Below are positions 1-40,198 of a stretch of 40,198 nt of DNA, piece after piece. The stretch comes from Natronolimnohabitans innermongolicus JCM 12255 (lineage in GTDB: Archaea; Halobacteriota; Halobacteria; Halobacteriales; Natrialbaceae), in the NCBI RefSeq assembly GCF_000337215.1, contig NZ_AOHZ01000096.1:25517-65714 (forward strand). Direction: 5' to 3'. The translations under genes and the position numbers were made by a program. How positions within the stretch are numbered: the stretch's first letter is position 1; every line of letters starts with the position of its first letter. The notes below the pieces were generated by a model, which had not been told where the DNA came from, searched no databases, and saw only the letters and a program-made list of their open reading frames with translations.

Positions 1-563
1 GACGCGTACAGCGAGGCCGTCGCGACGCCTTCGATCGATCGGCCCGGGAGCAGGTCCTCCTCGAGGGCGCGCCGATAGATGACGCTCGCGGTCTCGCGAA
101 CGTTCTCGGGCAGGCCGAGCGCGCTCGCCATCCGGTCGATTTCGCCGAGGGCCTGCTTGAGGTTGCGCTCCTTGGAGTCGCGGGTGCGGAAGCGCTCGTT
201 CCAGGTGCGAAGCCGTTGCATCTTCTGGCGCTGGCGGCTCGAGAGCGAGCGGCCGTAGGCGTCTTTGTCCTGCCAGCCGATGTTCGTCGACAGTCCCTGG
301 TCGTGCATCATGTTCGTCGTCGGCGCGCCGACGCGGGACTTTTTGTCCTTCTCGGCGGCGTCGAAGGCCCGCCACTCGGGGCCGCGATCGATCTCGTCTT
401 CTTCGACGACGAGGCCGCAGTCCTCACAGACGGTCTCGGCGTGTTCGGTGTCGGAGATGAGCCGGCCGCCACACTCCGGGCACTGCTCTTTCTCACCCGC
501 CTGTTCGGTGGTTTCCTCGCGCTCTTCGTCGCGTTCGTAGGTTCTGATGGTAGTGTCTGTCAT
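1..563 (-). CDS. tfb: Transcription initiation factor IIB (TFB), 3' end cut by window edge
   Basis: TFB bridges TBP-bound promoter DNA and RNA polymerase. The first 187 residues are visible. An N-terminal zinc ribbon has CPECGG and then CEDCGLV. The B-reader/B-linker region follows, with the GPEWRAF block, RVGAP and the SSRQRQKMQRLRTW segment. The first cyclin-like repeat then begins and runs off the left edge (family length is about 320 residues). The start is the ATG at 561-563, which gives MTDTTIRTYERDE. Haloarchaea usually carry several TFBs, so which paralogue this is cannot be told. The upstream region is AT-rich with BRE/TATA-like sequence about 100 bp before the ATG, so the mRNA may have a leader, unlike many genes here. 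The family assignment is certain; the paralogue is not. Confidence 0.95.
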   Translation of the reverse strand, partial: MTDTTIRTYERDEEREETTEQAGEKEQCPECGGRLISDTEHAETVCEDCGLVVEEDEIDRGPEWRAFDAAEKDKKSRVGAPTTNMMHDQGLSTNIGWQDKDAYGRSLSSRQRQKMQRLRTWNERFRTRDSKERNLKQALGEIDRMASALGLPENVRETASVIYRRALEEDLLPGRSIEGVATASLYA

Positions 564-639
564 GGTGTATCGGACTCGCGTATCGGGTCGGTTACTCGGG
601 GCTCCCGGGTGGGGTAACCAGAAGAAACCCGGTTGCCTC

Positions 640-745
640 GGCTAACATAGAGTAAGGCCGTAACGCATATAAAGGTTTCGCCTACTTTATAAACTATTCG
701 GGAATGTATTTATATATGTTCCGGTTATATACCTATTAATCGTGT
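640..745. promoter_or_regulatory. AT-rich promoter region upstream of tfb
   Basis: The gap between tfb (start 563) and the DUF357 gene (3' end 1016) is about 450 bp with no credible gene. Its left part is strikingly AT-rich for this genome. Read on the minus strand, a CGAAACC / TTTATATG block near 665-680 resembles a BRE plus TATA box for tfb. A second TATA-like run (TTTATAAA) lies near 685-692, and more AT-rich sequence extends to 745. Several start sites are possible. From 746 to 1015 I see nothing recognisable. Confidence 0.45.
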
Positions 746-1015
746 TGGTATCGTAGGTCGTCGGCTCCGACTGACACGGGGGGTTCCGGACGCGCCGTCG
801 ATTCGACTTGTGCCCGATGGTTGTGTTTCGGTTCACTCGAGCATCACCGCAACCGGACCTATACGGGGAAATGTACAGAAAGGTAGCGTCCAAATACATT
901 GGCGCGACGTTCTGAACGGTTCAACGGTCGTGCCGGTCGGGGACGCTATCGGAACGGGCGGGTCGGCGGTCGAGAACCGATCGCTGAGGGGACGACGGCC
1001 GGACCCGAGCGTCGA

Positions 1016-1300
1016 TCACACCGTAAACAGGTGCCCCTCGGTCGGAACGTCGAACAGCCCGATCCGTGCGCCGGCGTCGAGCCACGCGTGTCCGTAGGAA
1101 AACGACGCCAGCGCGTTGACGAGGTCGTCCGATTCGCGAAAGTGTCTGCCGTCCTCGAGGTACGACGCCGCCATCTCGTAACACTCCTCGGCGGCCTCGG
1201 CCATCGGCGTTCCCGCCGGCGGGGCGACCGACGCCTCCTCGAGGGCCTCCGCGAGTAGCGCTCCGTATCGGTCCGTCTTCTCCTCGAGTTCTGCGGCCAT
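1016..1300 (-). CDS. DUF357 family protein
   Basis: A 94-residue, mostly helical acidic protein starting MAAELEEKTDRYGALL and ending GHLFTV. The EEKTDRY start, the central ECYEMAASYLEDGRHF segment and the LASFSYGHAWLDAG segment match my memory of the archaeal DUF357 family, a small helical-bundle protein of unknown function. The ATG at 1298-1300 is chosen over an in-frame upstream start at 1360, because the extra 20 residues look like translated intergenic sequence. It is divergent from the DUF389 gene across about 250 bp. No function is assigned. Confidence 0.8.
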   Translation of the reverse strand: MAAELEEKTDRYGALLAEALEEASVAPPAGTPMAEAAEECYEMAASYLEDGRHFRESDDLVNALASFSYGHAWLDAGARIGLFDVPTEGHLFTV

Positions 1301-1553
1301 ACTCGAGTGTCCGCGGGCGCATCCGTAAAGTCGTCGACAGGGGGCCGGAAGGTACCTCATCCCAGCGCGTACCGGTTACGTTCGCTCGGGACGTCGGCTC
1401 CGAGTCGCGGTCGCTCGCACACGGTCTGCGCTCCGCCGATCGTGTCGTTCCGACGATTGTGCGATCGGAAACAGTTCGGCGCTCGAGGCGTCGTCGCTCC
1501 GGTCGAGCGGTAACGCCTACATAGGTATCACACTGGCTCTCGCCTCTGGAGAC

Positions 1554-2855
1554 GTGCGACGAATCGAGGTGTTCGTGCCCGAGGATCGGTGCGCCGACGC
1601 GCTCGCCGTCCTCGACGACGAGGGGATCGATTACGTCCGAACCGCCGAGAGCGGCGACGGCGTCGACGGCGAACTCATCACCTTCCCGCTGCCGGCGCAG
1701 GCGGTCGAATCCGTGTTGACGGCGCTCGACGAAGCCGGTATCGACGACGACTTCGTCGTGGTCTCCTCGATCGAAACGGCGCGGACGCCTCGAATCGACG
1801 ACCTCGAGGATCGGTACGTCAACGGACGGGCGGAAGACGACAGCATCGCCCACGCCGAGATTCGTGCCCGCGCGCTCGAGATGACGCCGGGTCGCCTCAC
1901 CTACTACGCGATGACCGTCATCAGCGCGATCGTCGCGACCGCGGGACTGCTGCTCGATTCGCCCGCGATCGTCGTCGGCTCGATGGTAATCGCCCCGCAG
2001 GTCAGCGCTGCACTGACGGGAACCGTCGGCCTCGTGCTCGACGATCGCGAGATGGTCGTCGACGGACTGGCGTCGTTGGTGCTGGGACTCGGCGTCGCGA
2101 TCGGCAGCGCGTTCGTCTTCGCGTGGCTGGTCCAGTTCGGCGGCTTCGTTCCGTCGACGATCGATATCACGGCGATCGCGCAGGTCCAGAACCGCATCTC
2201 GCCGGGACTGCTGACGATTATCGTCGGGATTGGTGCCGGAGCTGCAGGTGCGTTCGGGCTCGCGACGGCAATTCCCGTCTCGCTGGTCGGCGTGATGATC
2301 GCCGTCGCGCTCATCCCCGCGGCTGCCGCCGTCGGCATCGGCGCCGCCTGGGGCGACGCGCCCGTCGCCATCGGCGCGTTCTTGCTCGTCGCGGTCAACG
2401 CCACGTCGATCCTCCTCTCGGGGCTCGCCGTCTTCTGGTACCTCGGCTACCGCCCCGACGACTGGACCCCCGGCTCAGTCCGGGAGAACCGCTCCGGACA
2501 CTGGTTCGACACGCTCGCCGTCGCCGTCGTCCTGGGCGTGGTCGTCCTCTCCGTCGGCGGCGTCGCGCTCGGTCAGTACGTTCTCTACGAGAACGCCGTC
2601 AACGACGAAGTCCGAACCGTCCTCGACGACGAGGAGTACGACGACCTCGAGCTCGTCGAGGTTCGAACCGAGTTCGTCGGCGGCGGCGTCGGCAGCGACG
2701 AGTCCGAAGTCACCGTCGTCGTCCAGCGACCCGCCGACGCCCCCTATCCGAATCTGGGAGGCGACCTCGAGTCGAGCGTCAGCGAACGGACCGATCGGGA
2801 CGTCGCCATCGTCGTCGAGTACGTCGACGCCGACCGGTCTCCCGAGCCCTCCTGA
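1554..2855 (+). CDS. DUF389 / TIGR00341 family integral membrane protein
   Basis: A 433-residue protein beginning with GTG. Residues 1 to about 95 form a soluble ferredoxin-like region (RRIEVFVPEDRCADALAVL). Six or seven hydrophobic segments follow, between about residues 115 and 345, including the conserved SPAIVVGSMVIAPQ stretch typical of DUF389. A short acidic C-terminal domain (DDLELVEVRTEF onward) is probably cytoplasmic or exposed. The family is widespread in haloarchaea and its substrate or role is unknown. The GTG at 1554 is the most upstream credible start and begins the canonical MRRIEVFVP. It precedes the redox gene at 2934 by 78 bp but has its own promoter context, so a shared operon is uncertain. 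Confidence 0.88.
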   Translation: MRRIEVFVPEDRCADALAVLDDEGIDYVRTAESGDGVDGELITFPLPAQAVESVLTALDEAGIDDDFVVVSSIETARTPRIDDLEDRYVNGRAEDDSIAHAEIRARALEMTPGRLTYYAMTVISAIVATAGLLLDSPAIVVGSMVIAPQVSAALTGTVGLVLDDREMVVDGLASLVLGLGVAIGSAFVFAWLVQFGGFVPSTIDITAIAQVQNRISPGLLTIIVGIGAGAAGAFGLATAIPVSLVGVMIAVALIPAAAAVGIGAAWGDAPVAIGAFLLVAVNATSILLSGLAVFWYLGYRPDDWTPGSVRENRSGHWFDTLAVAVVLGVVVLSVGGVALGQYVLYENAVNDEVRTVLDDEEYDDLELVEVRTEFVGGGVGSDESEVTVVVQRPADAPYPNLGGDLESSVSERTDRDVAIVVEYVDADRSPEPS

Positions 2856-2933
2856 CTGGAGTCGGCGTCATAGATGCGTCGATGATTTGCTGAGAACGCA
2901 AGCGGTTTAGGCGCTCTGTCCCAACCTGTCGGT

Positions 2934-4262
2934 ATGAGCGACCAGCCACGCGTCGAGATCTATACTAAAGAGGACTGCCCCTATTGCGAGAAAGCCAAGG
3001 ACCTCTTCGATGCGAAAGAAATCGAGTACGAGACCTACAACGTCACGGGCGACGACGACCGCTTCGAGGAGATGGTCGAGCGAGCGAACGGTCGCAAGAC
3101 CGCCCCTGAGGTCTTCATCGACGACGAACTCATCGGCGGCTGGGACGATACGAGCGCGCTCGACGAGACGGGCGAACTCGACGAGAAACTGGGTATCGCG
3201 GACGACGGCGACGACGATGACGTCGTCGAACACCGCAAACTGATCATCGCCGGAACGGGGATCGCCGGGCTGACGGCGGCGATCTACGCCGGCCGATCGA
3301 ACAACGATCCGCTGGTCATCGAAGGCGACGAGCCGGGCGGCCAGCTCACCCTCACCACGGACGTCGCGAACTACCCCGGCTTCCCCGAGGGCATTAGCGG
3401 CCCCGACCTCGTCAACAACATGAAAGAACAGGCCCGTCAGTTCGGCGCCGAACTGAAAAACGGCATCATCGACACCGTCGACGCCGATCAGCGGCCGTTC
3501 CGCGTCGAACTTACGAACGGGGATGTCTACACCGCCGACGCCGTCATCGCGGCCTCCGGTGCCAGCGCTCGAACGCTCGGCATCCCCGGTGAGGACGAAC
3601 TCATGGGCTACGGCCTCTCGACTTGCGCCACGTGCGACGGCGCGTTCTTCCGCGGCGAGGACATGCTCGTCGTCGGCGGCGGCGACGCCGCCATGGAGGA
3701 GGCGACCTTCCTCACGAAGTTCGCCGACACCGTCTACATCGCCCACCGACGCGAGGAGTTCCGCGCGGAGGACTACTGGGTCGATCGCGTCCACGAGAAG
3801 GTCGAAGAGGGCGAGATCGAGATCATGAAAAACACCGAAGTGATCGAACTCCACGGCTCCCAGGAGGAGGGCGTCGACCACGTCACGCTCGTCGAAAACG
3901 AGCAGGGCCACCCGACGGATCGACTGGACGACCCCGAAACCAACGAGTTCGAGTTCGACGTCGGCGCGGTCTTCTTCGCGATCGGTCACACGCCGAACAC
4001 GGACTACCTCGAGGGCACCGGCGTCGAGATGGACGACGAGGGCTACCTCCGCACGCAGGGCGGCGACGGCGGCGGACAGACCGAAACCGACGTCCCCGGC
4101 ATCTTCGGCGCCGGCGACGTCGTCGACTACCACTACCAGCAAGCCGTCACGGCCGCCGGAATGGGCTCGAAGGCCGCACTGGACGCCGACGAGTACCTCG
4201 AGGATCTCGAGCGAGCGGACTCGAGCGTCGAGGAAGCCGAGCCGGCCGCAGCGGACGACTGA
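2934..4262 (+). CDS. trxB: Glutaredoxin-thioredoxin reductase fusion
   Basis: A 442-residue two-part flavoprotein. Residues 1-90 are a complete glutaredoxin: active site CPYC (15-18), cis-proline motif TAPEV (P58) and the GGWDD motif (68-72). A short acidic linker (DDGDDDDVVE) leads to a low-molecular-weight thioredoxin reductase: FAD motif GTGIAG (107-112), EGDEPGGQL, redox CATC (231-234), NADPH motif VGGGDAAMEEA (247 on), HRRE, and a C-terminal GIFGAGDVVD flavin motif. It probably moves electrons from NADPH through FAD and the CATC disulfide to the fused glutaredoxin and/or a separate thioredoxin. Haloarchaea use gamma-glutamylcysteine rather than glutathione, so a reductase-linked glutaredoxin makes sense, but the partner is inferred. 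A TATA-like GTTTAG at 2905-2910 lies 27 bp upstream, so the transcript is probably leaderless. Confidence 0.93.
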   Translation: MSDQPRVEIYTKEDCPYCEKAKDLFDAKEIEYETYNVTGDDDRFEEMVERANGRKTAPEVFIDDELIGGWDDTSALDETGELDEKLGIADDGDDDDVVEHRKLIIAGTGIAGLTAAIYAGRSNNDPLVIEGDEPGGQLTLTTDVANYPGFPEGISGPDLVNNMKEQARQFGAELKNGIIDTVDADQRPFRVELTNGDVYTADAVIAASGASARTLGIPGEDELMGYGLSTCATCDGAFFRGEDMLVVGGGDAAMEEATFLTKFADTVYIAHRREEFRAEDYWVDRVHEKVEEGEIEIMKNTEVIELHGSQEEGVDHVTLVENEQGHPTDRLDDPETNEFEFDVGAVFFAIGHTPNTDYLEGTGVEMDDEGYLRTQGGDGGGQTETDVPGIFGAGDVVDYHYQQAVTAAGMGSKAALDADEYLEDLERADSSVEEAEPAAADD

Positions 4263-4301
4263 ACTGCTCGAGCCGAAGTTGGTTCGGGTTTTGGTGTGAT
4301 C

Positions 4302-4380
4302 GATCGCAGTCGATTGCGGTTGATCGCAGCCAGTTGCGGTTGATCGCAGTCGATTGCAGTCGGTTACGGTCGATTGTCAT
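4302..4380. repeat. 20-bp tandem repeats at the edge of the origin
   Basis: Three consecutive 20-bp units start with GATCGCAG at 4302, 4322 and 4342. Unit 2 differs from unit 1 at three positions and unit 3 differs at two. A degenerate fourth unit (GGTTACGGTCGATTGTCAT) ends at 4380. The period is close to two helical turns. They sit between the trxB fusion stop and the ORB/AT-rich origin region and could be an iteron-like protein-binding array or slippage-derived sequence. Confidence 0.75.
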
Positions 4381-4489
4381 CCGAGTTCGTCGAATTTGCG
4401 CTCTTTTCGTCTCCGCTTTCTCTGCTTCTCGGCTCGAGTCGCAGTGTCTCGTCGATCAATCTGTCGCTGAAGTGGGTGTGTCACCAGCT

Positions 4490-4540
4490 GAGAGAGAGAA
4501 GAAAGCGAAAGCGCGGAGAGCGTAGAAGGGAAGGGAGCGG
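4490..4540. other. Purine-rich tract beside the origin
   Basis: Of 51 bases on the + strand, only six are pyrimidines by my count. The tract begins with an AGAGAGAG run and contains GAAAGCGAAAGCGCGGAGAG and GAAGGGAAGGGAG. Such tracts can form triplexes or favour strand separation. It lies about 40 bp before the first ORB. No gene covers it. Confidence 0.6.
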
Positions 4541-4561
4541 TTCGAATCCGCGCGGAGAAGT

Positions 4562-4578
4562 CCGTTCCGGCGGAACGG
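4562..4578. repeat. Perfect 17-nt palindrome next to the first ORB
   Basis: CCGTTCCG and CGGAACGG are perfect 8-bp arms around a single central G. The palindrome ends two bases before the minus-strand ORB at 4580. It could be a protein-binding dyad or a small cruciform within the origin. Confidence 0.7.
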
Positions 4579-4579
4579 G

Positions 4580-4602
4580 CACACCCCTCGTTTTCAGTGA
4601 AA
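4580..4602 (-). promoter_or_regulatory. Origin recognition box (ORB 1, minus orientation)
   Basis: Read on the minus strand it is TTTCACTGAAAACGAGGGG followed by TGTG, identical over 23 bp to ORB 2. It has a dyad half (TTTCA-C-TGAAA) and an asymmetric G-rich tail, the type of G-string described for haloarchaeal ORBs. A C6 run at 4615-4620 lies close behind it. Confidence 0.88.
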
Positions 4603-4639
4603 GCGGCGAACGTCTCCCCCCGATTGGCGTAGCAGAACG

Positions 4640-4767
4640 CAGCAACTACAGAGAGTATTTAAAGAAACCATCTGTAGAGCTATCGAAATCCTAGGTTGGG
4701 TTTCTGGGTACTCTCTGTTGGTATCCACACTACTACTTTACCGATACAATAAATAATATAATAATGC
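4640..4767. other. AT-rich duplex unwinding element
   Basis: The richest A+T stretch of the locus lies between the two inverted ORBs. It includes AGTATTTAAAGAAACC near 4655 and a long A/T run with few G or C at about 4735-4765. No coding sequence crosses it convincingly. Position and composition fit the site of initial strand opening. Confidence 0.8.
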
Positions 4768-4818
4768 GATCAAGGTCGTCGCTGCAATCGCGCTTCGCGG
4801 ACCCCCACTTGTACACCG

Positions 4819-4841
4819 TTTCACTGAAAACGAGGGGTGTG
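4819..4841 (+). promoter_or_regulatory. Origin recognition box (ORB 2, plus orientation)
   Basis: A 23-bp exact copy of ORB 1 in the opposite orientation, on the gene-proximal side of the AT-rich region. Confidence 0.88.
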
Positions 4842-4903
4842 TGCGTCGCCGTCTCGTTCGATCCGTTCGATGATCTGTCCGCTCTCTTCTACCGTCTCGA
4901 GTC

Positions 4904-4926
4904 TTTCACTGAAAATCTGGTTCGGT
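4904..4926 (+). promoter_or_regulatory. Partial ORB overlapping the orc1/cdc6 promoter
   Basis: The dyad half TTTCACTGAAAA is intact, but the G-rich tail is replaced by TCTGGTTCGGTG. It ends three bases before the TATA box at 4930, so bound Orc1/Cdc6 could interfere with TBP/TFB and autoregulate the gene (inference). Confidence 0.65.
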
Positions 4927-4929
4927 GCG

Positions 4930-4937
4930 TTTATCAT
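4930..4937 (+). promoter_or_regulatory. TATA box of orc1/cdc6
   Basis: TTTATCAT is centred about 28 bp before the ATG at 4961. This spacing implies a leaderless transcript and decides the start codon. The in-frame GTG at 4925 lies upstream of this box and is therefore unlikely. Confidence 0.65.
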
Positions 4938-4960
4938 CCCGGTCTGGAAAGTCACCCGCA

Positions 4961-6244
4961 ATGGGAACTGATCCGATCCCGACGCCCTCGATCGAGGAAC
5001 TCCAGGACGATCCGATGGCGGACGATTCGACTTCCATCTTTCGCCGTCGGGAACTCCTCCGTCCCCAGCACGTGCCACAGAAGGATCGCATCGTCGGGCG
5101 CGACCGCGAAATCGAGACCGTCGAAGCGCTGCTCAAACCGGCGGCGTTCGGCGACCCGCCCGAGAGCGGCTTTCTGTTCGGCAAGACGGGGACCGGGAAG
5201 TCGCTGGTCGCCAAACACGTCACCGGCCGCGCCCGCGGCATCGCACAGATGCAGGGAACCGACCTGACGGCCGCCTACGTCGACTGCGATCAGTACAACA
5301 CGGAGACGCGAGCCGCTCGCAAGATGGCCTTCGAGGTCCGCGACGCGGTCGATCCCGACCGCTACATCCCGAAAGACGGCGTCGGCGCGAGCCGCTACTA
5401 CGACGCGCTGTGGGACGGCGACGGCCTCCTCCACGATTCGGACTCCCTGATCGTTATCCTCGACGAGATCGACAAACTCGGCGACGACACCGCCGAAATT
5501 CTCTCGAAACTCTCTCGCTCCGAAGAGGCCGGCAAGACCGGCTGTTACATCTCCGTCGTCGCGATCAGCAACAAGACCGACTACACGGACGCGCCCGACG
5601 AGCGCGTCGCCTCGAGTTTCCAGGACGATCCGATCATCTTCCCTCCCTACGACGCCAACCAGTTACAGGCCATCCTCGAGCGGCGTCGGGACGCCTTCGA
5701 GGACGACGTCCTCGAGGCGGGCGTGATCGAACTGGCATCCGCACTCGCCGCCCGGGATCACGGCGACGCGCGTCGAGCGCTCGACATCCTGCGCTCGGCC
5801 GGCAAACTCGCCGAGAAAGACGACAGCGAACGGGTGACCGAGGATCACGTTCGGAAAGCCGACGAGTACAGCGACCTCAACCGCTCGATTCAGGTCATCA
5901 AAAACGGGACGCCCCACTCGCGGTACGCCCTCTACGCGCTCGCGTACCTGACCAAATCGAAGCTCACCGACTCGTTCTCGACCGGCGAGGTCTACGACAC
6001 CTACTGCGTCGTCGCCGACGTCGTCGCCGGCGAGTCGTTGACCCACCAGCGCGTGCTGGACCTGATGAAAAAGTGGACGCTCCCGGAGATCACCGAGAGC
6101 CGCCACACCGGCGGCGGTAAGGGGCAGGGCAGCTATCGAACCCACCGACTGCTTCACGATCCCGACGTCGTGATGAGCGCCTGCCTCGAGTCCGCCGACG
6201 ACCAGCGCAACGTGTTGAACGCTCTCTCAGAGTCGTCGATCTGA
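4961..6244 (+). CDS. orc1: Orc1/Cdc6 family replication initiator
   Basis: A 427-residue AAA+ initiator that binds ORBs and helps load the MCM helicase. Seen in order: N-terminal extension; IVGRDREIETV (44-54); Walker A GKTGTGKS (74-81); Walker B VILDEID (165-171); sensor 1 AISNKTDY (about N204); sensor 2 GDARRALDILRSAG (268-281); then a winged-helix DNA-binding domain from about residue 310 (ALAYLTKSKLTDSFSTGEVYD, then the wing GGGKGQGSYRTH). The length is typical. The start is fixed by the TATA box at 4930. The gene is embedded in its own ORBs, upstream and downstream, so this initiator presumably serves this origin. Haloarchaea carry several paralogues, so the numbering (orc1, cdc6A and so on) is uncertain. 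Confidence 0.96.
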   Translation: MGTDPIPTPSIEELQDDPMADDSTSIFRRRELLRPQHVPQKDRIVGRDREIETVEALLKPAAFGDPPESGFLFGKTGTGKSLVAKHVTGRARGIAQMQGTDLTAAYVDCDQYNTETRAARKMAFEVRDAVDPDRYIPKDGVGASRYYDALWDGDGLLHDSDSLIVILDEIDKLGDDTAEILSKLSRSEEAGKTGCYISVVAISNKTDYTDAPDERVASSFQDDPIIFPPYDANQLQAILERRRDAFEDDVLEAGVIELASALAARDHGDARRALDILRSAGKLAEKDDSERVTEDHVRKADEYSDLNRSIQVIKNGTPHSRYALYALAYLTKSKLTDSFSTGEVYDTYCVVADVVAGESLTHQRVLDLMKKWTLPEITESRHTGGGKGQGSYRTHRLLHDPDVVMSACLESADDQRNVLNALSESSI

Positions 6245-6247
6245 ACG

Positions 6248-6261
6248 CCTCACTGAAAGCG
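6248..6261 (+). promoter_or_regulatory. Partial ORB just after the orc1/cdc6 stop
   Basis: CCTCACTGAAAGCG retains the dyad half but has no G-rich tail. It lies three bases beyond the stop codon and 25 bp before the first full downstream ORB. Confidence 0.5.
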
Positions 6262-6272
6262 TCATCCGAACG

Positions 6273-6295
6273 CCTCACTGAAAACGAGGGGTGCG
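6273..6295 (+). promoter_or_regulatory. Downstream ORB a
   Basis: CCTCACTGAAAACGAGGGG plus TGCG. It matches ORB 2 except at the first two bases and one tail base. It is the first of four same-orientation ORBs behind orc1/cdc6. Confidence 0.82.
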
Positions 6296-6328
6296 TTTCG
6301 CGACGATCCGGTCGACGTACTCGCCGCG

Positions 6329-6351
6329 TTTCACTGAAAACGAGGGGTGTC
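6329..6351 (+). promoter_or_regulatory. Downstream ORB b
   Basis: TTTCACTGAAAACGAGGGG plus TGTC, essentially identical to ORB 2. It starts 56 bp after ORB a. Confidence 0.85.
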
Positions 6352-6383
6352 CTGCCACAGGGACGCACGACCGTCTTGCCATT

Positions 6384-6406
6384 TTTCACTGAAAGCGAGG
6401 GGTGTC
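6384..6406 (+). promoter_or_regulatory. Downstream ORB c
   Basis: TTTCACTGAAAGCGAGGGG plus TGTC. One A-to-G change in the core. It starts 55 bp after ORB b. Confidence 0.84.
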
Positions 6407-6438
6407 CTGTGAAGAATCCGCACGGACATTCGACCGGC

Positions 6439-6461
6439 TTTCACTGAAAATGAGGGGTGTG
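6439..6461 (+). promoter_or_regulatory. Downstream ORB d
   Basis: TTTCACTGAAAATGAGGGG plus TGTG. One C-to-T change in the core. It starts 55 bp after ORB c and is the last of the array. Confidence 0.84.
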
Positions 6462-6510
6462 GAACCGCAGGCCGGCGACGCAAACGTCTGTCGTATTCCG
6501 GCTTGCTATC

Positions 6511-6586
6511 GTAGCTCTTGTACGTCACTGCACACCCGATCGAAGGACTGCGTTGGGATCGATGTGTAAATCGGTGCAAGAACTAC
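6511..6586. repeat. Dispersed intergenic palindromic element, copy A
   Basis: The core 6524-6573 contains CACTGCACACCCGATCG and, 25 bases later, an ATCGATGTGT block that pairs with CACACCCGAT when one C is bulged. The outer arms GTAGCTCTTGTAC (6511) and GTGCAAGAACTAC (6574) are complementary at 11 of 13 positions, plus one G-T pair. The whole 76-nt unit can therefore fold as one long hairpin. Copies B (8159-8242) and C (22911-22980) share the core. It lies between the ORB array and a small Cys-rich gene. Confidence 0.78.
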
Positions 6587-6660
6587 TATCGCCGAATCGC
6601 GTAATAATGCGAAACGTAATTCACCCTACGACACTTGACGCTGTAGCCGACAGCGACCGT

Positions 6661-6891
6661 ATGGAGCAGCAGTCTGCCGGGCCGGCACGGCCCTCGACTC
6701 ACGAACGAGCGCGTGAGACGACCTCGTGTTGCGTCTGCGACGCGACGATCGGCCCTCGAGAGCGGCGACTCACGTGGCGGGTTCGCGACGGCGCGGACGT
6801 CTTCGAGTACCACTACTGTAGCGACGCCTGTTTCTCGTTGACGAACCGACCGTCGGGACGCAGAAGCGGGAATCTCGAGTCGACTGGCTGA
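6661..6891 (+). CDS. Small Cys-rich, probably zinc-binding protein
   Basis: A 76-residue protein (MEQQSAGPARP...) with a CCVC pair near residues 25-28 and a CSDAC pair near 51-55. Spacing and context (CCVCDATIGPRERRLTW ... YHYCSDACFSL) suggest one treble-clef or TRASH-like zinc site, familiar from small haloarchaeal proteins of unknown function. The start is uncertain: an in-frame ATG at 6607 would add 18 residues (MRNVIHPTTLDAV). I prefer 6661, because the AT-rich sequence at 6595-6622 looks like a promoter and the added residues are not recognisable. Residues before 6607 would be a translation of palindromic element A and are rejected. Function unknown. Confidence 0.62.
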   Translation: MEQQSAGPARPSTHERARETTSCCVCDATIGPRERRLTWRVRDGADVFEYHYCSDACFSLTNRPSGRRSGNLESTG

Positions 6892-7003
6892 TAGCTTTCG
6901 ACGGTTCGTAACCGAACCGTTCGCGGCAGCGTACGACGATAGACACTCGTCGAATACTGTCAACGGAACTGATATGTGGGCCGCTTCCTTTCTTTCGGTT
7001 GAG

Positions 7004-8149
7004 ATGGCACTCGAGCGACGGAACCTCCTTCGGCTCACCGGCGCAGCTGCGGTCGCATCGACCGCGGGTCTGGCCGGCTGTCTTGGGGGATCGGACGACG
7101 AGAACGGAAGCGGCGACGACCCGACCAGCAGTCAGTCGGCACCGTACCGAAACTGGCTCGCCTCGACCGACGACGACGCGGTGTTCGTCGCGCACCTCGA
7201 CTGGAGCGGCCTCGAGGCCCTCGAGAACGGCGACTCCGAGTCCGTGATCGGCGGCGAGGACGCCGACGATGAGGACCAGGACCTCGACGACGGGGAAACG
7301 CCGTTGGAGGATGAAGAAGACCTGCTGCTGGCCGCACCGCTGATGGGGACGTTTTTCGTCGCGGTCGGGACACTCGGTCTGCTGGGAACGGGCCTCGAGG
7401 AACTGCTCGACAGCGAGGACGACACGGGCGGCGAGGACGACTCCACCGCCGACGATGCGGACGGGGACCCCGCCGACTTCGAGACGACCGTCGACGACGT
7501 GTTCTGGGTCAACGACGCGTACGTGATCACCGGCGACGTCGAGACGGACGAGATCCACGAGATCCTGACCGAGGACCCGGACGACGAGTTCGGCATGAAG
7601 ACCGTCTACGAACCGACCGACGAAATCGGCGGCTTCGACATCTACGAACCCGTCGAGGACGACTCGGCCTTTACGTCGACGGAGGACGCGATCGCCGTCG
7701 GCGAGGACGCAATCGCGCTCTCGATGGGGTCCGAGGGCGAGCCGACCGACGATCTTCGTGGCCCTCTCGAGGCCTACAGCGGCGATGGCGACCGTGCGGT
7801 CGACGAACACGACGATCTGTCGTGGCTTCTCGAGACGGCCGGGTCCGGTCACGTCGCGTTCGGAGCGTTCGGCGATCTCGAGAACGAAGAGGACCTCGAG
7901 ATCGGCGACGACGAGGATCACGACGAACTGGCCGGCGCGACCGGCTTTTTCGGCTCGATGTCGGTCGAGAGCGAATCGGAGTCGTCGCTCGCGTTCGCGG
8001 CCGTCTTCGACGAACTCGACGACGACCAGGAAGCCGAACTCTCGGCGGAACTGGGCACGTCGACTACCGACGCCGACCTCGAGTTCGACGCCGACCGCGT
8101 GAGTGCAACGGCGACCTGGGACGAGAACGCGCTCGCGGGATCCGACTAG
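7004..8149 (+). CDS. Tat-exported acidic lipoprotein, paralogue 1
   Basis: A 381-residue protein. The N-terminus has a twin-arginine motif (ERRNLLRL, R5-R6), a short hydrophobic stretch and a lipobox LAGC with acceptor Cys26, the usual pattern for a haloarchaeal Tat lipoprotein anchored outside the membrane. An Asp/Glu/Ser/Gly-rich spacer follows. The remaining domain is unrecognised, but shares blocks with the next gene: NWLASTDDDAVFVAHLDW, the VITGDVETDEIHEIL block, EPTDEIGGFDIYEP, a DDLSWLLETAG block, and a C-terminal RVSATATW. The ATG at 7004 is preferred over 6974, because it places the RR motif normally. It is probably a substrate-free structural or sensory surface protein, but no function can be assigned. 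Confidence 0.82.
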   Translation: MALERRNLLRLTGAAAVASTAGLAGCLGGSDDENGSGDDPTSSQSAPYRNWLASTDDDAVFVAHLDWSGLEALENGDSESVIGGEDADDEDQDLDDGETPLEDEEDLLLAAPLMGTFFVAVGTLGLLGTGLEELLDSEDDTGGEDDSTADDADGDPADFETTVDDVFWVNDAYVITGDVETDEIHEILTEDPDDEFGMKTVYEPTDEIGGFDIYEPVEDDSAFTSTEDAIAVGEDAIALSMGSEGEPTDDLRGPLEAYSGDGDRAVDEHDDLSWLLETAGSGHVAFGAFGDLENEEDLEIGDDEDHDELAGATGFFGSMSVESESESSLAFAAVFDELDDDQEAELSAELGTSTTDADLEFDADRVSATATWDENALAGSD

Positions 8150-8158
8150 GACGGCGAA

Positions 8159-8242
8159 TATAGTAGTCAGTGAACGCCACTGCACACCCGACCGCAGGAT
8201 GGCGTTGCGATCGGTGTGTACATCGTTTCACTGACTACGATA
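8159..8242. repeat. Dispersed intergenic palindromic element, copy B
   Basis: The core 8176-8225 matches copy A at about 42 of 50 positions (GCCACTGCACACCCGACCG ... GCGATCGGTGTGTACATCG). Its outer arms (8159-8176 and 8224-8242, TAGTCAGTGAA pairing with TTTCACTGACTA) differ from the arms of copy A but are themselves almost fully complementary: 17 pairs, one mismatch, one bulge. It begins 10 bp after the stop of paralogue 1 and ends about 40 bp before the TATA box of paralogue 2, so it may act as a terminator. Confidence 0.8.
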
Positions 8243-8280
8243 GATCGTGCTGAACTCTCGCACGTTACCGAATGCTAACG

Positions 8281-8289
8281 TATTTATTA
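8281..8289 (+). promoter_or_regulatory. TATA box of lipoprotein paralogue 2
   Basis: TATTTATTA is centred 26 bp before the ATG at 8311, implying a leaderless mRNA and selecting that ATG over the upstream in-frame ATG at 8272. The gene therefore has its own promoter after element B. Confidence 0.7.
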
Positions 8290-8310
8290 GTTCACTTTGT
8301 TCACGTCAGC

Positions 8311-9423
8311 ATGAATCTGAATCGGCGGGACGTGTTGCAATTCGGTTCCGCGGCCGCGGCGGCGTCAACGGTCGGACTCTCCGGCTGTCTCAGCGGGGAC
8401 GACGACGGCGCAACCGAAACCGGCGACGAAAACGACGCCGACGGTCTCGACTGGGACGACGGCGACTACCCGTCGTACGGGTCGTGGCTCCCGGCGGCCG
8501 AGGACGCCATGCTGGTGTCCATCGAGTGGGACGCCCTCGAGGACCTCGAGGCGTTCGAGGCGGGCGACCGAGGCGAGTCGAGCCGGAACGGCTCGGAAGA
8601 CGTCGAGAACGCTCTCGTGGCGGCGGACGACGGTCTGCTCTCGCTGCCGACGACCGGGGCGATGTCCGGGCTACAGACGCTGCAACTCGTCGACTACTCC
8701 AGTCGTGGGTTGGGGCGAGTCGTCGACGCCACCGACGCCGACTCCGCTCGAGACGACCTCGCCCGGGACGACCTCGAAACGAGCCTCGATCGACTGCTCG
8801 TCGTCAACGGAACGATCGTCTGTACCGGCGACGTCGAGACGGACGAACTCGAGGCCGAACTCACCACCTCGTCGTTCAGTTACGATCCGGAGTTCGACCC
8901 CACCGACGAAATCGGCGAATTCGCGATCTACGAGCTAGACGAGGCCGGTGTCGGCGCGACCGAGACGTTTGCCGTCAGTCCGGACGCGGTCGTCTATTCG
9001 AGCGGCAGTGATACGTCTCGGAGTGACGTGGTTCGTGTGGTCGAAGCCAAAACGGGCGAGCGCAACCGCTTCGCCGACGAAATCGAGCGCTTCGGCTGGC
9101 TGCTCGAGACGGTCGGCGAGGGAGAGATCGTGTTCGCACAGTACGGCGACGACGAGACGGACGACAGCGCTGAAACGGACGACGAACCCGACGCGGCCGA
9201 CGGATTCGCCAGCGCGCTCACGTTCGACGGCGACGGCGGTGCGAGCGCCGAGGCCGCACTGGTCTTTACCGACGGTGACGGCGGCGAGAGCGATGTCGAC
9301 GAGGACGAGGGGTTCGGTCACTCCGCCGACGACGTCGAATTCGGGGACGAGAACGAGAGTCAGCGCGGAACCGTCTCGGCGACGTGGGACGATCTCGCGG
9401 CCACGCTCGAGACCGGCGACTGA
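8311..9423 (+). CDS. Tat-exported acidic lipoprotein, paralogue 2
   Basis: A 370-residue Tat lipoprotein: NRRDVLQFG (R5-R6), an Ala-rich hydrophobic stretch, and lipobox LSGC with Cys26. An acidic spacer follows, then the domain seen in the preceding gene: SYGSWLPAAEDAMLVSIEWDAL, the CTGDVETDELEAEL block, DPTDEIGEFAIYEL, RFGWLLETVGEGEIVF and C-terminal GTVSATW. Identity to paralogue 1 is moderate and spread along the protein, so this is an old tandem duplication rather than a recent copy. An independent promoter (8281) and the palindrome between the two genes suggest separate regulation. The domain is unrecognised and its function unknown. Confidence 0.83.
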   Translation: MNLNRRDVLQFGSAAAAASTVGLSGCLSGDDDGATETGDENDADGLDWDDGDYPSYGSWLPAAEDAMLVSIEWDALEDLEAFEAGDRGESSRNGSEDVENALVAADDGLLSLPTTGAMSGLQTLQLVDYSSRGLGRVVDATDADSARDDLARDDLETSLDRLLVVNGTIVCTGDVETDELEAELTTSSFSYDPEFDPTDEIGEFAIYELDEAGVGATETFAVSPDAVVYSSGSDTSRSDVVRVVEAKTGERNRFADEIERFGWLLETVGEGEIVFAQYGDDETDDSAETDDEPDAADGFASALTFDGDGGASAEAALVFTDGDGGESDVDEDEGFGHSADDVEFGDENESQRGTVSATWDDLAATLETGD

Positions 9424-9534
9424 TCGGCGCGACTCGACGTCGACATCTGACCGCGTTCGCTCGAGATAGCGGCTCCCACCGCTGCTCGAGGACGCGGCTC
9501 TCGACTCGCTCGAAAAACCTGTACCAAAAACGGC

Positions 9535-10329
9535 TCAGAACGGGAACAGCGAGTCCGCCTCGAGGTCCCGCTCGATCAGTTCGATCTCGTGGCCGTCTTG
9601 AGCTTTCGTGAACGCGTACATGTTGTCGTTGCTCTCGGGATCGCGGTACTCCGGCGCCTCGCGCTCGAGCAGCGTTTCCCAGTCCTCCTGCAGATTGTCG
9701 ACGCGGATACAGAGGTGCCCCCAGCCGTTTTCTTGCTCGTAGGTGCGGCCGTCGTAGTTGTAGGTGAGTTCGAGTGACATCGCTTCGGGGGCGGCGTCTT
9801 CGGGTTCGACGAAGTAGTTCGCGAAGGTGTCGGCCTCCCAGCGGCGGGTCGACTCGTACTCGAACTTGCGGGTCCAGTAGCCCAGCGCTTCGTCGGCGTC
9901 CTCGACGCGGATCATCGTGTGGTCGAGCGACCAGAGCGCGCCCTCGTCGGGGTCGCGCTGGACGATCTCGATCTCGTGGCCGTCGGGGTCTTTAACGAAC
10001 GCGTAGCGACCGCCGCAGGATTCGGGGTCGCGGTAGTCCTCGACGCCCTCGTCCATCAGTTGCTGGTAGTAGTCCTCGAGTTCGTCCTCGGGGACTCGGA
10101 CGGCGATATGGCCCCAGGCGTCGCCGATCTCGACGTCCTCGCCCTCGTTGTGGGTAATCTCGAGCATCGCACCCTCCTCGTGCATCTCCTCGGGGCCGAG
10201 GTAGACGATGGTGAAGCCGTCGCCCTCGAACCGGTCTTTCTCCTCGTACTCGAGGTGGGTCTGGTACCAGTCGAGCGACTCCTCGAGATCCGAGACGCGG
10301 ATCATCGTGTGGTCGAGCGTTCCGTCCAT
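9535..10329 (-). CDS. Two-domain VOC / glyoxalase-like metalloprotein
   Basis: A 264-residue protein of two tandem vicinal-oxygen-chelate modules. Module 1 has H7 (LDHTMIRV), E57 (MLEITHN), H74 (WGHIAVRV) and E121 (HEIEIVQ). Module 2 has H137, E187 (SLELTYN), H205 (WGHLCIRV) and E250. Both modules thus keep the His-Glu-His-Glu metal set of glyoxalase I enzymes, and each also has DPDGHEI or QDGHEI. The closest annotation is lactoylglutathione lyase-like. Haloarchaea lack glutathione, so the natural substrate (perhaps a gamma-glutamylcysteine hemithioacetal, or another VOC substrate) is unknown. Haloarchaea usually annotate this as VOC family. Start ATG at 10327-10329. It is convergent with the lipoprotein gene. 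Confidence 0.85.
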   Translation of the reverse strand: MDGTLDHTMIRVSDLEESLDWYQTHLEYEEKDRFEGDGFTIVYLGPEEMHEEGAMLEITHNEGEDVEIGDAWGHIAVRVPEDELEDYYQQLMDEGVEDYRDPESCGGRYAFVKDPDGHEIEIVQRDPDEGALWSLDHTMIRVEDADEALGYWTRKFEYESTRRWEADTFANYFVEPEDAAPEAMSLELTYNYDGRTYEQENGWGHLCIRVDNLQEDWETLLEREAPEYRDPESNDNMYAFTKAQDGHEIELIERDLEADSLFPF

Positions 10330-10399
10330 ACGCGAACGGACGGTTGCGGGCTCAAAAAGCGTGGCGAAGGCGTGGTCTACAGAGAAAGCAAGGCGAGTG

Positions 10400-10476
10400 C
10401 CTCGGGGTCATACGGAAGACTTCGTCTTCCGTGATGACGAGACGTCGAAGGCGTCTCGAACCACTTGACCCCGAGG
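10400..10476. repeat. Three-way-junction-like inverted repeat (element end)
   Basis: Outer stem CCTCGGGGTCA (10400-10410) with TGACCCCGAGG (10466-10476), 11 bp perfect. Inside are two smaller perfect hairpins: ACGGAAGAC / GTCTTCCGT around TTC (10412-10432), and CGAGACG / CGTCTCG around a 7-nt loop (10438-10458). As single-stranded DNA or RNA this would fold as a three-way junction. Confidence 0.8.
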
Positions 10477-10489
10477 GTGAAGCCGACAC

Positions 10490-10630
10490 TTAGACGTGTT
10501 CTGTTCGTTCGATATACCGCTCGATCGTCTCTGTTGAGACGGTTTCCGCAGTTCCGATGTAGTACGACCGCTCCCAGAATCCACCGCCCCACAGATACTC
10601 CTCAAAGAACGACTCGTGCTGTTCCCAAGA
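10490..10630 (-). pseudogene. tnpA: C-terminal fragment of an IS200/IS605 TnpA transposase
   Basis: Read on the minus strand, the frame ending at TAA (10492-10490) gives WEQHESFFEEYLWGGGFW, then ERSYYIGTAETV, then a final ERYIERTEHV. This is the conserved C-terminal part of IS200-type TnpA, including the YLWGGGFW block and the helix that carries the catalytic tyrosine (ERYI). The HUH motif and everything N-terminal are missing. Upstream of Trp the reading frame runs into the 10636-10658 hairpin, so the gene is truncated by internal deletion. It cannot be an active transposase alone. The tail shows no frameshift, which suggests fairly recent deletion or retention for end function. Confidence 0.75.
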
Positions 10631-10635
10631 CAGAA

Positions 10636-10658
10636 GCCTCGGGGCTTGACCCCGAGGC
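10636..10658 (-). terminator. Perfect hairpin after the NhaC gene, also an element end
   Basis: GCCTCGGGG / CCCCGAGGC, 9 bp around CTTGA. It begins four bases past the NhaC stop codon (10662-10664 on the minus strand). It is therefore both the end of the IS-like relic and a potential transcription terminator for the antiporter mRNA. Confidence 0.55.
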
Positions 10659-10661
10659 GGT

Positions 10662-12359
10662 TCACTCGGTGCGTTCGAGGTCGGTCCCGGCGTCTCCGGT
10701 CGCCTGCTCCTCGAGCGAGGACGCCTTCGGATCGACGCCGCGGCGGCGCGCGTCGAGCTCCGAGAGCGCGTAGACGAGCGCGACCAGCAGGACAGCCCCC
10801 AGCGGGAGGAACACGAACCACGGGACGCCGAAGAAGCCGTAGAGCGCGTAACAGAGGAGCACGACGACCAGTACGGTGGCCGCGTAGTACAGCTGCGTCC
10901 GGATGTGGTCGATGAGGTCGGCTCCAGTGAACGTCGAGGAGAGCACCGAGGTGTCCGAGATCGGCGACGTGTGGTCGCCGAAGATCGCGCCCGAGAACAC
11001 CGCGCCGACGACCACGGGCATCAGTTCGAAGGTTCCGGTGAGGTCGTAGGCGACGGTGATCGCGATCGGCGTGACGATCCCCATCGTCGCCCACGACGAT
11101 CCCATTGTGAACGCGACGAAGGCGGCGACGAGCAGGACGACGATCGGCAACACGGCGGGCGAGACGACGCCCTCCGCGGCGGCGGCGACGTACTCGCCAG
11201 TACCGAGGTCCTCGGCGACCGCGCTGATCGCCCACGCGAGGACGAGCACCGTCACCGCGGTCAGCATGATGTTGAAGCCGTCGAGGACCGTCTCGACGCT
11301 GTTCCCGAGATCGAAGAGGTCGTAGTAGAGCCCGATGAGGATGGCGGTCGCCACCATCGCGAACGAGCCCCAGACGAGCGCGGCCGCGAAGTCGCCGGCG
11401 CCGACGACGTCGACGAGCACCTGGAGGAGCCCCTCGTCGTCGATGGCTCCCTCGAGCGTGGTCGGCGCGCCCGCCTCGGCCTGTTCGTCGACCCACGCGC
11501 CGTAGCCGGTCTGGAACGCGCCGGCGAGGGTGACCGTGATCAGCACGACGATCGGCGCGAAGAACGTCCGGAGCATCGGTCGCTTCTCGATCGGCGCGCC
11601 GAGGTCTTTCTCGACCTCCTGGAGCGGCTGGGCGTCGTCGCGGGTCACCTTCCCCGTCTGCCACGAGCGGTGTTCGGCGGTCAGCATCTCGCCATAGTCC
11701 CGTCGGGTGAGGACGATGATCCCGACCATCAGGATCGCCAGCAGCGCGTAGGTGTTAAAGGGGATCGAGCCGACGAACGTCTCGAACGCGCCGGGCGCGT
11801 CCCCGGCCGCGACGCCGTCGCGGTTCTCGACTAAGCTCTCGTATCCCTCGTCGATCATCGACAGCTGAAACGCGACCCAGCTCGAGAGGCCGATCGTCGC
11901 GACGGGCGCGGCCGTCGAGTCGACGATGTAGGAGAGCTTCTCGCGGGAGATTCGCATCTGATCGGAGATCTCGCGCATCGTGGAGCCGACGATGGCCGTG
12001 TTGGCGTAGTCGTCGAAGAACATGAGCATCCCCAGGACCCACGTCGTCAGCCCGGTGTTGCGCTGGGTCTCGAGTCGACTGGTCGCCCAGTCGCGGACGG
12101 CCAGTGCGCCGCCGAGGCGCCAGATCAGCGCGACGCCGGACCCCAACAGGAGGGTGAACACGAGGATGTTCGCGTGGAACACGTCGCCGATCGATTCGGT
12201 GATCCACTCGAAGGTCCGTCCGATACCGAGGCTTCCGGTCGCGATCACCCCGCCCGACCAGATCCCGAGGAACAGCGACAGGATCGGCCGCCGAGTGACG
12301 ATTGCGAGCGCAATCGCCAACAGCGGCGGGACGAGCGAAACCGCTCCAAACTCAGACAT
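10662..12359 (-). CDS. nhaC: NhaC-family Na+/H+ antiporter
   Basis: A 565-residue polytopic membrane protein with roughly 11-13 hydrophobic segments. The N-terminus has PPLLAIALAIVTRRPILSLFLGIWSGG. Motifs typical of NhaC-family antiporters are seen: LMFFDDYANTAIVGSTMR, SREKLSYIVDSTAAPVATIGLSSW, FTMGSSWATMGIVTPIAI, and FSGAIFGDHTSPISDTSVLSS, which are proposed ion-path regions. It probably exports Na+ in exchange for H+ and matters for salt and pH balance. The C-terminus is a short acidic cytoplasmic tail. A loop of about 60 residues (TRRDYGEMLTAEHRS to EKRPML) separates the two halves. A second NhaC-family gene lies at 27581-29152. The true substrate could also be an organic anion or amino acid, since this superfamily is broad. 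Confidence 0.88.
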   Translation of the reverse strand: MSEFGAVSLVPPLLAIALAIVTRRPILSLFLGIWSGGVIATGSLGIGRTFEWITESIGDVFHANILVFTLLLGSGVALIWRLGGALAVRDWATSRLETQRNTGLTTWVLGMLMFFDDYANTAIVGSTMREISDQMRISREKLSYIVDSTAAPVATIGLSSWVAFQLSMIDEGYESLVENRDGVAAGDAPGAFETFVGSIPFNTYALLAILMVGIIVLTRRDYGEMLTAEHRSWQTGKVTRDDAQPLQEVEKDLGAPIEKRPMLRTFFAPIVVLITVTLAGAFQTGYGAWVDEQAEAGAPTTLEGAIDDEGLLQVLVDVVGAGDFAAALVWGSFAMVATAILIGLYYDLFDLGNSVETVLDGFNIMLTAVTVLVLAWAISAVAEDLGTGEYVAAAAEGVVSPAVLPIVVLLVAAFVAFTMGSSWATMGIVTPIAITVAYDLTGTFELMPVVVGAVFSGAIFGDHTSPISDTSVLSSTFTGADLIDHIRTQLYYAATVLVVVLLCYALYGFFGVPWFVFLPLGAVLLVALVYALSELDARRRGVDPKASSLEEQATGDAGTDLERTE

Positions 12360-12663
12360 ATGTACTTACTCGATAGACGACCTGATAACGCTACTGATTA
12401 CGATGTTTTCGAAGAAGTTCTAGGGATTTTGTAGTTACTGAACTGATGTGAGTTCGACGCGCCGACAGTCGATCCTCGAGGCGGTGGGAGTCGCCGCTGG
12501 ACGCTGCTCCCGGTCGTGGGGACGGCGACTTCGGGCAGTATACTGTCGCGTCGGGGCACGTGCCGTGCGGACTCGGAGAGGCGATCGGCGCTCGAGTCTC
12601 TTCGGTTCTCGAGTCTCGAGCGGCGAAACGCACGGATCGCGGGTCGCAGAGCGCAGACGCGAC
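12360..12663. other. Intergenic region between the antiporter and the Drg GTPase genes
   Basis: About 300 bp. The part next to the antiporter start (12380-12440) is AT-rich and should contain its promoter (a weak GATAACGCTA lies about 27 bp upstream). One CTAG lies at 12420. The remaining GC-rich 200 bp show no credible gene, repeat or RNA. Confidence 0.5.
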
Positions 12664-13776
12664 TTATCGCCGCAGAATCAGCTTCAGCACGTCCTCGTCC
12701 TCGAGGACGTGGTCCGTCCCGACCTGCTGTTCGTCGTGGGTTGCGCTGGGGCCGGTCACGCGGGCGAAGCGGAATCGCTCTTCCATCTCGCCGCCGAGTT
12801 TCTCGATGGCCTCGCCGACGGTCGACCCCTCCTCGACGACCAGCGGCTCCTCCCAGTCGATGCCGCGGCCCGGCTTGTTCATGTAGACCCGGATCAGTCC
12901 GAGGTTGTCCCAGATGCGATCCTTGAGCGCCTCGAGGCCCTTCTCCTGTTCGGCGCTGATGAAGGTAACCGCCTCGGGGTCTAGGTCGCGCTCGCGGAGT
13001 TGCTCGTCGACGGTTTCCTTGTAGTCGGGCTCGATGAGGTCGACCTTGTTGACGCAGGTGATCGACGGGATGTACTCGCGGTTGTCCATCAGACCGTCGA
13101 CCAGCCGGTCGATGGAGACGTTCTCCTGCAGGTTCAGGTCCGCGTTGACGTAGCCCTGGTCGCGCAACACGTCCTTGATCGTCTGCTCGTCGAGATCCTG
13201 ATCGGTGCTCGAGGTGATCTTGATGCCGTCTTTGTGTTTCGGTCGGACGGTGACCCGCGGCTCGGTCTGATCGACGCGGATGTTGATGTCGTACAGCTCC
13301 TCCTGGAGCCGGTCGTACTGTTCAATCTCGAACACCGAGAGGACGTAGAGGATCAGATCGGCGTTGCGCACGACCGCCAGCACCTGCTGGCCGTCGCCCC
13401 GTCCCGACGCGGCGCCCTCGATCAGCCCGGGGACGTCGAGCAGCTGGATGTTCGCTCCCCGGTGGTTGAGCATCCCGGGGTTGACGTCCAGCGTCGTGAA
13501 CTCGTAGGAGCCCGTCTCGCTTTCGGCGTTGGTCAGCGAGTTCAGCAGCGAGGACTTGCCGACGCTCGGAAAGCCGACGAGGGCGACGGTCGCGTCGCCG
13601 TGTTTCTCGACGGAGTAACCGCCGCCGCCACCCGAGCCCGACTGCTGGGTCTCGAGTTTCTCCTTTTTCTCCGCGAGCTTGGACTTCAGACGCCCGATAT
13701 GGGCCTCTGTCGACTTGTTGTAGGGCGTGTTGGCGATTTCCTCTTCGATCTCCTCGATCTCCTCCTCGAGCCCCAT
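12664..13776 (-). CDS. drg: Drg/Obg-related GTP-binding protein with TGS domain
   Basis: A 370-residue GTPase of the archaeal/eukaryotic DRG family, thought to act with ribosomes or translation. Seen: N-terminal helical region GLEEEIEEIEEEIANTPYNKST; Gly-rich linker; G1 GFPSVGKSS (68-76); switch/G3 LLDVPGLIEGA; the G4 NKVD within TCVNKVDLIEP; G5-like FISAEQEKG. An inserted helical domain lies in the middle (DQTEPRVTVRPKHKDGIKI onward). A C-terminal TGS domain starts at about IRVYMNKPGRG and ends EDEDVLKLILRR. The ATG at 13774-13776 gives the standard MGLEEEIEEIE; the longer in-frame extension to 13992 is rejected. It is a conserved single-copy housekeeping gene. Confidence 0.94.
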   Translation of the reverse strand: MGLEEEIEEIEEEIANTPYNKSTEAHIGRLKSKLAEKKEKLETQQSGSGGGGGYSVEKHGDATVALVGFPSVGKSSLLNSLTNAESETGSYEFTTLDVNPGMLNHRGANIQLLDVPGLIEGAASGRGDGQQVLAVVRNADLILYVLSVFEIEQYDRLQEELYDINIRVDQTEPRVTVRPKHKDGIKITSSTDQDLDEQTIKDVLRDQGYVNADLNLQENVSIDRLVDGLMDNREYIPSITCVNKVDLIEPDYKETVDEQLRERDLDPEAVTFISAEQEKGLEALKDRIWDNLGLIRVYMNKPGRGIDWEEPLVVEEGSTVGEAIEKLGGEMEERFRFARVTGPSATHDEQQVGTDHVLEDEDVLKLILRR

Positions 13777-14006
13777 GTATCCGTATCCAACCGCCCGGGC
13801 CGAAAAACACTTTCGAGAACCGCACGGGACTGACCTGCGGTAGCGCCGGTCGCCGTTCGGTAGCGGACGACTCATACTACCTGGGGAGGGGCCGATCTGA
13901 GCGTCTGGAGTACGTCTCGCGGCTCGTTCGGGTAGTATCGAGTCCGAGCCGTGACGGTAGGGGCGCGATAACAATAGTCGGACGACCATCACAAATTCGT
14001 GAACGA

Positions 14007-14975
14007 ATGGTGCTGAATACGGTGGCCCGATGGAATCGATCGATCGTGAATCGCCTCGATGCTCGAGAGTGGTTGCACTCGAGTTCGAGTTCGAACACCG
14101 AGCGTGACGAACCGCTGACCGTCGGCGTTCTCGTCAACCCCCGGGTGCCGGCGTGGCACGAACGGGCGATCGAAAACGTTCGAGCGCTCGATGGCGTGCG
14201 AGTAAACTACGCTGTCGTCAACGCCGAGCAGTCGTCGATGCTGTCGGATGGGGCAGACGCGATCAATCGGGACGGTCTGTTCTCGCTCGACGACCTCAAA
14301 CTGTTCTACAGGGTGGTGTCCGAAGACGGCCTGAAAGCCGCGCTCTACGCCGATCAGAAACTCGGCTGGGACGTCTTCGGCGAAACGCGCCAGCGGGAGT
14401 TACTTCGATCGAAGCCGATCGACGACGTCGACTGTCTCGCGGACGTCGACCGGGAAGACTGCGTTCCGGAGAGCGACGGTGCCTGGAAAACCCTTCCGGA
14501 CGAGACCGTCGAGACCCTCGGACAGCGCTGTGACGTCGTCCTGCGGTTCGGATTCGGACTGATCAAGGGAGACGTGCTCACCGCCCCCGAACACGGCGTG
14601 TTGAGCGTTCACGGCAGCGATATTCGGAAATCGCGCGGTATGGGGCCGCAGATCGCGTTCCTCCACGATAACGAGCACGTAACCGTCACGCTTCAGCAGC
14701 TGAGCGAGGAGATCGACGCCGGATCGATCGTCGAAATGACGTCCACTGACGTCCCGACGCACGCGACCTACGACGACGTCAGCGGGGAGATCCTTCGGCT
14801 GTCTTCGGCGGTCTACGCGGACGGCGTTCGGAACCTCCGGGACGGCAACTCGCCGTGGGATCCCGAGACGGTCGGGACGTACTACTCGCTCGAACTCCAG
14901 CGAAAGAGTCCGCGGTTCGTCGGAACGCTCCTCCTGAAGAACAATTACCGACGGCTCAGAAAATCGGTCGCGTGA
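14007..14975 (+). CDS. Formyltransferase-fold protein (atypical active site)
   Basis: A 322-residue protein. The middle carries the formyltransferase signature: a hydrophobic strand (CDVVLRFGFGLIKGDVL), then HGVLSVHGSDIRKSRGMGPQIAFL, then HVTVTLQQLSEEIDAGSIV. This aligns with the N-x-H-P-S ... RG ... D-x-G region of GART/methionyl-tRNA formyltransferases. His202 and Asp237 are present, but the usual catalytic Asn is Ser200, and the usual Pro after the His is Gly203. The N-terminal domain (VGVLVNPRVPAWHERAIENV) is a Rossmann-like strand start. No C-terminal OB-fold is obvious. Possible roles are sugar or cofactor formylation or a carbamoyl-type reaction; the substrate is unknown. It is divergent from the Drg gene. 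Confidence 0.68.
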   Translation: MVLNTVARWNRSIVNRLDAREWLHSSSSSNTERDEPLTVGVLVNPRVPAWHERAIENVRALDGVRVNYAVVNAEQSSMLSDGADAINRDGLFSLDDLKLFYRVVSEDGLKAALYADQKLGWDVFGETRQRELLRSKPIDDVDCLADVDREDCVPESDGAWKTLPDETVETLGQRCDVVLRFGFGLIKGDVLTAPEHGVLSVHGSDIRKSRGMGPQIAFLHDNEHVTVTLQQLSEEIDAGSIVEMTSTDVPTHATYDDVSGEILRLSSAVYADGVRNLRDGNSPWDPETVGTYYSLELQRKSPRFVGTLLLKNNYRRLRKSVA

Positions 14976-15040
14976 GATGACGAATCGCCGCGGCCGCAGA
15001 CGTTTCGAGCCGAGCGCCCTCTCCGAGGCGGCTCGAGCGG

Positions 15041-15286
15041 CTAATACTGGACGACGATGGCGTCTTTGACGATCCTGACGCGCTCGATGGGAACGAGGAA
15101 CCGATCGTTCTCGTCCGTCTCGAAGTCGATGGACCGAGACCGATACCGCTTGGTGGGTTCGACGATGAGATCGTGAAGTTCGCCGGAGTCCGGGCTCAGC
15201 GTAACGTCGCGGACTCGTCCGAACTCGACGCCGTCGGCGCTGACGACGGTCTTCCTCGTGAGCGTCTTTGCGAACACGTCGGGCAT
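15041..15286 (-). CDS. Small PRC-barrel protein
   Basis: An 81-residue protein, one PRC-barrel domain: MPDVFAKTLTRKTVVSADG, EFGRVRDVTLSPDSGELHDLIVEP, then FLVPIERVRIVKDAIVVQY. Stand-alone PRC-barrel proteins are abundant in haloarchaea. Some, such as CdpB proteins, act in cell division with SepF, while others are uncharacterised, so the role here is open. The ATG at 15284-15286 is preferred. A TATA-like ATAACTATA lies about 30 bp upstream (15312-15320) and partly overlaps the alternative ATG at 15311-15313, so the longer form is unlikely. Confidence 0.85.
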   Translation of the reverse strand: MPDVFAKTLTRKTVVSADGVEFGRVRDVTLSPDSGELHDLIVEPTKRYRSRSIDFETDENDRFLVPIERVRIVKDAIVVQY

Positions 15287-15515
15287 GACTCTCGCACTAC
15301 CGGTCACCGCCATAACTATACGGAGGCTGTGTGATTCGTATCCGTCGACTACAACCGTTGCGCGCGTCGAAACCGAGTAAGTGGCACCATATTGCTGGAA
15401 AACATCGATGGAGTGGACATACTCTGTGAAACTCTCCAGAATTTAAACGTTAGCTGTAAAAATACAGTATACGGCACCACCTTCAAGTCGCATCTCGCCG
15501 TATTTGCTTTCGAAT

Positions 15516-15809
15516 ATGGATCCAGTTACCGTCGCCCTCGGGACCCTGATCCTGTTCGTCGCCCCGCTTCTCTTGCTTTTCGTCATCGCGTATCGGCTCA
15601 CCGGATCGACCGAGAACGGCACCGAGAACGGCGCTGGTGTGGACCGCGAGCGGACGATCGCTCGAGACCCGGAGACGATCCGCTGTTCCGGCTGCGGCGC
15701 GGAGAACGAACTCGGCTACACGTACTGTGCACACTGTCTCGAGGCGCTACCGAGTTCGGGTTCGCTGGCGTCGTCGAGCGATAGCGCCGGCAGTCGGGAC
15801 CCCTTCTGA
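15516..15809 (+). CDS. Small membrane-anchored zinc-ribbon protein
   Basis: A 97-residue protein with one hydrophobic segment at the N-terminus (VTVALGTLILFVAPLLLLFVIAYRL). A Gly/Asn/Asp-rich spacer leads to a C-terminal zinc ribbon: CSGCGAENELGYTYCAHC (two CxxC-type knuckles), then a Ser-rich tail. The ribbon probably faces the cytoplasm. No known function. The ATG at 15516 is chosen over 15504, as it gives a compact start just before the membrane helix. The 200 bp before it is AT-rich (15410-15475) and may hold the promoter. Confidence 0.75.
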   Translation: MDPVTVALGTLILFVAPLLLLFVIAYRLTGSTENGTENGAGVDRERTIARDPETIRCSGCGAENELGYTYCAHCLEALPSSGSLASSSDSAGSRDPF

Positions 15810-15939
15810 GACGACCTGCCAGACCGATGTACCGCCGCAACCTCGCCCCGTTCTGTGGTTGCGCCGAAGTGACCGATCGTCGTCCGGAGAACTCGGCGTC
15901 GGGTCGGACGCATTGCCGTACCGCCGTTTTCCGTCTCAG

Positions 15940-17244
15940 TCACCGTTCCGGATGCGTCGACCCGTCGAAGCCCCCTCGAACGAGCGGCTTCGCGACGTGT
16001 CGACGCGCACACGGGGGCACCTCGTACCAGCCCGGCTCGAGGTCGCGCGTTACCTCCCGGGTCGCTTTCTCCGCCGCGTCGGTTCCGCACGCTCGACACC
16101 GATAGCCCTGGTTCCGACCCGCGCTTTTCATCGTTCGCCCGCAGTCGGGACAGGTCGGCGTCACGCGCTCGGTCGTTACGAGCTCCCGAACGGCGAACTT
16201 CTCGAGCTTGAGCGTTCCCCGTGACACCTCGCCGCAGGCCGTGATGCGGTCACCGACGCGCAGCGCCCGGACCCGGTCGCGAAACCGCTTGGTCGGTTCG
16301 AAGGCGGCACACTCGAGGCGCGCGGGCGTCCCGTCGGCGCCGTCGACCGACTCGGAATCGGCGGCGAGGTCGACGAACACGTGCCCGCCGCGACGTGTTT
16401 CGGGGTCGCTCGCGACGCGGCCATCGAGGCGGTAGGCGCGACCGTCCGCGACCGCCTCGAGATCGGAGACGTCGTCGCGCAGGTGGACGTCGGTCCCCTG
16501 ATTGGTCACAAACAGCTGCGTCGAATCGATGGGCTCGCCGTCGATACGCCGGGCGACCGCACGAACGCTCTCGGGGTCCTCCCCGCGGATGCCGTGAAGG
16601 ATAGGTCCCGGAGTGTGGGGGACGCAGACGGTTTCGTCCTCGCCGCGGTCGACCGTATCCCAGACGTCGGGATACCCCCAGTCGGCCGCCGCAAAGACGC
16701 TCTCGCGGTCGACCTCGCGCGGCGTCCCCCAGCGCCCGGGCTCGCGGTAGGAGATGTACTCGTAGGTCCACTCCGCGACACCCCGCCACGCGCCGACGGC
16801 GGCCAGCGCGCCGATCCGACCGCGGCCGTCGCCGACGTGCCACGAGCGATATCCGCGGCGCTTGAGTAGGTCGGTCGCGTCCGAAATCTCGAGGTGGTCT
16901 CGGATCGCCGACCGAGTGAAGTGGGCAACGTCGTCGCAGATGGCGTCCGGATCCCGCTCGGTCACGACGAGTCCCGGATTGGTCCGCTCGTCGGCAGCTT
17001 CTGCCAGAGTCTCGAGTCGGTCGCGGGCGACGTCGAACGCCAGTTCGGGATCGGCGTCGGTGTGGATCGCCAGCGCGGCGTTGCCCCGTGTCTTGTACTC
17101 GACGGCTGGATTGAGGCGGATCAACAGCAGTCTCGAGACGGCGGCGCCCTCGCGGCGCAGTCGCTCGGCGACCTGCGCGGCGACGTAGGTGGTACACATT
17201 CCGCGCTCGCGCGAGTCCGTATCGTCGAGACCGACGACGGTCAT
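15940..17244 (-). CDS. tiaS: tRNA(Ile2) 2-agmatinylcytidine synthetase TiaS
   Basis: A 434-residue archaeal enzyme that attaches agmatine to C34 of the CAU-anticodon tRNA-Ile, letting it read AUA. Seen: N-terminal VGLDDTDSRERGMCTTY with the GxDDTDS signature; the RGNAALAIHTDADPE block; VTERDPDAICDDVAHFTR; GDGRGRIGALAAVGAWR; an HGIRGEDPESV block; then an OB-fold domain (VGDRITACGEVSRGTLKLE) and a C-terminal zinc ribbon CPDCGRTMKSAG ... YRCRACG. The ATG at 17242-17244 gives the expected MTVVGLDDTDS. Upstream AT-rich sequence at 17380-17395 (AGTATATAAGTATACT) is its likely promoter with a leader of about 100 nt, shared in a divergent region with the HTH gene. Confidence 0.95.
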   Translation of the reverse strand: MTVVGLDDTDSRERGMCTTYVAAQVAERLRREGAAVSRLLLIRLNPAVEYKTRGNAALAIHTDADPELAFDVARDRLETLAEAADERTNPGLVVTERDPDAICDDVAHFTRSAIRDHLEISDATDLLKRRGYRSWHVGDGRGRIGALAAVGAWRGVAEWTYEYISYREPGRWGTPREVDRESVFAAADWGYPDVWDTVDRGEDETVCVPHTPGPILHGIRGEDPESVRAVARRIDGEPIDSTQLFVTNQGTDVHLRDDVSDLEAVADGRAYRLDGRVASDPETRRGGHVFVDLAADSESVDGADGTPARLECAAFEPTKRFRDRVRALRVGDRITACGEVSRGTLKLEKFAVRELVTTERVTPTCPDCGRTMKSAGRNQGYRCRACGTDAAEKATREVTRDLEPGWYEVPPCARRHVAKPLVRGGFDGSTHPER

Positions 17245-17447
17245 CGTCGGTGTTTGGAGAAGCGGCGAGTAACCCCTTTCGGAACCCCTTCGCGACGGCA
17301 TACCCGACTCCCCTCGAGTCGGAGCAGTCGACCCGACCCCTTCACCTGCACCGAGATATCGTCGATCGTGACGACACCCAGTATATAAGTATACTGCCGG
17401 TACAGAACCGAACCGCGACACGGCTCCCGGAACCCCGGGGAAAACGT

Positions 17448-17454
17448 CTTATAC
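17448..17454 (+). promoter_or_regulatory. TATA box of the HTH regulator gene
   Basis: CTTATAC is centred about 26 bp before the ATG at 17477, consistent with a leaderless transcript. Confidence 0.55.
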
Positions 17455-17476
17455 GAGGAATCGCTTACATCCCCCT

Positions 17477-18460
17477 ATGTCCCGTTCCGCACTGGTCGGC
17501 AACGTGACCGCGATGTTAGAGGACGCGGGATTCGTGGTAAGCGACCGGTGTGCGATCCGACCGAAGAGTTTCGATATCGCCGCCCGTCGCGGCGAAGACC
17601 TCATTCTGGTCAAAATTCTCGGCAACATCGACGCGTTCAACGAGGCGACGGGCCACGAGATGCGTCGGCTGGGGGCCTATCTCAACGCGACGCCGCTGGT
17701 CTTCGGCCTGCGCAGCCGCGACGAGGATCTGAAACCGGACGTGGTCTACTTCCGACACGGCGTCCCCGTCCTCAGTCCCGATACGGCGTACAACCTATTC
17801 ATCGAAGACGTTCCGCCGCTGATCTACGCCGCTCCCGGCGGCCTCTACGTCAACATCGACGGCGACCTGCTGGCCGACCAACGCGAGGACCGCGACTGGA
17901 GTCTCGGCAGACTCGCAAACGAGCTCGGCGTCTCCCGCCGAACGGTCTCGAAATACGAGGACGGCATGAACGCCTCCGTCGAGGTTGCGATGGCGCTACA
18001 GGAACTGTTCGACGCGCCCCTGACCAGTCCCGTTTCGGTCCTCGACGGCGCCGACGAGGTCCACGAAACCGAGTCGACGCCCGACGATCCGGAGGCTGAT
18101 CCGGACGACGAGCAGGTCGTCGCCGTCCTCACGCGCGCCGGCTACAAGGTCCACCCGACCCTCCGCTCCCCGTTCAAGGCCGTCAGCCGAGACGAGGAGG
18201 AAGCCGACGACGATGACGTCGTGTTGACGGGCCACTCCGAGTTCACGAAGGCAGCCGAGAAACGCGCCCGGATCATGAGTTCGATCGGCCACGTCACTCA
18301 CACGCAGTCGGTCTACGTCGTCGACCGCGCAAAACAGGAGGCCGTCGACGGCACCGCGCTGGTCGAACGCGACGAACTCGAGGAACTCCACGACGCCGCA
18401 GAGCTTCGGAAGGTCATCCGGGAGCGCTCGGACCGCTCGGAGCGCGAAGAGGCCGCCTGA
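17477..18460 (+). CDS. Archaeal XRE-type transcriptional regulator family protein
   Basis: A 327-residue protein of a conserved archaeal family usually labelled putative HTH-type transcriptional regulatory protein. Residues 1-110 look like a restriction-endonuclease-like fold ([21 protein letters not shown], typical of that class). A Cro/C1-type helix-turn-helix follows at about 138-165 ([22 protein letters not shown]). The C-terminal half has a second small domain ([23 protein letters not shown]) that repeats the sense of the N-terminal one, and an acidic tail. A DNA-binding role is likely; targets are unknown. It is divergent from tiaS. Confidence 0.85.
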
Positions 18461-18531
18461 TCGATCCGTAACCCACGAGTAGGTTGCGGCCTCGACTCAC
18501 GCCTATCTTCTGGCTGGTATCACCAACAGCT

Positions 18532-18762
18532 ATGCCTCAGCAGTCGGAACACGTCGGATCGATGACGACGGATTCCGACGTTGCGCTCGTCAGCACGCAG
18601 CGCGTGCTCCTGACTGTGTTCGTCGCGGTGCTCCTGTTAGCGTTCAACTACGGTTCCACGTTCGAGACGCCGACGGGCGTTGCGTCCGCAGCGGTCGCCT
18701 ACCTCGTCGTGGGATATCTCACGCTTACCGTCATGGACGTGCTGTTCGATCGGCTCTTCTGA
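18532..18762 (+). CDS. Small two-helix membrane protein
   Basis: A 76-residue protein, hydrophilic for 25 residues and then two hydrophobic helices (VLLTVFVAVLLLAFNYGSTF and AVAYLVVGYLTLTVMDVLF). Not recognised beyond a haloarchaeal hypothetical membrane protein. The ATG at 18532 is supported by a TATA-like GCCTATC about 27 bp upstream. It is followed by a hairpin at 18772. Confidence 0.65.
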   Translation: MPQQSEHVGSMTTDSDVALVSTQRVLLTVFVAVLLLAFNYGSTFETPTGVASAAVAYLVVGYLTLTVMDVLFDRLF

Positions 18763-18771
18763 GCACCGTTC

Positions 18772-18791
18772 GCGTGCGTCGATGCGCACGC
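18772..18791. terminator. Hairpin between convergent genes
   Basis: GCGTGCG and CGCACGC form a perfect 7-bp stem around a 6-nt loop. It sits between the convergent ends of the small membrane protein gene and the glutaredoxin gene, so a bidirectional terminator is plausible. No T-run follows. Confidence 0.4.
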
Positions 18792-18852
18792 ATTCGAGGA
18801 CCGGTCGGTCGAAAACTAGCGGACCGTCGGGATGCCGCCTGATGCCGACAGG

Positions 18853-19107
18853 TTAGGCCGAAGCGCCGTACGTCTCTTCTAAGTACTCGACGATATCGTC
18901 GCTCTCGGACATTCCTTCGACGCCGTTTGCCTCGTCGGAGATAACCGGAACGCCCGTCTGGCCGCTGACCTCTTCGACTTCCGTTCGCTCGCTGTGCGAC
19001 CGCGGCACCTCGATCACGTCGTACTCGAGGTCGAGTTCGTCGAGTTTCGAGCGTACCTTCGCACAGTACGGACAGCCGGGAAGGTCGTACATCGTGATGT
19101 CAGCCAT
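18853..19107 (-). CDS. Glutaredoxin
   Basis: An 84-residue stand-alone glutaredoxin. ITMYDLPGCPYCAKVRSKL has active site CPYC at 12-15. The TGVPVI block provides the cis-proline motif, and a SDDIVEYLEETYG C-terminal helix ends it. It reduces protein or low-molecular-weight disulfides. This is the second glutaredoxin in the window; the other is fused to thioredoxin reductase (2934-4262). Which reductase serves this one is unknown. The ATG at 19105-19107 gives MADITMYDLPGC; the in-frame extension to 19176 is rejected as untypical. Confidence 0.93.
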   Translation of the reverse strand: MADITMYDLPGCPYCAKVRSKLDELDLEYDVIEVPRSHSERTEVEEVSGQTGVPVISDEANGVEGMSESDDIVEYLEETYGASA

Positions 19108-19194
19108 GGGCGTTCCTAAACAGGTAACGCCTAAGAGACCACCGGTCGGCCGCCGACTTGCCGGAATCGAGTTCAAAACTGGCGGCGCTCGCCG

Positions 19195-20643
19195 TCAGAA
19201 CGTGAACTCGCCCGCCTCGACGGCGAAGTAGATCACGAAGTAGACGATAAACGAGAGCGCGAGCACCCACTGGCCGAGTGACACGTCGCGGTGTTCGCCC
19301 ATCGCCCCTTTGACGAGCGGGTAGCTGATGATTCCGGCCGCGAGGCCGTTGGCGATCGAGGTCGTCAGCGGCATGATCGTGATCGTCAACCCGGCGGCGA
19401 TCGCCCAGGCGGGGTCCTGCCAGTCGATGTCGGCGACGCCCTGTAACATGATGATGCCGACGACGACGAGCGCGAGGTAACTCGCGTACGTCGGAATCGC
19501 GGTGATCAGCGGAACGAACGCGAGCGAAACGAGGAAACACGCGCCGACGACGAGCGCAGTAAAGCCGGTTCGGCCACCCTCCTCGATCCCGGTCGAGGAT
19601 TCGATGAACGTCGTGACCGTCGACGTGCCGATCATCGCACCGGCCGTGGTACCGACGGCGTCGGCCATCAGCGGCTTCTCGATCTCAGGGAGGTCGCCCT
19701 CGTCGTCGAGGAAGCCGGCGATCTGTGAGACGCCGATGAGCGTCCCTGCGGTGTCGAAGAAGTCGACGAAGAAGAACGTGAACACGACCAGCAGGAAGAC
19801 GACCGGGTCCTCGCCGATCATGCCGAGGCCGTCGACGAAGCCCCAGAACAGCGGCGTGAAGTCGTACTGAGCGCCTTCGATACCCTGTTCCGGCGTGATC
19901 GTTCCCTGGTCGACGAGGCCGGCGAGCGTGACGAGCCAGGCTGCAGCGGCCGTTCCCAGAATACCGATCACGATCGAGCCTCGGACGCCGCGAGCGTACA
20001 GCAAGAGCGTAAGCACCAGTCCCGCGAGCGAGAAGGCCGCGATCGGACTCTCGAGGACGTTTCCGAGCGTCACGAGCGTGCTTTCGTAGCCCACGACGAG
20101 TTGCATCTCCTGGAGTCCCAGAAAGAGCAAGAAGACACCGATACCCGCCCCGACGGCGAACTTGACGGGTTCGGGAAAGAGTTCGATAATGTACTTCCGT
20201 GCTCCCACGGCGGTCAACGCGATAAAGAGCAGGCCCTCGACGAAGACGGCCGCGAGCGCGACCTGCCACGGGACGCCGAGGATCAAGACGACGGTGAAGG
20301 TAAAGAAGGCGTTCAGTCCCATCCCCGGTGCGAGGCCGAACGGTCGCTTGGCGTAGAACGCCATCACGACGATCGCGATGATCGACGCGAGAATGGTTAC
20401 TACGGCGAGCATCTGTTCGATCTCGCCGATGGTATAGAGAGACCCACCGATCTCCGTCTGATCGCCCGGTTCGATCTCCGCTGGCGGCCGCCCGAAGATC
20501 GCGGGGGCGATGATTGCTGGATTGACGACGATGATGTACGCCATCGCCAGAAACGTCGTCACGCCCGCGATTGCTTCCGTTCGATAATCGGTTTGATGCT
20601 CGTCGAAATCGAAGTAGTCCGCGATCGTGTCTAAAGCCCCCAT
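19195..20643 (-). CDS. NCS2-family purine permease (AzgA-like)
   Basis: A 482-residue polytopic transporter for purines such as guanine, hypoxanthine or xanthine. Signatures: N-terminal FDFDEHQTDYRTEAIAGVTTFLAMAYIIVVNP, typical of AzgA-type permeases; FGLAPGMGLNAFF (substrate-region motif); VFTFFFVDFFDTAGTLIGVS; and a TSTVTTFIESSTGIEEGGRTG segment (the QEXG-like motif position). Roughly 12-14 membrane segments. The ATG at 20641-20643 gives MGALDTIADYFDF and fits family starts; the longer open frame upstream (to 21042) is rejected. An AT-rich TTTAGTTAAG lies about 27 bp upstream (near 20670), a probable promoter. Substrate specificity is inferred only from family. Confidence 0.92.
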   Translation of the reverse strand: MGALDTIADYFDFDEHQTDYRTEAIAGVTTFLAMAYIIVVNPAIIAPAIFGRPPAEIEPGDQTEIGGSLYTIGEIEQMLAVVTILASIIAIVVMAFYAKRPFGLAPGMGLNAFFTFTVVLILGVPWQVALAAVFVEGLLFIALTAVGARKYIIELFPEPVKFAVGAGIGVFLLFLGLQEMQLVVGYESTLVTLGNVLESPIAAFSLAGLVLTLLLYARGVRGSIVIGILGTAAAAWLVTLAGLVDQGTITPEQGIEGAQYDFTPLFWGFVDGLGMIGEDPVVFLLVVFTFFFVDFFDTAGTLIGVSQIAGFLDDEGDLPEIEKPLMADAVGTTAGAMIGTSTVTTFIESSTGIEEGGRTGFTALVVGACFLVSLAFVPLITAIPTYASYLALVVVGIIMLQGVADIDWQDPAWAIAAGLTITIMPLTTSIANGLAAGIISYPLVKGAMGEHRDVSLGQWVLALSFIVYFVIYFAVEAGEFTF

Positions 20644-20763
20644 CTTGGACGTTCGAGCATAGCCATACCGTTTAGTTAAGCGTTCCCGTCCGATTCCGTT
20701 CGCGCCATAGACACGTTTGTGTACAGCTTCTGGTTTTGAACCCACGTCGCACTCCGAGCCAAC

Positions 20764-20770
20764 GTATTTA
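20764..20770 (+). promoter_or_regulatory. TATA box of trkA
   Basis: GTATTTA is centred about 28 bp before the ATG at 20795, consistent with a leaderless transcript. This selects that start over an upstream in-frame one at 20717. Confidence 0.6.
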
Positions 20771-20794
20771 CCACGGGCCGTGTACACATGGTGC

Positions 20795-21457
20795 ATGAAG
20801 TTCGTCATCGTGGGATACGGACGGGTCGGCTCGCGAACGGCACGGATTATGGCCGAAGAAGGCCACGACGTCGTCGTCGTCGACGACGACTCCGAGCGAA
20901 CCGATCGCGCGGAACGCGACGGATTCGAGACGGTCCGCGGCGGCGGCGACGACGAAGCGGTACTCGTCGACGCGGGGATCGATACCGCCGACGCGATCGG
21001 CGCCTTCACGCCCGATTTGAACGTCAACTTCGCGGCCTGCATGGTCGGGAAACACCACGACTGCCGGACGGTTCTGCGAATCGACGAGGACTACCGCGAA
21101 GACATCTACGAGAGGTACGCCGAGGACGTCGACGACATCATCTACCCCGAACGCCTTGGCGCCGCCGGCGCGAAGACGGCCATGCTCGGGGGCGACTTCA
21201 ACGTCGTCGCGGACCTCGCGACGAACCTGCAACTGACCGTCCTCGAGATCGGCGACGACTCGCCCGCCGTCGGCAAGCGCATGAGCGAACTCGACCTCCC
21301 CGGCGACGCGCGGATTTACGCTCACGGTCGCCGGCGCGAGTCGCTGACGCTGCCGCTGCCCGGAACGGAACTCGAGGCCGGCGACGAAGTCGCAGTCATC
21401 GCCGAAACCGACCGTGCTGATGACGTTCGAGAAACGCTGTCGCCCGCCAGTGCCTGA
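20795..21457 (+). CDS. trkA: TrkA-type potassium channel/transporter regulatory protein
   Basis: A 220-residue RCK protein: N-terminal RCK_N Rossmann domain (MKFVIVGYGRVGSRTARIMAEEG, nucleotide-binding GxGxxG, then VVVVDDDSERTDR) and C-terminal RCK_C domain (VLEIGDDSPAVGKRMSELDLP ... LEAGDEVAVIAET). It normally gates a TrkH/KtrB-like K+ transporter or channel in response to NAD(H) or ATP. No membrane partner lies next to it, so the partner is elsewhere. High cytoplasmic K+ makes such regulators numerous in haloarchaea. Confidence 0.92.
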   Translation: MKFVIVGYGRVGSRTARIMAEEGHDVVVVDDDSERTDRAERDGFETVRGGGDDEAVLVDAGIDTADAIGAFTPDLNVNFAACMVGKHHDCRTVLRIDEDYREDIYERYAEDVDDIIYPERLGAAGAKTAMLGGDFNVVADLATNLQLTVLEIGDDSPAVGKRMSELDLPGDARIYAHGRRRESLTLPLPGTELEAGDEVAVIAETDRADDVRETLSPASA

Positions 21458-21648
21458 AGCCGTCAGGGGATCGCTGACGAGTGCGGGCGAACACAGCGCC
21501 GTATGGCGTCCGCGAAAACGGGAGCAGACTGGCGCGCGGATGGGGTGGGAGTGGGATGGGGAGCGACGTGCGCGCCACTCGAGTCGACGCACGCCCACCC
21601 AATAAAACCGCGTCAGACGTTCGAATGACGGGGGGTTGATCCCGTCCC

Positions 21649-22788
21649 TCACTCGTCGTCCGGTCGAAAGACGAGGACGTTCTGGTGGACCATCGACGGC
21701 ACGAACGAGAACGGGTAGCCGTAGACGTGCAGATCCTTCGTCGGATCGTACCAGATCAGGTTCGCGGCAAGGGTCACCGGCGCCGCCGACTCGATCGCCC
21801 GCGCGAGGTCGGCCGAGAGGAACTCGTAGGACTGCTCGCGGTACATATCGCCGATGAAGACGACGAGATGGCCGTCCGGCGCGACGGCGTCGGTAAAGCG
21901 ATCGAACTTCGTAGCCATCCCCTCGAGCCAGTCGGCCTTCGACTGCGTTTCCGTCTCGGATTCCGGTTCCGGTTCCGTTTTCGCCGCCGACGGCTCGCCA
22001 CCGTCGGAACCGGCGTCCGAGTCGGCGCCGATTTCGCTCTCGTCTTCTACGTTCCCGACGGGTCCGTTTTCCTCGCCCGCGTCGAACGACCCGAGTTTGC
22101 TCTCCCGCGTGGCCCGTTCGTTGCGCGTCTGCTCGAGTTCGTCCATGTTCCAGTAGGGAACGTCGGTCAGCAGGAGGTCGACCGAGTCGTCGGGCACGTC
22201 TTCGATCAGGTCGGCGCAGTCGCCGTGGCGCATGTCCTGGTCGGCAAGCGGCGGGTCGCCGCGTTCCCGGCGGTCTTCGTTCTCGCGTTTGTGGACGGTC
22301 TCGTAGATCTCGACCCAGCGGCGCGTCCGTTCGAAGCCGATCGCCTCGCGCAGTCCCGTTCCCTCGTGTTCACAGAGGCTCGCCCCGAGCAAGGTGCCGC
22401 CGACGCCCGCGAAGGGGTCGAGGACGGTGTCGCCGGTCTTGCTGAATCGATCGATGAGTTCAGCACAGAGTCGCGGCGGCTTCTGGCCGCCGTGTTCGCT
22501 GCGCAGGTCGTGCTGGAGGGCCGGCGGATACCCCTCCGCAATCACCGACTTCGTGGCGTACTTCCACTCCTTGCCCGTGAGGTCGTTGACGCGATTTCGC
22601 TCATCGTAGATCCCCCGCCCCTCGAGGTAGCGCTGGTGGTCGGCCAGTTCGTCGGTGTCGATCACCTCGCCGTCTTCCACCGGGAGCGATTCCGCCTTCG
22701 CGCGCTCGGCGTCGAACCCGCCATCGTCGTCGGTGAAGAGCCGACTCTGACGGTGTCGGTCACCGCCGCCGTCGCCGTCGTCTGCCAT
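21649..22788 (-). CDS. DNA methyltransferase, Zim-like (probable CTAG m4C)
   Basis: A 379-residue SAM-dependent DNA methyltransferase. The SAM motif is LDPFAGVGGTLLGAS (123-137) and the catalytic motif is DVPYW (209-213). EWKYATKSVI and LRSEHGGQKPP lie before motif I, and IWYDPTKDLHVYGYPFSFVPS near the end. These blocks match my memory of the haloarchaeal Zim proteins, orphan CTAG (m4C) methylases, so specificity is likely but not proved. Residues about 236-283 are a low-complexity Glu/Ser/Gly insert, longer than I expect. No restriction gene is adjacent, consistent with an orphan methylase. The ATG at 22788 is used. Confidence 0.82.
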   Translation of the reverse strand: MADDGDGGGDRHRQSRLFTDDDGGFDAERAKAESLPVEDGEVIDTDELADHQRYLEGRGIYDERNRVNDLTGKEWKYATKSVIAEGYPPALQHDLRSEHGGQKPPRLCAELIDRFSKTGDTVLDPFAGVGGTLLGASLCEHEGTGLREAIGFERTRRWVEIYETVHKRENEDRRERGDPPLADQDMRHGDCADLIEDVPDDSVDLLLTDVPYWNMDELEQTRNERATRESKLGSFDAGEENGPVGNVEDESEIGADSDAGSDGGEPSAAKTEPEPESETETQSKADWLEGMATKFDRFTDAVAPDGHLVVFIGDMYREQSYEFLSADLARAIESAAPVTLAANLIWYDPTKDLHVYGYPFSFVPSMVHQNVLVFRPDDE

Positions 22789-22910
22789 ACCCTCGAGTGG
22801 TTTCCCCGGTGGTATAAAGGGTCACCTCTCGTTCGGTTTCGAAGCGGCGTATCGAACGCAGCGGTTCGGCGTCTCACTTCGGTCGAGACCGACGCCGTAC
22901 TTTCGTCGTC

Positions 22911-22980
22911 CCCGAAACGAGTTGTACACCGATCGTAACGCAGTCCGGCGATCGGGTGTGCAGTGACGCTCAGTCGCTCC
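22911..22980. repeat. Dispersed intergenic palindromic element, copy C
   Basis: Read on the minus strand, the core (22967 to 22918) is GTCACTGCACACCCGATCG, then CCGGACTGCGTTACG, then ATCGGTGTACAACTCG, matching copy A at about 42 of 50 positions. The inner stem (CACCCGATCG with CGATCGGTG) is kept. The flanking arms are not obviously paired here. It lies immediately downstream of the RND gene stop (22982) and upstream of the methyltransferase gene. Confidence 0.72.
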
Positions 22981-22981
22981 G

Positions 22982-25552
22982 TTACTGTCTACCGGTGAGG
23001 AATCGTTCACGGGCCACCAACAGACACGGTAGCACGACTAGGCAGGCGACGAACGCGAACACGATACTCAATCCAGTTACGATGCCGAACCGCTGAAGCG
23101 GCGGCGAGAGCGCAAGTGCGAGTACGCCGAATCCCCCGGCCGTCGTCGCTGCACTCCCCAGTAGTGCACCGCCCGTTCCGACGATGGCCGCCGACAGCGT
23201 CTCGTCGATTGAGGAGTGTTGCCGCCGTTCAGCAATGAACCGCTCGCTCATGTGGATGCTGTAATCGACGCCCAGCCCGATCGCGAGACTCGTCATGACG
23301 ACCGTTTCGGTGTTAAACGGCACGTCGAGGAGCGCCATCGCTCCGAGCAACCAGGCCAACGCTGCAACGACGGGTGCGAGCGTAACCACGCCGAGTGAGA
23401 TCGCTCTGTGACGCACCCAGTACAGAATCGTGAGAAAGGCCAAGATGACGATGACGGTCACCGTAAACGCCGGGACGAGCGTTTCGAGGAGCGCGTCTTG
23501 GATTACTGCGGTTGTCACTTGTCCGCCAGTTGCGACAGCGGTTACGGGAGCGCCGTCTGCAATTTCCCCACCAAAACGACTCATATCGGTCGCAATATCT
23601 TGGGCCGGTGCATCACTTCGGACGGAGACGATCACTCGAGCAGATTCGTACTCCCCGGTCTCCGTTCGAGACAGCACGGATGCTGCTTGCTCGGGGTCGA
23701 CGTCGTAGACGACATCGTAGAGGCCGGCGACGTCGCGGTTCGGAAGGTTGTTTCCGTTCGTGTCACGGTCTGCTAGCGCAGCGGCTACCGTCTCGTTCTC
23801 AGCTGCGAGCGTTCGAAGAACCGTGTGTGGCCCATCAGTTACGGCGGTTCCATCCGCGCTCACGTCGATCGTACTGTCGGTGCTACTGTTCCGTGACGCT
23901 CGTTCGAGCGCGACGAGTGTCGCTGGATCGGTTACGTTCCCTTCTAGTAATAGCTGCGCCTGTGAGTCGGGACCGCGCTCCTGGAAGTGTTCTCCCAAGT
24001 ATGCGACGTCGTCGGAGACCGTGTACGTATCGGGAGCGAGCGGACCCGGGAGGGACTTCGTCCAGTCGGGTGCGTCTGCAGGGAGGAAATCGGTTTGATT
24101 GAATTCGGTATCGAGGCCAGTCGCGCCGTACGCTCCGCCAGCGGCGAGGACGAACGCGACCAGAATAACGGCTACCGGTGCTCTCCGCACGAGCCGAACC
24201 ACGTTCGAGAGCGCGCGGTTCACGATTCCAGTTCCGATCCCGAAGGGAGCTTTCGCCCGATTACGGTCGAAACGGTGTTCGAGGAACCCGTCGACCTCGA
24301 CCTTGAGAGCCGGCACGAAGACGCCGAACGCGACGAAGGTCGCAAGAATCCCCCCTGCGCTCAGTAGCGCGAAGTTCTGGATCGTGGGTAACGGACTAAG
24401 CGCGTTCGAGAGAAACCCGACACCCGTCGACACCGTCGCAGCTGCGAGTGCGAGGACGACGCCAGCGAGTCCGACGGCCATTCCCGCTCGAGGCGACCGC
24501 CGGCTTTCGTCGGGACTCTCTCCGTCTCGGTCAGTTACTGCGCCGCTTCTCGCCTCTCGGTATCTCATCACGACGTGGAGCGAATAGTCGATCGAGAGGC
24601 CGATCAGGAGGAACGGAACGGCGAGTAGCATCGAGTCCATCGGGATCTCTAGCCAGCCCTGGATGCCGGAGACCCAGGCCATCACCACGCCGATTCCGAG
24701 CAGCCCGATCAAAATATCGACGAGATCACGGTACGTCACCGCGAGCACGGACAGAACGAGGACGAGTGCGACAGGGGTGATAATCGCGAAACTATCGCCG
24801 ATGGCGCTTGCACTCGCTGCATCGGTGATCCCCTCTCCGAAAACGAAGCCGTCGTCGAAGCGCTCCTCGAACAGCGACTCGATTTCGAGTTGGGCATCAG
24901 ACACTCCCGACGCGTCGTCGCCGGCTCGGTCTTCGGCGGTGTGGACGACGAACGTGATCCGGGACTCCGCTTCGGCCGACCCCGGTTCGTACGTTGCGGG
25001 AAGGTACGAAACCGGATCGACGCCGGCGGACTCCCTCTCCGGATCGAGCACCCCCTCCACTAATTCGGTAACGGCTGCTTCTGATCGAGACTCGAGGGCA
25101 TCGATTTGTTCGTCGATCGTCGGCGAACTGGTGTCGTGTTCTCCAGCAGTTTCTGCAGCCCGGTCCTCGAACACCGCACTCGTTCCGACACTGTTCTCGA
25201 TCCCGACAGCACCATCTTCGGAAAGGGTTGCGGTTATCGACTCGTTCTCGTACATTTCCTGTTGGAGTCGTAAGCTCTCGAGTAACGAATCGCGGGTGAG
25301 GACGTCACCGTTCTCCGACCGGACGACGATCTGTGTGATGACTTCCTCGTCCGTAGCGTACTGTTCGTCGATCGTCTCTAGGGCTTCCGTCTCCGGCGAA
25401 TCCACGTCGAACTGCTCGCCGTCGTCCTCCGCCGGATCACCAACCACCGCTCCAGCCGCGATTACGGCTGTGAGTGCGAGGACGAGGACGACCACCAGTT
25501 TGCTCCGGGAGACGACCGCGTTCGCGTACCGAGTCGAAATGCGTTCGCTCAT
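22982..25552 (-). CDS. RND superfamily exporter (MMPL-type)
   Basis: An 856-residue protein with two similar halves, each with one helix, a large exposed loop and then about five clustered helices. Helix 1 is SKLVVVLVLALTAVIAAGAVVG. The first loop is DSPETEALETIDEQYATDE onward; the first transmembrane cluster includes LIGLSIDYSLHVVMRY. The second half repeats this (VILVAFVLAAGGAYGATG) with SLAIGLGVDYSIHMSERF. The conserved GxxxDYxxHxxxR/xRF signature occurs in both. It probably exports lipids, fatty-acid derivatives or drugs using an ion gradient. The ATG at 25550-25552 gives MSERISTRYANAVV. It sits downstream of the HTH/DUF7521 pair, across a 193-bp gap, and its composition is less GC-rich, with frequent CTAG. 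Confidence 0.88.
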   Translation of the reverse strand: MSERISTRYANAVVSRSKLVVVLVLALTAVIAAGAVVGDPAEDDGEQFDVDSPETEALETIDEQYATDEEVITQIVVRSENGDVLTRDSLLESLRLQQEMYENESITATLSEDGAVGIENSVGTSAVFEDRAAETAGEHDTSSPTIDEQIDALESRSEAAVTELVEGVLDPERESAGVDPVSYLPATYEPGSAEAESRITFVVHTAEDRAGDDASGVSDAQLEIESLFEERFDDGFVFGEGITDAASASAIGDSFAIITPVALVLVLSVLAVTYRDLVDILIGLLGIGVVMAWVSGIQGWLEIPMDSMLLAVPFLLIGLSIDYSLHVVMRYREARSGAVTDRDGESPDESRRSPRAGMAVGLAGVVLALAAATVSTGVGFLSNALSPLPTIQNFALLSAGGILATFVAFGVFVPALKVEVDGFLEHRFDRNRAKAPFGIGTGIVNRALSNVVRLVRRAPVAVILVAFVLAAGGAYGATGLDTEFNQTDFLPADAPDWTKSLPGPLAPDTYTVSDDVAYLGEHFQERGPDSQAQLLLEGNVTDPATLVALERASRNSSTDSTIDVSADGTAVTDGPHTVLRTLAAENETVAAALADRDTNGNNLPNRDVAGLYDVVYDVDPEQAASVLSRTETGEYESARVIVSVRSDAPAQDIATDMSRFGGEIADGAPVTAVATGGQVTTAVIQDALLETLVPAFTVTVIVILAFLTILYWVRHRAISLGVVTLAPVVAALAWLLGAMALLDVPFNTETVVMTSLAIGLGVDYSIHMSERFIAERRQHSSIDETLSAAIVGTGGALLGSAATTAGGFGVLALALSPPLQRFGIVTGLSIVFAFVACLVVLPCLLVARERFLTGRQ

Positions 25553-25745
25553 CGTACCGCTTTGCCCTCCCGTGTCGCGTTCGGTTTTGCAGACGATACT
25601 GACCGAGCAGCCATCACTGCAGGTGTGTCCATTACCGAACGCTCGGGACGACAGTGATAAGGAACGATGGAGGCGTCCCACACTCTGGGACAGCCGTTTT
25701 CGGCGTCAGCGCTTTCGGCCTCGAGTCGAGCGCAAAACCGCCGGA

Positions 25746-26024
25746 TTACTGCCTGTAGAGGGCGAAAATCATGATGAGAAAGCCGACGCAGATGAGCAAG
25801 CTTTCTATCAAAAGCCCTGCGACGGACGACATGCCGACGACGTGGTGGAGGATACCGGCTAGAAAAATCCCGAGCGTGATAACGAACAACCCTGCCGCAA
25901 AGTACTGGAGCCCTTCGATCTGCGTGCGGACGTACGCTTTGTACGCCATTACTGAGACGACGCCGCCGAGAACGAGAACGGCTACTTTGACGCCCGCGAG
26001 TAGCAACTCGAGTGGGCCGATCAT
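25746..26024 (-). CDS. Small integral membrane protein (DUF7521-like)
   Basis: A 92-residue protein with about three hydrophobic segments: LLLAGVKVAVLVLGGVVSVMAY, LQYFAAGLFVITLGIFLAGILHHV and LLIESLLICVGFLIMIFAL. It resembles the DUF7521 haloarchaeal family, commonly found directly after a winged-helix gene. Its start overlaps the HTH stop by four bases (ATGA at 26024-26021), so translation is coupled. It may be a membrane partner or sensor for the regulator. Function unknown. Confidence 0.72.
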   Translation of the reverse strand: MIGPLELLLAGVKVAVLVLGGVVSVMAYKAYVRTQIEGLQYFAAGLFVITLGIFLAGILHHVVGMSSVAGLLIESLLICVGFLIMIFALYRQ

Positions 26025-26398
26025 GGCTCTTTTTTCATTTCCGACCAGAACGTGGCTAATCTGTCCTCGGGGCTCTCTTCGGGGCGGTCGATGTCGAGTG
26101 TGAACTCGTCGGAGTCGTCGATACCGATCGAGATGTTAGAGAAATGTCGCTCGTAGAGGGTCACGTTTGGCCCGTCTCGTCGAACTTCGGTATACTCTTT
26201 CACAAGGTTTGCCTCGCGGAGTAATTCCAGTTTCCGATACAGCGTCGATTTCGGGAACCCGCACTCCTCGCGCAACGTGTTTGCGGATTTTGGCTCGTGT
26301 AACGACTGTAGAATCACTCGACATTTATCATCGTCGAGTGATCGGAGCACCGTGGATACGTCTGCTTCGTCTTGGGCGACCGACTCGTCGTCAGACAT
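26021..26398 (-). CDS. ArsR-like winged-helix regulator
   Basis: A 125-residue protein with a winged helix-turn-helix: DDDKCRVILQSLHEPKSANTL, then CGFPKSTLYRKLELLREANLVKEYTEVRRDGPNVTLY (recognition helix and wing). The acidic C-terminus has no other domain. It probably controls its own operon, the membrane protein overlapping its stop codon and the RND exporter. The ATG at 26396-26398 gives MSDDESVAQ; a longer frame to 26686 reads through the divergent promoter region and is rejected. Confidence 0.85.
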   Translation of the reverse strand: MSDDESVAQDEADVSTVLRSLDDDKCRVILQSLHEPKSANTLREECGFPKSTLYRKLELLREANLVKEYTEVRRDGPNVTLYERHFSNISIGIDDSDEFTLDIDRPEESPEDRLATFWSEMKKEP

Positions 26399-26784
26399 CG
26401 TAACGGCTGATTCGGTATCGGGACTCGAGGACGGAATTAGACATAATCGACTCCAATCGATGTGCTTCTCGTTCATACGGCGGTGTGGCGACAGGCCGAT
26501 AGTTGCCGATCCCGGTTCGTCTGTCGTTGTCTTTGCGTACCGGAGACGAACGCAAAGAGGTCCCGGCCATTCCCACATTATTAGACTAGTGCCAGCGGGT
26601 CGAGTCCCACATTCTGGAACGCCTCCTCGCCCTCTTGTCCCTCTCGTTCGAACGTCGAATCCATGTCTCCGAGAAGACGTCCACATCGGCGTTCGTCGCC
26701 GAGACGCCAGCAGCTGGGTACTCCGATTGTTCGTCGTCCTGGTCGGACGAGAGCGGACCGTGTGCGAGCGGGTGGGTTTCGATG
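26399..26784. other. Divergent intergenic region with inverted repeat
   Basis: About 385 bp between the HTH gene and the CopD-like gene. It contains AT-rich GAATTAGACATAATC (26432-26446), the likely HTH promoter; an 8-bp inverted repeat (26531-26557, listed separately); and an AT-rich ATTATTAGACTAG around 26577-26589. I find no gene here. Confidence 0.5.
26531..26557. repeat. Inverted repeat in the HTH/CopD-like promoter region
   Basis: CTTTGCGT and ACGCAAAG form perfect 8-bp arms around an 11-nt spacer. The spacing would suit a dimeric regulator (one helical-turn-like separation of about 19 bp between centres). It is the best operator candidate for the adjacent winged-helix protein. Confidence 0.45.
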
Positions 26785-27222
26785 ATGGATACGTTCGGCC
26801 TCGTCATGGTCGTCCATACGATCTTTGCAGCGGCGTGGACGGGCGGTGCGTTGCTGATTTCGGGAACGATTATCCCGGCCGCTCGGAACGGGCTGATCGA
26901 GAAGAACGGGCTCTCACTGATTACGCGGCGATTCTGGTACCTCACCGTCGGTTCGGTCGTCCTGTTGTTGCTGACCGGCGGTCATCTAGCCGGGACGCTT
27001 TACACCGCTGAGTCATTGCAATCGACCGAGCGCGGACACCTCGTCTTGAGTATGGTTGCACTGTGGTTCGTCCTCCCGCTCGTCCTCTATCTCGGCTCCC
27101 GACATCTCACGGATATTCCGCCGGAACTGTCGGCGGAAACCGCTGCAGCAGCAGCACGTCCGTGGTTTATCGGAGCGAGCGCGATCTCGATTGCACTCCT
27201 CGTCATCGCCGGGTTGCTATAG
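26785..27222 (+). CDS. CopD-like four-helix membrane protein
   Basis: A 145-residue membrane protein (MDTFGLVMVVHTIFAAAWTGGALLISG) with about four hydrophobic segments. The His followed by the WTGG motif in helix 1 resembles CopD/DUF2269-like proteins. An LTGGHLAG block follows in helix 2, then VALWFVLPLVLYLGSR and a final helix. A copper or haem-related membrane role is possible but weak. The ATG pair at 26782/26785 is used; an in-frame start at 26635 would give an unlikely soluble extension. Confidence 0.62.
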   Translation: MDTFGLVMVVHTIFAAAWTGGALLISGTIIPAARNGLIEKNGLSLITRRFWYLTVGSVVLLLLTGGHLAGTLYTAESLQSTERGHLVLSMVALWFVLPLVLYLGSRHLTDIPPELSAETAAAAARPWFIGASAISIALLVIAGLL

Positions 27223-27308
27223 ACGGACCGGGAGCGCCACGCGCGTGTACCCACGGCTGTCCCGCTTCCGCCTTCGCCTCCGCCTCTTTTGCACCCCGTT
27301 CACGACGG

Positions 27309-27584
27309 TTACCCCGTATAGGAACTCCCGCCGACGACCTCGAGGAACTCGCCGCGGCCCGTCGCGTCGCTCGCGTCGAACTCGGTGACGCGGACCCGGA
27401 CGCGCTTCTCGACGGTTTCGGGGCCGGCGCCGTCGATACGCAGTTCGGTATCGCCGATGTACGCGAGGCCGGTGTCGCGGTCCTCGGATTCGGCGACGAA
27501 GACGTTGATCTCGTCGCCCTCGGTGAGCGACGGCGTGGAACTCCGGAATCGCCATCCCTTCAGGTATTTCATCAGAATGCTCAT
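27309..27584 (-). CDS. TRAM-like small beta-barrel protein
   Basis: A 91-residue protein: basic N-terminus MSILMKYLKGWRFRSSTPS, then a beta-rich domain LTEGDEINVFVAESEDRDTG, a TELRIDGAGPE block, KRVRVRVTEFD, and FLEVVG. The pattern resembles a TRAM domain (nucleic-acid-binding beta-barrel), or the haloarchaeal DUF7513 family. Its ATG (27584-27582) overlaps the TGA of the upstream NhaC-family gene (27583-27581), so the two are translationally coupled. Why a TRAM-like protein travels with an antiporter is unclear. Function unknown. Confidence 0.65.
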   Translation of the reverse strand: MSILMKYLKGWRFRSSTPSLTEGDEINVFVAESEDRDTGLAYIGDTELRIDGAGPETVEKRVRVRVTEFDASDATGRGEFLEVVGGSSYTG

Positions 27585-29152
27585 AGTCGTGCCACCTCCT
27601 CGCTCTCGCGGTCGATCAGGTACTCGCGGCCGAAGCCGGTGATCGCCGCAATGACGAACACCGCGACCAGCAGCCAGCCCTGGAAGACGAACGGGACGAC
27701 GTCGATCGGCGTCACGAGCATGTCCGCCGTGAACCAGTCGTACTCGCCGGGCAGGTCCTGCATCGCCGTGTAGCCGGCGAGGACGCCGCCCGACCACGGG
27801 AAGATGTACCCGAGCGCCGCGGTCTGGGCGTCCAGGATGTTCGCGCGCCGGTAACCGTTCAGGTTGAATCGTTCGCCGATCTTCGAAATGTAGGGGCCGA
27901 TCGCGACCTCCGCGGCCGTGTTGATGGTGATAACGGCGTTGATCAGCGCCGAGGAGCCGACCATCGTTAGTTCGGCGTTGCGGACGTTCGTCGCGAGGTT
28001 CTCGATCGACCACTCGAGGATTGCGTCGAACGCGCCGCCGCGGATCATGATCTGGGCGGCCGCGATGATTAACAGGACGAGGATCGCGAGTTCGAAAAAG
28101 CCTGCCGCCCCCTCGAGCAGGCTGCCGCCGACGCCGACCGCGTCGGGATCGTCGACGATCGTGAGGATCGGCAGGAACTCGAGCGGTTCGGCCAGCGGCG
28201 CGTCTTCGGGGGCGTTGAACGCGACGACGTCGCCGATGCTCAACAGCCCCAGCACGAGGCTCACGGCGATCGCGACGACGATCCCCCACGAGATCGCTTC
28301 GACGATGTGGCGGCCGGCGACCGCGGTACCGATCACGACCCCCATCGAAACGAGATGGACGAGTCCGATCGGCTCGCTCTCGGCGACCAGGATTTCGGCC
28401 GCGTCGCCGGCGATCTCGAGGCCACCCATGAACTGGCCGGCGACGAGGTACCCGGCGAACGCCACGACGGCGGCGACGAACACGTACTTGAACCGCGAAG
28501 CAACGACGCCGCCGATGTCGGCGTCCTGGGTTACGGCGCTGACGATCGTCGTGTCGCTGACCGGGGCGAGGTTGTCGCCGAAGATCGCACCCGAGAGGAT
28601 CGCTCCGAACAGCAAGACCGGATTCGCGCCGAGCAGCAGGCCGGCCGGAAAGAACAGCGTCACGAACGCGATGGCCGCGCCGTACCCCGTCCCGATCCCG
28701 GTGGTGAACAGTGCCGCGAGAACGAACGTCGCGGCCGGAAACAGCGCCGAACCGATGCCGCCGACGTCTGCGAGCCAGACGAGGCCGTCGACGAAGCCGC
28801 CGTCCTGTAGGACCTCGGCGAACATCCCCGCCCAGATCCAGGCCACGATGGCCGTCACCGCGACGGGCTGGGTCATCCCCTCGAAGATCGTGTTCGCGTA
28901 GGTCTTCCAGTCACCGCGAACGAAGAACATCCCGAGGATCAGCCCGATGAGCATGCCCACAACCAGGCCGCCGGTGTCGGAGATCCGCCACAGCGCCGTC
29001 TGCACGATCGCCCAGACGATGAAGAACGCGATCGGCAGGGCGCTCATCCCTCGGCCGCCGTAAAACGCGATTCGCGGCGCTTCGTCGGCGGTTCCCGAAA
29101 CGAACGAGTCGGTCGGATCATCTGCGCTCGAGTCGTCGCGTCTCCCACTCAT
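27581..29152 (-). CDS. nhaC: NhaC-family Na+/H+ antiporter, second copy
   Basis: A 523-residue polytopic protein. The acidic, low-complexity N-terminus (MSGRRDDSSADDPTDS) precedes about 12 hydrophobic segments. Family motifs: TTGIGTGYGAAIAFVT, FGAILSGAIFGDNLAPVSDTTIVSA (matching the GAIFGDHTSPISDTS region of the other copy), VGGSLLEGAAGFFELAI, TINTAAEVAIGPYIS and YIFPWSGGVLAGYTAM. Probably an antiporter for Na+/H+, although some related proteins carry carboxylates or amino acids. It is not a recent duplicate of the 10662-12359 gene, as the two are quite divergent. It ends in the 4-bp overlap with the TRAM-like gene. ATG at 29150-29152. Confidence 0.86.
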   Translation of the reverse strand: MSGRRDDSSADDPTDSFVSGTADEAPRIAFYGGRGMSALPIAFFIVWAIVQTALWRISDTGGLVVGMLIGLILGMFFVRGDWKTYANTIFEGMTQPVAVTAIVAWIWAGMFAEVLQDGGFVDGLVWLADVGGIGSALFPAATFVLAALFTTGIGTGYGAAIAFVTLFFPAGLLLGANPVLLFGAILSGAIFGDNLAPVSDTTIVSAVTQDADIGGVVASRFKYVFVAAVVAFAGYLVAGQFMGGLEIAGDAAEILVAESEPIGLVHLVSMGVVIGTAVAGRHIVEAISWGIVVAIAVSLVLGLLSIGDVVAFNAPEDAPLAEPLEFLPILTIVDDPDAVGVGGSLLEGAAGFFELAILVLLIIAAAQIMIRGGAFDAILEWSIENLATNVRNAELTMVGSSALINAVITINTAAEVAIGPYISKIGERFNLNGYRRANILDAQTAALGYIFPWSGGVLAGYTAMQDLPGEYDWFTADMLVTPIDVVPFVFQGWLLVAVFVIAAITGFGREYLIDRESEEVARL

Positions 29153-29384
29153 CGTCTTACACGGTCCAAATGTTCGAATTGCCGTAAAGAAGTATTCCTT
29201 CCGATCGCGAACTGATACCGACGTCTGTTACGCCGAATCGCCATCTACGAGTCCGAACGGGGTCGAAACCGCTTCAGCACCGATCGTCGCGACCGCCGTC
29301 GCAACGATCGTGACCGTCATCGACGCGAAGCGGTAACACCGACGTCAGCGAGAGCCTTTGACGCTCGAGCGCGTACGCACGCGT

Positions 29385-30446
29385 ATGAACATGCTCGTCG
29401 ACGGCGAGTGGCGGACCGATGCGGGCGAGTACACCGACGACGACGGCTCCTTCGAACGCCAGGAGACGACGTTCCGCGATCGGGTCCGCGACGAACCCGA
29501 CGCGCGATTTCAACCCGAATCCGGTCGGTACCACCTCTACGTCTCCTATGCTTGTCCGTGGGCCCACCGAACCCTGATCGTCCGCGCGCTGAAGGGGCTC
29601 GAGGACGCCATCTCGGTCTCGGTCGTCGATCCCTACCGCGACGACGACGGGTGGCAGTTCACGCCCGAAAAAGACGGCTGTACGCCGGACCACGTCCACG
29701 GCGCCGACTACCTGCGAGAGCTGTACGTCCGAGCGGATCCCGACGCGACCTGTCGCGTGACGGTACCCGTCCTCTGGGACCGCGAGGAGGGGACGATCGT
29801 CAACAACGAGTCGAAGGAGATCATGCGGATGCTCGACACCGAGTTCGACGAGCAGGCGACTCGAGACGCCGACCTGTATCCCGAGGGCTACCGGGAGGAC
29901 GTCGACCGGATCATCGACGAGATCTACGAGCCGATCAACAACGGAGTCTATCGGGCCGGCTTCGCGACGAAACAGGACCCGTACGACGAGGCCGTCGACG
30001 ACCTGTTCGACGCGTTAGACCACTGGGACGACGTGCTGGCCGACCAGCGCTACCTCGCCGGCGACCGACTCACCGAGGCCGATATCGCGATGTTCACGAC
30101 GCTCGTTCGATTCGACAACGTCTACCACACGCACTTCATGTGTAACGTCCAGTACGTTCGCGAGTACGACAATCTCTGGCCGTACCTGCGGGACCTGTAT
30201 CAGACGGGCGCTCCCGATTCGGAGACGGGGACCGAGACAGAGACGGAAACACGCCCCGCATCGAGCGTCGCCCGGACCGTCGACATGGATCACATCAACG
30301 AACACTACTACACGACCCATCCGGACGTGAACCCCCACCGAATCGTCGCCCGCGGCCCCGACCTCGACTTCGAGGCGCCCCACGACCGCGACGAACTGCC
30401 GGGCGCGCCGCCATCGGCGCTCGTCTCGGCCACCGCTGACGACTGA
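29385..30446 (+). CDS. Xi-class glutathione S-transferase-like reductase
   Basis: A 353-residue protein of the ECM4/YqjG family (S-glutathionyl-hydroquinone reductases). The thioredoxin-fold N-terminus has YVSYACPWAHRTLIVRALKG with active Cys57 in CPWAHR. A VPVLWDREEGTIVNNESKEIMRML block and C-terminal helical domain YLAGDRLTEADIAMFTTLVRFDNVYHTHF follow. The last 60 residues include a Thr/Glu-rich low-complexity insert (about TGTETETET). Haloarchaea lack glutathione, so a gamma-glutamylcysteine-based dethiolation of quinones is a reasonable guess. The ATG at 29385 gives MNMLVDGEW; an alternative GTG/ATG just before (29358) is less likely. Confidence 0.88.
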   Translation: MNMLVDGEWRTDAGEYTDDDGSFERQETTFRDRVRDEPDARFQPESGRYHLYVSYACPWAHRTLIVRALKGLEDAISVSVVDPYRDDDGWQFTPEKDGCTPDHVHGADYLRELYVRADPDATCRVTVPVLWDREEGTIVNNESKEIMRMLDTEFDEQATRDADLYPEGYREDVDRIIDEIYEPINNGVYRAGFATKQDPYDEAVDDLFDALDHWDDVLADQRYLAGDRLTEADIAMFTTLVRFDNVYHTHFMCNVQYVREYDNLWPYLRDLYQTGAPDSETGTETETETRPASSVARTVDMDHINEHYYTTHPDVNPHRIVARGPDLDFEAPHDRDELPGAPPSALVSATADD

Positions 30447-30484
30447 TCACTCGAGTAACGCAGAAAACTCAGGTTCGAGCGGCG

Positions 30485-30694
30485 TTACGCTCGCCCCGTT
30501 TGTTCTCGCCACGCCGCGAAACTGTCTTCGCGCTCGTCGGTCCCGGCAATCGCCCGCCAGATGAGATAGGCGGGAACGAGGACGGGCAACAGCGGCAGGA
30601 AGATCACGACGAGGATTGCCGCCATGATGTACCCGAACGCGGACATCTGGGTGTTCGGTCCGTACCCCGTCGACTCGCCGACCCGTGTGGACAT
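30485..30694 (-). CDS. Small single-span membrane protein
   Basis: A 69-residue protein: polar N-terminus MSTRVGESTGYGPNTQ, one long hydrophobic stretch FGYIMAAILVVIFLPLLPVLVPAYLIW, and a charged C-terminus DEREDSFAAWREQ. A haloarchaeal hypothetical of unknown function. The ATG at 30692-30694 is chosen over a longer frame reading from 30775. It is convergent with the GST-like gene. Confidence 0.6.
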   Translation of the reverse strand: MSTRVGESTGYGPNTQMSAFGYIMAAILVVIFLPLLPVLVPAYLIWRAIAGTDEREDSFAAWREQTGRA

Positions 30695-30799
30695 ACCCGA
30701 ACCTACGCGCCTGTCGCTATTCTGTCTTGTGGTTTGAGCGATCACGAACGGTGGTCGAACGCTCGCCCGAACCATCCGCAGTTGCTCCTCTCAGCGGCG

Positions 30800-31576
30800 T
30801 CAGTCCAGTACGTCTGCCGAGTCGTCTTGTGGACGATAACCCAACTCGAGCATCGTTTCGGACAGCGAGAGGAACCGTTCGGAGTTATCGGAGATGCCGT
30901 GGGCGGTCGTCGGCGTCGAATCGAGGGTCGCCGTCGCCGCATCGCGGACGATCCGTTGGCAGTCGCCCGGGCTGAGCCACATCGCGCGGGCATAGCGCTC
31001 GCCCGAGCCGTCTCGGTCGGCGACTTCCTGCTCGAGTTCGTCCTCGGAGAGCAACCAGCCGATCCGCAGGTTGACCACGTCGATTCCGTGGCGTTTGGCG
31101 TAGTAGTGTCCCATCGCCTCGCCGAATACCTTCGTCGCCCCGTAGTACGTGTCCGGGTCCATCGCGTCGTCGGGGCGAACGATATCGGGGGTTCCGACCG
31201 TCGATTCGGGCCGAATCGGCGAGACCGTATTCGTCATGTTGACGGCGTGGTTCGAACTCGCGAAGACGACCCGCTCGAGGTCGTTGATCGCGGCGGCTTC
31301 GAGGGCGTTGTACGCGCCCTCGACGTTCGGTCCCGAGAGTTCCTCCCACTCGGCTCGCGGATCCGGGTTCGCCGCGAGGTGGATCAACACATCCTGGCCC
31401 TCGAGGGCGTCGACGAACTGCTCCCGTTCGGCGATCTCGAGGGTGTCGGTGTCTAGGTCCTCGGTTTCGCTATGGGAGAAGAGCTCGAGATTGACGTCGA
31501 CGGCTGCGTCGTCGAACGCTTCGATCGCTTCGCGGCCGACACTGCCGGACGCGCCGGTGATGGCGACGTTGGTCAT
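30800..31576 (-). CDS. NAD(P)-dependent extended SDR (Azf-like/epimerase family)
   Basis: A 258-residue Rossmann enzyme: N-terminal VAITGASGSVGREA, active site DTYYGATKVFGE (Tyr-x3-Lys), AANPDP and FASSNHAVN. The C-terminal HGISDNSERFLSLSETMLELGYRPQDDSAD block is very like the haloarchaeal NAD-dependent glucose-6-phosphate dehydrogenase (azf) and uronate dehydrogenase relatives. Substrate is probably a sugar or sugar acid; which one is not determined. ATG at 31576. It is divergent from the SDR gene at 31742, sharing a 165-bp promoter region. Confidence 0.8.
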   Translation of the reverse strand: MTNVAITGASGSVGREAIEAFDDAAVDVNLELFSHSETEDLDTDTLEIAEREQFVDALEGQDVLIHLAANPDPRAEWEELSGPNVEGAYNALEAAAINDLERVVFASSNHAVNMTNTVSPIRPESTVGTPDIVRPDDAMDPDTYYGATKVFGEAMGHYYAKRHGIDVVNLRIGWLLSEDELEQEVADRDGSGERYARAMWLSPGDCQRIVRDAATATLDSTPTTAHGISDNSERFLSLSETMLELGYRPQDDSADVLD

Positions 31577-31741
31577 AACCGATGCACACCGGAGCGGCGG
31601 AAATAGGTCGGGCCAGCGGGTTCCGGGCTGAACGGCCAGTTCGGGTTGGCGACGCGTGTTCGACTCGCCAACGAGAATAAACCGTATACAGCGATATCAA
31701 CTAACCGAACGCTTTTCTCCCGTTCCCGTCTCTTCGAGAGT

Positions 31742-32512
31742 GTGCTTGAGAATACCACAGCATTCGTGACGGGAGCGAGTCAGGGGCTCGGACGGGAGAT
31801 CGCCGTTGCGTTCGGCGATGCGGGCGCGAACGTCGTGCTCGCGGCGCGCAGCGACGGCATCTACGAGACCGAACAGCAGATCGACGCGCCCGATCGGACG
31901 CTGGCCGTCGAGACGGACGTCACCGATCCCGACTCCGTCGCGGACTCGATCGACGCGGCGGTCGACGAGTTCGGCGGGCTTGACTGTCTGGTGAACAACG
32001 CCGGAATCGCCGGGCCGACGGCGCCGATCGAAGACACCGACGACGACGAGTGGCTCGAGACCATGGACGTCAACGTCGTCGGGACCGCACGGACGGTCCG
32101 CGCTGCAGCCCAGTCACTGCGTGACTCGGAGGCAGGCAGCATCGTCAACATCTCCTCGATCGGCGGGAAGCGCCCCTATCCGAACCGGACGCCCTACGCT
32201 GCGTCGAAGATGGGCGTTATCGGCCTCACGCGAGCCCTTGCGTTCGAGTTCGGTGACGACGACGTCACCGTAAACGCGATCTGTCCCGGCCCGGTTGAGG
32301 GCGAACGCATCGAGAACGTCTTCGAAAAACAGGCTGCAGAGCGTGGCGTCGACGTCGCCGACGTCAAAGGAGAGGTACTCGAGAGCCTCGCGATTCGGGA
32401 ACTCGTACCGCCCGAAGAGGTCGCCGACCTCGCGGTTCAGCTCGCGAGTCCGGCGACGGATCACGTGACCGGCCAGGACATCAACGTCGCCTCCGGCGGC
32501 GCGTGGTACTGA
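31742..32512 (+). CDS. Classical short-chain dehydrogenase/reductase (FabG-like)
   Basis: A 256-residue SDR: cofactor motif VTGASQGLGREIA, NNAGIAG, catalytic Ser in NISSIGG and YAASK (Tyr-x3-Lys). The CPGPVEGERIENVF lid and GQDINVASGGAWY end are typical. It reduces or oxidises a hydroxyl/keto group, with NAD(P); the substrate is unknown. The start is GTG (31742), giving VLENTTAFVTGAS. Frames extending to 31646 read through AT-rich promoter sequence (CGTATACAGCGATATC at 31687-31702) and are rejected. Confidence 0.9.
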   Translation: MLENTTAFVTGASQGLGREIAVAFGDAGANVVLAARSDGIYETEQQIDAPDRTLAVETDVTDPDSVADSIDAAVDEFGGLDCLVNNAGIAGPTAPIEDTDDDEWLETMDVNVVGTARTVRAAAQSLRDSEAGSIVNISSIGGKRPYPNRTPYAASKMGVIGLTRALAFEFGDDDVTVNAICPGPVEGERIENVFEKQAAERGVDVADVKGEVLESLAIRELVPPEEVADLAVQLASPATDHVTGQDINVASGGAWY

Positions 32513-32590
32513 CGCCACGAACGAGAGTCGACGTCCGCCTGACGTATTTGCTACTCGGATTGGCGGTCCGTGAAACGCGCGCCGAACTCG

Positions 32591-33088
32591 TCACACGTCG
32601 ATTTCGTCGTCGCCGTCGTAGTCGCGGTCGAACGACGTGTACTCGTCGTAGAACGGCTGGGAGCCGCCGCCGCTGGCGCCGAGTTCGATCCCCGCGTAGC
32701 GGGCGTCCTCGACGTCGTCCCAGACCGCAAGCGGCCACGGCTGATCGTCGCCCTGTTCGATCATCGCCGCTTCCATCTGGATCTCGGTCGCGACCGCCTG
32801 ACTGATTCCCTCGATGTAGCCGTCGTAGTACTCGCGAAGCATCTCGGCCGCCACGTTTCGATCGACCGCCTCGTCCGCCGTTTCGGACGTTTCTCCGTCC
32901 CCGTCGGACGCGTTCGCGTCGGTCGTATTCGTGTCCACCGAGTTCGTGTCGTCGACGGCCGCGTACGCGTCGGTCACGTGTGCACCGCCCTCGTTTCGCG
33001 CAGCCGCGGAGCCAGCGGTGATCGATGCGAGCGCCGCGACGGCGGAGCCCTTCAGTACGGTTCGTCGCTGTGGGTTGTCGTCGACCAT
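32591..33088 (-). CDS. Tat-exported or membrane-anchored acidic protein
   Basis: A 165-residue protein beginning with a twin-arginine signal: QRRTVLKGSAVAALASITAGSAAA. A Thr/Asp/Ser-rich spacer (TNTTDANASDGDGETSE) follows, then a helical segment AAEMLREYYDGYIEGISQAVATEIQMEAAMI and a short acidic C-terminus DRDYDGDDEIDV. No lipobox is present, so secretion or a signal-anchor is more likely. No function known. ATG at 33086-33088. Confidence 0.7.
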   Translation of the reverse strand: MVDDNPQRRTVLKGSAVAALASITAGSAAARNEGGAHVTDAYAAVDDTNSVDTNTTDANASDGDGETSETADEAVDRNVAAEMLREYYDGYIEGISQAVATEIQMEAAMIEQGDDQPWPLAVWDDVEDARYAGIELGASGGGSQPFYDEYTSFDRDYDGDDEIDV

Positions 33089-33442
33089 AGCTGATCTCGC
33101 CACGGGAGCGACTGAAAAGGGGCCCGAACGTTCCAGCGAGTAGACTGTTCGGTACCGACGACGGAAATCCGGGACAAACTTGTAGCGAGCGAAACTGACC
33201 GAACGGTTCGTTCGACCGATTTCGGCGGCGACAGTAGACACCGATTTCGCGGCTGGGATCTGCAGCGACGGAATCCACAGCGGCTCCCGCCGCGTTCTCA
33301 CTGGCCGGTACCGTCTTCGAACCCCGACCATCACGCGTTCCATACAGTCGAGTAATCTCGTCTTTCCCACTTCGATACTCGTCTGCAGGCCGGACACGCA
33401 CCCGTCCAGTTGTACTCGAGTCGAAACCCGTTCCGACGGCGA
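33089..33442. other. Intergenic region without a recognisable gene
   Basis: About 350 bp between the Tat protein start and the HD gene 3' end. Open frames here lack haloarchaeal acidic composition and start with rare codon patterns, so they look like shadows. A promoter for the Tat protein should lie near 33110-33125. No repeats or RNA-like structures found. Confidence 0.4.
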
Positions 33443-34675
33443 TCACTCAACGAACTGGTCGAGCGTCGCGTCGAGACCGTCCCGAACCTCGCTGACGAGC
33501 GCGCCCTCGATGTCGAGGCCGAGGACGTCGACCGCCGTTCGACCGACGCGCTCGCGCATCTCCGGCGGGGTGTAGACGCCGAGTCGCCACTGGGAGTACT
33601 GCGCTGCACGCAGCGCCTCGACCAGCGGTGACTGCTGGCCGAGCCGTCGAATATCACCGTTGACGACGACTCGAGTCGTCGACTCCGTCATCGACGGGCG
33701 ACCGGGAACGTCCAGAATGACGCACTCGGGATCGACGTCCGCGTCGTCGGCGATTTCGTGCTCGAACTCCCGGATCGACTCGTGGTCGGCCTCGATGATG
33801 CCGCCCGGCACGTCGTCGATTTCGGCCCAGACGGCCCGTTTGTAGAGGTTCCGGTGATCGAGGCGGCGCGAGAACTGGCTGGTCGCCTCGCAGGATCGGA
33901 GGGCGACGATCAGGTCGTGGTCGTCCATTCGCTGGAGGCTTGCGGCGTCGACATCGGGCTCGGGGGCGTCTAACAGTCGCTCGGCCGCTCGGCGCAACAT
34001 CGCCTTGCTGATCCGGGCGACGCTGTGGCTGTAGACGGCGGGGTTCATCAGCGCGCGCGCGACGAGGAGACTTTCGGCCGTCTGGACGTTGCCCTCGTCC
34101 AGAACGAGTTCGTCGTCCGTAAACGTCAGTTCGCGCACCAACCGGCCGTGATCGATCGTCCCGTAGGGGACCCCCGTGTGGTGGGCGTCCCGCACCAGGT
34201 AGTCCATCCGATCGACGTCGAGTTCGCCCGAGACGAGCTGGCCGAACCGACCCTCGCCCGCGATCAGGTCGGCGACGGCGTCGGGCTCGAGGTCGTGCTC
34301 GCGGAGCACGTCACCGACCTGTCCGTCCTCGAGCAGGCCGTGGACGTCGTCGTGGTAGCGACCCGTTCGCCGGTACGTGAGCGACTCCAGGTTGTGGCTG
34401 AACGGTCCGTGGCCGATATCGTGGAGGAGCGCGGCGGCGTGGACGCGATCCGCCTGTCGGCCCGAGACGCCGAGTTGCTCGAGCGCTTCGCAGGCCAGGT
34501 GATAGACGCCGAGGCTGTGTTCGAACCGCGTGTGGTTGGCCGAGGGGTAGACCAGCGAGACCGTTCCGAGCTGTCGGATGTTGCGCAGCCGCTGGAGTTC
34601 GGGCGTATCCAGCAGGTCCTGTGCCACTCCGTCGATCCGGATGTGGTCGTGGACACTGTCCTTGATGGTCGTCAT
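33443..34675 (-). CDS. HD-domain phosphohydrolase (SAMHD1/dNTPase-like)
   Basis: A 410-residue protein. The N-terminal HD domain has TIKDSVHDHIRIDG, then RLRNIRQLGTVSLVYPSANHTRFEHSLGVYHLA and an ALLHDIGHGPFSH block (His85-Asp86). LDVDRMDYLVRDAHHTGV contributes the distal Asp. The order matches the SAMHD1/deoxyguanosinetriphosphate triphosphohydrolase family. The C-terminal 120 residues are a separate region (VVVNGDIRRLG, then AAQYSQWRLGVYTPPEMRERVG). It probably hydrolyses nucleotides, controlling dNTP levels. ATG at 34675. Confidence 0.88.
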   Translation of the reverse strand: MTTIKDSVHDHIRIDGVAQDLLDTPELQRLRNIRQLGTVSLVYPSANHTRFEHSLGVYHLACEALEQLGVSGRQADRVHAAALLHDIGHGPFSHNLESLTYRRTGRYHDDVHGLLEDGQVGDVLREHDLEPDAVADLIAGEGRFGQLVSGELDVDRMDYLVRDAHHTGVPYGTIDHGRLVRELTFTDDELVLDEGNVQTAESLLVARALMNPAVYSHSVARISKAMLRRAAERLLDAPEPDVDAASLQRMDDHDLIVALRSCEATSQFSRRLDHRNLYKRAVWAEIDDVPGGIIEADHESIREFEHEIADDADVDPECVILDVPGRPSMTESTTRVVVNGDIRRLGQQSPLVEALRAAQYSQWRLGVYTPPEMRERVGRTAVDVLGLDIEGALVSEVRDGLDATLDQFVE

Positions 34676-34845
34676 ACCGAGTGGTTCGGCGCAATCACAC
34701 AAAAACTGTCGAGTCGCGACCGTCGCGTTGCCGGTCGACGGTACGCTCGAGTGTCGCTGCCGGTACTCGCCGGAGCGGTTACAAAAGCGCCCGTCACCTG
34801 ACGCGGGGGTACTTACCGGCGTGGCCGTCGTCAGTGTCGGGTAGC

Positions 34846-35094
34846 ATGACCGATCTCACGATCCCGCGGGACGCCAACGAGGAAGACGCCGAAAAACTCG
34901 TCCGCGAACACGTCGAAATCGGCGATACCGTCCAGATCTGGGAGCGCGAACGAACCGACGACGGTGACCACGACGTGGTAGGGGAGGTAACCGGAATAGA
35001 AGCGGGATATCTCGAACTCGACGGACAGTCTCCCGAGTCCGGGAGCGTCCGGTACGACGAGATCGATACGGTGATTCGAGTCGAAGACGCGTAG
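34846..35094 (+). CDS. Small acidic beta-rich protein
   Basis: An 82-residue protein: LTIPRDANEEDAEKLVREHVEIGDTVQIWER, then VVGEVTGIEAGYLELDGQ, SVRYDEIDTVIRVE. The second half looks like a small beta-barrel (SH3- or Sm-like), with the first part helical. Not matched to a named family. The start is the ATG at 34846, about 32 bp after a TATA-like ACTTACC. Divergent from the HD gene. Confidence 0.62.
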   Translation: MTDLTIPRDANEEDAEKLVREHVEIGDTVQIWERERTDDGDHDVVGEVTGIEAGYLELDGQSPESGSVRYDEIDTVIRVEDA

Positions 35095-35245
35095 CGGAGC
35101 GATCGCTGCCGTCACCGAACGCCGTCAGACGTACGGCGAGCCGTCCGGCAGTCTCGAAGACCACGCCGTCCCGTTACGGTCCGTCCGAATCAACCCGAAC
35201 TGCAGAGACCCGAGGAACAAACCACGACGGTGGTCGCGGGAGCAG

Positions 35246-35641
35246 TCACTCCGCGGTCGCCTCGAGTCCCGCCGTCAACTCCTCGCGCAGCGGCTCCGGA
35301 ATCGGCGTCGGGCCGTCGTCGACGACGACCGCGACCGTCGTCACGGTTGCGACGACGCGGTTCTCTCCGTCTCGAAGCTCGAACTTGAGCGTGAAGCTCG
35401 TCTCACCGACGTCAGTGACGTCGACCGCGACGGTGATCGGCGCCAGCGACCCGAGTTCTCGTTCGTAATCGATCTCGAGACGGACGACGAGGTGCTCGAG
35501 TTCGCCGGGACCGTAGCCGCGGCTCGCGAGGTAGCGGTCGCGCGCGAGATCGGTGTAGGCAACGAATTTGGAGTTGTTGACGTGGCCGCTCGGACCGAGG
35601 TCGTCGGTTCGAACGTCGATCGTCGTCTCGTAGTGGCTCAT
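35246..35641 (-). CDS. Hot-dog fold acyl-CoA thioesterase (4HBT family)
   Basis: A 131-residue protein with the YbgC/FcbC-type motif near the start: VRTDDLGPSGHVNNSKFVAYTDLARDRYL (Asp-x-x-GHVNN). A central VVRLEIDYERELGSLAPITV strand follows, then a TSFTLKFELRDGENRVVATV stretch. It cleaves thioester bonds of acyl-CoA or a related acyl carrier. ATG at 35639-35641. A frame reading from 35776 extends into the SHOCT gene and is rejected. Confidence 0.87.
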   Translation of the reverse strand: MSHYETTIDVRTDDLGPSGHVNNSKFVAYTDLARDRYLASRGYGPGELEHLVVRLEIDYERELGSLAPITVAVDVTDVGETSFTLKFELRDGENRVVATVTTVAVVVDDGPTPIPEPLREELTAGLEATAE

Positions 35642-35738
35642 GCTCGAGCCCAGACAGTCGGGAGGCGAGTGCGTTTCGTCCTGCGGCCGTGGCCAGTTCG
35701 TCGCCGGTGCAAGTACCGACACCGCGTGCTGGATTCCC

Positions 35739-36182
35739 TCACCGCTCTCGTTCGGGTTCGCGATTCCGTCCGTCATCGACGGATCCGAGATCGAACTCCC
35801 GCGACGAGTCAGCGGTCGTTGCGCCGTCGAAGAGATCGTCGGGGAGGTCGTCGACGGCGACGAGTCGCTCGAGTCGCCGTTCGAACTCCGCGTCGTCGAT
35901 CTCGCCCGCCGCGTAGCGCCGTTTCAGCTCCTCGAGGGCGTCGGGTTCGGCTTCCCTTGGCTCCAACGTCGATTCGGACGATTCTTCGCCGAACAACAGC
36001 GTCGCCATCTCGTCACCCCAGAACAGGAAGATCGGCGTCAGCAGGAACCAGCCGATGATCACGATCACACCGGCGAGTGCCTCGAGTCCCGCGATACCGG
36101 CGAGACTGATCAGTGCGAACGTCACGATTCCGATCAGTAGCCAGCCGTCCTCGGCGACGAACTCGCGGAGCATCGGTGCCAT
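35739..36182 (-). CDS. SHOCT-domain membrane protein
   Basis: A 147-residue protein: two hydrophobic segments in the first 55 residues (WLLIGIVTFALISLAGIAGL and LAGVIVIIGWFLLTPIFLFW), then an acidic linker. A SHOCT motif follows (DALEELKRRYAAGEIDDAEFERRLERL), then an Asp/Glu-rich tail. SHOCT is a short oligomerisation-type domain seen in many haloarchaeal membrane proteins of unknown role. ATG at 36182, selected by the TATA box at 36205. Confidence 0.82.
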   Translation of the reverse strand: MAPMLREFVAEDGWLLIGIVTFALISLAGIAGLEALAGVIVIIGWFLLTPIFLFWGDEMATLLFGEESSESTLEPREAEPDALEELKRRYAAGEIDDAEFERRLERLVAVDDLPDDLFDGATTADSSREFDLGSVDDGRNREPERER

Positions 36183-36204
36183 ACAGTCGCATGGATTGCC
36201 CGAA

Positions 36205-36211
36205 ATATATA
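36205..36211 (-). promoter_or_regulatory. TATA box of the SHOCT protein gene
   Basis: ATATATA is centred about 26 bp before the ATG (36182). It is the clearest TATA box in this region and implies a leaderless mRNA. Confidence 0.65.
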
Positions 36212-36557
36212 GCCCAGCCAATCGGTCGGGTGTCGGTGCGAGGGCTCACCGTCTCGACCGGCTCGAGCCGGTGCTCAGCGACGCTGCTTCCAACCGGCCG
36301 ATGAAGCCGCTGACACGAGTTTAATATAGCTGTTATTGGTTTATGGAGCGATTCCTCACCGAGGCGTGACCGCGGGTCGGGCAGATCACGACGGTGGTAT
36401 GTTTCCCCGAGTTAGCGAATAGAAGTACTCCTATCGAGACAAATAGAGGTTCCTCTCAATAGAATAGATAGCTAGTCAGCTATTAGCATTCGAGAGACGG
36501 TGTGGGAAATTCGGATTCTAGCCGACAACGGTATAAGATTCCTACACACACCAAGAA

Positions 36558-36605
36558 ATGGACTCTAATACGGCTACAGGTTCTTGCAACCATCAACCGG
36601 ACTGA
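36558..36605 (+). CDS. Possible leaderless mini-ORF (15 residues)
   Basis: ATG at 36558 encodes MDSNTATGSCNHQPD and stops at 36605. A TATA-like GTATAAG lies at 36531-36537, about 24 bp upstream, the spacing expected of a leaderless transcript. Such an ORF has little coding evidence by itself, and chance is the simplest explanation. Confidence 0.2.
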   Translation: MDSNTATGSCNHQPD

Positions 36606-36718
36606 TGTGACGTTCGGGATATACTGACAACTAGTGCTCTCGGTAAGCACGGTATTAGTGCGGAATACTAGTAACTATCGTGAAGCGGTACTTCGACTGT
36701 GAGCCGTCCGCCGAACGA

Positions 36719-38290
36719 TCACCCCTCGTCGTCCGTTCGCTCCTCGAGTTTGTATTTCTGAATCTTGCCGCTGGTCGTCCGCGGCAGTTCGTCGATAAAT
36801 TCGACCTCGCGGGGGTGTTTGTACGCAGCTACTCGCTCGAGGACGTACTCCGTAATCGCCTCAGCGGTGACGTCTTCACCGGGTTCGACGCCGGGTGCGG
36901 GAACGACGAACGCCTTCGGCACCTCGTTTCGTCGCTCGTCGGGGATTCCGACGACGGCGCTCTCGGCGACGGCCTCGTGTTCGGCGAGGAGTTCCTCGAG
37001 TTCGCTGGGGTAGACGTTGTAGCCCGCGGTGTTGATCATGTGCTTCTTGCGGTCGACGATCTCGTAGTAGTTGTCCGCGTCTCGACGGGCAATGTCGCCG
37101 GTTCGGAAGTACCCGTTCTCGGTGAACGCCGCCGCCGTCGCCTCCGGCATGTCGTGATAGCCCGTCATGACCTGCGGGCCGCGGACGAGTAATTCGCCTT
37201 CCTCGCCGGGGTCGACCTCGTCGCCGCTCTCGTCGACGATCTTACAGTCGGTCTGGCGGGTCGGCTGGCCGATCGTGCCGTGGCGCAGGCCGAACGTCGA
37301 ATTCGACTGCGAGTGAGTGGCGCCGTGAGTCTCCGTGAGGCCGTACCCCTCGCCCATGTCGACGCCCGCGACCTCCTCGAACCGCTCCTGGACCGCGACG
37401 GACATCTTCGCGCCGCCCTCGCCCGCCGTCTCCAGACTCGAGAGGTCGTACTCGCCGAAGTGCTCGCTGTTGACCATGTCGACGTACATCGCGGTGACGC
37501 CGACGAAGTGGGTGATCTCCGCTTTCTCCATCAGTTCCATGGCCGCGTCGCCGTCCCAGTTCGCCGCGCTCCGGAGGTAGACGCGCCCGCCGCGAAGCAG
37601 AGGCTGCCAGGCGGTGTGCGTAAAGCCCGTGATATGATACAGCGGGAGCCAGACGAGGCTGCGGACGTCCTCGTCCGCGAGGTCGCTCGGCTGGGAGAGG
37701 ATCGAAAACATCTGCGCGCGGAAGTTCCGATGAGTGAGCTGGACGCCCTTCGGTTTCCCCGTGGTGCCCGACGTGTACGGAAGCAAGGCGACGTCGTCGT
37801 CGTCTCGCTCGACGAACCGTTCCTCGCCGCGGACGTCCGAAAACATCTCGACACCCTCGTCGGTGCTGCCGACGGCGATGACGAGCGGGTCCCAGTCGAT
37901 TTCCTCGAGTCCCTCCTGGAGGTGCTCGAGCAGCGCCGCGTGGGTCAAGACGACCGTCGCGTCGGTGTCCTCGAGCTGGTAGGCCAGCTCCCGGCGTCGG
38001 TACTGCGGGTTGACCGGCGAGACGACGACGCCCGCCTTGAAAGCGCCGAGTGCGCCGATCAGGTAGGCCGGACAGTTCGGCAGGTACTGCAACATGACGT
38101 CGCCGGGCTCGACGCCGCGGTCGGCCAGTCCGCCGGCGAATCTGGCGCTTTCCTCGCGGAGGTCGTCGTGCGTGAGCGTCGTCCCGTGGTATTCGATCGC
38201 CGTCGCGTCGCCGTGGTGACGCGCCGTCTCGTCGTGAAGTCGAGCAGCATTCCCGGCTCTCGCGTCCGCGTGCACTGAATCAAGATTCAT
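36719..38290 (-). CDS. AMP-dependent acyl-CoA synthetase/ligase
   Basis: A 523-residue member of the ANL superfamily: activates a carboxylic acid as acyl-AMP, then transfers it to CoA. Motifs: PYTSGTTGKPKGVQLTH (P-loop), the GEGYGLTET block, YFRTGDIARRDADNYYEIVDRKK, and the C-terminal PRTTSGKIQKYKL with the catalytic lysine. Probably medium- or long-chain fatty acyl substrates, given the dehydrogenase and thiolase next to it. The ATG at 38288-38290 gives MNLDSVHADAR; AT-rich TAAAGCG lies about 28 bp upstream. Divergent from the acyl-CoA dehydrogenase gene. Confidence 0.93.
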   Translation of the reverse strand: MNLDSVHADARAGNAARLHDETARHHGDATAIEYHGTTLTHDDLREESARFAGGLADRGVEPGDVMLQYLPNCPAYLIGALGAFKAGVVVSPVNPQYRRRELAYQLEDTDATVVLTHAALLEHLQEGLEEIDWDPLVIAVGSTDEGVEMFSDVRGEERFVERDDDDVALLPYTSGTTGKPKGVQLTHRNFRAQMFSILSQPSDLADEDVRSLVWLPLYHITGFTHTAWQPLLRGGRVYLRSAANWDGDAAMELMEKAEITHFVGVTAMYVDMVNSEHFGEYDLSSLETAGEGGAKMSVAVQERFEEVAGVDMGEGYGLTETHGATHSQSNSTFGLRHGTIGQPTRQTDCKIVDESGDEVDPGEEGELLVRGPQVMTGYHDMPEATAAAFTENGYFRTGDIARRDADNYYEIVDRKKHMINTAGYNVYPSELEELLAEHEAVAESAVVGIPDERRNEVPKAFVVPAPGVEPGEDVTAEAITEYVLERVAAYKHPREVEFIDELPRTTSGKIQKYKLEERTDDEG

Positions 38291-38412
38291 GTTTCCAAAC
38301 ACCACGGTCTGCTACTAAAGCGTATCGCGCGGTAAACAGACTCGCTGCATCCGGTATCGGCTCCCAGTCGGCGTGTTAATTTCACAACGCTGTATTTGAC
38401 CGCTTTGTCGTA

Positions 38413-38420
38413 CATTTACA
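38413..38420 (+). promoter_or_regulatory. TATA box of the acyl-CoA dehydrogenase gene
   Basis: CATTTACA is centred about 28 bp before the ATG at 38444, fitting a leaderless transcript and excluding the longer in-frame start at 38396. Confidence 0.6.
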
Positions 38421-38443
38421 ATGTTGTACCTCGATACCCCGGT

Positions 38444-39694
38444 ATGGAGTACCACGACTCCGAGAAAGCAAAGGAGGTTGCAGGGCGCGTAGAGGAGTTC
38501 ATGGACGAGGTCGTCATCCCGCGCGAGCGGGAGGCTCTCGCCACGGGCGAGCAGATTTCCATGGACGAGATTCACGACTTCTGGGAGCAAGCGAAAGAGC
38601 GCGATCTGTTCGCGCCCCAGGTTCCCGAGGAGTACGGCGGCCAGGGACTGGACTTCAGCGACATGTTGCCGTCGTTCGAGCAGGTCGGCCGCTCGCTGCT
38701 CGGTGCGCTCGCCATCCGCGCGAACGCGCCCCAGGAGGGGAACATGCACACCCTGGAGATGGTCGGCACGGAAGAACAGAAAGAGGAGTATCTCCGCCCG
38801 CTCGTCCAGGGTGAAATCTCCTCGGCCTTCGCGATGACCGAGCCCAAACAGGGCGGCGGCTCCGATCCGAAGATGCTCCAGAGCACCGCCGTCAAGGACG
38901 GCGACGAGTGGGTGATCAACGCCCACAAGTGGTGGACTTCGGACGGCCTGAACGCCGACTTCTACCTGTTGATGGCCCGCACCGACCTCGACGCCCACCC
39001 CTACGAGGGGACGTCGATCATCCTCGTGCCCGCCGACGCCGACGGCGTCGAAGTCGTTCGGAACGTTCCCCACCTCGGCGGCCACGGCATCACCGAGCGC
39101 GAGGGCGGTCACGCCGAGATGAAGTTCAACAACGTTCGGGTCCCCGTTGAGAACACCATCGGCGAGGAGAACGAAGGCTTCCAGATCGCTCAAATGCGTC
39201 TCGGCGGCGGTCGACTCACCCACTGTATGCGTTACTCCGGGATGGCCGAGCGCTCGCTCGACGTCGCGAAAGCCTACCTGCAAGAGCGGGAAGCCTTCGG
39301 TACGACGCTCGAGGAAAAACAGGCGCTGCGCCACCGGATCGCCGACGCCGAGACGCGGCTGCACGCCGCCCGGTGTATGGTTCGCCACGCCGCCCGCGAA
39401 CTCGACCGCAGCGACGCCCGCATCGAGGTCGCGATGGCGAAGATGTTCACCGCGAACGTCACCAACGAGACGATCGACCTCGCCCTGCAGTGTTGTGGCG
39501 GCAACGGGATCGGCAAGGACCTGCCGATCGCGCACTTCTACGAGAACGTCCGCTCGTTCCGGATCGTCGACGGCGCCGACGAGGTCCACCGTCGCTCGAT
39601 CGCCCGCTGGGCGTTCGACGACGTCGACGAGACGGAAATCGAGAACGCCCTGCAGTTCGACGAGGACCTGCGGATCGACGCGCTCGACGAGTAA
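38444..39694 (+). CDS. Acyl-CoA dehydrogenase
   Basis: A 416-residue flavoprotein that introduces the alpha-beta double bond of acyl-CoA in beta-oxidation. Signatures: VPEEYGGQGLDFSD, FAMTEPKQGGGSDP, INAHKWWTSDG, REAFGTTLEEKQALRHRIADAE, LQCCGGNGIGKDLPIAHFYENVR and DGADEVHRRSIARW with the catalytic-base-position Glu of GxxEVHR. The gene is divergent from the acyl-CoA synthetase and close to the thiolase, forming a small fatty-acid degradation module. Preferred chain length is not predictable from the sequence alone. Confidence 0.94.
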   Translation: MEYHDSEKAKEVAGRVEEFMDEVVIPREREALATGEQISMDEIHDFWEQAKERDLFAPQVPEEYGGQGLDFSDMLPSFEQVGRSLLGALAIRANAPQEGNMHTLEMVGTEEQKEEYLRPLVQGEISSAFAMTEPKQGGGSDPKMLQSTAVKDGDEWVINAHKWWTSDGLNADFYLLMARTDLDAHPYEGTSIILVPADADGVEVVRNVPHLGGHGITEREGGHAEMKFNNVRVPVENTIGEENEGFQIAQMRLGGGRLTHCMRYSGMAERSLDVAKAYLQEREAFGTTLEEKQALRHRIADAETRLHAARCMVRHAARELDRSDARIEVAMAKMFTANVTNETIDLALQCCGGNGIGKDLPIAHFYENVRSFRIVDGADEVHRRSIARWAFDDVDETEIENALQFDEDLRIDALDE

Positions 39695-40009
39695 CACCGT
39701 CCGTATCACCACCGACGTTTTTCTGGCGGATCGTCGCCCACCGTCGCGCTCACCGTCACGAATCGATCGACCGCTGTGCGGTGGCGCGCGCTGTCGGCCG
39801 GCCGAGCGAGAGCGAGGACGGACGATGACTCCGCGTGAGGGATGAGCGAGCGAGCAACGCGAGAGAGTGAATCGGCTGGGGAGGGAGTGGCCGCTCATCG
39901 TTGCCACGATTGCAGCGTCTCGATCTCGGTCGGTACGATAGCAGCGTTTCAGCCGATCGTCCGAAAACGGATTTCTCCCGACTCTACCGAGAAACCGCCG
40001 GAAGCGGAT
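39695..40009. other. Intergenic region between acyl-CoA dehydrogenase and thiolase
   Basis: About 315 bp between two converging genes. A T-run (GTTTTTCTGG, near 39718-39727) just after the dehydrogenase stop may be its terminator. The rest is GC-rich without a credible gene or repeat. Confidence 0.4.

Positions 40010-40198
<189 letters not shown>

Follow-up and report, generated by a model that had tools for sequence, protein, structure and literature searches.

A dispersed 86-bp palindromic repeat of Halobacteriales is very probably a MITE of the IS630/Tc1-mariner type

Among the described repeats closest to the family here reported, Correia elements and RUP are short palindromic intergenic MITEs of bacteria, linked to IS630-type, TA-duplicating transposition, that differ from it in sequence, length and host domain. 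REP/BIME repeats with RAYT transposases are likewise high-copy intergenic palindromes, but their transposition chemistry is different and TA is not duplicated, while IS605-type elements have neither terminal inverted repeats nor a TA target duplication. The nearest published category, by description only, is that of the SMR of Haloquadratum walsbyi, transposase-less repeats of 80-110 bp with prominent inverted ends and many copies, whose mobilisation has been termed 'enigmatic' (PMC3119063). Unlike the present family, SMR are reported to show no target duplication and to have ends bearing no relation to known transposons, and those of type A prefer PATEs/IS605 elements (PMC3119063). Regarding IS630, a passage of PMC2170065 citing Tenzen and Ohtsubo 1991 states that it inserts at TA, preferably within CTAG, and that the TA is duplicated. 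A MITE of an IS630-type element is a kind already known; no description of the 86-bp family was found in the open-access literature, and the repeat is unannotated in most of the public records inspected.

The window analysed, a stretch of 40,198 nucleotides from Natronolimnohabitans innermongolicus JCM 12255, contains only three matches to covariance model R1 (Table 1), and three exact matches to the 17-nt start motif versus 0.28 expected at up to three mismatches. A first-pass annotation had reported copies A, B and C; all of them exist, as units slightly longer than it had delimited, and its figure of about 42/50 identity in the core agrees with the measured values (A/B 42, A/C 42, B/C 40). 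The outer arms of A and B, described there as different yet complementary, form 14/18 and 15/18 Watson-Crick pairs, respectively, and those of C 7/18. Copy A carries arms of the GTAGCTCTTG subfamily, while copy B is the best preserved in the window and the only one whose single-stranded DNA fold goes clearly beyond shuffles (z -5.3, versus -1.6 for A and +0.8 for C).

Table 1. Coordinates of the repeat copies in the window.
Feature	Position	Strand	Description	Support
Copy A	6506-6591	+	full unit including TA duplications, CTATCGTAG...CTACTATCG	cmsearch R1, 84.7 bits
Copy B	8158-8243	+	full unit, ATATAGTAGTCAGTGAA...TTTCACTGACTACGATAG	cmsearch R1, 95.5 bits
Copy C	22900-22985	-	decayed, core intact	cmsearch R1, 65.2 bits
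Conserved 5' inner box start, copy A	6526-6542	+	CACTGCACACCCGATCG	pattern match

The 86-bp unit reads CTATAGTAG-nnnn-TGAAAGTCAnTGCACACC-yGATCGC-loop-GCGATCr-GTGTGTAAATCG-TTTCA-nnnn-CTACTATAG, with terminal inverted repeats of 18 bp. It displays two stems, of 18 and 11 pairs, separated by 8-nt stretches that are unlike on the two sides, and its nnnn columns occur in many matched forms (CCAC/GTGG, TCAG/CTGA, CAAC/GTTG, CTCT/AGAG and CCGC/GCGG). In variants of ~121 and ~155 bp the interior is replaced while the terminal boxes persist. A 118-bp MITE family in the same-genus genome G392 (L119, L122-L129) has a closely similar inner core and the arms TACTACCGGACAAAA/TTTTGTCCGGTAGTA, its outer arms being exchanged relative to those of the 86-bp family. 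A pseudoknot of CAnTGC with the loop was discarded, the loop partner not tracking changes in CAnTGC in the copies inspected.

The repeat family proposed from these three copies extends well beyond the window. The 17-nt start motif has 77 matches with up to two mismatches in the whole genome, versus 0 for the reversed control, and R1 gives 147 matches over 4.59 Mb; since in many cases a single palindrome is matched on both strands, ~100 distinct loci are left. R1 was positive in 154 of the 392 Halobacteriales genomes sampled, covering 41 of 96 genera, and all 11 genomes with a match in a phylum sample of 197 were Halobacteriales. Among named replicons, plasmids of Natrinema, Haloterrigena turkmenica, Natronorubrum, Natrialba magadii, Haloarcula hispanica and Halomicrobium mukohataei bear the repeat; no copy occurred in the phage records searched. 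Near-identical subfamilies specific to single genomes, such as those with CAAC arms in G258 or with CCGC and CTCT arms in G252, constitute bursts. Identical pairs ~90 bp apart with a single N between them were observed on contigs C15, C50 and C84 of G000 (L018, L028, L035, L039), possibly scaffolding artefacts at contig ends and not real tandem copies; paired copies 85-90 bp apart also appear in G226 and G047.

Sites without the repeat were sought by comparing the joined flanks of occupied loci with 29 genomes of one genus. The best comparisons are empty L190 against occupied L133, which reads GCCGA-CTAG-CTGCTCG, and empty L159 against occupied L138, which shows CTAG; CTAG is also found for the L133/L158 pair, and CTCTAG for L147/L189. 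Comparisons of L164, L166 and L189 with L147, and of L187 with L157, agree if a single substitution is allowed within the target or next to it. Against these allelic empty sites, occupied loci read C-TA-[unit]-TA-G, which shows insertion at the TA of CTAG with duplication of that TA. Several of them are blurred, the relatives used being 76-87% identical; orthologous sites in G392 were too divergent, yielding one blurred empty site, and the 20 kb shared by Haloarcula hispanica pHH400 and Haloarcula sp. CBA1115 carry the same copies and were uninformative for polymorphism. In these genomes CTAG itself is infrequent, with an observed/expected ratio of 0.14.

Searches with DDE_3 led to a haloarchaeal IS630 group of 1,059 bp (e.g. 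in Natrinema, Halosimplex, Haloferax, Halorubrum, Halobacterium). Its two reading frames overlap, and each of them scores above the cut-off of NCBIfam transpos_IS630. From 80 IS loci in named haloarchaea, 70 measurable end pairs were obtained. The tips read TATAGTA, with a flanking C in 56/68 elements and a flanking G in 56/68, that is, a CTAG target with TA flanks as in the MITE, and the tip TATAGTAG is common to both. The MITE 5' end resembles the IS right end, with the box ATTGCnCAC in register (column-shuffle p 0.0002), and its 3' end the IS left end, with TTTACnCA or a similar box, also in register (p 0.002); the matches total 38.5 bits, versus 23.3 for the crossed assignment. In this comparison, CACTGCACACCCGATCG of copy A has ATTGCTCAC as its counterpart at the IS right end. 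The side-specific, unpaired 8-nt stretches are thereby explained, since they would be putative end-specific transposase boxes. On the contrary, columns 13-20 are unlike, TTAGAA follows the spacer in the IS group versus TGAAA in the MITE, and the IS encodes a transposase and lacks the inner palindrome. Considering that the repeats are (i) too short at 86 bp to encode a transposase, (ii) multicopy and dispersed, (iii) inserted at CTAG with TA duplication, (iv) bounded by IS630-like ends in register, and (v) found between genes and in genome-specific bursts, we regard them as very probably a non-autonomous transposon (MITE) of the IS630/Tc1-mariner type, in line with the candidate that the first-pass annotation had listed first.

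The same observations bear on another of its candidates, a REP-like element, considered here together with PATE-like ones as cargo of a single-strand transposase (IS200/IS605, Y1). Such an element would also be short, palindromic, intergenic and present in ~100 copies, and PATEs are common in Haloquadratum (PMC3119063), but 18-bp terminal inverted repeats and a TA duplication at CTAG contradict this reading and the ends match IS630 in register, making it extremely improbable.

For the MITE so understood, we infer that the mover is the 1,059-bp IS630 group or a close sister, acting in trans. Across the 392 genomes, 68 carry both MITE and IS, 86 the MITE only, 57 the IS only and 181 neither, an association (odds ratio 2.5, p 2e-5, ignoring phylogeny) that is weaker inside subgroups and has p 0.10 outside the family. 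The only IS630 remnant in the source genome is a decayed ORFA relic, ~75% identical, and IS630 transposase is absent from G252, G024 and G047, all rich in near-identical copies. An exact-partner search with a 5'-end pattern excluding the MITE interior recovered nothing beyond variants of the MITE, 84, 121-122 and 155 bp long, and no IS630-group relative occurred in the viral contigs searched. Since no autonomous element with the TGAAAG end variant of the MITE appeared among IS630-group loci or end-pattern matches, the element that truly moves the MITE may be a sister outside the sample. Loci of other IS630 subgroups (235+160 aa, 361-383 aa and 376 aa) were rejected as lacking TATAGTAG ends. 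Separately, a different IS630-type element with unrelated ends (376-383 aa, ~1,164 bp) is present nine times in G154 (L213-L221), eight of the copies being near-identical, which marks a recent burst.

Covariation of the arms was evaluated on 70 copies. Pairing is present in 96% of cells, and changes on both sides occur in 16/29 pairs, in 124 cells versus 26 in shuffles and 11-24 with partners slid. Conserved pairing, as initially claimed, thus stands as such, but it looks to be maintained at the DNA level. Selection on RNA would accept G.U and not A.C, while both count as mismatches in DNA, and among 2,030 cells G.U (29) is no commoner than A.C (24), a count that is supportive and short of final, the alignment having been fitted to the model. 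This is relevant for the structured RNA or terminator that had also been proposed, here taken to include a 3'-UTR hairpin, in which selection for the RNA fold would keep the arms complementary. Strong two-sided covariation and the closeness of gene ends (within 100 nt of copies, 57/96 flanking 3' ends versus 29/70 flanking 5' ends) would suit it. Nevertheless, besides the G.U count, (i) there is no strand bias regarding neighbouring genes (same/opposite 17/22 and 15/22), (ii) an Rfam search gave 0 matches at the gathering threshold, (iii) close relatives have empty sites, and (iv) the conserved sequence is that of transposon ends rather than the loop. An RNA function of this type therefore loses support and is judged highly improbable.

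Within a DNA-level MITE, the simplest account of arm co-variation would be a template switch through which one arm is copied from its partner, with selection for the hairpin as alternative. Spacers are often unmatched at IS630-group ends and matched in the MITE, whose arms are merely tens of bases apart. It is possible, if doubtful, that spacer and inner stem, seemingly unread by the transposase, become palindromic anew as DNA in every subfamily, either through template switching or through a single strand that folds back in the course of transposition or repair.

Location between genes, another feature of the original description, is borne out by 0/85 copies inside predicted ORFs, versus 58% of random positions within the same flanks, ORFs being predicted by a simple composition-based script. 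Convergent sites exceed divergent ones modestly and non-significantly (28 vs 15, p 0.07). Together with proximity to 3' ends, this excess would fit a partly domesticated MITE whose hairpins at gene 3' ends stabilise or terminate mRNA, or are cut in it, as in Correia elements, for which RNase III cleavage at the ends is published (PMC10969869). An orientation preference is absent, though, copies decay as copy C did, and intergenic position is expected anyway because selection against gene disruption suffices; domestication is consequently considered rather unlikely.

The surroundings of the window copies were also inspected. An orc1/cdc6 gene (4925-6244, TIGR02928) is followed by TTTCACTGAAAACGAGGGGTGT repeats at ~6240-6464 that resemble origin recognition boxes, so that 4925-6464 is probably a replication origin; copy A lies ~40 bp past the last of these repeats. 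Two adjacent acidic proteins (6974-8149 and 8272-9423, +), with Pfam matches absent or below threshold, are probably secreted or lipoprotein-like, and the gene between copies A and B, used as genome query, had no relatives. Copy C adjoins an N6_N4_Mtase-domain protein (21649-22788, -), and its tip contains the stop codon of the adjoining MMPL-type gene (22982-25681, -). CTAG, the target of the 86-bp MITE, is also that of a methylase which a passage of PMC8281068 describes as widespread in haloarchaea.

Regarding mechanism, the mobile unit would be the ~82 bp TAGTAG...CTACTA. A full-length IS630-group element would supply the transposase, which would bind both ends and excise the unit, and this would then enter the TA of a CTAG, with the TA duplicated to leave the arrangement seen at occupied loci. 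Spacer and inner stem would be free in sequence, template switching at replication being the likeliest means by which they stay palindromic as DNA. After intergenic insertion most copies would be tolerated and then decay, some of them coming to provide the stop codon of an adjoining gene.

If the proposed re-making of palindromes is true, the DNA hairpin would be an active part of the MITE life cycle, and new symmetrical subfamilies would arise in single steps. In general, a palindromic repeat can covary strongly at the DNA level, so that such covariation is no proof of a structured RNA, and counting G.U against A.C helps in telling both levels apart. A repeat present in ~40% of the sampled Halobacteriales, with ~100 copies in some, now has defined limits, a target and a probable mover, and its IS630-type reading offers a testable route towards an explanation of the SMR of Haloquadratum, termed 'enigmatic'.
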